DNA of 64,000 nt from Acidimicrobiales bacterium (GTDB taxonomy: Bacteria; Actinomycetota; Acidimicrobiia; Acidimicrobiales; Acidimicrobilacustridaceae). The stretch is taken from positions 372,001-436,000 of the forward strand of contig JAGYKS010000031.1 in the NCBI GenBank assembly GCA_018401565.1, read 5' to 3'. This document shows positions 1 to 64,000 of this stretch, piece by piece. A program made the position numbers and the translations under genes. The notes below the pieces were generated by a model that was not told where the DNA came from, did no database searches, and saw only the letters and a program-made list of their open reading frames with translations. Position 1 is the first letter of the stretch. Every line of letters begins with the position of its first letter.

Positions 1-535
1 CGGCGATGGCGGGCTCTTCGACGATGTTGCGCTGGGCCCGGTACGACACCACCCGCTCGCCGAACAGCGACGCCCAGCACCGCCGTACGGCGTCGATGAT
101 GGCGTCGGCGCCCACAACATCGGTGATGGTGAGGTGCATCCCGGCAAACGAGGTGCCGGCAGAGTCCTCCGAGGTGGCCGACGACCGCACGGCCACAGGA
201 CCCTCACCCAGCTGTCGACAGGCCTGCGCGATCTGTGCGGCCAGCGACTCAGGCATTGGGGCACCAAGCACCGTGTCGGTGAGTGCCAACGACGCCTGGC
301 GCAAGGCGGTGGGGTCTTCGGTGTCGATGGACGAGAACCGCTCCAGGAGGTCGCTGCGCACACCGGCGGCGTCCATGGCCGCCAGATAGGCCTGGGCGGT
401 GACGACAAACCCATCGGGAACCGGAAACCCGGCACCCACCAACTCACCCAGGTTGGCGCCCTTGCCGCCCACCGACCCCACATCGCCAAGTCCCACGTCG
501 GTGAACCAGCGCAGGGAGTCTGAAATCGCAGCCAT
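1..535 (-). CDS. ppsA: Phosphoenolpyruvate synthase, N-terminal part (cut by window edge)
   Basis: Translated from the minus strand, the fragment opens with an RWFTDVG segment followed by GGKGANLGE and, about 110 residues in, AVRSSATSEDSAGTSFAG. These are the nucleotide-binding signatures of the pyruvate phosphate dikinase/PEP synthase ATP-grasp domain. The family makes PEP from pyruvate and ATP for gluconeogenesis. Only about 178 residues are present; the phosphohistidine and PEP-binding domains lie outside the window. The ATG at 533-535 is the natural start because the family alignment begins there. A related PPDK_N phosphotransferase such as a rifampin phosphotransferase is the main alternative, but the N-terminal spacing fits PEP synthase better. 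Confidence 0.85.
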   Translation of the reverse strand, partial: MAAISDSLRWFTDVGLGDVGSVGGKGANLGELVGAGFPVPDGFVVTAQAYLAAMDAAGVRSDLLERFSSIDTEDPTALRQASLALTDTVLGAPMPESLAAQIAQACRQLGEGPVAVRSSATSEDSAGTSFAGMHLTITDVVGADAIIDAVRRCWASLFGERVVSYRAQRNIVEEPAIA

Positions 536-600
536 GCCCTGCACTCTGGTGGCCACAACACGCCATCAACAGGGCCAAACGACCCGACGCCGGACCGGCC

Positions 601-1077
601 TCAGCCGTAGGTGAGGCGCGTGATCCAGTCGGCCACCAGTGCCGGACGGTCGCTGCCATCGACTTCGACGGCGAACCGTCGGGTGACCTGCAGGTTGTTG
701 GCGTCCTTGAGTTGCACGTCCACGAGCTCCGAGGTGGCCCGGATGCGGCTGCCCACCGGCACCGGGCTCACAAAACGCACCTTGTCGAAGCCGTAGTTCA
801 CGCCCATGAGCACACCGGCGAACCGGGCCGGGTCCTGGGGGATGGACGCGCCGAGATGCACGAGCATCGACAGGGTCAAAAAGCCGTGGGCGATGGTGCC
901 GCCAAATGGGGTGGCCTTGGCCGCCTCGGGGTCGATGTGGATGAACTGGTGGTCAAAGGTGACATCAGCGAACTGGTTCACCTGCTCCTGGGTCACCTCA
1001 AACCACTCACCGGTACCCTCGGGCTGGCCCAGTGCGGCGGTGAACAGTTCAAGGGCGGTCTCGGCGTTGGTGGGCAT
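601..1077 (-). CDS. MaoC-family (R)-specific enoyl-CoA hydratase
   Basis: A 158-residue single hot-dog-fold protein. The hydratase-2 signature is plain: FADVTFDHQFIHID (catalytic Asp and His) followed by PFGGTIAHGFLTLS. The family hydrates or dehydrates enoyl/3-hydroxyacyl-CoA thioesters in beta-oxidation, polyester or acyl-chain metabolism. Start ATG at 1077 is preceded by a GGGAG ribosome site. It sits about 65 bp upstream of the PEP synthase start on the same strand, which is compatible with co-transcription, but the two have no obvious joint function. The frame is intact. Substrate chain length cannot be read from the sequence. Confidence 0.9.
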   Translation of the reverse strand: MPTNAETALELFTAALGQPEGTGEWFEVTQEQVNQFADVTFDHQFIHIDPEAAKATPFGGTIAHGFLTLSMLVHLGASIPQDPARFAGVLMGVNYGFDKVRFVSPVPVGSRIRATSELVDVQLKDANNLQVTRRFAVEVDGSDRPALVADWITRLTYG

Positions 1078-1110
1078 GGGCTCTCCCGTTGTTGAGGTCC
1101 GGTCTGATGT

Positions 1111-1127
1111 CAGGTGTCAGTCACCTG
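1111..1127. promoter_or_regulatory. Inverted repeat upstream of the MaoC gene
   Basis: Perfect 6-bp arms CAGGTG/CACCTG around a 5-base spacer, 34 bp upstream of the MaoC start and downstream of the acyltransferase. It could be an operator of the hydratase gene or the hairpin ending the acyltransferase transcript; no T-run follows, so the role is open. Confidence 0.35.
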
Positions 1128-1246
1128 GCGGCTGGCGCAACGCTCTGGTGACCCGACAGCACCACTGCCCCGCACTGCAATGTCTCGCACGTCGGCACGC
1201 CCGACGCAAGCGCATCGACTTGTGGCTACTCAACTCGTGGCTGCGC

Positions 1247-3369
1247 TCAGCGGCGCTGCAGCCCGGTTTCCAGCGTCACCAGACTCGGGGTGATCCAGTC
1301 GGCGAACCATCGGGCCCCGAAGGCGTCGAAATGCAGTCCGTCGTAGCGCCATGCCGGGTCGAAGCCCTCAACCAGTTGGTCGCAGTCACCGGTGGGGCAC
1401 AGCACCGCCCACAAGTCGAGCACCACCGTGCGGGGTTGCCAGCGGCAAAGTTGCGCATGGCATCGACCACCGCCTGCTCACGCCAGCCCGACTCATTGTC
1501 GGCCTCCACATAAAACCGACTGGACCGGGGCACAGGAGTGACCAGCACCAGTCGTGACCCGGCACCAGCAGCCGTGCGGGACAGCCAGGTGAGGTGCTCG
1601 GTGTACATCTCGTTCCATTGCGCAGACCCCACCACCACGTCGGTGCCGTCGATGCGGCGGTCGTAGGTATCGCTGGTGGTCACCACCACCAACGCCTTGG
1701 CATCGAGGGCATCGAGCGCCGACGTGAGGTCGCCACGCCAGTCGCCACATGCGATGTCGGACTCCAGCACGCGCACCTGACCACCGCTGCGACTGATCAC
1801 CCGGCCCGGCAAGTGGGAGCACTGGGGTCTGGCGATGCTGAGCAGCCGGACCTGACCGGGGTCAAAGGGGCTCGATGACGGCTCCCACGACGGGAACGGA
1901 GCCTGACCCGACCCCAGCGATCCACCGGCCAGCGAATGGGCCACGGAGTCTCCGGTGAGGACCACCGGCACCGGAGCAACCTGCCCTGCCGTCTGCCTGC
2001 CCTGCGCCTGCCTGCCCTGCAGTCTGCCGGCCCTGCAAGTGCGGCCCCGTTTGCAGCTGACGACGCCGGCGCCGTGGCCAGTTGCTGGTCCGAGGTGCTG
2101 CTGGCCACCGTGGGCATCTGGGTGCCGAACACCAGCACGGCAGCAGCGGCGGCGATGCCCAGCGGGGCCGCCGCCACCGACACCGGACCCAACAGCCTGC
2201 CCAGTGCCCCGCTGCGCACCGGTCGTTCCACCACCACGTACGACACCAACGCACACCCCAGGGTGATCGCTACCTGGGCCATGGCCAGAGCGAAACCGCT
2301 GAGGCCCAGAGCCTGACTGTCCAGGATGGTGATGACGGGCCAGTGCCACAGGTACACCCCGTACGAGATGATCCCCAGACCCACCAGCGGCCGGGCACCC
2401 AATACCGACGCCAGCCACGACGATGCACCCACCGAGGCGATGATCACGGCGGTGGCCACAGCCATGACAACGAACCCGCCCCGGTACATCCACGCCGCCC
2501 CCTCGGCGGCCACGGCAAACAGCACCACCAGCACCGCCACCGCCGGCACCACCACAGCGCGCAACACCACCGCCGCCCGCCCGTCGACCGGTGGTCGACC
2601 CACCAGCAGCGCACCCAGCGCCACCCCGATGAGCAGCCCATGGGCCCGGGTGTCGGTGCCGAAGTAGGCCCGTTCGATGGTGGCCGACCCGTGATGCACC
2701 ACCGCCATCCACACCGCACTTGCCACCGCCCCAGCCGACGCCACCACCAGCAGCCGGGTGCGAAGCCCGGTGGACCCGCCCAGCCGTGCGGCGGCCAGCA
2801 CCATCACCAGCAGGGGGAACAGCAGGTAGAACTGCTCCTCGATGGCCAGCGACCACATGTGTCGCAGCGGCGACACCCCGGCCACGAAGTCGGTGTAGGA
2901 GGTGCCGTCGATGATGAACCGCCAGTTGGCCATCCAGCCCAGCGTCCACAGGCCCTGCACCCGCAGACGCTCGAGTTCGCCGGGTGATGCTGCCACCAGC
3001 CCGTAGATGCCCATGGCCGCGATCACCAGCAGCAGCGCCGGGGTGAGTCGGCGCAATCGCCGCACGTAGAAGTTGCGCAGGTCGAGCCGGCCGGTGCCCT
3101 GGCGCTCCCGCACGACCAGCGAGGCGATGAGGAACCCGGACAGGACAAAGAACATGTCCACACCCAAAAAGCCTCCGGGAGCACGCCGGGGTCGAGGTGG
3201 TAGACCACCACGGCGGCCACCGCCACCCCCGCAGGCCGTCGAGGGCCCGCAGATGGGGAAACGACGACGAACCCGGTGAGGCCGGCGACGAACCTGTCGT
3301 CGACGGGCCCCCGACAGGCCCCCGACGCCCCCACGGGTCCGCCTGGGGGTTTAGATCGAGCCGTCCCAT
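1247..3369 (-). CDS. Membrane acyltransferase (OafA/YrhL type) with C-terminal SGNH domain, frameshifted
   Basis: Read through several frame changes, this is one protein of about 700 residues. The N-terminus has LRALDGLRG, then VAVAAVVVYHL and GVDMFFVLSGFLIASLVV, the acyltransferase-3 start with its conserved His. A RRLRRLTPALLL segment and roughly ten hydrophobic helices follow, to about residue 400. A Pro/Ala/Gly-rich linker leads to an SGNH esterase/acetyltransferase domain: VVLTGDSVAHSLAG (Ser block) and, at the end, DGLHFDAFGARWF with the catalytic Asp and His. Such proteins O-acetylate cell-envelope glycans, the membrane half bringing the acetyl group across the bilayer. Frame changes are seen near 3220, 3165, 1960-2030 and 1440; the third coincides with a CTGCC-rich tandem repeat. 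I favour sequencing indels over a true pseudogene because every domain block is preserved. Confidence 0.75.
1981..2036. repeat. CTGCCCTGC-type tandem repeat in the acyltransferase linker
   Basis: Degenerate repeats of a CTGCCTGCCCTGC-like unit lie between the membrane and SGNH halves of the acyltransferase. The reading frame changes here, so copy-number slippage, real or from sequencing, is a likely cause. Confidence 0.6.
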
Positions 3370-4860
3370 GCCAGCCGGATCCCTGCGGCAGGGTCATGCT
3401 CGACCCGCTGCGTGACGTCGAAATGCATGGTGGCCCGATCGGTGGTGTCGTAGGCCGGCCACTGGGGAAGGCCACCGTGGTCGGGGCTGCGTCGGTGGGT
3501 GAACGCCAGCCAGGCCTCAGACATCGCATCGGCCAGATCCGGGGGCGGGTCATCCCCGGTGAACATGGTCACGCCGGGCCCGTCGAGATTGTCGAACACG
3601 AACGGGATCTCCAGGGCATGACACGACCCCAGCCGTCCGTCGAAGGCCGTCGACGGCCACTCGAACAGGTACATGAACGTGGCGTCGGGCTGGTGGGCGG
3701 CCTGCGCCTCGGCCAGACGGATGGCCGGGATGCGAAACACCCGATCGGTCATGACCTGGTTCCACAAGGCGTCGTGGGTGGCGTCGTCGTGGGCCTGTCG
3801 GTACACCGACGACATCTGGTGGGGGTCTTCCACCATGCGGCCCAGCCGTCGCAGCAGCATCTCCTCGTCGTCCACGCTGCGCAGCATCATGCCGAACAGC
3901 CGCCATTCATCGCGGGTCGTGCCGGTAAGCAGGGCCACGTCAGCCGCCGAGCCGGCGGCGGATGGCCTCCAGCGGCGGCACCGGCAGGACCACACCGTCG
4001 AGCACGGGCCCAAACGGCAGGCCGAGCACGTCGGCCCCGGGTCGCTGCACCCGCTCGCTGGTGAGTTCGGTGGCCGCCTTGGACTGTGCCGCCAGCAGCG
4101 CAGCGGCGTCGACGGCGCGCAGGCCGGCCACATCGGTCACGTCCAGCTCGGCCATGATGCGCTCGGTGAGTTCGTGGGCACCGGCGGTGTCCCACACGTT
4201 GTGCGCCGCTCCGCTCTGGGCGATGGCACCGCTGAACAACCCGGCCGCCGCCGGTGTGCCCATGAGCGTGGCCACGCTCATGGCCCCAGCGCTCTCGCCG
4301 AACACGGTCACCCGGCTGGGGTCACCACCGAAGCCGGCGATGTTGTTGCGCACCCACTGCAGTGCCGCCACCTGGTCGAGCAGCCCGGCGTTGCCGCTGC
4401 CGGCATGGTCGGGGTCCACGTCACCGAGGTACAGCCAGCCGAACGCACCCAACCGGTAGTTGATGGTCACCACGACAACGTCGCCGCGCCGCACCAGGGT
4501 GCTGCCGTCGTACCACGGGATGGATCCCGAACCGCCGGTGAACCCACCCCCGTGGATCCACACCATCACCGGACGCTGGCCGTCGAGTGCGGGGGTGAAC
4601 ACGTTCAGCGTGAGGCAATCCTCGTCCCAGTTCGGCGCCCCCGCCCCCGCCAGCATCTCGATGGTGCCCGCCGACTGGGGTGCGACCGGGCCAAAGGCAG
4701 TGGCGTCACGAATCCCCTGCCACGCCGTCGCCGGCGCCGGGGCGGCAAATCGAAGATCGCCCACCGGTGGGGCGGCAAAGGGAATGCCGGCGAAGCGGAG
4801 CACGCCGTCGTGGTCCGAACCGGCGACCTGGCCGGTGACAGTGGTGGCAATGGCAGACAT
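3351..4860 (-). CDS. Type-B carboxylesterase (para-nitrobenzyl-esterase family), one frameshift
   Basis: A protein of about 500 residues in the alpha/beta-hydrolase carboxylesterase family, which hydrolyses carboxylic esters. The first frame carries FAGIPFAAPP, EDCLTLNVF, VWIHGGGFTGGSG (oxyanion hole) and the nucleophile elbow FGESAGAMS. The second frame holds LLTGTTRDEW and the catalytic-His region GSCHALEIPFVF. The join is near 3945-3960. There is no signal peptide, so it is probably cytoplasmic. The ATG at 4860 is the family start. The gene ends only about 20 bp inside the first codons of the acyltransferase gene, so the two minus-strand genes probably share a transcript. Substrate is unknown. 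Confidence 0.85.
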
Positions 4861-5062
4861 GGCGCTTCCCCCTCGTGAATCCCATCCCGGCCAACCACAC
4901 CCCTGCCGGGGACCACACCGTAGCGGCGGCTGGCCCCCAACGACTCACCCCCTGGAGGAAAGCCGGTTCGTTGGCCGATGAGGTCAAACAGGGCACTTTG
5001 GCCCCCTGTGGTGGTGACGTCGGCCGGCAAGAATTGGGCCCAACCGCCGCAACACTTGGTTG

Positions 5063-7843
5063 ATGGGGGACGTGAGGCCGGGAGTTGACGTTGAAGGCCA
5101 CCACATCACCGACGGCGAGACCACCGACGGCGATACCTCGGGTCGCCCGGGGTGGCACACCCTCAAAGCCAACGCCGTCGCCGAGGCCTGCGGGTCGTCG
5201 GTGCACGGGCTTGATGATGACGAGGCTGCCCAACGTCACCACGACCACGGACCCAACGAACTCGAAGGTGAGCCACCCACGCCAATGTGGCGCACGATGG
5301 TCCACCAGTTCACCGACCCGTTGGTGGTGGTCCTGCTGGTGGCGGCGGTAGTCACCCTGCTCAAGCGCGACTACACCGACACCATCGTGATTGCTGCGGT
5401 GGTCACGCTCAACGCCACCATCGGGTTCACCCAGCAGCGCCGGGCTGAACAGTCGGTACGGTCGTTGGCCACCTTGGTATCACCCACCGCCCGGGTGTTG
5501 CGCTCTGGCCATGAGCGTGAGGTCCCCAGTGTCGAGGTGGTGGTAGGTGACGTGGTGCTGCTGGAGTCCGGCGCCCGGGTACCTGCCGACATCCGTCTGG
5601 CACACACCACGTCTCTGGCCATCGACGAGTCGCTGCTCACCGGCGAGTCGGTGCCCGTTGACAAGCGCATCGACACCGTTGCCGCCGATGCCCCACTGGC
5701 CGAACGGACCAACATGGCGTGGGCGGGGTCGGTGGTGACCACCGGGCGCGGACGCGGACTGGTGGTGGACATCGCCGCCGACACCGAGCTGGGGGCGGTG
5801 GCTGACTCGATTCGCACCGGGGTATCCCCCATCACTCCGCTGCAGCAGCGCATGAAGCGCCTGGCGATGCTGATCGGGGCCACCGTGGGAGTGTCAGCGG
5901 TGGCGGCGTTCGGGCTGGGGCTGGCCATTGGTGAAGACCCTGGTGACATGTTCTCGTTCGCCGTGGCGTTGGCGGTCATGGCCATTCCCGAGGGTCTGCC
6001 GGTGGTGGTCACCATCACCCTGGCGCTGGGAGTGCACCGCATGACCGAGCGCAACGCCCTGATCCGCCAATTGCCAGCCGTCGAGACGTTGGGGTCCACC
6101 ACCGTGATCGGCACCGACAAGACCGGCACCCTGACCGAAAACCGCATGACCGTGGAGGTGTTGTGGGATGGCACCCGGTCGTGGGAACCCAACGGTGCCG
6201 ATACCGCCGACGCCGCCGCCGATCGCGCCACAGTGCTGCACCGCCTGTTGGCCGCCGGGGTGCTGGCCAATGAGGCTGAGGCGTACCTTGTGGACGGTCG
6301 CCTGCACACCGAGGGTGACCCCACCGAGGCGGCATTGCTGGTGGCTGCCGACGCCGCCGGAGCCGAGCCCGAACAGTTGCGCGACGACAACCCGGTCACC
6401 GCCGAGATCCCGTTTGAGTCCGACCGGGGCTGGTCAGCAGCCGTGGCCCAGGTTGACGGCGCCAGCGTCTTGTTCGTCAAGGGCGCCCCCGAGCGGGTGG
6501 TGGCCATGTGCAGCTCACTGGCATCGCACGACACCGGCAACAGCACCCACAGCGACAGCACCCACAGCGACAGCAGCGATCTGGATCACGACGCCGTGCT
6601 GGCACAGGCCGGTGATCTGGCGGCACAGGGGTTGCGGGTGCTGGCGTTCGCCGAGCGACGCCTGGATCCCGGCCACGACCCCACCCACGCCCCCGACGAA
6701 CCCCGGGGCCTGGCGTTGCTGGGGTTCAGCGCCATGCTCGACCCACCGCGGCCCGGGGTGGCTGACGCCATTGCTGCGTGCCGGCGCGCCGGTATCCGCA
6801 CGGTGATGGTCACCGGGGACCACGCCGTGACCGCCCTGGCCATCGCCCGACGCCTCGGCATCACCAATGACCACGACGACGACGCCGTACTGACCGGCAA
6901 TGACATCGACGCACTTGATGATGACGGGCTGCGTGAAGCGACGCGCACGGTGGCGGTGATCGCCCGGGCCGCCCCCGAACACAAGCTGCGGGTGGTCAAG
7001 GCCCTGCAGGCCAACGGCGACGTGGTGGCCATGACCGGTGACGGCGTGAACGATGCCCCCGCACTCAAGGCTGCCGACATCGGGGTGGCCATGGGCCGAG
7101 ACGGCACCGATGTGGCCCGTGATGCCGCCGACATGGTGCTGGCCGACGACAACTACGTCACCATCGCGGGAGCAGTGGAGGAAGGTCGGGCGGCGTTCGA
7201 CAACGTGCGCAAGGTCACGTTCTTTTTGCTGGCCAGTGGCGTGGCCGGGATCGTGGCGTTGCTGGGAGGCCTGGTGCTGGGGTGGCCACTGCTCATGGTG
7301 CCGGCTCAGATCCTGTGGCTGAACCTGGTCACCAAGGGCCTGCAGGACGTGGCCCTGGCGTTCGAACCACCCGAGCCCGGATTGCTCGACCGGGCGCCAC
7401 GGCGACGCAACGAAGGGGTGATGTCGCCACTGTTGTGGGAGCGCACCGCACTGGTGGCCATCGTCATGGCCGCCGGCACCCCTGTGCAGTTCAACTGGGT
7501 GCTCGACGCCACCGGTTCACTCACCGCGGCGCGCACCGCAGCCCTCACCACCATGGTGGTGTTCCAGGCGTACTTCCTGATCACGGTGCGCTCCGAGACC
7601 CGACCGGCGCTGGCCACCCCACCCATGACCAACCCGTTTTTGTTTGTGGCCGCCATCGGCGGACTGGCCATCAATGTGGTGGCCATGTACCTCCCCCCCA
7701 CCCAGGCGGTGCTGCAAATCGAGCCGCTCAGCGCCATGGTGTGGGTGCGCACCGCCGTGATCGCCACCAGCATCCTGGTGGCCGTCGAGGGCCACAAACT
7801 GGTGCGCAACCGGTGGGGTTACCGCAACTCGACAGGGTCGTAG
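5063..7843 (+). CDS. P2-type cation-transporting P-type ATPase of unclear ion specificity
   Basis: An intact 926-residue pump with the whole P-type toolkit: N-terminal cation ATPase domain (WHTLKANAVAEACG), actuator loop LLTGESVPV, phosphorylation site DKTGTLTENRM, hinge MTGDGVNDAPALK, and four C-terminal helices. M4 has the PEGLP motif with the ion-binding Glu kept. In the M5 stretch (FLLASGVAGIV) the Asn and Glu that bind calcium in SERCA are replaced by Gly, and M6 reads NLVTKG rather than NLVTDG. Classical calcium transport is therefore doubtful and the ion is unknown. A short repeat encoding HSDSTHSDSS sits in the nucleotide-binding domain near 6540. ATG at 5063 is chosen; an in-frame TTG precedes it directly and a GTG follows at 5072. 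The gene is convergent with, and overlaps by 25 bp, the CapA gene. Confidence 0.9.
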   Translation: MGDVRPGVDVEGHHITDGETTDGDTSGRPGWHTLKANAVAEACGSSVHGLDDDEAAQRHHDHGPNELEGEPPTPMWRTMVHQFTDPLVVVLLVAAVVTLLKRDYTDTIVIAAVVTLNATIGFTQQRRAEQSVRSLATLVSPTARVLRSGHEREVPSVEVVVGDVVLLESGARVPADIRLAHTTSLAIDESLLTGESVPVDKRIDTVAADAPLAERTNMAWAGSVVTTGRGRGLVVDIAADTELGAVADSIRTGVSPITPLQQRMKRLAMLIGATVGVSAVAAFGLGLAIGEDPGDMFSFAVALAVMAIPEGLPVVVTITLALGVHRMTERNALIRQLPAVETLGSTTVIGTDKTGTLTENRMTVEVLWDGTRSWEPNGADTADAAADRATVLHRLLAAGVLANEAEAYLVDGRLHTEGDPTEAALLVAADAAGAEPEQLRDDNPVTAEIPFESDRGWSAAVAQVDGASVLFVKGAPERVVAMCSSLASHDTGNSTHSDSTHSDSSDLDHDAVLAQAGDLAAQGLRVLAFAERRLDPGHDPTHAPDEPRGLALLGFSAMLDPPRPGVADAIAACRRAGIRTVMVTGDHAVTALAIARRLGITNDHDDDAVLTGNDIDALDDDGLREATRTVAVIARAAPEHKLRVVKALQANGDVVAMTGDGVNDAPALKAADIGVAMGRDGTDVARDAADMVLADDNYVTIAGAVEEGRAAFDNVRKVTFFLLASGVAGIVALLGGLVLGWPLLMVPAQILWLNLVTKGLQDVALAFEPPEPGLLDRAPRRRNEGVMSPLLWERTALVAIVMAAGTPVQFNWVLDATGSLTAARTAALTTMVVFQAYFLITVRSETRPALATPPMTNPFLFVAAIGGLAINVVAMYLPPTQAVLQIEPLSAMVWVRTAVIATSILVAVEGHKLVRNRWGYRNSTGS

Positions 7844-8999
7844 ACCACCGGGCCGTCGAACGTCCCCAGCAGGTTCAGGTTGTCGGTGGACCGCTGGAAC
7901 GATTCGGGCACCGATTCCGGGGTCACCGGGCGGATGATGGTCCCGGGGTAGTGCACCCATGTGGGCGTGTAGGCGATGCGCTCGGTGACGAACACGCCCG
8001 GTGCTGTCTCCACAATCGTCAGGTACACGATCACCCCGTCACGGCGGTTGACCGGGTCCATCTGGTTCGACAGCGAGTTGCCCATCCCGTACACCACCGG
8101 CTTGCCGTTGATGCGGTCGATGGGCTGCACCACGTGCACGTGGTCGCCCAAAATGGCGTCGATGTCGGGTGACGCCAGCAGGGCTTCGGCCTGCTCGAGT
8201 TGCACCGGTGACGGCTCGTGCTGGTACTCGTTGCCCCAGTGCATGCTCACCAGCACCACCTCGGCACCGCGAGCCTTGGCTGCGGCAGCGTCGGCCACGA
8301 TGCGGTCGACGTCGATGAGGTTGGCCATCCACGGTTCGGGCATGGGCATGCCGTTGAGTCCGTAGGTGTACGACAGGTGGGCCACCGACACGCCGTTGGC
8401 GTCGTAGATCGGGGGGTTGGCCGCCTCCTCGGGTGAACGGGCCATCCCGCTTTGACCGACACCCTCGTCGTCGAACACCGACAGCGTGTCGCTCACCCCG
8501 GTGAAGCCCTTGTCCAGCGAATGGTTCGACGCCGTGGAGCAGCCGTCGTAACCGGCCCGCTTGGCCGCCCCCACGATTTCACGCGGCCCCGAAAAGATGG
8601 GGTAAGTCAGGAGATCACGCTGTTGTCGGCCGACAGTGGGACCTCGAGATGGCACAACGCCAGGTCGGCAGCCGAGATCAACGGGGCAATCTCGGCGAAC
8701 ATGGGATCGAAGTCGTAGCCGTCACCACCGGCGTTGGCCTGGGCGAACTGAAGCACCCGGGTGTGCAGCAAAAGATCGCCCGACGCTGCCACCACGAACC
8801 GGCGGGGGGTGAACACGGTGGTGGTCGTGGTGTCGACCACAGCGGCAACCGGTTCGTCGTTGCGTCCGGGCCCGCCAGCGGTGAGTGACGAGCGCCCGTC
8901 GGTCCCACACGTTGCCAGCAGCAACGTGAGCGCAAACACCCCCGACACCAGCACGTTGCGTCGCCTGGCGATGGCCGTCGATCTGGTAACCCCGGTCAT
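7819..8999 (-). CDS. CapA-family metallophosphatase-like lipoprotein, one frameshift
   Basis: Belongs to the CapA/PgsA family (calcineurin-like phosphoesterase fold), first known from poly-gamma-glutamate capsule synthesis but widespread with unknown substrates. Visible blocks in order are GDLLLH, CHLEVPLS, NHSLDKG, SMHWGNEYQ and GDHVHVVQP, which supply the metal ligands. The N-terminus has an Arg-rich start, a hydrophobic run and LLATC, an imperfect lipobox, then a Thr-rich linker, so it is probably anchored outside the membrane. The frame changes near 8615-8630, between SADNS and DLLTYP. Start ATG at 8999 is chosen over an in-frame start at 9047 because it gives a normal signal peptide. Confidence 0.82.
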
Positions 9000-9083
9000 G
9001 GGCCTCAACGGTAGCCGCCACGTGGCAGGAGTTGCCCTGAGCCCCAACCAGCCGCCGAACGATGGCGCCCGGCGGCCCGGGAC

Positions 9084-9596
9084 TCAGCCCTGGGTCACAA
9101 CCACCGTGATGGTGCGGGTGTCACGGGTGGTGCCGGGCTCGCACGGTGAGATCTCCTGGAAGGCAAGGTCCACGGTGCCGACCTCGTCGGCGGTGAACTC
9201 GAACACGTCGAGGTCGCTGGCACCGGTGAGCGGCGGGTCGTCCTGGGTGGCGATGGCCGACGGACGCGACGTGGTGAGCGTCACCACGCCCGTGTCGGTG
9301 GTGGTGAAACTCCACGAAAAGCACTCGCCGGCGTCAGCCTGAAGGGTGATCTGGAACACCTGACCCACCGGCACCTCGACGGGCTCGGTGGGGTCATTGA
9401 ACCGCTCCACTTCCTGGCCCGGGTTCTGGGCCGGGGCCGTGGCCTGGGTGGTGGAGGTGTCACCGGCAGTGGTTGACGAACTGGTGGCGCCATCTGACCC
9501 ACAGGCCACCGCCACCAGCGGCATGGCCACCACAGCAGCAATCGCCACGGCAGTGCGGGCCAGACGCGACCGTCGGCGACCGGCCGACCGGGCCAT
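9084..9596 (-). CDS. Chagasin-like (peptidase inhibitor I42) lipoprotein
   Basis: A 170-residue lipoprotein. After an Arg-rich start and a hydrophobic segment comes VAVACGS, a usable lipobox, followed by a Ser/Thr linker. The mature domain (VPVGQVFQITLQADAGECFSWSF, then GASDLDVFEFTADEVGTVDL) has the strand pattern of chagasin-type cysteine-protease inhibitors: a first loop before an aromatic W, and a G-rich loop before the F-x-F strand. The usual NPTTGY loop is replaced by ADAGECFSW, so inhibitory activity is uncertain. The extra Cys in that loop may pair with the one in SPCEPG. ATG at 9596 gives a clean signal peptide; the longer frame to 9710 does not. Confidence 0.6.
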   Translation of the reverse strand: MARSAGRRRSRLARTAVAIAAVVAMPLVAVACGSDGATSSSTTAGDTSTTQATAPAQNPGQEVERFNDPTEPVEVPVGQVFQITLQADAGECFSWSFTTTDTGVVTLTTSRPSAIATQDDPPLTGASDLDVFEFTADEVGTVDLAFQEISPCEPGTTRDTRTITVVVTQG

Positions 9597-9764
9597 GTCG
9601 GCGTGATCAGGAGCGTGATTGCGGGCGGGTACCGGGCGGGCGATGACGGGTCGGGGCGACATGGACCCCGATACTACCGGCGGGCAATCAGCGATCTGGA
9701 GCCGGTGCACAGCACGTCAGCTCGAGAGGCGCGTGCCGGTCGACAGGCGCTGCGGTCAAGGGCG

Positions 9765-11926
9765 TCAAGGCCGTCGAAGGGCGCGGCCGTCAACGCCGGG
9801 GCGCCCGGCGTTGGGGGCGAGCACGAACCGGTGGAGCAGTCCGGCGGCCAGGATCGGGTCGTGCCAGCGCACCCGGTACCGATGGGTACCCGGCGGCACA
9901 GCATGGCGACGCACGTCCACCTCACCCACATGCATCACCTCCAGGTCCCATCCCTGGTCGTCGACGGCCCGACCGTCACGGGTTCGGGCCCGACTCCACC
10001 CGAGACCGTCGACGTCGATCACTCCCACAATGCTCCCCTGGGTGACCGGCACGTCGGCCATCTCCACGGCCACCATCGGTGCCGACCAGTCCAGCGCCGC
10101 CGGGGCAGCGTCGAACCAGTGGGCGGTCCACGTGGCGTCGTCGACGTCATCGGGATCACCGAACACCACCTCGCCGTCCCAGGCCCTGGGCACCGCTCCC
10201 ACGCCCACCCGCACGTGATCGGGCAGGTAACGCGTCACCTTCAGGTCGAAACTTCGGGTGGGCGGCACCGATACCACCGGTCGACCACCGCCCGATGCCA
10301 CTTCGGCCGCCAAACGGGCGGCGTGAGCCGACACGAACGGTTCGGTGGACGGGCCGTACAGGGTGTGCCCGCCCTCGTAGTGCTGACGCTGGTACTCCTC
10401 GGCGGTGGCCACGTACCCGGCGTACTCATTGGCCACCGACGACACCACCACGCGGTCGATCCCGGCGTCAGCCGTGGCGTGCGACACCGCAGCAGCAATG
10501 CGCCGGCCCGAGGCCGTGGTGACTTCAAACGGCAGGCCGACCACGGCGGTGTCGGCGATGCGCAGCACCTGCACCGGCACGATGCGCGGAAACCCCCGCA
10601 GTGGCAGCAGGGCCGGCTGCAGCCACCGGCTCCCCAACACCCGCTTGGGACCCTGGGGATGGCGGGTGCGCCACGGCTTGGGTGATCCGGGCCGAAACGG
10701 CGGCAAGCGGTGCAGCACCGGGGTGGTGTTTTCATGGGCCCCGCCACCAGCGCCGCTCCCACCGCCGGCCGACGCGGCAGAGTCACCCCGTCGATGGTTC
10801 GATCCCGGTCCAGGTCGATCTCGTGCAGACCGGCGCCAAGGGCAATTTCACTGGATAGGTCGTCAGCCAGTCGTTCCCACAGCGCTGCAGCCTCGGCACC
10901 GATGCCCCGGCCGATGCGCTGGGCTTCGAGGTGGCCGGCCCGGCCCGGCCGCACAGCGGGGGCAATGTCGGCATGGGTGCCCTCAATGGCACCAACCACT
11001 GCCCGCCGCCCACCGGCGGTCTCGACGCGATGCGAGAGTTCGCCAACCACATAACCCCACAGGTCGGCGTTGTACTCGGGGGCCTTCATGGAGATGCCGG
11101 TGCCGTGCACCCCGAACACCACCAGCGCCGCCAACGGACCGGCACCAGCGCTGTGGCCAGCGTCGGCATCGACACGCACCATGTGCAGCTGCGAGTCCAC
11201 GTTCACCCACTTGCGTTGGGGGTCGAGGCGCTTGTCGGTGACCTCGCGATTGCGCACGTGGGGGTCGAGCGACCGATTGCGGGTGAATCCCCACACGTCG
11301 GCTGACCCCACCGCCAGACGTGCCGGACCGCGGGTGGCGACGGCCTGCTCAGCGGCGTCGGCGATGCGCTCGGCCAGAAACTGTGCCCACGCCGGGTCGA
11401 AGCCGGCCCGGTTGGAAGCGAACCGGTTGTAGAAGTCGGTGCCCAGAAACTGGCCGGGACCGGCGTGGGTGTGGGTGGCCCCGATCATCACTCCGGCCAG
11501 CGGAACGTCGGTGCGCTCAGCCAACTGGCGTGCCACCAGATGGGCCAGCACCGCCGACCCGCCCAACAGGTCGCACTGCACGATGACCATGGATGCCTCG
11601 CCGCTGCGCAGGTGCAGCACACGGGCCCGCAATCGGGTGCGAAAACCCTCGCCGTCGGTGGCGTTGGCCGAGTAGCCGGCCTTGGGCATCCCCGGCGGCG
11701 GAGTGATGTCCACCTCGGCGGCGCCAGCCAGCAGCGCGCTGCCGAGCTGGGCAGTGCCTGCCTGCCCACCGGCCGCGGGCCCAGTGCCTGCCTGCCCACT
11801 GACCGCGGGCCCGCCGACACCGCCGGACTCAGCACCGGCGGTGGGCTGGGTGACCGAGAACCGGATGCGGCCGGCGTCGGCGGCCACGTCGAGCAATGGG
11901 CTGTCGTTGCGCAGGTCCCAGGTCAC
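9765..11926 (-). CDS. Neutral/alkaline ceramidase-family hydrolase, one frameshift
   Basis: About 720 residues of the neutral ceramidase family, which cleaves the amide bond of N-acylsphingosines or related lipids with a zinc centre. Motifs are AAEVDITPPPGMPKAGYS at the domain start, IGATHTHAGPGQF (metal-binding His pair), NRSLDPHV, FGVHGT, EGTHADIAP, and later VANEYAGYVATAEEYQRQHYEGG, a stretch typical of the family. The frame changes near 10730 (GAALVAG to ENTTPVLHRL). GTG at 11926 is preferred: it has GAGAGGAA about 6 bases upstream, and sequence before it is low-complexity. There is no signal peptide, unlike secreted bacterial ceramidases, so a cytoplasmic site is suggested. Residues 30-65 form a Gly/Ala-rich insert made by short DNA repeats near 11755-11815. 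Confidence 0.8.
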
Positions 11927-12036
11927 GACGTTCCTCTCGGGGTTTGGTGGCACAGCGGAAGGTGGCGAGCCTAACGCCCACAGCAAACGGGCCCCGATGG
12001 CAGCGCTGCCTGTGGATCCGCCCCCCGCTGGACCAA

Positions 12037-12078
12037 CCCCGCAGGACCAACCCCGCAGGACCGACCCCGCAGGACCAA
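12037..12078. repeat. 14-bp tandem array, 3 copies
   Basis: Unit CCCCGCAGGACCAA, three near-perfect copies plus a partial one to the left, between the ceramidase start and the acyl-CoA ligase gene. No function can be assigned. Confidence 0.8.
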
Positions 12079-12170
12079 CTCCGGTGCGCCGCATCGTGCT
12101 CTGCTAGGAAATGGCCACGCCGGGGCGGCGAAGTCCCGGGTCCGGCAACCGACGCACCCAGGAGCCCACC

Positions 12171-13715
12171 ATGTACACCAGCACCCTCCCCGACCTTGAG
12201 ATCCCGTCAGCGCCACTCACCCGCCATGTGATGCGCCATGCCGAGGAACTCGCCGGCCACGATGCCCTCATCGACGGAGCCAGCGGTGACACCATCACCT
12301 ACGGCCAGCTCGACGACATGATCAAGCGACTGGCCGGTGGGTTGCAGGCCGCCGGAATCACCCGGGGCGACGTGGTGGGCATCATGGCGCCCAACATCCC
12401 CATGTACGCCGTGGTGTTCCACGGCACGGCCTGGGCCGGCGGAGTGGTCACCACCATCAACCCCACCTACACCGCCGGCGAGGTGCGCCATCAGCTCAAC
12501 GACTCGGGGGCAAAGATCCTGGTGACGGTGTCACCGCTGGCGCCGCTGGCAGTGGAGGCCGCCGAGGGCACTGGTGTGCAGCAGGTGGTGTCGATTGATC
12601 CATCGGATCTGGACGGCGTGGGCACGCTGGCCGACCTCATGGGCGAGCCGCTGGTCGACCACGTCGAGGTGAACCCCGAAACCGACCTGGTGGCGCTGCC
12701 GTATTCCAGCGGCACCACCGGGTTGTCCAAGGGTGTGGAGCTCACCCACCGCAACCTGGTGGCCAACCTCGAACAGGTCGGCGCCGTGCTGCCGTTCGAG
12801 GTGGGCGAGGTGATGCTGAGCGTGCTGCCGTTCTTCCACATCTACGGCATGCAGGTGCTGATGAATGGTGCGCTGGCGTCGGGCGGCACGGTGGTGACCA
12901 TGCCCCGGTTCGACCTCGAGCAGTTCCTCACCCTGGCGTCGCAGCACCGCATCCGGCGGGCCGTGGTGGTGCCGCCCATCGTGCTGGCCATGGCCAAGCA
13001 CCCCATGGTCGACAGCTTCGACCTGACCTCACTGCGCCAGCTGTTCAGTGGCGCCGCACCGCTGGGGGCCGAACTGGCCGCCGAGGCTGCCGCCCGTTTG
13101 GGCTGTGAGGTGGTGCAGGGCTACGGGATGACTGAGCTCAGCCCGGTGACCCACGCCACCCCCGACGGTCAGGGACGAGCCGGCACCATTGGCATCCTGG
13201 TGCCCAACACCGAGGCCCGGGTGGTGGACCCCGAGACCGGGGCCGACTGTGAAGTTGGGGTGGACGGCGAGCTGTGGATCCGCGGACCCCAGGTGATGGC
13301 CGGCTACCTCAACAACCCCACCGCCACCGCCGAGACCATCGACGCCGACGGCTGGCTGCACACCGGCGATATCGGCCATGCCGACGCCGACGGCCACTTC
13401 ACGATCGTGGACAGGCTCAAGGAGCTCATCAAGTACAAGGGGTTCCAGGTGCCGCCGGCCGAGCTGGAGGCCCTGCTGGTCACCCATCCCGACGTGGCCG
13501 ACGTGGCCGTCATCGGGGTACCCGACGAAGAAGCCGGCGAGCTGCCCAAGGCGTTCATCGTGCTCAAGCCGGGTGCGGCAGCCACCGCCGAGGATCTGCA
13601 GGCCTTCGTGGCCGCCAACGTCGCCCACTACAAGCAGATCCGGCAGGTGGCGTTCGTCGAGGAGATCCCCAAGTCGGCGTCAGGCAAGATCCTGCGCCGC
13701 ATGTTGCGCGACTGA
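12171..13715 (+). CDS. 4-coumarate-CoA-ligase-like acyl-CoA synthetase
   Basis: An intact 514-residue ANL-superfamily adenylating enzyme that activates a carboxylic acid as acyl-AMP and then thioesterifies it to CoA. Signatures are P-loop YSSGTTGLSKGVELTH, GYGMTELSPV, GWLHTGDIG, the hinge DRLKELIKYKGFQVPPAE and the C-terminal catalytic Lys in PKSASGKILRR. It is closest by pattern to plant/actinobacterial 4-coumarate:CoA ligases; the acid cannot be named. ATG at 12171 follows an AGGAG site, while upstream in-frame codons look untranslated. The stop codon is duplicated 18 bp downstream within a repeat. It opens a plus-strand run with an HD protein and an LLM oxidoreductase. Confidence 0.9.
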   Translation: MYTSTLPDLEIPSAPLTRHVMRHAEELAGHDALIDGASGDTITYGQLDDMIKRLAGGLQAAGITRGDVVGIMAPNIPMYAVVFHGTAWAGGVVTTINPTYTAGEVRHQLNDSGAKILVTVSPLAPLAVEAAEGTGVQQVVSIDPSDLDGVGTLADLMGEPLVDHVEVNPETDLVALPYSSGTTGLSKGVELTHRNLVANLEQVGAVLPFEVGEVMLSVLPFFHIYGMQVLMNGALASGGTVVTMPRFDLEQFLTLASQHRIRRAVVVPPIVLAMAKHPMVDSFDLTSLRQLFSGAAPLGAELAAEAAARLGCEVVQGYGMTELSPVTHATPDGQGRAGTIGILVPNTEARVVDPETGADCEVGVDGELWIRGPQVMAGYLNNPTATAETIDADGWLHTGDIGHADADGHFTIVDRLKELIKYKGFQVPPAELEALLVTHPDVADVAVIGVPDEEAGELPKAFIVLKPGAAATAEDLQAFVAANVAHYKQIRQVAFVEEIPKSASGKILRRMLRD

Positions 13716-13736
13716 GCCATGTGGCGGGACTGAGCC
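13706..13736 (+). repeat. Duplicated stop-codon region of the acyl-CoA ligase gene
   Basis: GCGCGACTGAGCC at 13706-13718 recurs as GCGGGACTGAGCC at 13724-13736. The first TGA is the gene's stop; the second TGA is 18 bp on, in the same frame. It is one of several 3'-end duplications in this window. Confidence 0.75.
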
Positions 13737-13801
13737 CGGGGCCACCGGGTGTGGCACGCTGGAGGGCGTTCCCATCACTGGCATCCCACCGGAGGACCAC
13801 C

Positions 13802-14365
13802 ATGGCTGACAACGCCACCTTCACCCGCATGGACGAGTCCACGCTCGACGACTGGATGAAAATCGGGGCGGCCACGGCCGCCAACCAGACCCGGGTGCCC
13901 GAAAAGATCCTGTCGCTGTTGACCGACCTGGCCGACATCACCGACGGCTTCGGCACCGACCAGCTCACCCATTGCCTGCAGACCGCAGCGCGCGCTGAGG
14001 CCGACGGAGCCGACGACGAGATCGTGGTGGCGGCGCTTTGCCACGACATCGGCAAGGCCATCAGCGTCCCGGGCCATCCCGCCATCGCCGCCGCCATCCT
14101 GCAGCCCTACGTGAGCGTCGACACGTACCAGATGATCCGTGTCCATCAGGACTTTCAGGGTCAGCACTACTACCACCACTTCGGTGGCAACCCCGAAGCT
14201 CGCGAAACCCACCGTGACAGCCTCACTGCCGAGCAGTTTGAGCTGGCGGCGAAGTTCGCTGACGACTGGGACCAGACCAGCTTCGACCCCGACTACCCCA
14301 CCCCGGACCTCGAGCATTTTGCTGACCGGGTCCGCGGCGTGTTCGCCCAAGCGAAGTTCATGTGA
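13802..14365 (+). CDS. HD-domain metal-dependent hydrolase or oxygenase
   Basis: A 187-residue helical protein with the HD signature ALCHDIGKA, an upstream His in DQLTHCLQTA, and later HQDFQGQHYYHHFGG and FADDWDQTSFDP, which supply further His/Asp metal ligands. HD proteins are usually phosphohydrolases. A small subgroup (PhnZ/inositol oxygenase) are mixed-valent di-iron oxygenases with a similar spread of ligands, and both remain possible. ATG at 13802 follows GGAGGA. The stop overlaps the next gene's start (TGATG at 14363-14367), so it is translationally coupled to the LLM oxidoreductase, suggesting one catabolic step series. Confidence 0.72.
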   Translation: MADNATFTRMDESTLDDWMKIGAATAANQTRVPEKILSLLTDLADITDGFGTDQLTHCLQTAARAEADGADDEIVVAALCHDIGKAISVPGHPAIAAAILQPYVSVDTYQMIRVHQDFQGQHYYHHFGGNPEARETHRDSLTAEQFELAAKFADDWDQTSFDPDYPTPDLEHFADRVRGVFAQAKFM

Positions 14366-15801
14366 TGGGAACCAACAAGATGCATATCGGAGTAACCATC
14401 GGGGGCAACACCGTGGATGCGGTGGTTGACGCCACCCGGGCAGCGGCCGACGCCGGGCTCGACTCGGTGTGGCTGTCGCAGATCTTCAGCCTCGACGCCC
14501 TCACCGCCCTGGCCGTGGCCGGGCGAGAGGTTCCCGACATTGCCTTGGGCACCGGGGTGGTTCCCACCTACCCGCGCCATCCCATGATGATGGCGGCCCA
14601 GGCCCGCACCACCCAGCAGGCCAGTGGCGGACGGCTGCATCTGGGCATCGGGCTGAGCCACAAGGTGGTGATCGAATCCATGCTCGGCATGAGCTTCGAC
14701 AAGCCCCTGCGCCACATGCGTGAGTACCTGTCGATCCTGGTGCCGCTGGCCAACGGCGAGCAGGCCTCGTTTGCCGGTGAAACCCTCACCGGCCACGTGG
14801 CCCTCGACGTGCCGTGCGATCCGGTGCCGGTGCTGGTGGCCGCCCTGGGCGAAAAGATGCTGGAGTTGGCCGGTGCCACCACCGACGGCACCATGACGTG
14901 GATGACCGGTGCGCGCACCATCGCCGAGCACGTCGCTCCCACCATCAACGCCGCCGCAGCCGCCGCTGGCCGTCCGGCGCCGCGTGTGGTGGTGTCGTTG
15001 CCAGTGGCCGTCACCGACGACACCGCTGGTGCCCGGGCCACAGCCAACGAGCTGTTTGCCATCTACGGCACGCTGCCCAGCTACCGGGCCATGCTCGACC
15101 GCGAAGGCGCCGACGGCCCTGGCGATGTGGCCGTGGTGGGAACCGAAGACGAGGTGCGTGAGCAGATCACCGCCCTGTTCGCCGACGGCACCACCGAGTT
15201 CGTGGCCGCCCCGTTCGCCAACCTCGAGCGCACCACGGCACTGCTCAGCGAGATGGCCACCAGTTCCCTGACAGTCCCCGGCAGTCCCTGCCTGCCCCTA
15301 GGATCGCCCCATGAACGGCACCCCGGCATTCCTCGTGTTCATCGCTGTGATTCTGGTGATGGTCCTCGGGATCGTCGGCATCTGGTGGGTGCAATCAACC
15401 ATGGCCGAGCGGGGTCGTCTGGCCAACCCCAGCAACGACGAGCGCACCGAGCGTCTCGCCGAGCTGGAGGCCCAGCGTCAACGGGCCAGGAGCGTGATCA
15501 GGGTGGTGGCACCGGCAGCGGCCGTGGCGCTGGCCGTCGTGCTGGTCATCGCCATGTTGAGCTGAAGCCCCGCCGGCGCCACAGCGGTCAGCTGACCGAC
15601 CCGGGCACTCAGGGATTCACCCTCCCGGACCCAACGACCCGTTCGGCGCCCGGCGTCAAGCGACGTGCGTGCATGCAGTCTGGCCCGGTCAGCAGCTACC
15701 CGACCCGCCGACCAGCCGTCGCCGTTGGACACCCGGGTGCGACGACTGGTGAGACGGGGAAAGTGCTCGCGCACAGCAGCGTCCACATCGCGCTGGCGTG
15801 A
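14365..15801 (+). CDS. LLM-class (luciferase-like, probably F420-dependent) oxidoreductase
   Basis: TIM-barrel flavin/F420 oxidoreductase of the luciferase-like family. MHIGVTIGG opens the barrel; WLSQIFSLDALTAL, ALGTGVVPTYPRHP, GRLHLGIGLSH and LVAALGEKMLELAG follow in family order. Homology ends at about residue 303 (ERTTALLSEMA, near 15265). The open frame then runs on to 15801 through low-complexity sequence and across a convincing small membrane-protein gene. A one-base shift would stop it at 15271, inside a CAGTTCCCTGA/CAGTCCC repeat, so I think the true end is about 15271. It overlaps the HD gene by one base at ATG 14365; an in-frame GTG lies 3 bp upstream. Confidence 0.8.
   Translation: MGTNKMHIGVTIGGNTVDAVVDATRAAADAGLDSVWLSQIFSLDALTALAVAGREVPDIALGTGVVPTYPRHPMMMAAQARTTQQASGGRLHLGIGLSHKVVIESMLGMSFDKPLRHMREYLSILVPLANGEQASFAGETLTGHVALDVPCDPVPVLVAALGEKMLELAGATTDGTMTWMTGARTIAEHVAPTINAAAAAAGRPAPRVVVSLPVAVTDDTAGARATANELFAIYGTLPSYRAMLDREGADGPGDVAVVGTEDEVREQITALFADGTTEFVAAPFANLERTTALLSEMATSSLTVPGSPCLPLGSPHERHPGIPRVHRCDSGDGPRDRRHLVGAINHGRAGSSGQPQQRRAHRASRRAGGPASTGQERDQGGGTGSGRGAGRRAGHRHVELKPRRRHSGQLTDPGTQGFTLPDPTTRSAPGVKRRACMQSGPVSSYPTRRPAVAVGHPGATTGETGKVLAHSSVHIALA
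15311..15565 (+). CDS. Small two-helix membrane protein of unknown function
   Basis: 84 residues: a hydrophobic helix at 6-28 (FLVFIAVILVMVLGIVGIWW), a charged central helix rich in Arg/Glu (about 35-58), and a second hydrophobic helix at 63-83. The charge pattern suggests a hairpin with the charged loop in the cytoplasm. It is not recognised as a named family. It ends convergently with, and overlaps, the DUF2786 gene. Confidence 0.65.
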   Translation: MNGTPAFLVFIAVILVMVLGIVGIWWVQSTMAERGRLANPSNDERTERLAELEAQRQRARSVIRVVAPAAAVALAVVLVIAMLS

Positions 15802-16416
15802 TGCCAGCACCGGCATCAACCCGTCGGCGTCGTTGCGACTGTCCGCCACCTGCTCGACGGTGGCAGCGGTCTGCTCGACCAGTCGCTGACCGATGCGTTG
15901 GCTGAACGACACCCAGAACGCCGACTCTCCACGATCGGGTGCGGGACCGTCCGGAACGGTCGAACTGCGGACCAGCGGCGGCCACCGCCAGTTCAGCCTG
16001 GCTCATCAGCGACCGCCACAACAGCTCCACTGCGTCCAGATCCACGGCAAAGCCCACCACCATGGCGGTGGTGGCCTGAGAATCCCACACCGCGCTACAC
16101 CGGTTGGCCGACGCCACTGCCCCCAGCAGCATGGCCCGGCCGGTGGCGTAGGCACCGGCCACCGGCACCGGTCGAACCACTGGCCCGGTCGACGACGACG
16201 CCGATCCCCTTCGTCGAGCAGCGCCACGTCGAGGGCGTAGCGGGTCAGCAGGTCCTGGGCCTTTGCGGTGAGGGCGTCGGCTTCAGCTGGGAAACTGGTG
16301 GATTCAGCCTTGCGCAGCAGAGCCCGGACCTTGGCGTACACCCGCTCCCGGTCACCGGCATCGACGGCTCTGCCTGCGGGTGAGGGTGGGTGGGTGCTGC
16401 CCGATTGTGCGGTCAT
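15478..16416 (-). CDS. DUF2786-domain protein, two frameshifts
   Basis: The N-terminal 70 residues contain VYAKVRALLRKAESTSFPAE and ADALTAKAQDLLTRYALD, the DUF2786 signature found in many actinobacteria and phages, of unknown function. Downstream the frame changes near 16190 (to ATGRAMLLGAVASANRC) and near 15930 (to SFSQRIGQRLVEQTAATVEQ). The latter part is a helical region ending in Arg-rich sequence. ATG at 16416 follows a GGAG site. The extreme C-terminus is uncertain: the last open frame runs to 15478 over the small membrane gene. Function unknown. Confidence 0.65.
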
Positions 16417-16646
16417 GATCTTCTCCGGGAGCGAACGGTTGCCGGGCACTGCCACTGTGCCAGTAGCGCTGGCCCGACACCACCTTCGCTGTCCAAATCG
16501 CGCCAACGGTGGGTGAACCACAGCACACGGTGACGTTGGTCCCTAGTGTGCCCGTAGCAACCCGGCCACCATGGACCCACAACGCCAACGGTCCGAAACC
16601 CAGTCTGGCAGCCCGCGCCCGGGAGGCCCCGAGTAAGGAGAGTGCA

Positions 16647-17688
16647 ATGAAGGCACTGCAGATCACCGGATGGAAGCAGGCCCCCGAGCTGCGTCAGGTG
16701 GACGAGCCCGAACCCGGGCCCGGCCAGGTTGTGGTGCGCATTGGCGGCGCCGGTGCGTGCCATTCCGACCTCCACCTCCTGCACGATTTCGACGAAGGGA
16801 TGATGCCGTTTGATCTCCCGTTCACCCTGGGGCACGAAAATGCCGGGTGGGTTGAGTCGGTGGGTGCCGGTGTGGCAGGCCTTGAGACCGGGACGCCGGT
16901 GGCGGTGTACGGGGCGTGGGGTTGCGGGTACTGCCCGCGATGCCGAGTGGGCATGGAGAACTACTGCGACAACGCCGCCTCACTGCCGTACATGGGAGGT
17001 GGCCTCGGCACCCACGGAGGCATGGCCGAGCACATGCTGGTGCCGTCGAGCCGACTGCTGGTTCCGTTGGGGGATCTGAGTCCGGTGCAGGCCGCCCCGC
17101 TCACCGACGCCGGTCTCACCCCGTATCACGCCATTGCCCGCTCCCGGCACCTGCTCACTCCGGGCTCGACTGCCGTGGTCATCGGTGCCGGAGGCGGTCT
17201 GGGCCATATGGCGGTGCAGATTCTGGCCGCCACCACTGCGTCGGAGATCGTGGCGGTTGACACCGCACCCGAGGGTCTGGCGCTGGCTTCCAATGTGGGG
17301 GCCGGCCACGGGGTGCTGGCCGGGCCCGATGCCGCTGCCGAGATCAGCGAGATCACCAAGGGTCGCGGAGCCGAACTGGTCCTCGACTTCGTTGGCGTGG
17401 ACACCACGTTGGCGTTGGCAGTGGCCTCATCGCGCACCCTGGGCCATGTCACCCTGGTGGGCATCGGTGGCGGCAGCCACACCTTCAACTTCTTCAGCCA
17501 GCCCTACGAAGTGTCGTTTGCCACCACCTACTGGGGCAGCGTCACCGAATTGGCCGAGGTGCTGGCACTGGCTGAGGCCGGCCACATCAGGGCCCACATT
17601 GAACAGGTGTCATTGGCTGACGCCGCCGGCGCCCTACGACCGGTTGGCCGCCGGCGAGGTGCACGGTCGGGCAGTCATCGTGCCCTGA
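16647..17688 (+). CDS. Zinc-dependent alcohol dehydrogenase (MDR family), C-terminal frameshift
   Basis: A medium-chain zinc dehydrogenase of about 346 residues that oxidises an alcohol with NAD(P). Catalytic-zinc ligands are in GACHSDLHLL and GHENAGWVESVG. The structural-zinc cysteines are in CGYCPRCRVGMENYC, and the nucleotide-binding turn is VIGAGGGLGHMAVQ. The last 20 residues need one base removed near 17630 (an extra C in a C-run); the corrected end is YDRLAAGEVHGRAVIVP with stop at 17688. ATG at 16647 follows AAGGAG. Acidic residues after the Gly motif (VAVDTAPE) suggest NAD rather than NADP, as inference. Confidence 0.88.
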
Positions 17689-17779
17689 CGCATCCGGGCC
17701 CGGAGGCACAGGTCACGACCCGGTCCCTGACGATCCCGGGTGACTGGGCCACGTGGGAGACGGAACGTGGATCCACCCC

Positions 17780-18577
17780 TCACGACGAGCCCGGGACCAG
17801 TCCCCCGCATTCGTCAGCCCTGTCGTTGGCAGCCCTGTCGTTGACAGCACTGCCGTTGGCGGCACTGCCGTTTGGGTCGTCGGGCGTCGGCGGTGCCGTG
17901 GCACCATTGAACACCGCCTTGGCCACAACGGCGCAGATGAAAGCGTCGAGGAGATGGTCTGAGTTGGTCATGGCCGCGCACTGGTCGGCGGTGGCTGTGA
18001 GCCCGGTGCGATCGAGAATCGCTGCGAGCAGCACGGACCTGCGGTCATGGGCGACAGCGGGAGTGCCCTTGTAGCCGGTGGGGTCCAAACCCCACACCGC
18101 CAGCGCTGCTGCCGGGTACACCTCGGCCACCAACCCCGACACACCGCTGCGATCCACAACGGCGGGGTCCCCGGTGCGATCCACCAGCAACTGCTGCACC
18201 AGGGCGCCGCGCATGGCCGCCACCGCTATGCGATCAGCCGACACCGACATGGGGGTCCGCCCGGTGGTGGCAGCCACCACCGTGTCGGTGAGCCGAAGTC
18301 GCAGCCGGCGGCGGTGGTCGGCGGAATCGTCGATGGTCGGCCACCGAGCGCCGCTGTGGTGGGCCACGACCGCCTCCACAAAGTCGTCGGGCCATCCAAG
18401 CGGGGTGTCGATGCCGACCTTGGCCACCCCCGTGGCGCACATGACATCGACGAGTTCGTCATCACCACCTGCAGTGGAGTTCGGAGCCACCGACTCCACA
18501 CACCCGTCGGACCAATCCACCACACATACCCCGGTGTTGACCGGTTGGGCGGCGAGGTCGATGCCCACGGTGCGCAT
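17780..18577 (-). CDS. DUF429 (predicted RNase-H-like nuclease) protein
   Basis: About 265 residues. TVGIDLAAQPVNTG at the N-terminus, VGIDTPLGWPDDF and LLDAFICAVVAKA carry the conserved acidic residues expected of an RNase-H-like fold, which is why DUF429 is predicted to be a nuclease; no activity is proven. The C-terminus is a Ser/Asn/Ala repeat (NGSAANGSAVNDRAANDRA) created by a short DNA repeat near 17815-17880, probably unstructured. Start at 18577 is preferred to 18601 because family members begin at MRTVGID. It is convergent with the alcohol dehydrogenase. Confidence 0.72.
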   Translation of the reverse strand: MRTVGIDLAAQPVNTGVCVVDWSDGCVESVAPNSTAGGDDELVDVMCATGVAKVGIDTPLGWPDDFVEAVVAHHSGARWPTIDDSADHRRRLRLRLTDTVVAATTGRTPMSVSADRIAVAAMRGALVQQLLVDRTGDPAVVDRSGVSGLVAEVYPAAALAVWGLDPTGYKGTPAVAHDRRSVLLAAILDRTGLTATADQCAAMTNSDHLLDAFICAVVAKAVFNGATAPPTPDDPNGSAANGSAVNDRAANDRADECGGLVPGSS

Positions 18578-18607
18578 GGCCGTATCCTCGCACGCCACCA
18601 CCCATTG

Positions 18608-18649
18608 ACACAGGGCCCATCACACAGGGCCCATCACACAGGGCCCATC
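18608..18649 (-). repeat. 14-bp tandem array, 3 copies, after the glucosaminidase gene
   Basis: Three perfect copies of ACACAGGGCCCATC between the DUF429 start and the glucosaminidase stop. Read on the minus strand, the copy junctions form TGA codons 14 bp apart, so they fall in different frames. Confidence 0.8.
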
Positions 18650-18666
18650 TGCCACAGAGGACCGCA

Positions 18667-20047
18667 TCAGGCGGGCGGCTGGACGGCAGCGTCGGGCACC
18701 ACGGGGGCGTTGGCAGCGGCGTGGTCGATGGCCGCCTCGTACAGCTTGAGAATGGAACCTCCGTAGTGCAGCGCTGTGGCCCACACCCCGGTGAGACCCC
18801 ACCACGTCACGCAACACCCCTTCACCCCGAGGTTGGCCACGTCCACACCCGGGACCGTCCCGCCCGGCAGCAACTCGGGGGTGACATCGCGGTCGGCGTA
18901 GGCCCGCAGCAACTGCACCTGGGCCCGCACTCCCTGACGGGCGGACTCGAATCCAAATCCTCTCGGGCAACTGTCGCAATGCCCGATGCCGGCGTAGTTG
19001 TGACTTCCGGTGAAGCGGAAGCCTCCTGTTTCGAGCACCGCCTGCACGAATGCCACGTCACCTCGAACACCAATGGCGGTGCCCTCTTCAATGAACAAGC
19101 CCGCCAGTTCGGCTATCCGCTCGATATCCGCAGATCCGCCGTTGTGGGTGACGAACCACGCCGTGAGTTGGTCGGCGGTGAGTGTGGACGGTCCCACAAT
19201 CGACAGGGTCGGGTCGATGGCACGGTGGGCGGGCGACCCCGCCGACAACAACAGGAACACGATGAGCTCCTGGGCCTGCGACGCCTGCACGGCCCGAGCC
19301 AGCATGTCCCGCTCGGCCTGTTCGGCCGCCGCCTGCAGGGTGAACATCCGGGTCACGATCCGGTCTGACTCCATCTGGATGTCCGACATGCCAGCCAGCT
19401 CGACATCGAGGGCCTGGCGACGGCGATCGGCCGCACGCTGGTAGCGCTCGACTTCGGCGCGTTGCTGTTTGAGCTTCTCGGCTGCGGCCCCGACTCCGGA
19501 GTTCACCGCCACCATTGCCCGGGTTCGGTCCAGCGAACTCGAATGACCCAGTGCCCCAGCGTAATCAAGTTGCTGGACGGGGCCGCTGAGGTACAGCCCC
19601 ACCGCCACCTGCTTGCGCTGACGCTCGAGTTCGTCGGCCCGGGCGTTGGCCACATCACGAAGACGCTCGGCGTCGACGATCCCGTCCTGCAGTCGATCGA
19701 CACGTTGCTGCGCCTGGGTCAGGCCTCCCTGCTGCAACTCGGCCAGCGACACCTGCAATGCCGTGATGTCCCGGGTGAGACGTTGGTGATGGGCGACAAG
19801 ACGACGAAGGTCAGCCGACGCCGCATCCAGAATGCGCACCCACCACCGGATGGAGGGACGTACCTGCTCGATGGGCGGCACCGCCGACTGTGTCGGGGTC
19901 GGTCTGGTCGTTGGGGAGCGCCGACCCGGCGCTGTCGACGTTGGCCGGCAGTTGCTCTTCGGCACCCGAAGGGGTCGCCGGCACGAGCATGGTGATGACC
20001 AACAACACCAGGGCAGCAACGGTGGCCGGCCCACGAAACGACGCCAT
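18667..20047 (-). CDS. Secreted coiled-coil protein with glucosaminidase-like domain, one frameshift
   Basis: About 460 residues. Signal peptide at the start (MASFRGPATVAALVLLVITM, cleavage after PSGAEE), then a long coiled coil (about 80-250; LQVSLAELQQGGLTQAQQRV, ERQRKQVAVG, KLKQQRAEVERYQRAAD). The C-terminal domain has GDVAFVQAVLETGGF, HNYAGIGHCDSCPRGFGF and ARQGVRAQVQLLRAYAD, the pattern of glucosaminidase (FlgJ/Acm-type) peptidoglycan hydrolases. The coiled coil plus hydrolase layout resembles CwlO/RipA-type wall hydrolases controlled by FtsEX, so a role in cell-wall cleavage at division is a fair inference. The frame changes near 19870. ATG at 20047 gives the signal peptide. Confidence 0.75.
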
Positions 20048-20094
20048 CACGGGACGTTTGCGCCCCGGCAGCACCGGACGCCGATTCAATGACC

Positions 20095-20143
20095 CTGTCT
20101 GCACCGATGAATCTGTCTGCACCGATGAATCTGTCTGCACCGA
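20095..20143. repeat. 18-bp tandem array, 2.7 copies
   Basis: Unit CTGTCTGCACCGATGAAT, two complete copies and a partial third, about 50 bp upstream of the glucosaminidase start. Confidence 0.85.
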
Positions 20144-20314
20144 CCTCACCCGCACGCACAACCACCAGTAATCTGAGGGAACGAAGCGCCACAACATCCT
20201 GTGGCTCTGGACTCGCAACCATGGGATTGGTCACGTTCAACAGCGGCAGATCCTAGGCCGGCACCAGCGACGAGTGGAAGCGGCTTTGAATATTTATCAT
20301 CTTCCATGACACAC

Positions 20315-20335
20315 GTCACACCACTTGTGGTGACG
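20315..20335. promoter_or_regulatory. Inverted repeat in the infA leader (possible operator)
   Basis: CACCAC-TT-GTGGTG is a perfect palindrome at 20319-20332. Allowing a 2-base bulge, the arms extend to CGTCA..CCAC/GTGG..TGACG. It lies about 65-85 bp upstream of the infA start, inside the A+T-rich leader, where a repressor or activator could act. No family is recognised. Confidence 0.4.
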
Positions 20336-20400
20336 GAATACCCCGCTTTCTCTCATGTTGTGAGAAACTGAAGATTCACAGTCAGCTACCCAAGGAAGTC

Positions 20401-20625
20401 ATGCCAACAGCCAGCTCAGATGTCATCGTTTTCCAAGGGGTCGTTACCGAGGCCCTGCGCTCGAGCCACTTCAAGGTGAAGCTCGACAATGACCACGAGG
20501 TTCTTGCCCATCTGTCGGGAAAGATGCGACGGGCCCGAATCCGTGTCCTCATCGGCGACCGCGTGCAGGTGGAGCTCTCTCCCTACGACCTCACCCGCGG
20601 CCGTCTGGTCTACCGCTGGAAGTGA
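20401..20625 (+). CDS. infA: Translation initiation factor IF-1
   Basis: 74 residues, full length for IF-1: an S1/OB-fold protein that binds the 30S A site with IF-2 and IF-3. Motifs are [37 protein letters not shown] and [26 protein letters not shown] stands about 8 bases before ATG 20401. It stands alone, without rpmJ or rpsM downstream, unlike the usual actinobacterial infA-rpmJ-rpsM order. It may therefore be an isolated or second infA copy. Confidence 0.95.
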
Positions 20626-20706
20626 CCTGACCGTCGACCACGACACCGGGATGCCCCGGTGGTCTGGTTTACCTGCAGGGTCCACGAACGCCTCCGAGGC
20701 ATCTGC

Positions 20707-22910
20707 GTGAGTTCCCACGAGCCAGCAGAGCCGCTTGGCGAGGCCAACCCGCCGCTGGCGAGGCCAGCCCGCCGCTTGGCGAGGCCAACCCGCCTCCCGA
20801 CGTCCCCACCGACGAGCTCGGTGCCCGGACGCTGCTGGCTGCGGTGGTGGCCGACTCCGGCGGCGAGCATCGCCCCGGCCAAGAAGACATGTGCGCCGCC
20901 GTGGCGTCGGCGCTGCGCCGTCGCCACCACCTCATCGTGGAGGCACCCACCGGTATCGGCAAGAGCTACGCCATAGCTGTGGCCGTGGCCGACTGGCTGG
21001 TGGCCCGACGCGACGACGGCACGTCGGCCAGCGCTGAACGACGGACACGACTCCCCAACGGTTGTGGCCGGTGGCATCGACGCAGCTGATGACGACAGCA
21101 CCTCACCACCGCGGGTGGTCATTGCCACCGCCACCAAGGCGCTGCAGGACCAACTGGTGGATATCGATCTTCCCACCGTGTCAGCCGCCGCCGGCAGCAG
21201 GGGGCGGGGTTCAACTTCGCCGTGCTCAAGGGCCGGAGCAATTACCTGTGCCTGTCCCGGGCCGCCGAAGCCACAGGCGCATTGCTGGCCGACGACCGGG
21301 ACCTGGCCGCCGCCATGGTGGCGGCCGCAGACCGGGCCGACGACGGTGAGCGCTCCCGTCTGCCAGCCACCGACGACGCCAACTGGCGCATGCTGTCGGT
21401 CAGTGCCGAAGAATGCCCCGGGGCCCGGTCGTGCAGTTTCGGCGAGCAGTGCTGGGCTGAGGCAGCCCGGACCCGGTGTGCCGCAGCCGACGTGGTGGTG
21501 GTCAATTCGGCGCTGTACGCCGCCCACCTGCTGAGCGAGGGGGCGGTACTTGTGGATCACGACGCCGTCGTGGTCGACGAGGCCCACGCCCTGGCCGACA
21601 TCCTCATCGATGCCGCCTCGGTGCGGGTGAGTGCCGGGCGACTGCGCGCCATCGAGCGCACCACGCGCACCTGGGGCGGCAACGGCGCCGGCGATCGGCT
21701 GTTGCGGGCCGCCGACGGATTGCGCACCGTGCTCGAGGGCCGGGAGAGCGAACTGGATCCCACCACCGGTGACCTGGCCGTGTATCTGGCCGACGCCAGA
21801 GGCGCAGCGCGTGAGATTGCCCGGGCCGCCACCACCGACCCATCCCCGCCCAAAGCCGCCATCGCCTCACGGTCCAAAGCGGGCGCCAAGGGCAAAGCAG
21901 GCGCCAAGGGTAAAGCAGGCGCGCAACCATCCGGCGGTACCAGTGATCCTGGCGGCGCAGATCCCGCCCTGCAGGCCGCCAGCGCCGCCAACCACCTTGC
22001 CGACGACCTCGCCTTGTTGCTCGAAGGTGACGACCTCGAACGGGTGGTGTGGTCCGACGGCGACGGTCACCTGCAGTGCGCACCGGTGGAGGCCGACGAA
22101 CTGGGACGGCGCCGGTTGTGGCCCGGTCGCACCGTGGTGTGCACCTCAGCCACCTTGCGCGGCGCCGACGTCGCCGGCCGGCCGAGTTTCGCCCCGGTGA
22201 TGGCAGCTCTGGGAGCGCCAGCGAGCACCCGCACCCTTGCCGTGGACTCCCCGTTCGACCATCGCACCCAGGGCATGTTGTACGTGCCAAAGGGTCGCAT
22301 CGCGTCGCCACGCCAACCCGGCTGGGCCGACGGCGTGGCCAGTGAACTGGCGCTGCTGGCCACCGCCGCCCAGGGTCGCACCCTTGCGCTGTTCACCTCG
22401 CGGGCCGCCACCGAGGCCGCCGCCGCCGCCCTGCGCGCCCATTTCTCAGGATCTGATGCCGGGGTGGGGGCGGGCATCGAGGTGTTCACCCAGTGGGACG
22501 CCCCGCGCCAACGGCTGGTGGACGCCATGATCCAGCGCCGCCGGGTGGTGGTGTGTGCCACCCGCTCGTTTTGGACCGGCATCGACATCCCCGGCGACGC
22601 CTGTGTGGTCGTGGCCATCGACCGCATCCCGTTTCCCCGGCCCGACGACCCTCTCATGGCGGCGCGCCGGCGTGCGGCCGAGGCCCGGGGCCACGACCCG
22701 TTTCTCACCGTGGACGTGCCCGCTGCCGCCATACAACTCGCCCAGGGCGTCGGCCGGCTGATCCGGTCGGGAACCGACCGGGGTGTGGTCGCAGTGCTCG
22801 ACACCCGGCTGGCCACAGCCCGGTGGAGGGGCCACATCCTGGCCGCCCTGCCCGACCTGCGTCGCAGCATCGACCCCGCCGAGGCTGCCGCCCTGCTGGC
22901 AGACGCCTGA
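20707..22910 (+). CDS. dinG: DinG/XPD-type ATP-dependent helicase, three frameshifts
   Basis: Superfamily-2 iron-sulphur helicase of about 735 residues. Order of motifs: RPGQEDMCAAV (Q motif), APTGIGKSYA (Walker A), ATATKALQDQL, VLKGRSNYLC with cysteines in EECPGARSC and GEQCWAEAARTRC (likely 4Fe-4S ligands), VVVDEAHAL (Walker B), VVCTSATLRGADVAG, ATRSFWTGIDIPGD and QGVGRLIRSG (motif VI). It unwinds DNA 5'-3' in repair or R-loop clearance. The frame changes inside the 5' repeat array (20752-20771) and near 21040 and 21200. Restoring the T missing from the middle repeat copy reconnects the GTG start at 20707 (VSSHEPAEPLGEANP) to the helicase. An internal AKGKAG repeat lies near 21885-21925. 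Confidence 0.85.
20731..20792 (+). repeat. 21-bp tandem array at the 5' end of dinG
   Basis: Three copies of CCGCTTGGCGAGGCCAACCCG (21, 20 and 21 bp). It codes for a PPLGEAN heptad when in frame; the middle copy lacks one T and so breaks the frame. Confidence 0.85.
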
Positions 22911-23006
22911 GCGCCGCTAGCGTCACCTCCATGAGCGCGCCATCACCGCACCAGCGGCGCCACGTCAGCCGGGGCTCGTGGTCGGCGGAGGTGGTGTCGT
23001 TCGTCC

Positions 23007-24484
23007 TCAGTCGGTTGGCAGGGCCGACAGCAGCTGTTGGCGCTGGGCCTGACGGCGACGCAGCCGCACCACCTGATCACCAAGGTCACGGGCCTGACCG
23101 ATAACGCGACCGGCAAGTTCCTCAACCCACGGATCGCCAAACACCCACGCCGAATCGTCGACATCGGGTTCGGCCAGCCATTGCAGGACCAGCGCATCGC
23201 CGAGCTGACCGTAAGCGGGGATGACGGCGGCATAGCCCAGACTCAACGACTCCAACCCCTGCTCCCAGTGACGCCAACGCCGGCTGGTTGGCCGGCAGGT
23301 ACACCACGATCTGCTCGGCCCCGGCGCGCCGCAGCGCCCCCAGGGTGTCGTCGATCACGTCAACCAGGTCGGTTCCGACCGTGGTGACCTGCACCGACCC
23401 GGCCCGGTTCACCGAGTCGTACGACGAGCCCAGCACCGACACCGGCGGGTGGTCGGTGGCCACGCGGGCCGCCCCCAACTCCCGGGGCCAGTCGGCGTGG
23501 TCGAGCACGTCACGGACGAAGGATTCGTACACCCCGGGGATCCACATGGTGGCTGGTTCCAGCGGGACCAGCGGGCTGTACATGAGTGTGACCGACACCC
23601 GCTCGCTCAGCGACGCCGTCGGTGATGCCGATCTGCTCCAGCGGTTTGCCGGCGTGCAGGATCAGGCCCACCAGCGCCGCCCCTTCGCGCAAGGCGATGC
23701 GCTGGGTGGCGGGATGGGTCAGCACCGGTTCGCGCAACCTGCCGTGCACCCCGTTGTCCATCAGCCGCTGAAGCAGCCGATCACCGAGTTGGGCAGCCAG
23801 GCCGCGACCCCGGTAGCGGGGGTCGGTGACGGTGACCCCGGTTTCCACCACCCCGTCGGCCACCACCACCGCACCCCAGTGAGCGGCCATCTCCCCGTCG
23901 GCGGCCATGGCCACTTCACCGATGCGCCGGCCCGACTCGATGGCAGCGGTCACCCGGTCGGGGAAGTACATGTCGGCGTTGGGGTAGGTCCAGCCGTAAC
24001 AGCGATAGATGCAGCGGGTGAGCGCCGGGGCGTCACCGGGTTCGAGCGCCCGGACGGTGACCGGTGCGTCCACCGCCGGAGCGTCGTCGGCCACCACCTC
24101 GAGGTCGGTGTCGTCGAGCAAACGCACGTGGGCGGGAAGCGGCACCCGCACCACGGTCACGTTGCCACTGCCATCGGTGCCGCCGTCGGCCCCGGTGGCA
24201 AAGCCGGCGTCGACCAGCGCCAGCACCTCGGTGGGGGGCCCGGCGACCGGCTCGCCGGTGTCACGCAGCCGCATCACCAACTCGGTGCCGTCAACTTCCA
24301 CGGTGAGGGTCACCTCGGCAGTGTCGCCATGCAACGACGACCGGCGTTGGGCGTCAGTGGCCAGCACCCGCACGGCCAGGGCTGCCACCTCTGCTCCACC
24401 TCCGAGGTGGGTGGCTGCCGACGCCGCCGTGCTGGCCAGCACGGCGATGCCAGCGGCGTCGACGGGGGCGGTGGCGGTGATCAT
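23007..24484 (-). CDS. ATPase-like/GNAT/GNAT-like fusion protein, copy A, two frameshifts
   Basis: About 490 residues in three blocks. Residues 1-150 resemble an anti-sigma/GHKL ATPase half (VTLTVEVDGTELVMRLRDTGEPV, then GGTDGSGNVTVVRVPLPAH), with the DxGxP and glycine-lid elements but no clear N-box. Residues 155-310 are a GNAT acetyltransferase (VTVRALEPGDAPALTRCIYR, then VTDPRYRGRGLAAQL, the acetyl-CoA loop). Residues 320-490 look like a second, degenerate GNAT half (VVYLPANQPALASLG, then GYAAVIPAYGQLGDALVLQW). Frame changes near 23610 and 23280. It is a paralogue of the gene at 25136-26661, with which it matches block for block. Substrate and partner unknown; ATP-binding-plus-GNAT fusions are known but not well characterised. 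Confidence 0.7.
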
Positions 24485-24547
24485 GGTCGGACCGGGCACA
24501 AGACGTGGGGCATTGGCGGATCGTACCAAGCACCCTGACCGTGCGGG

Positions 24548-25033
24548 TCAGATGCGAAGTGGGCATGACGTGTGCACGTCGAACACGGTCTGCATACGTC
24601 CCAACGCCAACCAGGATCCCACCATGATGCCCATGGCATGCAGCTGGTCATCGGTGAAGTACTGCCGGGCATGAGCGAACCACGCATCATCAAGAGCGAG
24701 GTGGTCCAAGGCGAACAACTCGGCAAACGACACGGCCATCCGCTCGGCGTCACTGAAACCCGGCCAGGTGGACCACGCCGCCACATTGGCGTAATCGTCT
24801 TCTGTGGGCACGACAGCATCGGGGTCAGCCACCCGGGTGTCGAGGCATACCTCGCAATGGTTGATGGCTGCGATCCGCATGCGCATGAGTTCCCTGGTGC
24901 GCAGGTCCACCACCTCGCTGTCGTACACCGCAGCACTCAACCCGGCTGCCGCTGCACTCAGCAGGGGGTTCACCGACCAAAACCCGATGAGCTCATCGCT
25001 GCCGTCACTGCCGGGGAGTTGGATACGAGCCAT
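24548..25033 (-). CDS. Carboxymuconolactone decarboxylase/AhpD-like protein
   Basis: 161 residues, helical, with ELMRMRIAAINHCEVCLDTR: the CxxC and following residues of the AhpD-like family, which includes peroxidase-reducing disulphide proteins and lactone decarboxylases. The later FAELFALDHLALDDAWF and MGIMVGSWLALGRM fit the two-repeat helical fold. It lies between the two paralogous ATPase-like/GNAT fusions, in the same direction as copy A. A redox role is inferred from the CxxC only. Confidence 0.8.
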   Translation of the reverse strand: MARIQLPGSDGSDELIGFWSVNPLLSAAAAGLSAAVYDSEVVDLRTRELMRMRIAAINHCEVCLDTRVADPDAVVPTEDDYANVAAWSTWPGFSDAERMAVSFAELFALDHLALDDAWFAHARQYFTDDQLHAMGIMVGSWLALGRMQTVFDVHTSCPLRI

Positions 25034-25135
25034 AACTTCACGCTAGCGAGCACAACCCACCCTCGCTTGGTGGTGTGCACTGCCCGGCGTGCCGGGTGAG
25101 TAGGTTGACCCACACGCCGCGCACCGGAGGCCTTC

Positions 25136-26661
25136 ATGGACAGCACCTCGTCACCCAACAACCCCACGCCGCTGGTCACCACGACCACCCTGGCCGACCA
25201 CGCCGGCATCACGCTGCTGGCCGACACGGCGCGCTCGGTGGTGACCCAGCACGCAGGGGGTGCCGAAGTGGCGGCATTGCTGGTGCGCCTGCTGGGTGAG
25301 GACGCCCGGAAGCGATCGGGCATTGACGGCGATGCTGCCACCGTGACCCTGACCATCACCGTGGACGGCACCGAACTGGCCCTGCAACTCCGTGACACCG
25401 GTGAGCCGGTGGGCGGCCCACCCACCGACGTGCTGGCGCTGGTGGACCTTGGCATGGCCAGCAGTGCCGACGGCGGCACCGACGGCAAGGGGAACGTGGT
25501 GGTGGCCAGGGTGCCGTTGCCGTCCCATGGTCGCCTGTTGGACGACACCGACCTCGAGATCGTCGCTGACGACGCCCCGCTCATCGACGCACCGGTCACC
25601 ATCCGAGCCCTCGGAGCCCGACGACGCCGCCGCCCTCACCCGGTGCGTGTACCGCTGTTACGGATGGACCTACCCCTACGCCGAGATGTACTTCCCCGAC
25701 CAGCTGGCCGCAGCCATCGCCAATGGCACCCGGGCGGGCAACGTGGCCGTGGACGCCGACGGCGAGGTGGTGTGCCACATGGGCACCGTGGTGCTGGCCG
25801 ACGGCGTGGTCATGGCCGGAGGCGGCATCACCGACCCCCGCTATCGCCGCCGCGGTCTGCTGGCAGAGCTGGGCGGCAGGTTCTACCAGTGGATCGGTTC
25901 GTCGGGAACGAAGGTTTACCTCAGCGAGCCTGTGCTCACCCATGCCATCACGCAAAAGATGTCGCTGGCCGGCCCCAGCAGCCTCGCCGGGCTGTACCTG
26001 AACGTCCGGGGCCCGCTGCAGCAGGTCGACTTCACCGACGGCATGCTCGATCGCCGCAGTTCGCTGCTGGTCACCCATTGCGCCGCCGTGCCGCTGGAAC
26101 CGGCCACGTTGTGGGTCCCGGCGCTGTACGAGCCGTTGGTGCGTCACCTGCTCGATGGGGCCGACTGGCCCCGCGACATCGGGTCGACCCGCGGCACTCC
26201 CCAATGCCCGGACACGTCCACGTCGTCGTTGTCGTACGACTCGCTCAATCAGGTTGGCGCCATCAAGGTCACCACCGTGGGCCACGACCTTGCCGACGTC
26301 GTCGACGACGGACTCGCAGCTGCGCACCGCCGGTGCCGAGATGGTGCGGGTGTACCTGCCGGCAAACCAGCCGGCCCTGGCATCGCTGGGAGCGGGGCTG
26401 GGATCGTTGCGCCTCGGCTTCGCCGCCCTGCTGCCGGCGTTCGGGGAACTGGGTGACGCCCTGGTCCTGCAATGGGTGCGCAACCCCGACATCGACGACT
26501 CCCCGTGGGTCTACGGCGACCCGAGCATTGAGACCCTGGCCCACCTGATCATGGCCCAGGCCCGCGAGCTCGGTGATGCCGCCACTGCGATGCGACGCCG
26601 TCAGGCCCGACGCCAACAGCTGTTTGCCGCCCTGCCAACCGACGACGGGCCCGCAGGCTGA
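25136..26661 (+). CDS. ATPase-like/GNAT/GNAT-like fusion protein, copy B, two frameshifts
   Basis: Paralogue of the 23007-24484 gene, about 505 residues with the same three blocks. First, a GHKL-like N-terminal domain (TITVDGTELALQLRDTGEPV, GGTDGKGNVVVARVPLPSH). Second, a GNAT domain (EPDDAAALTRCVYRCYGWTY, ITDPRYRRRGLLAELGG). Third, a C-terminal GNAT-like half (VRVYLPANQPALASLGAG, LRLGFAALLPAFGELGDALV). The frame changes near 25615 and 26325. The stop codon is embedded in a 17-bp tandem array. The two copies diverge mainly at the N-terminal tail and in acyl-binding segments, suggesting related but distinct substrates. Confidence 0.7.
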
Positions 26662-26697
26662 ACGGGCCCGCAGGCTGAACGGGCCCGCACGCTGAAC
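26647..26697 (+). repeat. 17-bp array with a stop codon in each copy (all three frames)
   Basis: Three copies of GGGCCCGCAGGCTGAAC. The TGA in the first copy (26659-26661) is the gene's stop. The next two TGAs follow at 17-bp steps (26676, 26693), so they fall in the other two frames. Confidence 0.9.
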
Positions 26698-26728
26698 GCA
26701 TCCGCCCACTGGTGATGCGCTCAGGCGC

Positions 26729-26965
26729 TCACACCGCAGTGGTGACCAGCACCACCAAAAACCAGATGATGAAGGCCAGCAACCCCAGCAACACCACCAG
26801 CTTGATCAACAGCCACACCAGCTGAACACAGCCTGAGGCCAGCGCCACGGCGCCGCCGTCGGGGGTGGTCGTGCCTCCGGCACCGTCTGGCGGCGACACT
26901 CCCGGGAGGTAGTGCACGACATCGTCACCCTGGGTACCTCGACCGGTGGGTGGTTCCTCGTCCAT
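26729..26965 (-). CDS. Small membrane protein, 78 residues
   Basis: An acidic/Gly-Pro-rich N-terminal half (MDEEPPTGRGTQGDDVVHYL) is followed by one long hydrophobic helix at the C-terminus (LVWLLIKLVVLLGLLAFIIW). This would be a tail-anchored or N-in single-pass protein. ATG at 26965 has AGGAA about 8 bases upstream. No family is recognised. Confidence 0.6.
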   Translation of the reverse strand: MDEEPPTGRGTQGDDVVHYLPGVSPPDGAGGTTTPDGGAVALASGCVQLVWLLIKLVVLLGLLAFIIWFLVVLVTTAV

Positions 26966-27167
26966 GTGGAGTTCCTGGCCTCGGGGTGGTCTGGGCGTCG
27001 GGGCGGTCTGGGCGGTGGGGCGGTCTGGTGTCACAAGGCCAGTACGACCTTGCCGTGACATGCCATTCCCGATACGTGTGCCCGGGATCGGCTGCAGACG
27101 AACAGGCCCCTCGATGATCCATCCCGGTCCCACTTCACCAGTGACCAACCTCACCGGAGACGTACTG

Positions 27168-27226
27168 CACCAGCGGTCTAATTCACCAGCGGTTTAGTTC
27201 ACCAGCGATTTAGTTCACCAGCGGGT
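27168..27226 (-). repeat. 16-bp array with a stop codon in each of three frames
   Basis: Four copies of a CGCTGGTGAAYTAR-type 16-bp unit on the minus strand. The first TAA (27210-27212) ends the acyl-CoA dehydrogenase. TAA at 27194-27196 and TAG at 27178-27180 follow at exact 16-bp steps, covering all frames. Confidence 0.9.
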
Positions 27227-29369
27227 CGCGGGGCAGACCCAGGATGCGCTCGGCGATCTGGTTGCGCTTGATCTCAGACGTGCCACCGGCGATCGACATG
27301 GCCCGGTGCATCAGCACGATCAGGTTCCCGAAGGCGCTGGGGCCGTCGTTGAAGGCAGCGTCGGTTCCGTTGAGGTCAGTCAGGATGGCGGCGGCCTCGT
27401 GACCCATCTCCGACAGCACCAGCTTGGTGATGTTGCCTTCGGGACCCGGTGCACCGCCGGCAACGGCCCGGTTGGCGCTGCGGATGTTGAGCAGGGTCAT
27501 CGACTCGTGGCCGGCCATGTAGGTGCCCACCCGGGCGGCGCCACCGGCCAGACGCTCGGGATGAACGTCGAACGGGGCCAGGATCATCGACCCCGGGATG
27601 GACAGCGCACCCTGACCGCCACCGATGCTCACGCTCTCGTTGCCCAGCGTGGCCCGAGCCACCGTCCAGCCGGCGTCGACCGGGCCCACCACGTCGTCGT
27701 CGGGGACGAACACGTCGGTGAAGAACACCTCGTTGAACTCGGACTGCCCGTTGGTCATGCGCAGCGGCCGGATCTCGATGCCCTCGGCGTCCATGTCCAG
27801 CACCACCGTGGTGATGCCCTGATGCTTGGGAACGTCGGGGTTGGTGCGCACGGTGGCGAACCCCTTGCCGGCCACATGGGCGCCGCTGGTCCACACCTTC
27901 TGGCCGTTGATGAGCCAGCCACCGTCCACCCGGGTGGCCTTGGTGGTGACCCCGGCAGCATCAGACCCGGCATCGGGTTCGCTGAACAGCTGGCACCAGA
28001 TCACCTCCTGGCTCAGCGCCGACGGCACCCACCGGGCCACCTGGTCGTCGGTGCCGTACTGGATGAGCGTGAGGATCACCCAGCCGGTGATGCCATACGA
28101 CGGCTTCGACACTCCCGCCGCCCCGAACTCCTGCTCGATCACCAGCTGCTCGATGGCGCCGGCACCACGACCCCACGGGGTGGGCCAGTGCGGCATCACG
28201 TACCCGGTCTCGATGAGCCGGTCGCGCTGGGCGGCAGCGTCGAGCCCAGCCAGCCCGGCGGCGAACTCGCGCACCTCGTCACGGATCACCTCGGCCTCGG
28301 GCGGAAGGTCCACCGAACGGGCCCGGGTCACACCCGAGCGGGCCAGATCGGTGATGTCCACGGCGGCGGCGTCGGCGTCGAGCAGACCCAACAGGGTCGT
28401 TGCCCGGCGCAGGTAGATGTGGGCGTCGTGCTCCCAGGTGAAACCGATGCCGCCATGCACCTGAATGTTCAAATTGGCGCACAGGTCGGCGGCCGGACCG
28501 GCCATGGTGGCGGCCACCGCCGAAGCGTAGGTGAACTGGTCACCGCCGTCCGGCTGCAGCCCGGGCGGCGTCCCACACTGCTGCGGTGGCCAGTTCGGTG
28601 GCCACCAGCATGTTGGCGCAATGGTGCTTCACGGCCTGGAACATGGCGATGGGCCGGCCGAACTGCTCACGCACCTTGGCGTAGGCGGCGGCCTGATCGG
28701 TGCACTCACGGGCGATGCCCACGGCCTCAGCCGACAGAACCACCCGTGACATGTTTCGCAACGCCACCGCGGCACCCGACACCGAACAGTGACCGGGGCA
28801 CCGTCGAGGGTGACGCGAGCCGACCGCCGGGTGGGGTCCAGGCTAGACGGCGTCGTGAGGGTCACGCCCGGACCACCCAGGTCCACAACGGCAACGTCGT
28901 CGCCGACAGCCACCAGCATCACCGATGCCAGCCCGCCACCCAGCACGGTGCCTGCCGACCCCGACGCCACACCGTCGGTGACCACCACGGTGCCGCCCAG
29001 GCCCACAGCCCCAACGACCGAGCCGTCGGCCAGACCAGGCAGATAACGCGACGCCACGTCGGCGTCACCGGCAGCCACCAGCGTGGCGCTGGCAATCACC
29101 GTGGGCACAAACGGCCCCGGGGTCAGCGCCCGGCCCATGGCCTCGACCACCACCACCAGTTCGGCGATGCCGTACCCCGACCCCCCGTTCGCCTCGGGAA
29201 TGTGCAGACCCAGCCAACCCAACGAGGCCAGGTCGTCCCACAGCGCTGGCATGGGCTCGTCAGGGGCCTCCAGCAGGGCGCGGGCTGCGGCCAGCGACCC
29301 GCGACTGGCCAGGAAGTCGGCTGCGGTGTCGGCGAGGGCGGTGTGGTCTTCGGTGATGGCAATGGACAT
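27210..29369 (-). CDS. Fused two-domain acyl-CoA dehydrogenase (FadE34-like), two frameshifts
   Basis: About 720 residues made of two acyl-CoA dehydrogenase units in tandem. Unit 1 (about 1-350): LGWLGLHIPEANGGSGYG, YAKVREQFGRPIAMFQAVKH and QVHGGIGFTWEHDAHIYLRR. Unit 2 (about 360-720): WGRGAGAIEQLVIEQEFGAAG, WCQLFSEPDAGSDAA, INGQKVWTSGAH and GGTSEIKRNQIAERILGLPR. Such fusions (FadE34/ChsE3 in mycobacteria) mimic the alpha2beta2 ChsE enzymes that dehydrogenate steroid side-chain CoA thioesters with FAD; a steroid or other bulky acyl-CoA is a reasonable but unproven substrate. Frames change near 28790 and 28535. ATG at 29369 fits the family start. Confidence 0.85.
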
Positions 29370-29610
29370 GGGCAGCAACGTACCCGAGTTCGCCAGGACG
29401 GGCACGGCCGGACTCCCGATGACGCTGGGCCACCGCTCCCAACATCACACTGGCGTGGTCGCCGGCACGCTGTGGCATCGTCGAACCGGTGAAGTGTCTG
29501 TTGCACATCGGGACCCACATCGTGGGAACCACCTCCCGGACATGGAACGGATCGGGGGTCAGGGGCCCAGCGGCGTTGAGCGCCTCATCCAGCGGGTGAA
29601 TACTGGGGCC

Positions 29611-30048
29611 ATGGACGACGCCACTGCCATCACCAACCTGCTGTACCGCTACGCCGAGGCCATGGACGCCGGCGACTTCGTGGCCGCCACCGACCTGTTC
29701 GCCCATGCCCGCCTCACCCTGGCCGACGGCGTGCACACCGACGCCACCGGCATGCTGGCACTGCTCAACGACATCGTGATCGTGTATCCCGACGGCACAC
29801 CACGCACCCGCCACGTGGTCACCAACCCCATCATCGATATCGACGAGGCCTCAGGTACCGCCACTGCCCGATCCAGCTACACCGTGATGCAGCAGGTGGG
29901 TGATGGGCCGCTGCACGCCATTGTCGTTGGTCGGTATCACGACCGTTTCGGGTACATCGATGATGCCTGGCGGTTCACCGAGCGGGACTACTCGCTGGTG
30001 GACCTCACCGGTGACACCAGCGGGCATCTGCGCATGGCCCTCGGGTGA
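29611..30048 (+). CDS. SnoaL-like (NTF2-fold) protein
   Basis: 145 residues. AITNLLYRYAEAMDAGDF at the N-terminus and TRHVVTNPIIDIDEASGTAT plus GRYHDRFGYIDDAWRFTER match the SnoaL_4/NTF2-like cone-shaped fold. Members are small isomerases, dehydratases or dioxygenase beta-like subunits. The pocket residues Tyr, Asp and His are typical, but the reaction is unknown. It is divergent from the FadE34-like gene with 241 bp between them, so it could take part in the same acyl/steroid pathway. Confidence 0.8.
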   Translation: MDDATAITNLLYRYAEAMDAGDFVAATDLFAHARLTLADGVHTDATGMLALLNDIVIVYPDGTPRTRHVVTNPIIDIDEASGTATARSSYTVMQQVGDGPLHAIVVGRYHDRFGYIDDAWRFTERDYSLVDLTGDTSGHLRMALG

Positions 30049-30072
30049 GGTGCGCCAACTAGCCTTGCGGCG

Positions 30073-32416
30073 GTGAACGACGACAGGCCACCGTTGGATT
30101 ACCGACGGCCGACGCCGGTTCGGAACGCTGGCAGCCGTCATCGAAGCCGTGCGGCCGTTTCTGGCCACGTCACGTGCAGCGATGGCCGCCACCATGGTGC
30201 TGGTCGTCATCGGTGTCGGTGCCGGTGCCTACATCCCCCAGGTGGTCAAGGGATTGCTCTACAAGCCCAACACCACTCTGGTGGTGGTGTTTGTGATCCT
30301 GCTGGCGGCCGATCCGGTCATCAACCACCTGGCCCATCTGCGGGCCGCACGCCTCAGCCTCGGCGCCGGGTACGACCTGCGCAACCGGGTCTTTGCCGGG
30401 GTGGAGAACAACAGCCCATTGGTGAACGACCCCACCACGCGTTCTGGTGCCCAGGCCAGCACCGGTCCCGACGTGGACCGTGTGGAGCAAGGCTTCGAGC
30501 AACTCATCATCGGGGCCATTCCCGGGGTGCTGCGCATCATTGCTGCGCTGTGGTTCCTGTCGCGCCTGAGCGTGCCCGGCGCCCTGCTCATGGCCTGCGT
30601 TGTGCCGCTGTTTCTCATCGTGGAGACCCGACTCAGCGGTCGGCTGGTGGCAGCCGACCAGGCCCACGCCACAACGGTGCCGAGCACCTCAGCACCCTGG
30701 TCGACGAATCGGTGTCGGCGGTGGCCACCGGTGCGGTCACTGCCGGTGGGAACGTGGTTCCGCCGGCGCTTCGCCCATCAGGCCCACCATCTCGACGAAC
30801 TGTCGTACGAACAGCTGCGCCTCGAGGCCCGGCTGCACCTCGGCACCCGGGTGGTCGCCCTGCTGGGTCTGGCTGCGGTGACCCTGTTCGGGGTTCGCAA
30901 CAACAGCACCGCCGGCAACCTGGTGGCTGCCCTTCTGTACGTGGAGTTGGCCATCATCGGTGTGGAGTCGCTGCCGGTGGCTGCCCGGGCCCTGCAACAA
31001 GGCGAGGCCAGCTGGTCACCGCCTCAAGCCTCTGCTCACTGGCGGTGCCGCCAGCGTTGGCTTGTCCGTTGATGCACCCGTCGATTCACCCGTTGATTCG
31101 TCCGTTGATGCGTCCATCGGCCCCGACCCCACCGGGCTCGTTCTGTTGCCTGTCGATGGACCACCGCTGGTGACGCCGGCCGGCAGCTGGGTGGCGGTGG
31201 TCACCAGCGGCGACGACGACCCATCGCCATGGCTGTGTGGCGCCGAGCCCCCTCCCCACGGGCGGGTGACGATCGGTGGCATGGCAGCGCAGCTCGCCGC
31301 CCGGTCAGGGCATCTTGCCGGCGTGCCCACCACCGCGCAGTGCGTTGATGCCTCGGTCATGGACCACCTGCGGGCGATACGCCCCGACATCACCCACAGC
31401 GATGCACTCGCGGTGCTGGAGCGTGTGGGGGTGATCCAACTCGCCGACCTGCCCGACGGAGGTCTCGACGCCCCGCTGGGCGTGCACGGTGCCTTGCTGT
31501 CGATCGACGAGCGCCACCGCCTGCTGTTGGCCATGGCCGTGGTCGCCGATCCACAGGTGCTGGTGGCCGGCCGCATCCGGCCGCTCACCGACCCCGACGT
31601 GGCCCGCATCGTCGTGCCGCAGTTGGGCAGTGCGGGCAGAACCGTGGTCACCGTGGTCGACACCGCCGATCTGGCCCAGGAGGCCGACGTGGTGCTGTTC
31701 GTCGATGGCGAGCGCTGGCACATGGGCACCCACCACGACCTGCTGATGCAACTGCCTGCCTACGTCGAGCGGTGGGGCCGACCCGCCGCCGACATCGACG
31801 AACTCGGCGTGTTCAGCGACGCCGGCCCACTCGAACGTGAGAGTGCTGCGCAGCCGCATGATCACCGAGCGCTACGCCGCCGGCGACCTCATCTACCGCG
31901 AGGGCGCGCCTGCTGACCGGGTGGTGTTCATCGTGTCGGGCCAGGTTGAGATCGTGGCCGGTGCCGGCACCCGCGACGAGCGGCGGCTTGCCTTGCTGGG
32001 GCCCGGCAACGCCTGTGGCGACCTGCGACTGACCGGCGTCCAGCGTCGGGCCGAGACGGCAGCGGGCCGTGGACGTGGTGGTGGTGCGCACCATCGGGCT
32101 GGCGGTGTGGGAGGCGGGCGCCAACGGCCTGCTGCGGACCAACCCCACCGAACGCCGGGTCCTGGCCACGGTGATGAAGCGCGGCGGGCTCGACCGCGAC
32201 CAGCTCGCCGACGAACTGCCCGGCACCGACCCGGCCGCTGTCGATGCCGCCATCGCCGAACTGCTCCGGGAGGGCGCACTGCGCCAGCGGGTATCGGGCC
32301 AGCTGGTGGTGGGCACCACCACCCGTCGGGCCATCCGCAGCACCGCCGTGCTCGACATGCTCAGCCAGTTCGACTCCACCCCGGTTCGGCAGCAGGGTGA
32401 GACGCGTGGTGAGTAA
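30073..32416 (+). CDS. ABC exporter-like protein with degenerate ATPase and C-terminal cNMP-binding/winged-helix domains, many frameshifts
   Basis: Joined across frames, about 780 residues. Residues 25-320: six-helix ABC exporter domain (MVLVVIGVGAGAYIPQVVKG, LIIGAIPGVLRIIAALWF, VALLGLAAVTLFGVRNNS). Residues 330-580: ATPase-like domain with no functional motifs. The Walker A position reads VVTSGDDDPS, the signature LLSIDERHR and the Walker B VLVAGRIRP; the D-loop Asp/Glu are absent. Residues 590-690: cyclic-nucleotide-binding fold (ITERYAAGDLIYREGAPADR, IVSGQVEIVAG). Residues 690-780: winged helix (LADELPGTDPAAVDAAIAEL). Frame changes near 30110, 30670, 30745, 31020, 31840 and 32060. The last domains could be a separate gene starting at GTG 31837. 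GTG 30073 is the likely start. Confidence 0.6.
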
Positions 32417-32470
32417 GTTCCGCTAGCTCAGGCAGGCGAACCGGACCACGACACGGGGACCCCTCAGCAG

Positions 32471-32905
32471 CTACTGGCCGTGCCTTGCCCAGTGCTCGTT
32501 CATCTTCGCAACCGCCTGCTCGAGCGTGAGCGACGCAATCTCTGCATTCGACAGATGGAGCGTGTTCACAAGCTGGTAGGCGAGGCTCGCCGGGAGGGCG
32601 ACGCCCTCGGGCGCAGATGCGACGGGGGCGCGTACCGGCGTCTGCTTGTCGTCGACACAAGCCCAGAACTCGGCTTCGGTCACCTGAAGCTGGTCATCGA
32701 GGATGTGCGACCACAGGCTCGTGCCGTACGTGTTGGTGTTGGCAGGGCGAGAGACGCGCGTGCGCAGTACCCGACCGTCACCGAGTCTCAGTTCGTAGGT
32801 GATGTGGTGTTCCGTCGGCTTTCCCCTGGCGTTGAGAACCTCGGTCCATCCTTCGATCCCGCAGAACCGCTGGTGCTCACGCCGACTGGCGGCGCGCCGA
32901 CTCAC
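32471..32905 (-). CDS. Toxin of a type II toxin-antitoxin pair (cytotoxic translational-repressor family)
   Basis: 144 residues: FCGIEGWTEVLNARGKPTEH, then TYELRLGDGRVLRTRVSRP, then YGTSLWSHILDDQLQVTEAEFWACVDD. This matches the actinobacterial family often annotated as cytotoxic translational repressor of toxin-antitoxin systems; it is not a classic RelE but is repeatedly found after a prevent-host-death-like gene. Its ATG overlaps the antitoxin stop by 4 bp (ATGA), so it is translationally coupled. The C-terminal 30 residues form a predicted helix (SNAEIASLTLEQAVAKM). Toxicity and target are inference from family and context. Confidence 0.72.
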   Translation of the reverse strand: MSRRAASRREHQRFCGIEGWTEVLNARGKPTEHHITYELRLGDGRVLRTRVSRPANTNTYGTSLWSHILDDQLQVTEAEFWACVDDKQTPVRAPVASAPEGVALPASLAYQLVNTLHLSNAEIASLTLEQAVAKMNEHWARHGQ

Positions 32906-33330
32906 CCGGCGCCCGACATCTCGTCACGCAGGAGCCACCCCTTCAGCTGCTCGTCGGTGGACAGCTCGGTGAGGGTGACCAGAGCCCAGTTGTCCTGGTG
33001 GTTGGGAGCATCAAGGAGTCGATCATTCCAGTCCGCTGCGTACTCCCGCAGCGCGTCGATGAGGTCGTCGATCGCCCCGTCGAGATCGTCGGCCTCGCCG
33101 GCGATCGGCAGCCCGGGCAGAAATGCCGACCATCCGCCGCCTTCGGCGACCACCACGGCACCAGAAGGCCGCAGCGAGGCCAGGTGTGTCCGGAGCACCT
33201 CGGCGTCGACCACCGCGAACCGTTCGCGATCGCGGTCAACCGTGGTGACACGACCGGAATGAGCGGTGTCGAGAAGGTCACGCAGGTGCGAGCGCGCAGC
33301 GGTGAACGTGGGGAAGTGGCGGGTGGTCAT
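32902..33330 (-). CDS. Prevent-host-death-like antitoxin
   Basis: 142 residues. The N-terminal 50 (FTAARSHLRDLLDTAHSGRV, then TTVDRDRERFAVVDAEVL) have the Phd/YefM fold signature, a DNA-binding dimer module. The middle (AGEADDLDGAIDDLIDALRE) resembles the HicB-like helix used in some antitoxins; the C-terminal tail probably covers the toxin. It comes first in the operon, as expected for an autoregulating antitoxin, and a repeated TACGT-type palindrome lies 36-58 bp upstream of its start. Confidence 0.75.
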   Translation of the reverse strand: MTTRHFPTFTAARSHLRDLLDTAHSGRVTTVDRDRERFAVVDAEVLRTHLASLRPSGAVVVAEGGGWSAFLPGLPIAGEADDLDGAIDDLIDALREYAADWNDRLLDAPNHQDNWALVTLTELSTDEQLKGWLLRDEMSGAG

Positions 33331-33365
33331 GGCATTGACTGTACCGGCCGCGGGGCGTGTCGCAA

Positions 33366-33388
33366 GTACGTCACGTACCTTACGTACG
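33366..33388 (-). promoter_or_regulatory. Palindromic operator of the toxin-antitoxin operon
   Basis: TACGT-C-ACGTA is a perfect palindrome (33367-33377), followed 3 bp later by TACGTAC. Thus three GTACGT/ACGTAC half-sites lie on one DNA face, in the only A+T-richer patch upstream of the antitoxin start. This is the layout expected for cooperative binding of Phd-type dimers. Confidence 0.6.
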
Positions 33389-33490
33389 CACTTTCCTACC
33401 GAACCGCAATCGACCTGCTAGCCAAATGGGGCTCCTGCGATCACCCCAACACCACCTGATTCGACGCGAGGTATGCCTCCGCATGCCTGA

Positions 33491-33545
33491 CAGGCGAGAC
33501 GGGACAGGCGAGACGGGACAGGCGAGACGGGACAGGCGAGACGGG
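33491..33545. repeat. 14-bp tandem array, 4 copies
   Basis: Four copies of CAGGCGAGACGGGA, between the toxin-antitoxin operator and the thioesterase start. The region 33331-33598 otherwise shows no credible gene. Confidence 0.9.
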
Positions 33546-33598
33546 CGTGACAGGGCCAGTTCGTCTCGGTGCCACCCCAGTCACAGGTACGGTACGAG

Positions 33599-34465
33599 AT
33601 GCCTTCAGACGCAGATTTCCTGGGACTCACCCCAGCTGGCCCCGATGGCCACTACCAGTTCACCGTCAGCAACCACCTGGCCCGACTCGACGGCAAGCTG
33701 TACGGCGGCACCGCCATTGCCGTGTCCATCACCGCAGCCGAGCTGGTGTCGGGTCGTCCGGGGCTGTGGATGACCACCCAGTTCGTGTCCACCGCACCGG
33801 CTGACGCCACCATCTCGGTGGTGGCCGAGGTGCTGGCACCGGGGCGGCGCACCAACCAGGTGCGCATCACCGGCACCGACGAATCCGGCGACGTCATGTT
33901 CGCTTCGCTGGGAGCCACCGGGCACCACCGCCCCGACGGCCTGACCGGCACCTTCGAAAACCCGCCCGAGGTGAGCGCCCCGGCCGACTCGGTTTCGTGG
34001 GCCACACCCTTCATGGCCGTGCTGCGCAACGCCGGTGTGGACGTGGAACTGCCCGCCATGCCGTCGACCACGGGCTTCGCCAGCGTGCTCGAGTTTCGTG
34101 AGCCCACCGTGCACGAACATCCCGACCCCGGCCCGGGCCGGATCTGCGTGTGGGTGCGCCGACGCGACGGCGAGGCGGTGACCCCGGCCATGGCGGCCTA
34201 CATCGCCGACATGGTGCCGTTGTCGGTGGCCCATGCCTGCGGCGCAGTGGCCGACGGCATCAGCCTGGACAACACCATCCGCATCGGGTCGTTCGAGCCC
34301 ACCGAATGGGTGCTGGTGGATCTGCGGCCGCACATGGCCGTGGGCGACTACGGGCACGGCGCTGCTCACATCTGGAGCGAAACCGGACACCTGCTGGCCA
34401 CCGCCAGCCAGACGGCGTCCATGCTGCACTTCGACATCTCGTCGATGCCGGGGACGTCAGCCTGA
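33599..34465 (+). CDS. Acyl-CoA thioesterase (TesB-like double hot-dog)
   Basis: 288 residues, two hot-dog folds in one chain. The N-terminal half has HLARLDGKLYGGTAIAVSI and WMTTQFVSTAPADATISV. The C-terminal half has ADMVPLSVAHACG, DGISLDNTIRIGSF and DYGHGAAHIWSETGHLLA, the family's active-site segment with its Asp/Asn and Gln/Thr region. It hydrolyses acyl-CoA to free acid and CoA. The frame is intact; ATG 33599 is the only sensible start. It is convergent with the acetoacetate-decarboxylase-like gene, overlapping it by 9 bp. Confidence 0.85.
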   Translation: MPSDADFLGLTPAGPDGHYQFTVSNHLARLDGKLYGGTAIAVSITAAELVSGRPGLWMTTQFVSTAPADATISVVAEVLAPGRRTNQVRITGTDESGDVMFASLGATGHHRPDGLTGTFENPPEVSAPADSVSWATPFMAVLRNAGVDVELPAMPSTTGFASVLEFREPTVHEHPDPGPGRICVWVRRRDGEAVTPAMAAYIADMVPLSVAHACGAVADGISLDNTIRIGSFEPTEWVLVDLRPHMAVGDYGHGAAHIWSETGHLLATASQTASMLHFDISSMPGTSA

Positions 34466-35173
34466 CCCAGCCGCCACGGGTTCACCGAGATGGAACACGG
34501 CGGCGAGGTGCTCGCCCCACGAGGCGAAGTCGGGGGTGGCCGGCAGGCCCAGGCTGCGCAGTTCGTCGGCCACCACGCCGGTGCCCAGCTCGACGCGCAC
34601 CGCAGCGGGGTCGGGCACCATCTCGCCCATGTCCATCTCCAGGGTGGTGGCCATGGCCACGCCGTCGAGGTACGAGTAGCTCTGTGCAGCGATGGACACC
34701 GGTGCGGCGGTGGCCGCCACCCTGGGCACGGTGACCCGCAGGGCGAACTCGCCGTCGAACGTGAGGGCGAACGACACCTCGTCGGGCGTGTAGGTGGTGT
34801 CGATGCCCTCAACGGTCTTGGGGAACCCCATCACCCGGTTGCCGGCTTCGCAGGTGAAGTCCTGGTTCACGGGCATGCGGTACACAAACGACCCCACGAC
34901 GTCGGCGCTGGCGCCCACCGGTCGGGCCAGCAACCCCAGGTTGATCTCGTCGTAGTCACCCCATGGGTTGTCCACGTAGTCACACGCCGCCACCACCAGC
35001 TGGGTCACCCCGGGGCCGGTCTCCACAACCTCAAAGGCATCACCGGGCAACAGCGCCGCTGCGGGCTGCGACGGCACCGTGAACAGCAGCGTGGCGATGT
35101 TGGAGTGGGGCACGGCCATGGGGAACGTGATCGTCCTGCCCTGGATTTCGCCCCACACAGTCTGCGCGGCCAT
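34457..35173 (-). CDS. Acetoacetate-decarboxylase-family protein
   Basis: 238 residues of the ADC fold (PF06314). The catalytic Schiff-base lysine is in NRVMGFPKTVEG; the flanking CDYVDNPWGDYDEINLGLL and FVYRMPVNQDFTCEAGN form the pocket. Family members decarboxylate acetoacetate or act as aldolase-dehydratases on other keto acids. The ATG (35173) overlaps the stop of the corrected serine-hydrolase frame, so the two minus-strand genes form one operon. Intact. Substrate unknown. Confidence 0.85.
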   Translation of the reverse strand: MAAQTVWGEIQGRTITFPMAVPHSNIATLLFTVPSQPAAALLPGDAFEVVETGPGVTQLVVAACDYVDNPWGDYDEINLGLLARPVGASADVVGSFVYRMPVNQDFTCEAGNRVMGFPKTVEGIDTTYTPDEVSFALTFDGEFALRVTVPRVAATAAPVSIAAQSYSYLDGVAMATTLEMDMGEMVPDPAAVRVELGTGVVADELRSLGLPATPDFASWGEHLAAVFHLGEPVAAGSG

Positions 35174-36295
35174 CAGCTGGCTGCTGCCATGGCAGCGGTC
35201 AGGGCGATGGTGGCCCCCGGGTGTCGCCCACCAGCCCGGCCTCCATCTTGTTCATCATGTACGCCACGGTGAGTTCGGAATCCTGATCCATGATGATCAC
35301 CGACCCTCCGAACCCACCCCAGTAACACGCTCTCGGACCCATCGGCATCACCTCGCTGGCCAACCCGTACCCCATGCCCAACCGCACCGGCACGCCGAGC
35401 ACCAGATCAGTGCCGCTGGCCTGTTCGGTGAAGATGCGGTCCACCCCGGCTTCAGACAACAACCGCACGCCGTGGGTCTCGCCCCGCCCGGAGATCACCG
35501 ACTGGATGAGCGCCACCGACCGGGCGTTGCCGTGGCCGTTGGCGGCCGGGATCTCCGCGCCTCGCCACCACCGGTTGTGCGGCGCCGACGCGTCCAGACC
35601 CGACGAGATGTATGTGCGGGCCATGATCGAGTCAATGTCGATGCCGGTGAGGTCCATGGCCGGCGGCGTGATCACCAGACTCACCCGAGGTTCGGCCGAT
35701 TCGGGCACCCCGATGAAAAAGTCGGCACCCAGTGGGGCGGCCACCTCGGTGGCGAAGAACTCGCCGATGGTGATGCCGGTGATGCGTCGCACCACCTCGC
35801 CGATGAGAAATCCCTGGCTGACGGCGTGGTAGCCCGACACCGTGCCGGGTTCCCACCACGGGGCCTGAGCCGCCAGCGCCGACGTGCACAGCTCCCAGTC
35901 GGCCAGACCCTCAGGCGGCAGCGGCTCGGTCCAGCCCGACAACCCGGCGGTGTGGCTCATGATGTGCCGCACCTCGATGGCCTCCTTGCCGTTGGCGGCA
36001 AACTCCGGCCAGTACCGGGCCACCGGAGCGTCGAAGTCCAGCTCGCCCCGGTCGGCCAGCATCAGCGCCACCAAAAATGTCATGGTTTTGGTCGTGGACC
36101 ACACGTTGACCAACGTGTCGGACTCCCACGGACTGTCCTGGCCTCGTCGGCCCAGCCGCCCCAGATGTCGACCACCACCTCACCGCGGTGGTGCACGGCC
36201 ACCGATGCCCCCACGTCGGCACCCGACGCCAACTGCCCGTCGAGCACGTCACGCACGGCGGCGAACTTGTCGGTGGTGAATCCCTGAGTCGTCAT
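35173..36295 (-). CDS. Beta-lactamase-fold serine hydrolase (class C/EstB type), two frameshifts
   Basis: About 373 residues. SxxK motif in VWSTTKTMTFLVAL (nucleophile Ser, general-base Lys); YHA in SGYHAVSQGFLIGEV at the Tyr-x-Asn position; CYWGGFGGSVIIMD near the end at the KTG-equivalent strand. These place it with esterases and peptidases related to class C beta-lactamase. The frame changes near 36120 and again near 35220: removing one G from the CGGGGG run turns RGPPSP-stop into RGATIALTAAMAAAS, ending exactly at the start of the downstream ADC-like gene. ATG 36295 is preceded by an in-frame duplicate of CCACATGACG. Confidence 0.8.
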
Positions 36296-36418
36296 GTGGT
36301 CCCCCCACTGCGTCATGTGGCCCGATGATGGGGCCAGAGCCAGTACCATCGTTGCAGGTCGTGCCCCTGCGTGCGCCCCAGGCAGGGCGACGGGCGGGGT
36401 ATCGGTAGCCTGCAGGGG

Positions 36419-38009
36419 GTGAACCACGACCCCGACCACAGTCGCCAGCCTGGCAGCATGCACGACGACGGCGCCATCACCACCGATGCCCCGGCACTGT
36501 TCACCTTCGACGACTGGTTCGCCCGCCACCTGCCCGAGCTGACCGTGCCGTGGCAGCCCCAGCCAGTGGCCAACCCCGAACTGCTGGTGTGCAACGACAC
36601 CCTGGCCACGGCACTCGGGGCTGATCCCGCTGCGCTGCGCTCACCTGACGGCATCGCTGTGTTGGTGGGCAACGTGGTTCCTCCCGGCGCCAACCCGGTG
36701 GCTCAGGGCTACGCCGGCCACCAGTTCGGTGGTTTCTCCCCCCGTCTGGGCGACGGCCGGGCCGTGCTGCTTGGTGAGGTCACCGACCCCAACGGCCGAC
36801 GCCACGACCTGCACCTCAAGGGTTCGGGCCGCACCCGCTTCGCCCGTAGTGGCGACGGCCGGGCCGCACTCGGTCCCATGCTGCGCGAGTACCTCATGGG
36901 CGAGGCCATGCACGCACTGGGCATTCCCACCACCCGCATGCTGGCGGTGGTGGCCACCGGCGAGATGGTGCAGCGCGAGATCCCGCTGCCAGGGGCGGTG
37001 GTGACCCGGGTGGCGGCAAGCCATCTGCGCGTCGGGCACCTTCCAGTACGCCGCCATGGCCGACGACCCCACCGTGCTGCGACGGCTGGCCGACCACGCC
37101 ATCGCCCGCCACCACCCCGAGGCTGCCGATGCCGGCAACCCCTACCTGGCATTGCTGGACGCCGTCATCAACGCCCAGGCGCGCCTTGTGGCCAGCTGGA
37201 TGCTGGTGGGGTTCATCCATGGGGTGCTCAACACCGACAACGTCACCATTTCCGGTGAGACCATCGACTACGGCCCGTGTGCGTTTGCCGACACCTACGA
37301 CCCGGCCACCGTGTTCAGCTCCATCGACACCGGCGGGCGCTATGCCTATGGCAACCAGCCCTCCATCACCCAGTGGAACCTGGCCCGACTGGCCGAGACC
37401 CTTTTGGTGTTGATCGACGACGACACCGACACCGCCGTTGCCCTGGCCACCGGGTCGTTGCAGGCGTTCACCGACCGCTACGACCACCACTGGCGCGCCG
37501 GACTGCGTTCCAAGCTGGGCCTGGGCCCCAAGCTGGGCCTTCACACCGCGCTTGATGGGGGCACGAGCGACGCAACCGTCACCGCGTTGAGTGACCCCGA
37601 GGTGCTCGACGATGTGATGGTGCTGCTGCGCTCAAACAGCATCGACATCACCAGGTTCTTCCGCTCACTGGCTGATGCCGTGCGCGGTGACGACACCATC
37701 GTGCACTCGCTGTTCGACGACCACTCGCAGCTCGATGCGTGGCTGGCCCGCTGGCGGGCACAACTCCCGCTGGCCCAACAGCCCGCAGATGCCATCGCCG
37801 ATGCCATGGACACCATGAATCCCGTCTACATCCCCCGCAATCACCTCGTCGAGCAGGCGCTCGACGCTGCCACCACCGGCGACCTGGGCCCGTTCGAACA
37901 GCTGCTGGCGGTTGTCACCGACCCGTTCACCCGTCGTGACGGGCTCGGGGCCTACGAGCTCGGCGCCCCCGAAGACTTCGGCCCCCACCGCACGTACTGC
38001 GGCACCTGA
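36419..38009 (+). CDS. selO: Protein adenylyltransferase SelO (YdiU), one frameshift
   Basis: About 530 residues of the SelO/YdiU pseudokinase family, which transfers AMP from ATP to Ser/Thr/Tyr of protein targets. Seen are [82 protein letters not shown] and [15 protein letters not shown]. The C-terminal end HRTYCGT has Cys at the position occupied by selenocysteine in eukaryotic SelO, as in E. coli. One extra G near 37040 breaks the frame (HLRVG to [11 protein letters not shown]). Start could be GTG 36419 or ATG 36458. Confidence 0.92.
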
Positions 38010-38029
38010 CCGCCCCGGGTGGGCGGGCG

Positions 38030-38044
38030 GCTCGTGCTGCGAGC
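38030..38044. terminator. Hairpin between the convergent selO and secreted-protein genes
   Basis: GCTCG-TGCTG-CGAGC, a perfect 5-bp stem in a G+C-rich context, 20 bp after the selO stop and 37 bp before the stop of the convergent gene. There is no T-run, so the termination role is inferred from position. Confidence 0.35.
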
Positions 38045-38080
38045 GGCCCAGCGTGCGGGCCCCCCGGGTTGCAGCTGCTG

Positions 38081-38656
38081 TCAGCCGGTGAAGCTGGGCA
38101 CGGCCGCAGCAACCGACGGCGCAACCGCCTCGGCGTCGCCAGATGCGGAGGCCTCAACCACCTCCAGCACCAGGTCGGCGATGCCGGGCCCGGGCTGAGC
38201 ACCATCGGGCGACACGCAGCCACCCACACCGGTGTAGGTGCCGACAGTGAACATGTCGGGAATCATGAACGTGACCGTCACGCTGTTGCCGTCGGGCAAC
38301 GGCCCCATGGGCAATGCCGGGACACCTGCGGTGCGGGACCACCCCGCCGGCACGGCGAACTGACCGCCGGACGCATCGGTGAACAACAGCGCAACTGACC
38401 ACCCCAGCGCACCCGCCTCGGGCGACACGGCACCGTCCACCTCCTCGGTGCACCACACCGTGATGCCAGCGTCGTAGGCGATCGACAGCGTCACTTCGGT
38501 GCCCACCGGCCCCACCACCGGTGTCATCACCGCATCAGCCGGCGGGCTCTGCGGTGGCAGCGCGTCGACACCCACCGGTGCACCCACGGCAATCGTCGCT
38601 GCGGCCAGCGCCACGGCCAGCGCCATTGCCATCATCCGGGTCACACATCGGGTCAT
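38081..38656 (-). CDS. Secreted protein of unknown function
   Basis: 191 residues. Signal peptide (MTRCVTRMMAMALAVALAAA, probable cleavage after VDALP or VGA). The mature part is a beta-rich, Ig-like domain (VGPVGTEVTLSIAYDAGITV, NSVTVTFMIPDMFTVGTYTG) with two cysteines (CTEE, GGCVS), and ends in an Ala/Glu-rich tail. ATG 38656 has GAGGAG 8 bases upstream; another ATG 9 bp upstream is too close to that site. No family is recognised. Confidence 0.65.
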   Translation of the reverse strand: MTRCVTRMMAMALAVALAAATIAVGAPVGVDALPPQSPPADAVMTPVVGPVGTEVTLSIAYDAGITVWCTEEVDGAVSPEAGALGWSVALLFTDASGGQFAVPAGWSRTAGVPALPMGPLPDGNSVTVTFMIPDMFTVGTYTGVGGCVSPDGAQPGPGIADLVLEVVEASASGDAEAVAPSVAAAVPSFTG

Positions 38657-38669
38657 CGTTGGCATCTCC

Positions 38670-39310
38670 TCACGAACGCGGGGAACGGTCGAGCACCGAA
38701 AACGCCGGCAGACTCCATGAGTATCGGATGGCGGCCATGCGCAACCCAAATGTGGTCAACCCGGCAGCGAACCCGGCGACCACACCATCCACTCCCAGGT
38801 TGTACAGCACCACATACAACGTGGATCCGGCGGCCACCGCAGTGGCGTAGATGTCGCTTTGCAGCACGAACGGGATCCTGCCCACCAGCAGGTCACGCAA
38901 CATGCCGCCACCCACGGCAGTGATGACCCCGAGCACAACCGCCACCACGCCGCGGTAGCCCAGGTCGATCCCCACAGCGGTGCCGGTGACGGTGAACAGG
39001 CCCAGCCCGGCGGCATCGGCATAGGCCACCCATGGGGCGAAGCGTTCGGCGGGCACCGACAGCAGCTTCACCACCGCCACGGTGGCCCACGACCCCAACA
39101 ACGCCATGGTGAGGTAGATCCAGTCGTCCATCCACGGGGGGTTCTGGTCCACAATCACCGAGCGGATGGTGCCTCCGCCCAACGCCGTGATCACCCCCAC
39201 CACGGCGAACCCGAACAGGTCCAAACGACGGTCGGCCACCGCCAACACCCCGAAGCGCCAAAGGCAACAACCCCCAGCAAGGCCGCCACCTGCAACGCCG
39301 ACACATCCAT
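38670..39310 (-). CDS. TRIC-like/UPF0126 membrane protein, one frameshift
   Basis: About 213 residues, seven hydrophobic helices in two homologous triplets. Each triplet carries the Gly-rich kink: GVITALGGGTIRSVI and GVITAVGGGMLRDLLVGR. This is the signature of the UPF0126/TRIC family (YicG, prokaryotic trimeric intracellular cation channels), which pass monovalent cations. The first helix (MDVSALQVAALLGVVAFGAS) is in another frame; the join is near 39245. It ends 13 bp upstream of the secreted-protein gene, so they may be co-transcribed. Confidence 0.85.
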
Positions 39311-39668
39311 TGCGAGACGATAACAAGACAGGCCCACAATCACCCGACGATGACCCGACGATGACCCGACGACCACCCGTCAACGTGGCCGACAACAGTG
39401 ATGGGGTTGGCGACACCCCCGTCATCGCCTGCCATCACAGCAGAAACCCGACCTCCCTGAATCGCCCAAACCCGCCAACTACTGTTGAGGTCCTCGGTGC
39501 TATTCGTCTGATCGCTGGTGTCGTTTTTCGATCCCGATCATCTTGTCCGGTCGCCGCTCATCCCTCGTCAGCTTGAGCGCGTCCGAGAACCGTTGTGACG
39601 GAGCGGAGCCGCCACCGGGATTGGCCGCGTGACCCCGGGAGTCCATGTCGTCCATCAGAAAGATCATC
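39311..39668. other. Divergent intergenic region before the osmoprotectant binding-protein gene
   Basis: 358 bases with no credible gene. Near the TRIC-like start lies a tandem array of CCCGACGATGA (39343-39373, about 3 copies). The second half is less G+C-rich (GTCGTTTTTCGATCCCGATC) and must hold the promoter of the binding-protein gene. I cannot place -35/-10 boxes with confidence. Confidence 0.5.
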
Positions 39669-40646
39669 ATGTCCAGAAAGAAAAACATCCGTTACAGCGC
39701 ACTCATCGTGCTCGCGGCGATCGGCCTTGTTGCCGCTGCCTGCGGGAGCAGCAACGACTCAGAGGGAGCCGGGGGCGGCGGTGATTCCGCCTTTGCCCAG
39801 CTGGATCTTGCCGGCATCGACATCACGGTCGGGTCAAAGGACTTCACTGAGCAGCTGGTGCTTGGCGAAATGCTCGTGCTCTCCTATCAGGAGGCCGGCG
39901 CCAATGTGACCAACCGGGTTGACCTCGGTGGCACCGAAGTGAACCGCACGGCGCTGTTGTCGGGGGAAATCAACGTGTACCCCGAATACAACGGCACCGG
40001 CTGGCTGGTCCATCTCGGCAACGACGAAGCCAGCACCGATCCCGACACCCTCACTGCCGCAGTGCGCGAGCAGGACCTGGCCGACAACGCAATCCGCTGG
40101 GTGGGACAGTCACCATTCAACGACACCTACGGCTTTGCCTCGCGGCCTGACCTGCTCGACAACGGCGAGCCGTTCACCATGCAGGGCATGGCCGACTACC
40201 TGGCTGCCAACCCTGATGCACTGGTGTGCATGGAGTCGGAGTTCCCCGATCGACCCGATGGACTGATCCTGTTCGAAAATGCCACCGGGTACACCATTCC
40301 GGGAAGCCAGCAGCAGATCCTCGACACCGGCATCATCTACACCGAGACCGCAGCCGGCAATTGCGACTTCGGTGAGGTCTTCACCACCGACGGCCGCATC
40401 GCCGGCCTGGACCTGAATCTGGTCGACGATCCGGGCATCATGATCCTGTACAACGTGTCGATCACCATGGCCGACAGCCTGTACTCACAGGCTCCCGATG
40501 TCTTCGAGGAGATCGCCGACAAGCTGTTGTCGGGTCTGGACAACGAAACGATGACCGCCCTCAACTTCGAGGTCGACATCGAGGGCAACAGCGTCACCGA
40601 CGTCGCCCGGCAGTACCTGGTGGATCAGGGTCTGATCTCCGCCTGA
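39669..40646 (+). CDS. Osmoprotectant (glycine betaine/choline-type) ABC transporter substrate-binding lipoprotein
   Basis: 325 residues of the OpuAC/ProX family (type II periplasmic-binding fold). LVAAACGSS is the lipobox. The mature part starts DITVGSKDFTEQLVLGEM, then LGGTEVNRTALLSGEINVYPEYNGTGW, typical of OpuBC/OpuCC-like binders of quaternary ammonium compounds. The C-terminus TALNFEVDIEGNSVTDVAR is also characteristic. The frame is intact. It is transcribed toward the permease/ATPase genes, which are on the other strand, with a strong bidirectional hairpin between. ATG at 39669 gives a normal lipoprotein signal. Confidence 0.92.
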   Translation: MSRKKNIRYSALIVLAAIGLVAAACGSSNDSEGAGGGGDSAFAQLDLAGIDITVGSKDFTEQLVLGEMLVLSYQEAGANVTNRVDLGGTEVNRTALLSGEINVYPEYNGTGWLVHLGNDEASTDPDTLTAAVREQDLADNAIRWVGQSPFNDTYGFASRPDLLDNGEPFTMQGMADYLAANPDALVCMESEFPDRPDGLILFENATGYTIPGSQQQILDTGIIYTETAAGNCDFGEVFTTDGRIAGLDLNLVDDPGIMILYNVSITMADSLYSQAPDVFEEIADKLLSGLDNETMTALNFEVDIEGNSVTDVARQYLVDQGLISA

Positions 40647-40686
40647 CCGCCGGTTGCCAACCCGGGCTGACCGGGATCAATCGCAC

Positions 40687-40718
40687 AGGAGGGCCGCAGC
40701 CACCGGTTGCGGCCTCCT
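40687..40718. terminator. Bidirectional terminator between convergent transporter genes
   Basis: AGGAGGGCCGCA and TGCGGCCTCCT form an 11-bp stem with a single bulged G around a 9-base loop, followed by TT on the plus strand. It lies 40 bp after the binding-protein stop and 70 bp from the permease stop on the other strand, so it can serve both. Confidence 0.7.
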
Positions 40719-40726
40719 TCGCCGGT

Positions 40727-40795
40727 CCCGCCATGCAGTCAGGTCCCGCCATGCGTCGGGTCCGCCATGCGTCGGGTCCCGCCTCGCATCAGGTT
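40727..40795 (-). repeat. 17-bp degenerate array over the permease stop codon
   Basis: Four imperfect copies of a GGGACCYGAYGCATGGC-like unit on the minus strand. The copy at the gene end supplies the TGA stop at 40789-40791. The two middle copies read CGA instead, and the fourth regains TGA (40739-40741), in another frame. Confidence 0.75.
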
Positions 40796-41598
40796 CCCTT
40801 GGGTCGCAGGAAGCGTTCGGCCACCGCCGCCAGCCAGTCCACGGTGAGCGCTAGCAGGGCCACGATGCCCGCTCCGGTGATCACCACCTCGTTTCGGCTC
40901 AGCTTCAGCCCTGAGTTGATGGTCTCACCGAGCCCGCCACCACCAATGAGGAACGCCAGTGCGGCCATGCCCACCGTGAGCACCAGCGCCGTTCGGACCC
41001 CGGCCAGGATCACCGGGACAGCCAGGGGAAGCTCAATGCGCCGCAGCACGGCAAGGCGGGACATGCCCATGCCCCTTCCGGCCTCGATCATCGACGGGTC
41101 CACCTGGTTGAGGCCCACCATGGTGTTGCGCAACACCGGCAACAGGGCAAAAAAGGCCAGGGCGATGATCACCGTGCGCATCCCGGTTCCCATCCAGGCT
41201 GCAAACAGCACCACCAGACCGTAGGCCGGCATGGCCTGGCCGGAGTTGGCCACGGCCAGCACCCCGCCGGCCATTCGGCGAAATCGCGGGCGGGTGAGCA
41301 CGATGCCCAGCGGGACGGCAATGGACACCACCAGCAACGATGCCCACAACGTGATCGTGAGATGGTCGATGAACTGCACCTGCAGCTTGTCGCGCCGCAG
41401 GGCCGATGCGGCAGAAAAGTCGAAGTCGGTGCGGACGTTGTAGACGTAGAGCATCACGCCAGCCATGACGATGACCACGGGCACCACCACCAGAGCGCCA
41501 TCGGTACTCATGACCCGTCGTAACCATCCCGTTCCCACCGGCCGCACGGTGCCAGCCCGCCCCACCGTGGCCACCGGATCATGGGTCGTCGACGCCAT
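40789..41598 (-). CDS. Osmoprotectant ABC transporter permease 1
   Basis: 269 residues, about six membrane helices, with the EAA-like cytoplasmic loop PSMIEAGRGMGMSRLAVLRR that docks on the ATPase, and GMAALAFLIGGGGLGETI typical of OpuCB/OpuCD. The frame is intact. Its ATG overlaps the TGA of the upstream ATPase gene (41598), giving tight translational coupling. It forms the channel with the second permease at 42919-43575. Confidence 0.92.
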   Translation of the reverse strand: MASTTHDPVATVGRAGTVRPVGTGWLRRVMSTDGALVVVPVVIVMAGVMLYVYNVRTDFDFSAASALRRDKLQVQFIDHLTITLWASLLVVSIAVPLGIVLTRPRFRRMAGGVLAVANSGQAMPAYGLVVLFAAWMGTGMRTVIIALAFFALLPVLRNTMVGLNQVDPSMIEAGRGMGMSRLAVLRRIELPLAVPVILAGVRTALVLTVGMAALAFLIGGGGLGETINSGLKLSRNEVVITGAGIVALLALTVDWLAAVAERFLRPKGT

Positions 41599-42860
41599 CA
41601 GCCGGTCCCGTCGGCGGCGTAGACCTCGTAGTGGGCCTTGGCCTCGGTACGCAGGCGGGCGATCACCCCGGTGAGCGCCTCAATCTCCACCACTCCCTCA
41701 AACCGCCCCTGGGCATCGACCACAACGGCGCACCCGGTCGATGAGCCCAGCATCGTCTCGAGGGTGTCGTGCAGCGTGGCGTTGCGCTCCACCTTTGCCC
41801 GCACCACATGTCCCACCGCCAGCAGCGAGCGGTCGGTGCGGTCGAGGTGGGCCTCGTTGACCCATCGGGCAGGACGTTCCTGGCCGTCGAGCACCAGCAG
41901 CCACCGCTGGGATGAGTCCGCCAGCACGTTCTGGGCGACACGATGCCCGACGTCGTGGCGGACCACCGGGTAACCACCCAGGTTGAGGCCGCTCACCCGT
42001 TCGAAGTTCAGCCCCTTGAGCGTGGATCCACTGCCAATGAAGTCGTCCACGAAGTCGTCGACCTGATGGGCCAGGATTCGCTCGGGCGTGTCGAACTGGG
42101 CGATTTGGGACTGCTCGCGCAATATGGCGATGCGGTCACCCATCTTGATGGCCTCGTCGATGTCATGGGTGACAAACACGATGGTCTTGCGCAGGTCTGC
42201 CTGCAGGCGAAGGAACTCGTTTTGCAGCCGATCCCGGGTGATGGGGTCGATGGCCCCGAACGGCTCATCCATGAGCAGCACGTCCGGGTCAGCGCCCAGC
42301 GCCCGGGCAACACCGACCCGCTGGGCCTGTCCGCCGGACAACTCGCGCGGGTAGCGATGGCGGTACTCGCCGGGCTCAAGACCCATGGTGTGCAGGAGTT
42401 CATCAACACGAGCCGCAATCACGTCTTTTTTCCATCCCAGCATCTTCGGCACCGTGCCGATGTTCTCGGCGATGGTCAGATGCGGGAACAGGCCGATCTG
42501 CTGGATGACGTAGCCAATCTGTCGCCGAAGATGGTCGGGATTGACGTCGGTGACGTCCTCGCCGTCGAAGTAGATGCGCCCCGAGGTGGGCTCGATCATG
42601 CGATTGATCAGCCGCAGCGTGGTGCTCTTCCCACAGCCTGACGGACCCACCAGCACCAGGATTTCACCGCGGGGAACCCCCAGGTTCAGTTCCGCCACCG
42701 CCGGTTCGGTGGACCCGGGGTAGACCTTGGAGACGCTGTCGAGGCGGATCATGACGTCCTCGAAGCCGTCTGGGGTCAGCGCAACATTGCGGTCGCCATC
42801 GGTGGCACCTGCCCGCCCCTGGGGGCTTGGCAGCGTGGTGTCCGGCACCGAACTGGTCAC
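41598..42860 (-). CDS. Osmoprotectant ABC transporter ATP-binding protein with CBS domains
   Basis: 420 residues. ABC ATPase at about 38-275: Walker A GPSGCGKSTT, Q-loop QQIGLFPHLT, signature LSGGQAQR, Walker B VLLMDEPFGAID, switch His in FVTHDIDEA. C-terminal CBS pair from about 300 (AVGHVVRAKVERNATLHDTL, TGCAVVVDAQGRFEG), the ionic-strength/nucleotide sensor known in OpuA. The frame starts at GTG 42860, but an ATG at 42870 with an excellent GGAG site is in another frame. The natural start may be 42870, with one indel in the first ten codons. Confidence 0.92.
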   Translation of the reverse strand: MTSSVPDTTLPSPQGRAGATDGDRNVALTPDGFEDVMIRLDSVSKVYPGSTEPAVAELNLGVPRGEILVLVGPSGCGKSTTLRLINRMIEPTSGRIYFDGEDVTDVNPDHLRRQIGYVIQQIGLFPHLTIAENIGTVPKMLGWKKDVIAARVDELLHTMGLEPGEYRHRYPRELSGGQAQRVGVARALGADPDVLLMDEPFGAIDPITRDRLQNEFLRLQADLRKTIVFVTHDIDEAIKMGDRIAILREQSQIAQFDTPERILAHQVDDFVDDFIGSGSTLKGLNFERVSGLNLGGYPVVRHDVGHRVAQNVLADSSQRWLLVLDGQERPARWVNEAHLDRTDRSLLAVGHVVRAKVERNATLHDTLETMLGSSTGCAVVVDAQGRFEGVVEIEALTGVIARLRTEAKAHYEVYAADGTG

Positions 42861-42918
42861 TCGTGGTCATGGGATTCTCCCTGTGGTGGTGGTCATGGTC
42901 CAGAGGCCGACACCGGCC

Positions 42919-43575
42919 TCAGCGCAGCCCCTTGGAGGTCGTGATCCGCTGAATCAGCGACAGCACAAGGTCGAACAGCAGGGCAAGCACGATGATGAAT
43001 ACCGTGCCGGTCCACACCGCCTCCATTGAGTTCGGCAGTCCCAGGCGGCGCAGGCCGTCCTTGATGAACTCACCGAGGCCCGGGCCGGCCACCAGCACAC
43101 CGATGGCGGCGATGCCGGTGGTGAGCAGGGCCGAGACCCGCACACCGGCCATGATCACCGGCCAGGCCAACGGAAGCTGTATCTGCAGCAGGCGCTGACG
43201 ACGGTTCATCCCCATGCCCTTGGCCGACTCGATGACCGCCGGGTCCACCTGTTCGAGGCCAGTGACGGTGTTGCGCAGGATCGGCAGCAACGCATAGATG
43301 AACAGGGCCAAAAAGGCCGGAGCGAACCCCAGGCCAACGATCGGGATGAACAGGGTGAACAACGCCAACGACGGGATGGTCAGCCCCACCCCCACCACAC
43401 CGATGGCGAGCGCCCGTGGGCCCTGGCGTCCACGCACCGCGATACCGAGCAACACGGCAAACACCGTGGCCGCCATCACCACCGACACCACCAGAATGGC
43501 GTGGTCGGCACTGTTGGACAGCACGTCGCCCCAGCGACTGCTGACAAAATCCATCCAGCTTCTGATTCCACTCAC
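42919..43575 (-). CDS. Osmoprotectant ABC transporter permease 2
   Basis: 218 residues, five to six helices, with the coupling loop PAVIESAKGMGMNRRQRLLQ and GIAAIGVLVAGPGLGEFIKDG. It is clearly homologous to permease 1 at 40789-41598 and pairs with it. It is the first gene of a permease-ATPase-permease operon, separated from the ATPase gene by about 60 bp. Start is the GTG at 43575 or the ATG at 43554. A very G+C-rich palindrome directly covers the start region. Confidence 0.9.
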   Translation of the reverse strand: MSGIRSWMDFVSSRWGDVLSNSADHAILVVSVVMAATVFAVLLGIAVRGRQGPRALAIGVVGVGLTIPSLALFTLFIPIVGLGFAPAFLALFIYALLPILRNTVTGLEQVDPAVIESAKGMGMNRRQRLLQIQLPLAWPVIMAGVRVSALLTTGIAAIGVLVAGPGLGEFIKDGLRRLGLPNSMEAVWTGTVFIIVLALLFDLVLSLIQRITTSKGLR

Positions 43576-43596
43576 CGGGGGACACCCCCCGGGGGG
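43575..43596. promoter_or_regulatory. G/C palindrome at the start of the transporter operon
   Basis: CCGGGGG-ACA-CCCCCCGG overlaps CCCCCCGGGGGG, so two alternative stems share the same C-run. It sits on the presumed ribosome-binding region of permease 2 and could hide the start codon or bind a regulator. It may also simply be a homopolymer-rich spot prone to indels. Confidence 0.35.
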
Positions 43597-43965
43597 ATTT
43601 CAGCTCGAGAAAGTCTTTTCCACTGACGCACGACACCCTTCTGGCGGGAACAAATCTCGCACCGCCGCGAGGCCGGAATGCCCATTTCGTCGCGTTGACC
43701 GCACGACCGCATCCGCCACTCAGGCATAGATACTAGGCCAGCAGCGAGCACCAATGTTGCGCCCCGGCCACTTCGGGGGTCCCCATGGATCCGGATTTCC
43801 GGTCCCCTACCCGCCAGATCCCCACTCATGGCAAGGTTTGCGGCGAGGTGCTCCCGGGCAGAAGAAATTCCGGCAGCAACCACGATTGCCAGGCCCTCAC
43901 CCGGCGCCCCGCCCAGACCCCACAGGTGCCCACACCCGCAGGAGGCCCGGCGCTAGGGTCGTGGT

Positions 43966-44680
43966 GTGCATGAGGTGATGGCGATGTGGGCCGTGCCGAG
44001 GTCGGCGTCAACCGCTTTTGAGCAAATGGTGGCCCAACGCGGTGACCTGGCCGTCATGAGCGAGCCGTTCTCGGCCGCCTATTACGACGGCCCCGAGGCC
44101 CTCTCGCAGCGATTCGACTGCAGTGACCCCGAGGCCACCTTCTCGTCGGTGCGGCAACTTGTGCTCGACCGGGCTGCGGCCGAGCCGGTGTTCGTCAAGG
44201 ACATGGCCTGCCATGTGCTGCCCGCCCTCGACGACACCCTCATCAACGCCTGCACCCATACCCTGTTGGTGCGCGACCCGGCATGGTCGCTGCCGTCCAT
44301 GGCCCGGCAATGGCCCGACTTCACCGCCGACGAAGCCGGTTTCGAACCGCTGGCGGAGGTGGCGGCCCGACTGGATGAGTCGGGGGCAGACGTCGTGGTG
44401 GTCGACACCGCCGACCTGCGTCGTGATCCCGACGCGCTGGTGGAGGCGTGGTGCGAGGCGGTGGGATTGAACTTTGAACCCGGGGCCCTGCAGTGGGATG
44501 AGGGTATGGCAGCCGGGTTGGGAGCGATGGCAGCAGTGGCATGCCACCACCGCAACAAGCACCGGTTTCCTGCCGCCCGAACCCGAGCCACCGACCGTTG
44601 ATGATCCCCGCCTGATCGCTGCCATCGAGAGGGCACGCCCCATCTACGACGAACTCGCCGCCCGACGGCTCAGACCCTGA
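43966..44680 (+). CDS. Sulfotransferase-like protein, one frameshift
   Basis: About 237 residues. The N-terminal AMWAVPRSASTAFEQMVAQR is the PAPS 5'-phosphosulphate loop of the sulfotransferase family, and LLVRDPAWSLPSMARQWPDF is the 3'-phosphate-binding segment. The last 50 residues are in another frame: correcting a GGG to GG near 44520 gives AAGWERWQQWHATTATSTGF and a stop at 44680. The acceptor is unknown. GTG 43966 is the start. The 230 bp upstream hold no credible gene. Confidence 0.8.
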
Positions 44681-44697
44681 CACTGCTGGTCAGCGAC

Positions 44698-44741
44698 ACG
44701 TCACGATGACGTCCCGCCAACAGATCCCAGACCGGGTCTGG
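44698..44741 (+). terminator. Two consecutive hairpins after the sulfotransferase gene
   Basis: ACGTCA-CGA-TGACGT (44698-44712) and CCAGAC-CGG-GTCTGG (44727-44741) are both perfect 6-bp stems with 3-base loops, starting 17 bp after the stop. They are probably transcript-end structures; no T-run is present. Confidence 0.45.
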
Positions 44742-44816
44742 CTCGGCCCCACCAGCAACGGGTGCCGTGGGTGACCTGATGTAACGTGATCGTTCACCCC
44801 ACTCAAGGAGCGCGTC

Positions 44817-45119
44817 ATGGCTGAGGTCGTCGAATTCAACCTGAAGGTCAAGCAAGGGCATTACGCCGAAGTGCTGAGCCTCTACTCCGAGTTTGCCCAC
44901 GCGTACATCGAGATCAACCCTGCGCTGGTGAGCGTTCTGGTTGTTGGCGATGAAGGCAGTGGGCTGGTGCGTGGCATCGGTGTGTACGACGACCACGTCG
45001 AGGCTGCAGCGGTGAACAGTGATGTGTTCATGGCCGCCTTCATGGACGCCATCGAACCATTGATCGAAGGCGCCCCCAGTCGTGTGCTCCTCGAACTCGT
45101 CCACGCCTGGACCAAGTGA
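44817..45119 (+). CDS. Small conserved protein, possibly ferredoxin-like fold
   Basis: 100 residues: MAEVVEFNLKVKQGHYAEVL, YSEFAHAYIEINPALVSVLV, then a DDHVEAAAVNSDVFMAAFMD helix and a final strand. The beta-alpha-beta order suggests a dimeric ferredoxin-like (antibiotic-biosynthesis-monooxygenase-like) fold, but no catalytic residues are evident. AAGGAG lies 8 bases before ATG 44817. Function unknown. Confidence 0.65.
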   Translation: MAEVVEFNLKVKQGHYAEVLSLYSEFAHAYIEINPALVSVLVVGDEGSGLVRGIGVYDDHVEAAAVNSDVFMAAFMDAIEPLIEGAPSRVLLELVHAWTK

Positions 45120-45135
45120 GGCCCAGCCCGGCTTC

Positions 45136-47708
45136 CTAGCCGAACCAGCCGCCCGACGGGTGGTAGGCCACGGCGGTGGAAGCGAACGAGACCGGGTCGA
45201 GCGCCTCAAGGGTCTGGTCGGTGTACAAGATGGGCACCCCGGCCACCACCAGCACCCGCCCCACCACCGGGTTCGGCGCCGGTGAGCACACCAGGTACAC
45301 GCCACCGCCGTCGTCGTCGGGCACGAACCGGGACACGGTGAACTCGTCCACCGGGTAGCACTGGTACCCGGGCCAGTCGATCCCGCCGACGACCTCGCCG
45401 CTGACGATGTCACCGCCGCCTGGGCCGTCCAACTCGGGCACGCCGTCGGCGCCCGGCTGGCAGCGCAGCACCACCCCACCGGTGCCCACCAGCGATTGCG
45501 CCTCGGGGTCGGTGACGTCCACCACCGGGCACGGCGCCGGCACCTCGGGCGGCCGACTCGCCTGGGGCAGCGCCACCTCGGTCACCGCGCCGTCCACACT
45601 GAGCACGGCGGCCTCGTTGACCAGATCGGTGAACCCGGGCCCAGTTGAGCGAAGCCCCCACATGGCCAGTCGCCGCTCGGGCCACCAGGTGAACGCCCGA
45701 TGGTCCCATCCCAGGCTGTCGCTCACCCACGGCCGCTGCCAGGTCCCCACCACCGCCGGGGCATCAGCGTCACTCACATCGAGCAACTGGACCTCCACCC
45801 AGCTGCGTGATTGCCGGTCGAACCCCTCACCCACCTCGTCGTAGCGCGCACCCGATGGCCAGGGCCTCACCATCGGGCAGCGGGTGGAGGTAGCCCACGG
45901 TGCCGGCCAGCGTCACGCTGCCTGCCCGTCGGGGGGCAGCGGGATCGGCGACGTCGATCACCACCACCCGCTGGTCGAAACACACCCGTCGACACCAGCA
46001 CCCGATCCCCAACGAACCGCACGGCGCTCACCACGCCGTTGCCGTCGGCCAGGTCGGTGACCGAGGCCGTGGCGTCGAGCCCGCCGTCACCGTTGGGGGT
46101 GAGGACGGTGAGGTCGATGCCGGTGCTGGGATCCTGTCGCCACGGCGACCCGATGGTGGTCACCACCGCCACCGACCCGCCCACCTCGCCAAAGGCGAAC
46201 TGACCGATGGTGGAGCCCTCCACGATGCCCGAGCCCACGTACGACGGTGCCGTGGCGTCGGCAAAGCGGAACTCGTGGATGGCGGTGCGCCAGTCGTCGA
46301 ACTCGAGGCGGTCCCGGTCGATGGGGTCGACCCACACCTCCGAGCTCACCGCCACCACGTCCACCCCGGCGTACAGGGTGGTTGCCGGAGCAAGGATCGA
46401 CGTGCCGGCCGGATCGAACCGGCCACCGGCCAGACCCACGGTCACCATCGACGTCATGGCCACCCCGGCAAACGTGTCGGGCACGTACACCCGCTCGCAC
46501 GGCACCAGCGGCTCGGGCTCGGCACCGGCGCGCTGCCAGTCGGGGATCCAGTCGGCGGCCGTGGACGAGGCCACCGACCGCCGGTTCTGCTCGAGTGCCT
46601 TGGCCACCGAGTTGGGTGTGGTGGGCATGACGAACCCCAGGTCGGCCATGTTCGACGTGGTGACCATCCGGATCTGGTCACCCACCAGCCGGGCCGACAC
46701 CAGCGACCCCTCGATGCGCACCCGGTCGGTCACCTGCGGCGCCCGGGGGTCGGTGGCGTCCACCATCGTCACCGTCATGAACGTCGTCGATGCCTGCGTG
46801 GCCGACGGGTCGCCGTCGATCGGAGCCGACAGTTCCACTTCGGAGCCAAAGATCGCCACCCGGGCGTTGGCCACCAGCAACTCGTCGACAGCCGACTGCA
46901 CACCCGACCCGAACCTGGAGTCGGAGGTACCGGAACCGGCCGAATCGCCCCCGCCTGCATCGCCCCCGCCTGCATCGCCCGCCTGCATCGTCCGGCTTGC
47001 GGTGACGTCGAGGGTGGACAGCACCGTCAGGTCGCCGGCGTCGGTGATGCGCAGGTTGCCCCGGCCGTCGAGGTCGTAGATGAGGTTCCCCTCGGCCTTG
47101 ACCACGTCAGGCTCGTCCACTCCGGCCACCTGCACGTTGGTGCCAAGGGTGCCCGACGTGTCGGGGGCCGCCCCGCTGTCGCCACTGTCTGACTGTGCCG
47201 ACGCCGAATCCTCACTCATCATCCTCGGGCCCGCTGACTCGTCGAACGCAGACATCGGGACGAAGCCGTCACCTCCGTACCCGTACCCCCCGAAGCCCCG
47301 GCTACCCACATGCTCGGCACCCACCTGCCGCAGGTCACCCATCAGCGCGTCACAGCTCGCAAACGTGGACACCGTGCCCACCAGCTGCACCGTGGTGGGG
47401 TCCACCGGACGGTCGTCGAGTGAGCCCAGCAGCTGTTCGACGTCGCCTGAGGTGGGGGCACCGGCGCGGTCGGCGGCAAGTTCGCCCGACCGGTCGTTGT
47501 CGCCAATGACCAGCACCCCGCCCAGCAGGGCCACCACCGCAAGCGCTGCTGCTGTCACCACGCCGAGGCTTCGGGTGCGACGTCGCCACACCGCCGCCTC
47601 CACCGCATCGGCAGTGATTGGCCGGGCGTCGCGACGCAGTTCGGCACCGGCTGCCGACAGCACCGGGTCGTGGTCGCCAGATGGGTCGATTTCGTCATGT
47701 TCGTTCAT
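45136..47708 (-). CDS. Membrane-anchored beta-propeller protein, two frameshifts
   Basis: About 857 residues. Residues 1-46 are cytoplasmic (charged, ITADAVEAAVWRRRTR); one transmembrane helix at 47-69 (LGVVTAAALAVVALLGGVLV). The outside part contains TNVQVAGVDEPDVVKAEGNL, the hallmark of the secreted beta-propeller family PF09826, followed by repeated VVxIDVADP-type blades. Gly/Asp/Ser-rich linkers (AGGGDAGGGDSAGSG) come from short DNA repeats near 46955. Frame changes near 45985 and 45860. It lies directly downstream of an ECF sigma factor, so a sensor or anti-sigma-like role is suggested; the cytoplasmic tail is short but of the right placement. Confidence 0.8.
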
Positions 47709-47721
47709 GATCCAACGTCTT

Positions 47722-47755
47722 TCATGTGGTGTGCGACTGGTTTCATGTGGTGTAC
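47722..47755 (-). repeat. Duplicated stop-codon region of the sigma-factor gene
   Basis: CACCACATGAAA occurs twice, 21 bp apart, on the minus strand. The first copy holds the TGA stop of the sigma gene (47743-47745); the second repeats TGA in the same frame (47722-47724). Confidence 0.75.
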
Positions 47756-48246
47756 GCCTGAACAACTGGGGAGTGGCGCAGCGAGGCACGGCCCCGATGC
47801 AGCAACGACTTCACCGCCGCAGGGGTGACCTGCAGGGTGTCGGCGATGTCGTCGATGCCAAGGTCGGCGCCGTAACGCAAGGCGATGGCTGCGGCCTGGT
47901 CGCCGGGTAGCGCACGCACGGCCGCCCACACCCCCTCACCGTCGAGGGCGGCCAGCGGATCGGACACGACGGCACCCGACGACGCCTGCATCGAACCCAG
48001 CGTCTGCACCGCACGGCGCTCACTGGACGCCCGACGGGCCACCGAGATGGCCTCGTTGATGGCCACCCGGCGCACCCACGCCCCGGGACGATCGAACCTC
48101 GACACCCGGTTCCAGCGCCGAAAACACCGCTCGAAGGCACCCTGGACGATCTCTTCAGCCCGATGCACGTCACCGACGATGGCCGTCGTCGCTGCCACCA
48201 ACCCGCGGCTTTCTGCCTGCACCAATTGGGCGAAGTCGACCATCAT
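47743..48246 (-). CDS. ECF RNA polymerase sigma factor (SigE-like family)
   Basis: 167 residues, sigma-70 regions 2 and 4 only. Region 2: GDVHRAEEIVQGAFERCFRRW and GAWVRRVAINEAIS. Region 4: ALPGDQAAAIALRYGADLGI and DDIADTLQVTPAAVKSLLHRGRASLR, the helix-turn-helix for the -35 box. There is no region 3, as in ECF factors. ATG 48246 follows CGGAGGGATG. It is co-directional with the beta-propeller membrane protein 35 bp downstream, a typical sigma/regulator pair layout. Confidence 0.92.
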   Translation of the reverse strand: MMVDFAQLVQAESRGLVAATTAIVGDVHRAEEIVQGAFERCFRRWNRVSRFDRPGAWVRRVAINEAISVARRASSERRAVQTLGSMQASSGAVVSDPLAALDGEGVWAAVRALPGDQAAAIALRYGADLGIDDIADTLQVTPAAVKSLLHRGRASLRHSPVVQAYTT

Positions 48247-48375
48247 CCCTCCGAGTCACACACGCACGACCACCCTCAACGGTCGCGCTCAACCTTCGCA
48301 GGAATACCGATGCGGGTGTGGATGTCACCCACCGAACGGGTGTGACGGCACCCAGATGGTTCGCAGGCCGTTCGA

Positions 48376-49398
48376 TCACAGGCCCTCGAGCTGGAGCTCC
48401 ACGGTCCACCGCACGGCTGCGCCCAACGCTGCGTTGCGCACGCCCGAACCGAGGCCGCCGCCACTCACGCCGGCGAACTGACCGGAACCGCCCACAACCC
48501 GAAACGTGCCGTCCACGGTGGCGCCGTCGTCCACTCTGGTGGCCCTCGATGTGAGTTCGAGTACCAGCACGTCACCGTCGGCGGTGGTGACGTCCATGTA
48601 CCCGCCCGACGGGCCGGTGCCGTCGAGGAACAGCACATGGGCCTGCAGGCCGATGTCCACCGGCTCGTCGTCCCAGGTGCCCGACCCCGAAAAGTTGATG
48701 TTGCCGAACTGCAGGTCGCCGCCATCGTTGATGGTCACCGTGGTGTTGCCATTGGGCACGGTCTCGTAGGCGAACACCAGCTCCACCGTGGTCACGGCAC
48801 CCCCGGAAATCGTGTCCACGTAGTCGGCTGGCGAGTACCCGACGCAGCCCTCGCCAAATGGCGGCAGGCCCAGCCCGGCGCGCACCGCCTCAGATGCCGT
48901 GCGGCCACTGGCACGCACCTCATCGCTCAGGGGTGCCGGCCACTGCGACCCGGGTGCGGCCACACCGGCGAGGTAGGCGTCGAGGGCGCGCTGGAACTCG
49001 ATGAACGCCACCATGTCGTCGGCCACCACTTCGGGCCACGCCGCCGGTGGGTCGGCGATCAACCCGGTCACGCCAGCCGAAGCGTCGGCGTAGGCCACTG
49101 CTGCGGTGCGCACGGCGTCGGGCACCGCCTCACCTTCCGGTCCCGAAAAGGCCGTCTCGCCGTCGGGTCCCCTGGTTGTCTCCAGGTACACCAGTCTCGG
49201 GTCCCACACGCTGCAACCGCCGGGGTAGTACGACCTGGCCTGCTCCACCGTCATGGTGCCGGCTTCGGCGGATTCAGCGGCCTCGCCCGAGTCGCCCGAG
49301 TCACCGCATCCGCTGGCGGCCATCACCACCGCCACCACCACTGTGGCAACGGCAACCGAACGCGCACGATGGGCAACACGGGTGCGAAGTTTGTTCAT
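48376..49398 (-). CDS. Lipoprotein of unknown function
   Basis: 340 residues. Arg-rich start and hydrophobic run ending in MAASGCGDSGDS, a proper lipobox, then an acidic linker. The N-terminal domain is helical (AAWPEVVADDMVAFIEFQRA) with two Cys (GGCSVWDP, GEGCVGYS). The C-terminal 150 residues are beta-rich (NGNTTVTINDGGDLQFGNIN, GTFRVVGGSGQFAGVSGGG), like a small barrel. ATG 49398 is chosen; the longer frame to 49563 crosses a repeat and the mannosidase gene. It precedes the sigma factor by 130 bp on the same strand. Confidence 0.65.
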   Translation of the reverse strand: MNKLRTRVAHRARSVAVATVVVAVVMAASGCGDSGDSGEAAESAEAGTMTVEQARSYYPGGCSVWDPRLVYLETTRGPDGETAFSGPEGEAVPDAVRTAAVAYADASAGVTGLIADPPAAWPEVVADDMVAFIEFQRALDAYLAGVAAPGSQWPAPLSDEVRASGRTASEAVRAGLGLPPFGEGCVGYSPADYVDTISGGAVTTVELVFAYETVPNGNTTVTINDGGDLQFGNINFSGSGTWDDEPVDIGLQAHVLFLDGTGPSGGYMDVTTADGDVLVLELTSRATRVDDGATVDGTFRVVGGSGQFAGVSGGGLGSGVRNAALGAAVRWTVELQLEGL

Positions 49399-51931
49399 GG
49401 CGAGAACGTAGCCGCTCACCAACCCCGTCAGGTTGCCGCCTGCGCTGCCCCTGGAATCTGCGTTGCCGCCTGCGTTGCCATGGAATCTGCGTTGCCATTG
49501 CCAGTGGCACCAGTCGCACACTGGTGATCCCCGACACCACATCGATCGCAACCACGGCACCATCGGCGGTGGTGGTCACCTCCAACGGCTGCAGGTCACG
49601 CTCACGGGCATCACACAACGCGGCACTGGCCACCGCGAATGAGCAGGCAAGCCGGACACGCACCGACTCCGACTCCCCCGGTGCGCCCAGACGCACCACC
49701 ACTCCGGGCCCCCGACTCGCCGGCTTGATGGCCGTCACCGACACAACCGGCGCTTCCATGGACTCGATGGCGAACAGTCGCCCGGCGGCACGGTCAAACC
49801 GTTGGCGGGCAGCCACCGGCAGGCCCGGCGCACCGCTTCCTGGCTGGGCGTGGTCACCCCACTGCAGGTCCAACGCCGCCACCGTCGGCGACGGGTCGTG
49901 ACCCGTGGCCGGAAACGCCCCAAACCCGAGCACCCCCCACGCCTTTTCACGGTTGGCGTTGCGGGCCACCACCACGTCGAGCTGGCCGTGGGGGCTGACA
50001 CTCACGGCCCGGGCCATGTCGACACCCACCGTCACACCCGGGTTGCCACCCAGCACCTTCAACCACGACGACACCGGCCAGAAGGTGGGCTGGTAGTGCC
50101 GGATGAGGGGACGGTGGATCGTGCCACCGGGGGTGTCCATGACCAGCGACCGTGCCGGTTGCGCCATGGCCGACGACAACGTCACGGTGCGATGGTCACC
50201 CGCACTCGACGACACCCACACCGACACCGATGCCGACCCCGGAGCGAACATGAACGACCGCCACGTCGGGCGGCCGTCGAGGTCGGCGGTGACGGTGACG
50301 GCCACCCCGCCACCGGCGGTGTCGACCACCTCCACGGTTGCCGGGCGGTGCGACACCCGGTCGATGGCGTGGAACCGGCCACCCCAGTACTCACACCCCA
50401 TGCGCCACAGCCCACCCGAGTCGTGGTGGGCCACCAGGTCACCCATCAACCCCGCCGACACCGGCACTGCGTCCACCGTCAGCTCGGTGATGCAGCCCCC
50501 GACCGTGGGGTCGAACACCGCCACCAGCCGGCCGGTGTCGACCCGCACCACCGTTGCGCGGTGATCCACCGACACCGACGGGCCGTGTTGCGCCGACGCC
50601 GCCGGTTGGGCCCCCGACGGCGTGAACCCCAGCACCGCCGCCGTTGCCGCACGCAGCCACGGCTCCTGCTCGTCGTGCACCACGCGATCGGGGCTGGTCC
50701 CGGTGACAAAGTCGTGGTGGTTGGCCACCACCGCCGCCCACCACGCACTGTCGGGGCCACTCCCCAGCCGCCGGGTGCCCGATGCACCTGCCGGTGCGGT
50801 GAGTTCGTCGGCCACCGACTCCGCCTCGGTCGCCAGCAGCTCGTCGACCAGCCGCCGATGGGCGAACTTGAGGTTGGGCCTGCTGGAGTAAAAGCCCGTC
50901 CAGTAGGGATTGGGGTCGAAGTCGATCACCGGCAGGTCGTCACGGTGGCCGTCAACCAGGTCGAGATAGTCGTCGAGCCCGGCGTTGACCACCCACATGC
51001 CGGTGTGGGGATAGCGCTGGTTGTTGTAGGCGTCGAGCATGTCCATCAGGCCCACTTTGGGGTGGGTGAAGTCGTGCCCTATCGGACACACCACATAGGC
51101 CGTGCGCGCCAACGTCTTCAACCGGGCCGCCTGGCCGTCGAGCTGGTCGAACATGGCCGCATCGCCCCGACGACCAAGCGGCAACTGGGCTCGCCCGACC
51201 CGGAGCAACGCCCGGGTGTCGAACCGGTCGCCCTGGCTGTAGGTGTAGGGATGCCAATGGGCCAGCACCTGCTGGCCACTGGCGTCGCGCCAGACGAAAT
51301 CGTTGGAGCCGGCGTTGACCAGCGCTTCGGCCCCCGACCCGGCCCGGGGCTGTCGGCGCCACAGGTCCCAGTCCGACCCGGGGAACCGGCCGCCGTCGAT
51401 CCGGGCCATCGCCACGCGGTCGAACCCGGCGGCGAGCGCCAGGCTGGGCAACGCACCCGAGTGCCCGAAACAGTCGGGCAGGTACAGCACCGACGGCTGC
51501 TGGTCGACACCGATCGACTCCAGCCACTGCTGGCCGAGCAAAAAGTCACGCAGGATCGACTCGGTGGGAGTGATCACGGTGTCGGGGGTGGTCACGCCAC
51601 TGTTGGTCAACCGCAACTGGCCGGAATTGAGATGGTCCACCAGTCGCTGCCGGTTGGCTGGTCGCAGCTGCCAGTACCGGGCCAAAAAGAACACGCAGTC
51701 GGCGCTCCACACCCGACGACCGTCAGCGTCGAGTTGGTCGAGCACCATGTCCAGGGTGCGCACCACGCTGCGGCGCAGGTACTGCTCGCTGGTGTACATC
51801 CAGTTGGGATCCCAATGGCTCGACTCGGTCACCACCATCACGGTGGTGGCGTCGTCGGGCACCCCGAGGCGGGCCCGGGTGGCTGGCTGCACCCGGGCGG
51901 TGGTGAGCCCGGGTGCACCGAGCGCACTCAC
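49301..51931 (-). CDS. GH38-like alpha-mannosidase
   Basis: About 830 residues of glycoside hydrolase family 38, retaining alpha-mannosidases with a zinc ion. SHWDPNWMYT is the N-terminal zinc site (His, Asp); LYLPDCFGHSGALPSLALAA carries the catalytic nucleophile Asp; NHHDFVTGTSPDRVVHDEQE is the helical-bundle signature. The beta-rich C-terminus follows (TAGGGVAVTVTADLDGRPTW). No signal peptide. Homology ends near 49500; a 17-bp duplication then throws the frame past a TGA at 49428-49430 and the open frame runs to 49301, into the lipoprotein gene. The GTG start at 51931 lies in a repeat array. It is paired with a mannosyltransferase gene upstream. Confidence 0.8.
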   Translation of the reverse strand: MSALGAPGLTTARVQPATRARLGVPDDATTVMVVTESSHWDPNWMYTSEQYLRRSVVRTLDMVLDQLDADGRRVWSADCVFFLARYWQLRPANRQRLVDHLNSGQLRLTNSGVTTPDTVITPTESILRDFLLGQQWLESIGVDQQPSVLYLPDCFGHSGALPSLALAAGFDRVAMARIDGGRFPGSDWDLWRRQPRAGSGAEALVNAGSNDFVWRDASGQQVLAHWHPYTYSQGDRFDTRALLRVGRAQLPLGRRGDAAMFDQLDGQAARLKTLARTAYVVCPIGHDFTHPKVGLMDMLDAYNNQRYPHTGMWVVNAGLDDYLDLVDGHRDDLPVIDFDPNPYWTGFYSSRPNLKFAHRRLVDELLATEAESVADELTAPAGASGTRRLGSGPDSAWWAAVVANHHDFVTGTSPDRVVHDEQEPWLRAATAAVLGFTPSGAQPAASAQHGPSVSVDHRATVVRVDTGRLVAVFDPTVGGCITELTVDAVPVSAGLMGDLVAHHDSGGLWRMGCEYWGGRFHAIDRVSHRPATVEVVDTAGGGVAVTVTADLDGRPTWRSFMFAPGSASVSVWVSSSAGDHRTVTLSSAMAQPARSLVMDTPGGTIHRPLIRHYQPTFWPVSSWLKVLGGNPGVTVGVDMARAVSVSPHGQLDVVVARNANREKAWGVLGFGAFPATGHDPSPTVAALDLQWGDHAQPGSGAPGLPVAARQRFDRAAGRLFAIESMEAPVVSVTAIKPASRGPGVVVRLGAPGESESVRVRLACSFAVASAALCDARERDLQPLEVTTTADGAVVAIDVVSGITSVRLVPLAMATQIPWQRRRQRRFQGQRRRQPDGVGERLRSRHEQTSHPCCPSCAFGCRCHSGGGGGDGRQRMR
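49431..49500 (-). repeat. Tandem duplications at the 3' end of the mannosidase gene
   Basis: GGCAACGCAGATTCC/GGCAACGCAGGC units repeat three to four times on the minus strand. The 17-bp step moves the reading frame, so that the TGA just beyond the array is no longer in frame with the mannosidase. Confidence 0.75.
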
Positions 51932-52013
51932 GACCCGCCTGCCCGGCTCACGGCTGGCCAGCCCAGCTCACGGTTCACTGGCTCCGCTCACGACCCGCCT
52001 GCCCCGCTCACGT
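51928..52013 (-). repeat. GCTCACG-type array over the mannosyltransferase stop
   Basis: GTGAGC..GGGGCAGGCGGGTCGTGA on the minus strand is repeated, complete or partial, about four times. The TGA at 51988-51990 ends the mannosyltransferase. Further TGAs at 51975, 51968, 51948 and 51928 cover all frames before the mannosidase begins. Confidence 0.75.
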
Positions 52014-53549
52014 CGCCGTCACCACCGACGCCAACCACAGCCGGGCGGTCGGTGACCTCGCCACCCCACAGTCGCCAGCTGCGATTGGGCCCCACCCCGG
52101 CGACCCCCACGCACAGCATGGCCACAGCCACGATCACGGCCAGCTCGGCGAAATACACCACCAACCCCACCGGACGGGCTCCGGGGTTCATGCTGGCTGG
52201 CCACACCAGCGCCGAGGCCGCAGCCACGAACACCAGGTAGGTGGGCTGCCAGCGACCCAACCCGGTGGCGGCGATCAGCACCAGACCGGCCGGCAGGTAC
52301 CACGGGAACACCACCGGCCCGAGCACCACGGCCACCACCATGGTGATGCCCACCGCACGGACCACACCGATGCGGTCGCTGTTGACCAGCAGCACCAGGG
52401 CCACCGCCGCTGCGCACACCAGCCCCACGGCCCGGAACCCGGCGACGAACACCGACGGATCCACACCCAGTCCGACCCGACCAGCCAGCTCGCCAACGAC
52501 CAGCCCGATCTTGGTGGTGAGCGAAAAGGTGGAGTCGTTGGACCCGGTGTCCGACAACGCCGTGAGCCACCCGAAACCGATACCCACTGCCCTCGACAAC
52601 ATTGCCAGTGACCCCAGGGCCACAGCACCCACCGCTGCGACACCGATGATGCGCGAGCGCACCGGCACATCGCGCACGCCCATCCAGTTCCATCCGATGA
52701 ACACCAACCCCACCGCGGCAGGAAGCTTCACCGCCGTGGCGGCGATCACCACCGCCAGCGCCAGCACCCTGCGCTCGGCTCCGAGTGCGGCCATGCCCAA
52801 AGTCAACAACCCCATCATCACGGCGTCGTTGTGGCTACCCCCGATGAGGTAGATCACCACCAGCGGACTGGCCACCGCCGCTGCCACCGCCAACGCCGGC
52901 GATATCTGGTGCTGGCGGGCGATGATCACCACCCCACCACGGTCATGACCACCCCGACGATCGACAGCAGCCGCATCAGGGCCACCGACGTGTCGGGGGC
53001 CAGGTCGGCAGCTTCCACCACCGCCTCCTGCAGACCGATGGCCACCGGCCCATACGGCGCTGGAGCGTCACGCCACGTGGGGTCCACCGCCTCGAGCAGC
53101 GGCCCCGACCCCAACGCCGACGGCCCCACCTCGGTGGGGTCAAGACCCCGAGACGACACCGCCCCCTGAGCCACGTAGCTGTAGGCGTCACGAGACAGCA
53201 CTGGGTCAGACAACAGCATCGGCAACGCCCATGTCCCCAGCATCGCCACCACGATGGCGAGCAACACCCGACCCGTCACAGCGGTGCCATCCGACGCAGT
53301 ATCAGCGGGACCCTGCCGACCGGTCGCACCCACCATCCCGAACCAGGCGGCGATGGTCAGGGCCAATCCCCCGGCAAACACCACGCCGGTCACCACCGAC
53401 GACCCCGTCACGGTGACCGCATCAGGCAGACCCGGTCCGAGCCGCACCGTGTCACCGGGCCACGATCCGGCGGCAATCGCCACCATCATCAGCCCTGCGG
53501 TGCCCAGCGCACCCCACCCCAGCATCTCGGTCACAACACGCCGGGTCAC
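51988..53549 (-). CDS. Polyprenol-phosphomannose-dependent alpha-1,6-mannosyltransferase (MptB-like), one frameshift
   Basis: About 520 residues, GT-C glycosyltransferase with about twelve helices. The first outer loop after LLSDPVLSRDAYSYVAQGAV carries the catalytic acidic residues, and DPTWRDAPAPYGPVAIGLQE is a hallmark of MptA/MptB enzymes, which extend the mannan core of lipoarabinomannan or related lipoglycans outside the membrane. SPLVVIYLIGGSHNDAVMMG continues after the frame change near 52928. Start at 53549 (GTG) or the ATG 27 bases further in. It lies directly upstream of the GH38 mannosidase. Confidence 0.85.
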
Positions 53550-53848
53550 GCGACCACCCCGATGACAACCGGCCCGTCAACCCAGCCTGTGCCGTTGGCA
53601 GATCAGGCCTGTGCCGTTGGCGGTCAGGCCCACGCCGCAGCCAACCGGGGCCGCACCCATCACAGGTACCGCCGCATTCGGTCTGGTTGTGGTGTGAGTC
53701 CCATAGTTGCTTCGCCTCGACACTACTGCCCGCCCACCCGGGCAACAATGGCCCGTCCCCACCCAGGAGCGAAACTGGCGACGGCACCCCGCTGGATCGG
53801 TTACGCCGTCGGCAAGCGGCAGTGCAGTGGTGCCCATCACCGGCCCCC
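53550..53848. other. Gene-free spacer with direct repeats
   Basis: 299 bases between the YdcF-like gene and the mannosyltransferase. It contains a duplicated GCCTGTGCCGTTGGC unit (53584-53626) and no frame with family features. It must include the promoter of the mannosyltransferase/mannosidase pair, but no clear boxes were found. Confidence 0.4.
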
Positions 53849-54536
53849 TTACCTCCGAAGCCTCACCTCCGGAGGCTTGACCCCGATCGGCGACGACGCA
53901 GCCTGGCGGCCACCGCCAACGGCACCCGGTGACGCACCGTGGAGGGGTCGGTGGCCACAGACATCGGTGATGGCCACAGGCAGCGCGTACCACGCTGACG
54001 CCACCACCTCAGTGGCCGTGCGAAGCCGACGCATGGCGGGATCGGCCCGCTCGGGGCTGCCCGGGGCCGGGCAACCGACGGCGTTCAGTCCGTGGCGGCG
54101 GGCCTCAGCCACCGCCCGGCAGATGGTACGGCGAGCTCACCACCAGGATTCGGGAGTACCCGGCGTCGGCGACCGCCGCCATGCTGCGCCGGGTGGTGGC
54201 GCCATCGAGTGACGACACAGCGTCGGCATCCACACCGGCGTCCACCAGGTAAGTGGCCATGACCACGTTTTCGTCCACACCCCGGCTCACCCCACCGCAG
54301 CACACCACCACCGGCGCCCGGCCCTGCCTCCACACCACAGCGGCACGATCGAGCCGGGCCCGCAGCTCACCGCACGGTCGCTGGCCCACCACCTCGGCGC
54401 CCAGCACCACCACGGCGTCGGCCGAGCCGGCACCGGGGCGTCGGCCGGTCCGGTCCACTGCCACGTACCCGATCGCCCCACCAGCCGAGGCCACCGCCAC
54501 CATCAGCCCACCAGCAGCTGCCACCGCAGCGGCCAC
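53849..54536 (-). CDS. YdcF/SanA-like DUF218 protein, one frameshift
   Basis: About 229 residues. N-terminal membrane anchor (MVAVASAGGAIGYVAVDRTG), then ADAVVVLGAEVVGQRPC, LDRAAVVWRQGRAPVVVCCGG, and SSPYHLP at the end of one frame. The other frame continues RHGLNAVGCPAPGSPERADP and TATEVVASAWYALPVAI. This is the DUF218 order (SSxxHxxR, then a conserved Glu). Members such as ElyC/SanA act in envelope maintenance. The join is near 54115. Its start overlaps the end of the NHLM ABC2 gene by 34 bp, so it belongs to that transcript. Confidence 0.75.
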
Positions 54537-56742
54537 GCGGACGCTGCCGTGGCCGGCCCGGCACCGTCACAGTGGCTCCGCCGGGCGGCGAGTCGGGCAA
54601 ACATTCCACCGGCGGCAAGGAGGTCATCGGGCGACCCGTCTTCCACCACCCGTCCCCGGTCCACCACCACCACCCGGTCGGCGGCGGTGATCGTGCTCAG
54701 GCGGTGGGCAACCACCACCCGGGTAATGGCCAGGTCGGCAACGCTGTCGGCCACCACCGACTGCGACGTGTTGTCGAGCGCACTGGTGGCCTCGTCGAAC
54801 AACAGCGCCACCGGGTCGGTGACCAACGCCCTGGCGATCAGCAACCGTTGACGCTGCCCGCCCGACAACAACGCACCCCGGGGCCCCACCGGGGTGTCGA
54901 GGCCGGCAGGCATGCGGTCCACGTCGGGACCCAGCCCGGCACGTTCGACGGCCCGGCGCACGGCGGTGGGGTCCACGGCGTTGGCTCCGGCCACGGCGTC
55001 GAACATGGTGCCGTCAAACAGCAGTCCGTCCTGGAGCACCACCCCGAACTGCCGGCGCACGGCGGTGAGGTCCAGGGTGGTGAGTTCATGACCGTCGAGG
55101 CGTACCGACCCCGACTCGGGCTGCACGAACCCCAGCAGCAGGCGCAGCAACGTCGACTTGCCCGACCCCGACGGACCCACCACCGCCACGTACTCTCCGG
55201 CGGCGATGCGCAGGTCGAACCCGTCGAGCACTGCGGGTCCGTCATCGGAGTACCGAAACACCACGTCGGTCAGCGCCATCTGGCCGCTCAGTGCTCCGGG
55301 ATGGTGACGATCGGGGCCGTGTTCGGTGGGGGCGGCCATGATGGCCGACGCCCTCGCCAGCACGGGCCGTGACTCGATCACGGCGATGGCACTCACGCTG
55401 ATGGCCACCATGGCCGTCAGCAACTGCAAGAACGCCACATAAAAGGCCATGAACGCGCCCGGTGAGATGTCACCGGTGGGCAGGCGCACGGCGGCGGCCA
55501 CCAGCACCACGGTGGCGATGGTGGGAAACGATCGGTCAAGCGCGCCGAGGAACCGGAAGCGTTGCAGCCGATCGAAGTCCAGTTCCGTCGAGCCGCGGAC
55601 CTCGGTTGCCCATCGGGCGAACAGGCGCCCGGCGGCGTCGGACACCCTGATCGGAGACAATGTTGTCCATGAGTTGCAGCACCATTCCGGTGACGCGCGC
55701 CCGTGTGGCCAGAAGCGTCGGCAGGCTCGCCCACTGGGCCTTTCGCGCTCGACGCAGCCGCCAGCACCACGAGTGCCACCGCCGTCACCACCACACCCAG
55801 GCCGGGATCGATGGCGATCATGACCACGGCGTTGCTGAGAGCGAACGTCCCGGTGACCAGCGTGGTGATCACCCCGTCGTCAAGGGTGGACCGGGCCCGT
55901 GTGGCGGCCAGGGCATCCTCAGCCAACCTCGCCGGGGGCCACCGACCTAGAAGAAGCTGGTGGGCAGGTCGAGCAGTCGGGCAATGACCGCCGACTGGAA
56001 CCGGTCGTCGAACCGGTCGCGGCCCCGCACCAGCGACACCCCCCGCAACAGTTGCACCGCCACGGCAGCCAGCGTTGCCGCCACCATCGCCACCAGCAGC
56101 CCCACCAGCCGGGAACGGTCAGCCAACGGCACCACCTCACCGAACACGATGCCGGTCACCACCGGCAGCACAAGCCCCAGCACCCCGCCCAGCAGGCCCG
56201 CCACGGCCACGGTCACCACGTCAGGGCCCACCCCGTTGAACGACCACCGGGTGAGCGCCGGGGTGCTGTCAGCGTTCGGCCGCCGGCACCAGCTCACTGG
56301 CATCAGTGGACAAGGCACGGCCCACCGACGCTGTCAGCCGTCGGGTGGTCCCGGCGTCGGGGTCCACCACCATGGCCGTTCGCTGCCATGGCCACACACC
56401 ACCCCTGCCGGGCACCACCGCCACGGGCCGACCATCAGAGTCGTACGCCACCATGGGCACACCAACCGCACGCCACCACCGGTCGGGCAGAGCAACCGGC
56501 CGCACCCGAAGGTGGGACGCCTCGGCAATGGCGGTCAGCGGGTCGAGCAGGCGGGCCTCGGTCGCCGGTGCTTCACTGACCGACTCACGGCCCATCGAGC
56601 GCGCCAGCACCGACACCACTGCCGCCAGACCACGGGTGCCCGCAGCGGGGCGGGGGGCACCGACCGGTGACATGGTGGCCGACAGCGAGGCAATCACCCG
56701 TCGGATCCGTCGAAGCGCGGCCATTGAGGCCATCGGGGCCAT
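54503..56742 (-). CDS. NHLM bacteriocin-type ABC exporter, ABC2 subunit, several frameshifts
   Basis: About 745 residues. The N-terminal 150 contain ASHLRVRPVALPDRWWRAVG and VAVVPGRGGVWPWQRTAMVV, diagnostic of the NHLM ABC2 family (permease/ATPase of the nitrile-hydratase-like leader-peptide export system). Six helices follow (VVTVAVAGLLGGVLGLVLPV, IARLLDLPTSFF), then a fully canonical ATPase: [54 protein letters not shown]. The frame changes near 56290, 55940, 55890 and 55690. It exports leader-carrying ribosomal peptides with ABC1 and HlyD in described systems. It lies 33 bp downstream of ABC1. Confidence 0.82.
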
Positions 56743-56768
56743 CGGGGGCCGTCGGGGCCGTCGGGGGC
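56719..56768. repeat. GGCCATCGGG/GGCCGTCGGG tandem array between ABC1 and ABC2
   Basis: Five degenerate 9-11-bp units just beyond the ABC1 stop and over the ABC2 start; the exact ABC2 start codon is uncertain for this reason. Confidence 0.75.
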
Positions 56769-56775
56769 GCGTCGC

Positions 56776-58849
56776 TCAGCCACCGACCAGCTCCCGGTAC
56801 AGGCCGTGGGCGGCCACCAGCGCATCGTGGGTGCCACGCTCGGCGACCCGACCACCGTCGAGCACCACGATCTCGTCGGCGTCACGCACCGTGGACAGGC
56901 GGTGGGCCACCACGATGCACGTGCAGCCCCGACGCCGCAGGTTGGCTTCAACATCGGCTTCCACCAACGGGTCCAGGGCGCTGGTGGCCTCGTCGAGCAC
57001 CACTGACGGCCGGATCGGTGGCCAGGGCCCGGGCGATGGCCAGCCGCTGGCGTTGCCCTCCCGACAGGTTGCGACCGCCGGGGTCGACGGGGCTGGCCAG
57101 ACCGCCCGGGCGAGCGGCGATCTCGTCGAGCAGCCCGGCATCGGCAGCCGCCCGCACCACCTGTTCGCTGGAGATAGACGGGTCGAACATGGTGATGTTG
57201 TCGGCCACCGACCCCTCCAGCAGCGTCACCTCCTGAGCCACGTAGGCCACCGACCGTGCCAACACCGCCCGGGGCAGCAACGCCCGGTTGACGCCGTCGA
57301 AGCTGACCGAACCGGCCCACGGTTCGAGTTGGCCGGTGAGCAGCCTGGCCACCGTGGACTTGCCGCTGCCCGACCGGCCCACCAGCGCCAGACGCCGGCC
57401 CGCAGACACGTCGAGGTCCAGGCCCTCGATGAGGGCGGGCCCGGCGGGATCGAAGCCGAACGTCAGGCCCCGGACCTGCACCGACCCGCTGAGCCGACCC
57501 GCCCCAAACGACGGCGTCAGCGGCGTCTGCGGCGACGGCGTGAGCGACGGCGTGAGCGGCGATGGCGTCAGCGGCGTCAGCTGCGACGACGGCACCACTG
57601 ACGCCACTGCCAGCTCGATGTCCACCGGCTCGAACAGCACCTCGTTGCGCTGTTGCACCTGGCCCGCCATGTTCTGGATCAGCACCCCGGAGTAGCTGAG
57701 TTGGTTCACCGGCACCAGCACCGCCGCCAGCAGCCCCTGGAACGCCACCAGGGTGCCCAGCGTGATGTCACCGTTCATCACCTGCAGCGCCCCCACCGAC
57801 ACCACCACCGCCAGTGCCACCACCTGCACCATGGTGGGGATGGCCGCAAGCACCTGACTCACCAGGCCGAGCCGGGAGGTGGCCACCGCCAGCCGTTGCC
57901 GCTGGGCTGACCACGCCACGAAGTACTCGTGCTTCGAGGCGGTCGCCTTGATGCTCTCGGCCGCCTCGATGCCGGCAACGGTGATGGCGTCGAGGTCCAC
58001 CGAGGCGTCGAGCACCGCGTTCTGGTGGGGTCCGCGTCGGCGGAACACCTGCCGGACCACAACCGCGTTCACCACCAGGATCACCAACGTGACCGCGGTG
58101 AGGAACGGGTCGAACACCACCATGGCCCCGAGGTAAAACACCACCGACACCACGTTGAGGGCCGCACCGGGTGCCAGCATCCCGGCGATGAACCCGGTGC
58201 GCTGGTTCACCGCCGACCGCATGGCCAGCGTCCCCGCCCCCACTGAGGCCACAACACGGGCCGGCAGACGCAGCAGATGCCACACGAAGTTGGCGCTGTT
58301 GCGGATCGTGATCCGCTGGGCCAGCCGGGCATGGGTGGCGTACAGCAACCACCCCAGGGCGAACTGCACCACGGCGGCACCCACCAGCAACACCACGACG
58401 GCGCCGTCACGGTCACGGTCCCCGGCCACCAACACGGTGTCGACGAAATACCGAACCAAAGCCGGCACAGCAAGTCCCGGGATCACCAGTGTGAGCCCCA
58501 CCACCAGGGTGAACAGCAAGGCCCCGGCGGCCCCCCGGTACTGCTCGACGATGCCCCGGCGAACGTCAGCCGAATCGGCCACAAACACCGGACCCGGCGT
58601 GAGCGGTGGCACTTGCTCGCCCACTGACGCACCCCGGTCGCGGGTCTCAAGGCCATGGGCGACCGCCACCGAGGTGATGGCGGCGGCGTCGTTGAGGGCG
58701 TCGAGCGGCACCATCATCCGCTCGATGTCGGCGCTGTCGACCACCCGGCCATTGGCGGCCAGCAACCCCACCACCGCCTGGGCGCGAGCCGCCTGAGAGT
58801 GGGCAGCCTGCGAGTGAGCAGCCTGCGACGCACCACCGACACTGTCCAT
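56776..58849 (-). CDS. NHLM bacteriocin-type ABC exporter, ABC1-like subunit without C39 peptidase, one frameshift
   Basis: About 690 residues. Residues 1-130 have none of the C39 leader-peptidase features: there is no Cys at all and no ECGAA-type motif. They begin with a [18 protein letters not shown] repeat. Six helices follow ([40 protein letters not shown]). A Thr/Pro repeat linker ([19 protein letters not shown]) precedes the ATPase: [56 protein letters not shown], intact once the frame change near 57010 is corrected. It is downstream of the HlyD gene, as in NHLM operons. Without the peptidase it must rely on another protease or on leaderless cargo. Confidence 0.78.
57510..57592. repeat. 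GACGGCGTSAGCGGC-type array coding the ABC1 linker
   Basis: Degenerate 12-18-bp repeats of GGCGTGAGCGACGGCGTGAG type. On the coding (minus) strand they give a Leu-Thr-Pro-Ser linker between the membrane and ATPase domains. Confidence 0.8.
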
Positions 58850-58908
58850 CGGCTGGCGTTCGGGGTGTTCGCTGGTGTGTGCCGGGGTCACCGCAACGTC
58901 ATCAGCAG

Positions 58909-59733
58909 TCAGGGCAAAAGCCGGTCGATGGGACGCTGGTCGTCGAGGATCACCGTGACCGACGCCAACGACCCAGCCGTGATGGCAAACGGTGGCCCCG
59001 ATCCCGCCGACCACGCCAGGCCGCTGGGGTTGGTGTCGTCAAGGTCCATGACCACGCGGACTTCGATCACCGGCTCAGATCCGGCCAGCAGGTCCACCAG
59101 CGCTGCGTTGCGACCCACAAGCAACTCCACCCGGGCCCGGTCCACAGATGCCGGCGACACCGAGGCAACCGTGCCGGTGATGGAGCCGTACTCGGCTGCC
59201 GGCGCCGACGACGGCGCCACGAACGCCTGCATGCCCACATCGACTTGATTGCCTTCAGGTTCAGGCACGAACACAACAACCTCCAGCACATCACTGAAGG
59301 GCTCGACGGTGGCGATGGACCCACCGGCGACGTCGAATCCACCCACCTTCACCAGCACCTGCAGCACCGTTCCGTCCACGGTGCTGGTCACGTCTTCAAT
59401 GTCGCCGTCGGCAGTGACTATGCGGGCCACTGTCTGGCCATCGGCCACCTCGTCGCCCACATCGATGAACAGTTCGGTGACCACGCCTTCTGAAGCGATG
59501 CCGAGTTCGTACAGGCCGTCGGGCGGGATGACCAGACCCTGACCGCGCGCAACGGTGGGTGCCTGGCCGAACACCGACCATCCCACCACGGCAACAACCA
59601 CGGCCACCACGGCGGCAAGACCAAGCCATCCGGTTCGGGTGGTGGCGGCCAAACGACTGTCGAGCCCGTCAATGGGCGATCGCTGGTCTGATCCCGCCAC
59701 CGAACCCCCCTGTCCACGTGCCGCCACGGGCAT
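58909..59733 (-). CDS. NHLM bacteriocin-type secretion protein (HlyD family)
   Basis: 274 residues. Short cytoplasmic start, one helix (LGLAAVVAVVVAVVGWSVFG), then a barrel-sandwich/lipoyl segment (GVVTELFIDVGDEVADGQTVARIV, VDGTVLQVLVKVGGFDVAGG) and a beta-barrel (PEGNQVDVGMQAFVAPSSAP). It ends VTVILDDQRPIDRLLP, the C-terminal signature of the NHLM HlyD family. The coiled coil is short or missing, as usual in this family, which works without an outer membrane channel here. Start is ATG 59733, or a leaderless GTG 6 bases later, because TACAAT abuts the ATG. Intact. Confidence 0.82.
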   Translation of the reverse strand: MPVAARGQGGSVAGSDQRSPIDGLDSRLAATTRTGWLGLAAVVAVVVAVVGWSVFGQAPTVARGQGLVIPPDGLYELGIASEGVVTELFIDVGDEVADGQTVARIVTADGDIEDVTSTVDGTVLQVLVKVGGFDVAGGSIATVEPFSDVLEVVVFVPEPEGNQVDVGMQAFVAPSSAPAAEYGSITGTVASVSPASVDRARVELLVGRNAALVDLLAGSEPVIEVRVVMDLDDTNPSGLAWSAGSGPPFAITAGSLASVTVILDDQRPIDRLLP

Positions 59734-59739
59734 ATTGTA
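59734..59739 (-). promoter_or_regulatory. Candidate -10 box (TACAAT) of the NHLM export operon
   Basis: On the minus strand TACAAT directly precedes ATG 59733. If it is a -10 element, transcription would begin about 6-7 bases on, at the GTG at 59727-59725, giving a leaderless mRNA of the kind common in actinobacteria. No Shine-Dalgarno site precedes the ATG, which agrees. No good -35 box is seen. Confidence 0.4.
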
Positions 59740-59812
59740 GACCGATGTCCAAAGTCCCCCGGTTGCACGACCACAGGACCCAAGGCACGGCCAGACGACG
59801 TGGGGGTAGGCA

Positions 59813-60573
59813 TGGACAATGCGGCACTCGGCAGGGCAGCGGCAACCTTCGCCAACGGGGCCACCGGCCGTGTGGCCCACATCGAGGTGCTGGGTCGGTC
59901 CGACACCCGTGCCCGCCACGGCGACGACGTCGGCTACCCCGCCGCATCGCTCAGCAAGGTTCCGCTGGCCGCAGCAGCCCTGCTTGCCGGCCTCGACGGC
60001 ACCCTCGACCTGTCCGCACCGGTGCCGTCGTCAGCGTGGGGTTCCACGATCTACCCGAGCGTGCTGGGCGCCCTTCACAGCGACCTCACCGTGGGCGAGC
60101 TGGTGGCGCTCAGTATCGTCACCAGCGACAACCCCGCCGCCCAGGCCGTTCTCGAACGGCTGCCCGCCGGGGCATGGGAGCGGGCGGTGACCACGCTGGG
60201 CTGCCCGCAGATGGCCAAGCCGGCCGGGTACGGCGACGACGACTTCGACGGCATGCACCACCAGCTCACCACCGTCGACGAGCAGGTGGCCGTGCTGACG
60301 GCCATCGCCGCTCGCGACGAGCTTGCCCCGCTGTACGGGTGGATGGGGTCGAGCCTGCTCAACCAGCGGGTGTCGGCCATGGTGGCGCCACCGGTCCGGT
60401 TCCACCACAAGACCGGATCACTCGACGGGGTACTACATGACGTGGGGATCCTCGACACTGGCACCCACCGGGCGGTAGTCGTGGCGCTCACCCGCGATCA
60501 GGCCGATCCCGTTGCCACCCAGGCGGCCATGGTGGACCTCGGCATCGCCGTCACCAGCGCACTGACTACCTGA
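59813..60573 (+). CDS. Class A beta-lactamase-fold serine hydrolase without signal peptide
   Basis: 253 residues. All three active-site motifs are present: SLSK in GYPAASLSKVPLAAAAL (nucleophile Ser, Lys), SDN in LSIVTSDNPAAQAV, KTG in FHHKTGSLDGVLHDVG. No signal peptide, no lipobox and no clear Omega-loop Glu motif, so an antibiotic-degrading role is doubtful; it may be a cytoplasmic peptidase or esterase. It is transcribed divergently from the NHLM export operon across an 80-bp gap and could process the exported peptide, which is speculation from position. ATG 59813 is preferred; GTG 59800 is out of frame. Confidence 0.8.
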
Positions 60574-60867
60574 CCGGCCGCTCACCTGGACTGCTGCGCT
60601 GGAGCCGCTCAGGCGACCCCAGTAAACAAAGTTCGCCATCTTCATGCTCGTCGCACCGGCGCACCGGTGGATCCGGGAAGTAGAATTTGGGTATGGCCAC
60701 CATTGTTCCCTCCAATCCCATGGGGGAGCCTCTCAACGATCCGCAGTGTCGTCTCCTTTGCCCAGTGGAGCCCCCAACGACGTCAGCACTCAAGGCTTCA
60801 CCTCGCTTTGCTGACCGCCAGCGTTGGCACCAGCTGCAGGGTCACTCTCCCAGGAACCGATGGCCAA

Positions 60868-61830
60868 ATGACCCGCCCGCAATTCATGACCAACCTGAGC
60901 AGGAAGCTGCGCCACAGGCGCAGGCGTCGGCGTGATTCACCACGCAGGAGTTGGTCTGAAAGAGTTTCACTTTTCACCCACAACCTCACCCGGCCGCTGC
61001 GCCACAGACGCCGGAAACGGCGCAACTCCCCGCGACAAACCTGGTTCGAGCGACTGGAGTTGCTTTCCTACAACCTCACACGGCCGCTACGTCGCAGACG
61101 CCAGAAACGGCTCGCCTCTCCGGGAAGCGGCTGGGCCGCGCGACTGGAGTTGCTTACCTACAACCTCACACGGCCGCTGCGTCGCAGACGCCAGAAACGG
61201 CTCGCCTCTCCGGAAAGCAGATGGACTGTCAAGCTCTCGCAGTTGTTGCGCCATCTGACCCGGCCAGTGCGCCGTGTACTTCGGGTGTGGCTCCGTCCAG
61301 TTCGCAAGAAGTGGAACAACAGATCGCTGTCTCAGCGAACGAGTTACGGCCTGCTGGCTCTGGGGGTCGTGATCCTTGTGGTTGGTGCCGCCGTGATACT
61401 GCCGAATGTGGGACGGGTAGCGACGTCCTCGTTCAACGCCGTTCAGGGCCGTTCCGAGGTTGCACAAAGAGCTGCTGAGGTTCCACAGGGAACTGTCGAG
61501 CTTGACACCACAACCACCCAAGGCAGGATCGTGGCGTGCGGTGACCCAGACATCACTACTGCCATTCAGGACGCCCTTCCCGAAGCACAAGTCGTTGGCG
61601 TGCTTTGCAGCACCAACTGGCTGTCGGTGAGCTTGACTGCCGGTGGAGACCAACAGTCGAGGCTCACGGCGTATGCCAGGTCAGGTGGTCAAGGCTTGTG
61701 GGAACTGGTCGCAATCACCACTGACGATGATCAATCCGTGGTCGGTGATTCAGCAAGGGTCCCCCGAGGGGTAAGAGCACTTGCTGATCAGGCTTTCGCT
61801 GCTCCGCTAACTCCCACTGCCGGTAGCTGA
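60868..61830 (+). CDS. Single-pass membrane protein with 30-residue Arg-rich tandem repeats
   Basis: 320 residues. Residues 10-129 are four 30-residue repeats of consensus LTRPLRxRRxKRxxSP then W..RLELL.YN. A degenerate fifth (LTRPVRRVLRVWLRPVRKKW) follows to about residue 153. The region is extremely basic, with an amphipathic Leu/Trp face. A transmembrane helix follows at about 163-183 (LLALGVVILVVGAAVILP), then an outside domain of about 135 residues with two Cys (RIVACGDPD, VGVLCSTNW). A basic N-terminus implies it stays in the cytoplasm, where it could bind nucleic acid or acidic lipids. ATG 60868 is chosen, with AGGAA upstream. No family is recognised. Confidence 0.7.
   Translation: MTRPQFMTNLSRKLRHRRRRRRDSPRRSWSERVSLFTHNLTRPLRHRRRKRRNSPRQTWFERLELLSYNLTRPLRRRRQKRLASPGSGWAARLELLTYNLTRPLRRRRQKRLASPESRWTVKLSQLLRHLTRPVRRVLRVWLRPVRKKWNNRSLSQRTSYGLLALGVVILVVGAAVILPNVGRVATSSFNAVQGRSEVAQRAAEVPQGTVELDTTTTQGRIVACGDPDITTAIQDALPEAQVVGVLCSTNWLSVSLTAGGDQQSRLTAYARSGGQGLWELVAITTDDDQSVVGDSARVPRGVRALADQAFAAPLTPTAGS
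60895..61254 (+). repeat. 90-bp direct repeats, four copies, coding the Arg-rich repeats
   Basis: Units at 60895, 60985, 61075 and 61165, each exactly 90 bp and in frame. Copies 3 and 4 are almost identical over their first 50 bases, so duplication there is recent; copy 1 is the most divergent. Confidence 0.9.
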
Positions 61831-61938
61831 CCACCAGTCACCCTCACTGGGCGGATCCGGCACGCTCGGAAACCGGTGGTTACCCAGAGAACGAGACGCT
61901 TGCCACTATTGCATTCGCCTGGTTACGGGCAGCGAGCG

Positions 61939-62538
61939 TCACCGACACAACGTCCGAAGCCAAAGGCTTTGTGTAGACACTGGGAGAAAGGTGGTGTCTG
62001 GGACGGTAACTGCTGCAAGAGTTCCGCAGCAACGAGTGCGCCTGCCAAACGCACCTGCGTAATTGAAGGACGTCGGGGAAGTCGCCTGCCAGATCACCGA
62101 GACCGACCTTCCGAAGAATGAGGCGCCAGCATCAGATGGATCCGGATCGCCGTTAGAGCTGGAGGCGGGCGGCGACGGCGGGAGGAACCGTGCGGTGGTG
62201 GTGGTGGGAGTGCTTGCGGCTGCTGCGGCGCTGGGGAGGACCAGGTAGGTGAGCCCGGCGGCGGCAACGCCCGCAGCGCTGAGCTGCATGACCCGCCGAC
62301 GAGAGAACCTTGACGACGACGAATCGTCTTTCAGCACGATCCCGGCCTCAACCAAACGGTCGATGGCAGCTTGTTCGCTTTCGGTGGGATCAACGATCTG
62401 CTCACCGTTCGTGAGACGAACAATCACCGAGTGCTCGACACCGGTAAGACGCACCACAAACCCGCCTGCCGGGTCATGCACCAGTGCTTCTTGTCCAACC
62501 AGTTCGAAACGTAGCGCTGTGTTTAGGGTCGTGACCAT
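61939..62538 (-). CDS. PqqD-like domain fused to a twin-Arg-type signal anchor
   Basis: About 200 residues. Residues 1-75 (LRFELVGQEALVHDPAGGFV, RLTNGEQIVDPTESEQAAID, LVEAGIVL) follow the PqqD-like/RiPP-recognition-element pattern: a three-stranded start and three helices ending in L..aGi. Next come FSRRRVMQLSAAGVAAAGLTY and LVLPSAAAAA, an RR motif with hydrophobic core resembling a Tat signal, though placed internally. The mature tail is Pro/Ser/Thr-rich, then short and beta-like. The C-terminal 50 residues may be frameshifted: the alternative frame ends SDVVSVTLAARNQANAIVAS near 61888. It is a candidate partner or cargo of the nearby NHLM exporter. Confidence 0.6.
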   Translation of the reverse strand: MVTTLNTALRFELVGQEALVHDPAGGFVVRLTGVEHSVIVRLTNGEQIVDPTESEQAAIDRLVEAGIVLKDDSSSSRFSRRRVMQLSAAGVAAAGLTYLVLPSAAAAASTPTTTTARFLPPSPPASSSNGDPDPSDAGASFFGRSVSVIWQATSPTSFNYAGAFGRRTRCCGTLAAVTVPDTTFLPVSTQSLWLRTLCR

Positions 62539-62760
62539 GTCGAGACGATAGGGCTACTGGTCACGCCATGCAAGTGAATCTTGCTACTCACCCAATAAAT
62601 GTTTGCGTCCCTGCCACAGAACGCGTGGATGCCAAAAGTGGTGCCGCCAGCTTGGGCAACAACGATTAGGCCTGCCGCTCCCCCAGCCGGGACCCCCTTT
62701 GCTGGCCGCCGGAGCGCTCCAACCCGGCCTGATTGAAACTCCGGCAACTACAGTCGCAAC

Positions 62761-63787
62761 GTGCGCGCTGCAACGTTCCGATCAGCCAAATCAACCACCG
62801 CCGCACCTGTCGTTGAGCCGAACAACGCGCTCCCCGATCAGCCACCCACCCGTCGGGGCGACACAGCGTTGAGCTGGGCCCTGCACGGGCTCGTGGTCGC
62901 CGGAGCCGCCGGCGCAGTGGCCATCGACCGCAAGCTGCGTCGATCCACCAGAGTGCGAGCCGAAATAGCGACGCCCATTGTCACTGCAGCGTTCTACGGC
63001 GTCTTGTGGGCCGTTGAGTCCCGCCGACCCCACCGCCAACAGTGGCGTCCGGTGGGCGCTGAAGTTCGGACCGACGCAGCTTTTTTGGCGTCGGTGCTGG
63101 CTACCCAGGCCGCCACCACCGCCATGGCCGCACCCTTGGCCAACCGCATCGGCCCCAATCTGGGAGTCGGGCGGCTCCCGCTGCCCGTGGGCGTGATCAT
63201 GGCCGTTGTTGCTTTCGACCTCGGCCACTCACGCCTGCACCAGCTGAGCCATCGCTGGGGCCCGGCGTGGCGTGTGCATTCGGTCCACCACAGCCCCACC
63301 CGGCTGTACTGGTTCAACGCCACGCGTTTCCACATTGCCGAGATGGCGGTCGACATGACCATGGAAGCCGTCGTGCTGGCCGTGCTTGGCCTCAACCGTG
63401 ACCAACACATCGCCTTATCAGGCGGTGCGCTCCATGTACGGCCAGCTCCAGCACAGCAACATTGAGATGCGCAGCGGGGTCCTCGACCACGTGCTGTCCA
63501 CACCCGACCTGCACCGGTGGCACCACTCCACGGTCTACGACGAGGGCGACAGCAACTACGGAGCGGTGACGTCGGTGTGGGACCGGGTGTTCGGCACCTG
63601 GTTCCGGCCCACGCAGCGCCGTGGGCCCGACGAACTCGGTGTGGGCCGCATGCCCAACTTCCCTGAGCGGTTCTGGGAGCTCGAACGAGTCCCGTTTGAT
63701 TGGGACGTGATCCGTCAACGAAATGCCGCCACGTGGGAACCCACCACCGCCGCCATGGCCGACACACGCCACAGCGGCGCATCCTGA
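62761..63787 (+). CDS. Sterol desaturase/fatty acid hydroxylase-family membrane enzyme, one frameshift
   Basis: About 342 residues, several membrane helices, with the di-iron His clusters of the family: FDLGHSRLHQLSHRW, VHSVHHSPTRLYW and, after the frame change near 63415, LQHSNIEM and DLHRWHHSTVYDEG. These enzymes hydroxylate or desaturate sterols, fatty acids or carotenoids at the membrane. The GTG start at 62761 gives a disordered tail of about 40 residues before the first helix. The stop lies in a 7-bp array. The 220 bp upstream hold no credible gene. Confidence 0.85.
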
Positions 63788-63815
63788 ATCCTGAATCCTG
63801 AATCCTCAATCCTGC
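63781..63815 (+). repeat. 7-bp ATCCTGA array with stops in all three frames
   Basis: ATCCTGA three times, then ATCCTCA and ATCCTG. TGA at 63785-63787 is the gene's stop, and TGAs at 63792 and 63799 follow at 7-bp steps, so each frame is closed. Confidence 0.9.
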
Positions 63816-63828
63816 ACAACGAACCCGG

Positions 63829-64000
63829 CTAGCTGAGGGCAGCGACGCGATCCACGCAGCGAAATCCGATGTGGCTCATGCCGGTGTCGATCATCTGCGG
63901 CCGTCGGGCTGCCGGCCGGTACCGCATGCAGTACGAATCAGCGCACAAAAACGAACCGCCCTTCACGACGCGTCGGGGGGTGCGGAACTGGGGCTGACGC
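63829..64000 (-). CDS. Formylglycine-generating-enzyme (SUMF1) family protein, C-terminal end (cut by window edge)
   Basis: On the minus strand the last 48 codons read VVKGGSFLCADSYCMRYRP, then AARRPQM and SHIGFRCVD before the stop at 63829-63831. This aligns with the catalytic end of sulfatase-modifying factor 1: the two Cys of LCADSYC occupy the copper/substrate-thiol positions of true formylglycine-generating enzymes, and the GFRC end is the fold signature. It probably oxidises a sulfatase Cys to formylglycine; family members with other targets exist. Most of the gene is outside the window. Confidence 0.85.
   Translation of the reverse strand, partial: RQPQFRTPRRVVKGGSFLCADSYCMRYRPAARRPQMIDTGMSHIGFRCVDRVAALS

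Follow-up and report, generated by a model that had tools for sequence, protein, structure and literature searches.

The stretch of DNA analysed here (the window, 64,000 nucleotides) carries a gene for a protein with an array of 30-residue units, followed by a transmembrane helix and an external part (Table 1). The gene lies in a G+C-poor patch of about 2 kb, which is flanked by a beta-lactamase-like gene and a fatty-acid-hydroxylase-like gene. No insertion-type repeats bounding the patch were found. An AGGA motif is located 12 nt upstream of the ATG start, and a sigma-70-like promoter was not found for the gene. An alternative in-frame GTG start at 60667 would give a protein of 387 residues.

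Table 1. Positions of the repeat gene, its parts and the neighbouring features in the window
Feature	Position	Strand	Remarks
Two ABC exporter-like genes and an HlyD-like gene	54503-59919	-
Class-A beta-lactamase-like protein	59800-60573	+	Pfam Beta-lactamase2, 5e-28
G+C-poor patch	60574-62760		G+C 0.59-0.65 (window mean 0.68); holds the repeat gene and one Tat-signal ORF
Repeat gene, whole	60868-61830	+	320 aa, ATG start; frame backed by shuffle, copy-divergence and composition tests
Start and partial first unit, residues 1-28	60868-60951	+	NLSRKLRHRRRRRRDSPRRS
Unit A, residues 29-58	60952-61041	+	WSERVSLFTHNLTRPLRHRRRKRRNSPRQT
Unit B, residues 59-88	61042-61131	+	WFERLELLSYNLTRPLRRRRQKRLASPGSG
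Unit C, residues 89-118	61132-61221	+	WAARLELLTYNLTRPLRRRRQKRLASPESR
Degenerate unit D, residues 119-148	61222-61311	+	With strongly amphipathic juxtamembrane helix LLRHLTRPVRRVLRVWLR
Single transmembrane helix, about residues 160-182	61345-61413	+	19-residue hydropathy up to 2.73
External part, residues 183-320	61414-61827	+	pI about 4.4; predicted helix 227-236, four strands 240-285, helix 300-311
Cys224	61537-61539	+	External part
Cys247	61606-61608	+	External part
Tat-signal ORF, 199 aa	61939-62538	-	N-terminal region of 78 residues, then Tat signal (TIGR01409)

Reading frame and repeat array

Wrong-frame reading of high-G+C DNA yields Arg-rich nonsense, and the frame of the repeat gene was therefore put to test. 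Of 500 dinucleotide shuffles made from the 2.2-kb region, one matched the stop-free frame of 418 codons. In the gene frame, the repeat copies differ at 79 amino acids, compared with 105.1 ± 4.5 expected when the same base changes are placed randomly (0 of 1000), both summed over six copy pairs that are not independent; for single pairs in the N-phase, P ranged from 0.0005 (units 1 and 2) to 0.19 (units 2 and 3). This deficit was absent in four of the other five frames. The remaining antisense frame, which shares the wobble position, showed an echo (91 versus 109.8 expected) and has stops. Protein sequence is thus spared between copies only in the gene frame and its stop-bearing antisense echo, indicating that the Arg richness is not a wrong-frame artefact. 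The Arg/aromatic pattern was kept between copies beyond expectation in the same test. The codon score of the gene frame was the highest of the six in both the repeat part and the C-terminal part, yet low in absolute terms, and G+C by codon position was flat (0.63/0.56/0.64, versus 0.74/0.52/0.86 in the upstream gene). The repeat gene is real but atypical, and the sequence of the repeat protein is under selection.

The initial annotation described four exact 90-bp in-frame repeats. This holds for the period only, since the copies are equal in length and phase but not in sequence. Trp-phase units begin at Trp29, Trp59, Trp89 and Trp119, with a spacing of 90 bp and zero indels, and their DNA identity is 42 to 91% (38 to 82 of 90 bases alike). 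The array consists of three good 30-residue units, with a partial divergent first unit (residues 9-38 in the N-phase) and a degenerate last unit that adjoins the membrane; TRF reported 2.7 copies at 84%. Successive copies match at 60 (29 versus 59), 82 (59 versus 89) and 39 (89 versus 119) of 90 bases, and pairs other than B and C have 38 to 60 in common. The near-identical pair previously placed at copies 3 and 4 exists, but it comprises residues 59-88 and 89-118, i.e., units B and C (61042-61221), which share 91% of their DNA and 25 of 30 residues. Their near-identity fits a fairly recent duplication. Differences between the older copies are mainly synonymous, and units B and C have no synonymous excess. 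The proposal of an ongoing expansion was not sustained: 8 of 90 bases still separate the two closest copies, and with the gene present in a single genome such expansion cannot be demonstrated.

Residues 1-155, predicted to be cytoplasmic, contain 28% Arg and 32% Arg plus Lys, with a net charge of +44. This region has 50 Arg and Lys residues, and no stretch of that length in eight neighbouring proteins exceeds 24. The coordinates, frame and strong positive charge initially reported were all confirmed. Lys accounts for 7 of the 320 residues. The neighbouring proteins also favour Arg (6.7%) over Lys (0.9%), and the choice of Arg in the repeat protein is therefore partly compositional, a G+C effect.

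Predicted topology and search for relatives

The hydropathy profile contains one hydrophobic segment sufficient in length for membrane crossing. The external part is acidic, with a charge of -6, and holds the only two Cys of the protein. The predicted N-in/C-out topology fits the hydrophobicity profile and the charge distribution (+44 inside and -6 outside, with both Cys outside). Hydropathy, charge distribution and Cys location thus agree with the single membrane tether and external C-terminal domain of the initial annotation.

AlphaFold, run on the single sequence with no alignment, predicted helices at residues 29-41 (unit A), 59-75 (unit B), 88-105 (unit C), 116-128 and 132-149, followed by a long helix through the membrane. 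The regular Trp/Leu pattern reported earlier is real, and one helix per unit is predicted at low confidence (pLDDT about 41 to 57 in the units), beginning at or near each Trp. In the predicted layout of a unit, an amphipathic helix opens with Trp and closes with LTRPL, and an Arg cluster comes next. Amphipathicity is moderate, with hydrophobic moments of 0.47 to 0.54 in the units, exceeding just about 90 to 95% of shuffles. The juxtamembrane helix has a moment of 0.75, a value that one of 2000 shuffled versions of unit D attained, and pLDDT in the juxtamembrane and transmembrane helices was about 73 to 80. Outside the membrane, a helix, four strands and a helix are predicted (core pLDDT about 66 to 77), and the external domain was modelled alone as well. 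In a fold search of the PDB with the external-domain model, the best match was weak (E = 0.17 and TM-score 0.34, to a designed protein with a cystatin fold), and no match at E ≤ 0.001 was found; cystatin-like and NTF2-like folds were considered. It was considered whether the C-terminal domain might be a case of a common actinobacterial external domain starting with C-x-D-P. A DNA pattern for such a domain finds the repeat gene, but its other matches are about as numerous as those of the reversed-pattern control.

No profile in Pfam, NCBIfam, PHROGs or PADLOC matched the whole protein or its parts above cut-off, and no characterised family matching the whole protein was found in these collections or the PDB. 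The best sub-threshold profiles (TIGR00271 at 0.04 and phrog_11076 at 0.096) both lie over the transmembrane helix and are far from significance, and a search with phrog_11076 matched nowhere, controls included. No relative was found among PDB sequences, in 85,000 species genomes, in viral contigs and phages (phages queried with the whole protein) or in plasmids (queried with the transmembrane and external part only). The same was true of 148 genomes queried with the external domain and, with the whole protein, of 397 genomes of the order Acidimicrobiales and of 99 near-relative genomes, where weak matches from E = 0.005 upward were of low identity and several had internal stops. Weak genome matches with a locus, inspected singly, were wrong-frame or otherwise unrelated noise. 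Among 397 genomes of the phylum, the whole protein had no true relative; one match at E = 6e-5 (G662:C57, 1501-1737) is interrupted by two stops and corresponds to the 3' end of a membrane-protein gene duplicated in tandem. There, a gene for a multi-pass membrane protein has its final ~31 residues and its stop codon repeated in tandem at the contig end, which is perhaps an assembly artefact.

Both same-genus genomes are without the repeat gene, the own genome has no paralogue, and literature searches returned nothing specific to such a protein. The statement that the protein belongs to no described family therefore stands, as no database or genome search returned a relative of the whole or its parts. 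By these searches, the repeat protein is an orphan, carried by one uncultured Acidimicrobiales genome among those searched. Orphan genes are common and this status is ordinary; the charge and regularity of the cytoplasmic array are unusual.

Possible function of the basic array

Helices, topology and external fold are predictions, and what the array may bind, and why, is an inference. A membrane-tied polybasic array that begins as amphipathic helices would bind polyanions by the inner leaflet, whether nucleic acid, anionic lipid or both. The roles suggested initially, a nucleoid or RNA tether or an anionic-lipid binder, are both reasonable, and the computed evidence separates neither from the other. 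We tentatively favour a membrane-surface polyanion scaffold that would hold nucleic acid at anionic lipid, resembling Rv3852 in its working and unrelated to it in origin. In such a single-pass, N-in/C-out protein, the units would be arrayed in the cytoplasm; in each, an amphipathic helix (W..RL.LL.YNLTRPL) would lead into a flexible cluster of Arg residues (RRRRQKR) and a Ser-Pro linker. The inner leaflet would carry the unit helices and the stronger juxtamembrane helix. The Arg clusters would grip polyanions non-specifically; most likely these are nucleic acid, either nucleoid DNA or RNA, kept against anionic lipid. The transmembrane helix would join this array to the small folded external domain. 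Two points favour nucleic acid at the membrane. The Arg clusters are longer than would be required for a membrane helix, and the membrane-anchored Rv3852, likewise actinobacterial and built on a similar plan, uses basic repeats to bind DNA.

Rv3852 of Mycobacterium tuberculosis is the sole studied protein with a like anatomy that was found; it is a membrane-anchored, nucleoid-associated protein whose Lys-rich repeats bind DNA and whose transmembrane helix anchors it (PMC8233713, PMC4433263). Both proteins are actinobacterial, with short basic cytoplasmic repeats, one transmembrane helix and a lineage-restricted distribution. The repeats of Rv3852, however, are PAKK tetrapeptides, a type absent from the 30-residue Arg/Trp/Leu units, and its transmembrane helix forms the very C-terminus and is followed by no external domain, whereas the repeat protein has about 138 residues beyond the helix. 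BLASTP between the two showed no similarity (E = 1.6 over 15 residues). Because the sequence and architecture tests for kinship failed, the repeat protein was filed as putatively working like Rv3852 and not as a member. The positively charged N-terminal tail of FrzCD places this protein on the nucleoid without sequence specificity (PMC5716589). FrzCD is a cytoplasmic chemoreceptor and has a basic tail or region in common with the plan of the repeat protein. To our knowledge, it has neither a transmembrane helix nor repeats. RNase E combines a membrane-targeting helix with an Arg-rich RNA-binding sequence. In simulation, this amphipathic helix prefers anionic lipids via flanking basic residues (PMC4372235). 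An amphipathic helix with basic flanks at the inner leaflet is likewise predicted here, but RNase E has no transmembrane helix and no tandem array, its helix belongs to a large enzyme, and no similarity to the repeat protein was found.

The scaffold reading is weakened by the single-sequence helix prediction with its low pLDDT in the units, by unit moments that exceed no more than about 90 to 95% of shuffles and by the partly compositional preference for Arg. No homologue was found, Rv3852 lacks both an external domain and sequence similarity, and the genes near the repeat gene include none for nucleoid, RNA or division functions. It is possible, though rather unlikely, that the array instead organises anionic lipid: helices and Arg clusters would gather inner-leaflet phosphatidylglycerol or cardiolipin, and in the cell no nucleic acid would be bound. 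Trp-led amphipathic helices flanked by Arg, the very strong juxtamembrane helix and the simulated behaviour of the RNase E helix are consistent with such an organiser, but Arg clusters of 6 to 8 go far beyond the needs of a membrane helix, and the Pro within each helix (LTRPL) restricts helix length.

It is unlikely that the external domain is the working part, which would sense or hold a partner that is secreted or in the wall, and that the basic region serves only as an electrostatic stop in the cytoplasm and an anchor for topology, with a repeat number of little importance. The compact alpha-beta4-alpha prediction, obtained without an alignment, and the location of both Cys point to a role for this domain; a few Arg would be enough for topology, however, selection between copies maintains the pattern, and no relative of the domain was found in the searches. 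We also doubt that the gene is a young or decaying orphan ORF without a settled role, its repeats arising from slippage-type duplication in G+C-poor DNA. The missing relatives (two congeners included), the weak codon-position pattern, the low codon score, the lack of a sigma-70-like promoter, the G+C-poor patch and the absence of a synonymous excess between units B and C would fit such an origin. Against it stand the best-of-six frame in each gene part, the 418 stop-free codons, the hydrophobic segment with a predicted external fold and the mainly synonymous differences between older copies.

Should the protein bind DNA or RNA, actinobacteria would have, beside Rv3852, a second membrane-anchored binder of nucleic acid that was built independently. 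Unlike Rv3852, it has a predicted external domain, and the copy number of its modular array is directly testable. The weight of this is modest, since it concerns one orphan gene in one genome (41 contigs). It is improbable, though conceivable, that the protein is a new lineage-restricted kind of tether across the membrane. Its grip on nucleic acid at the membrane would depend on how many Arg/Trp repeats it has, and coupling to the external domain through one helix would link the envelope state with nucleoid or RNA position in one small protein.

Neighbouring genes and other tandem arrays

The beta-lactamase-like protein keeps the SxxK, SDN and KTG motifs and scores 40 bits against an NCBIfam class A cut-off of 200. 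It is present in one of two congeners and in one other family member; the congener's relative, 57% identical, has different genes downstream. The first ~100 residues of the Tat-signal ORF have three more matches in the own genome (C11:105537, C19:324459 and C19:313180) and none in 40 relatives. Its C-terminal half looks atypical and may be degraded. For the 688-residue ABC exporter-like protein, the best model was NHLP bacteriocin export ABC1 (432 bits versus a cut-off of 853); the model is covered only from position 139, and the peptidase part may therefore be missing. Over the whole window (1-64000), TRF gave 42 rows of short tandem arrays, mostly with periods of 7 to 36 bp, within and between genes, for example at 33489-33545 (14 bp × 4.1, 100%) and 63781-63814 (ATCCTGA × 4.9).
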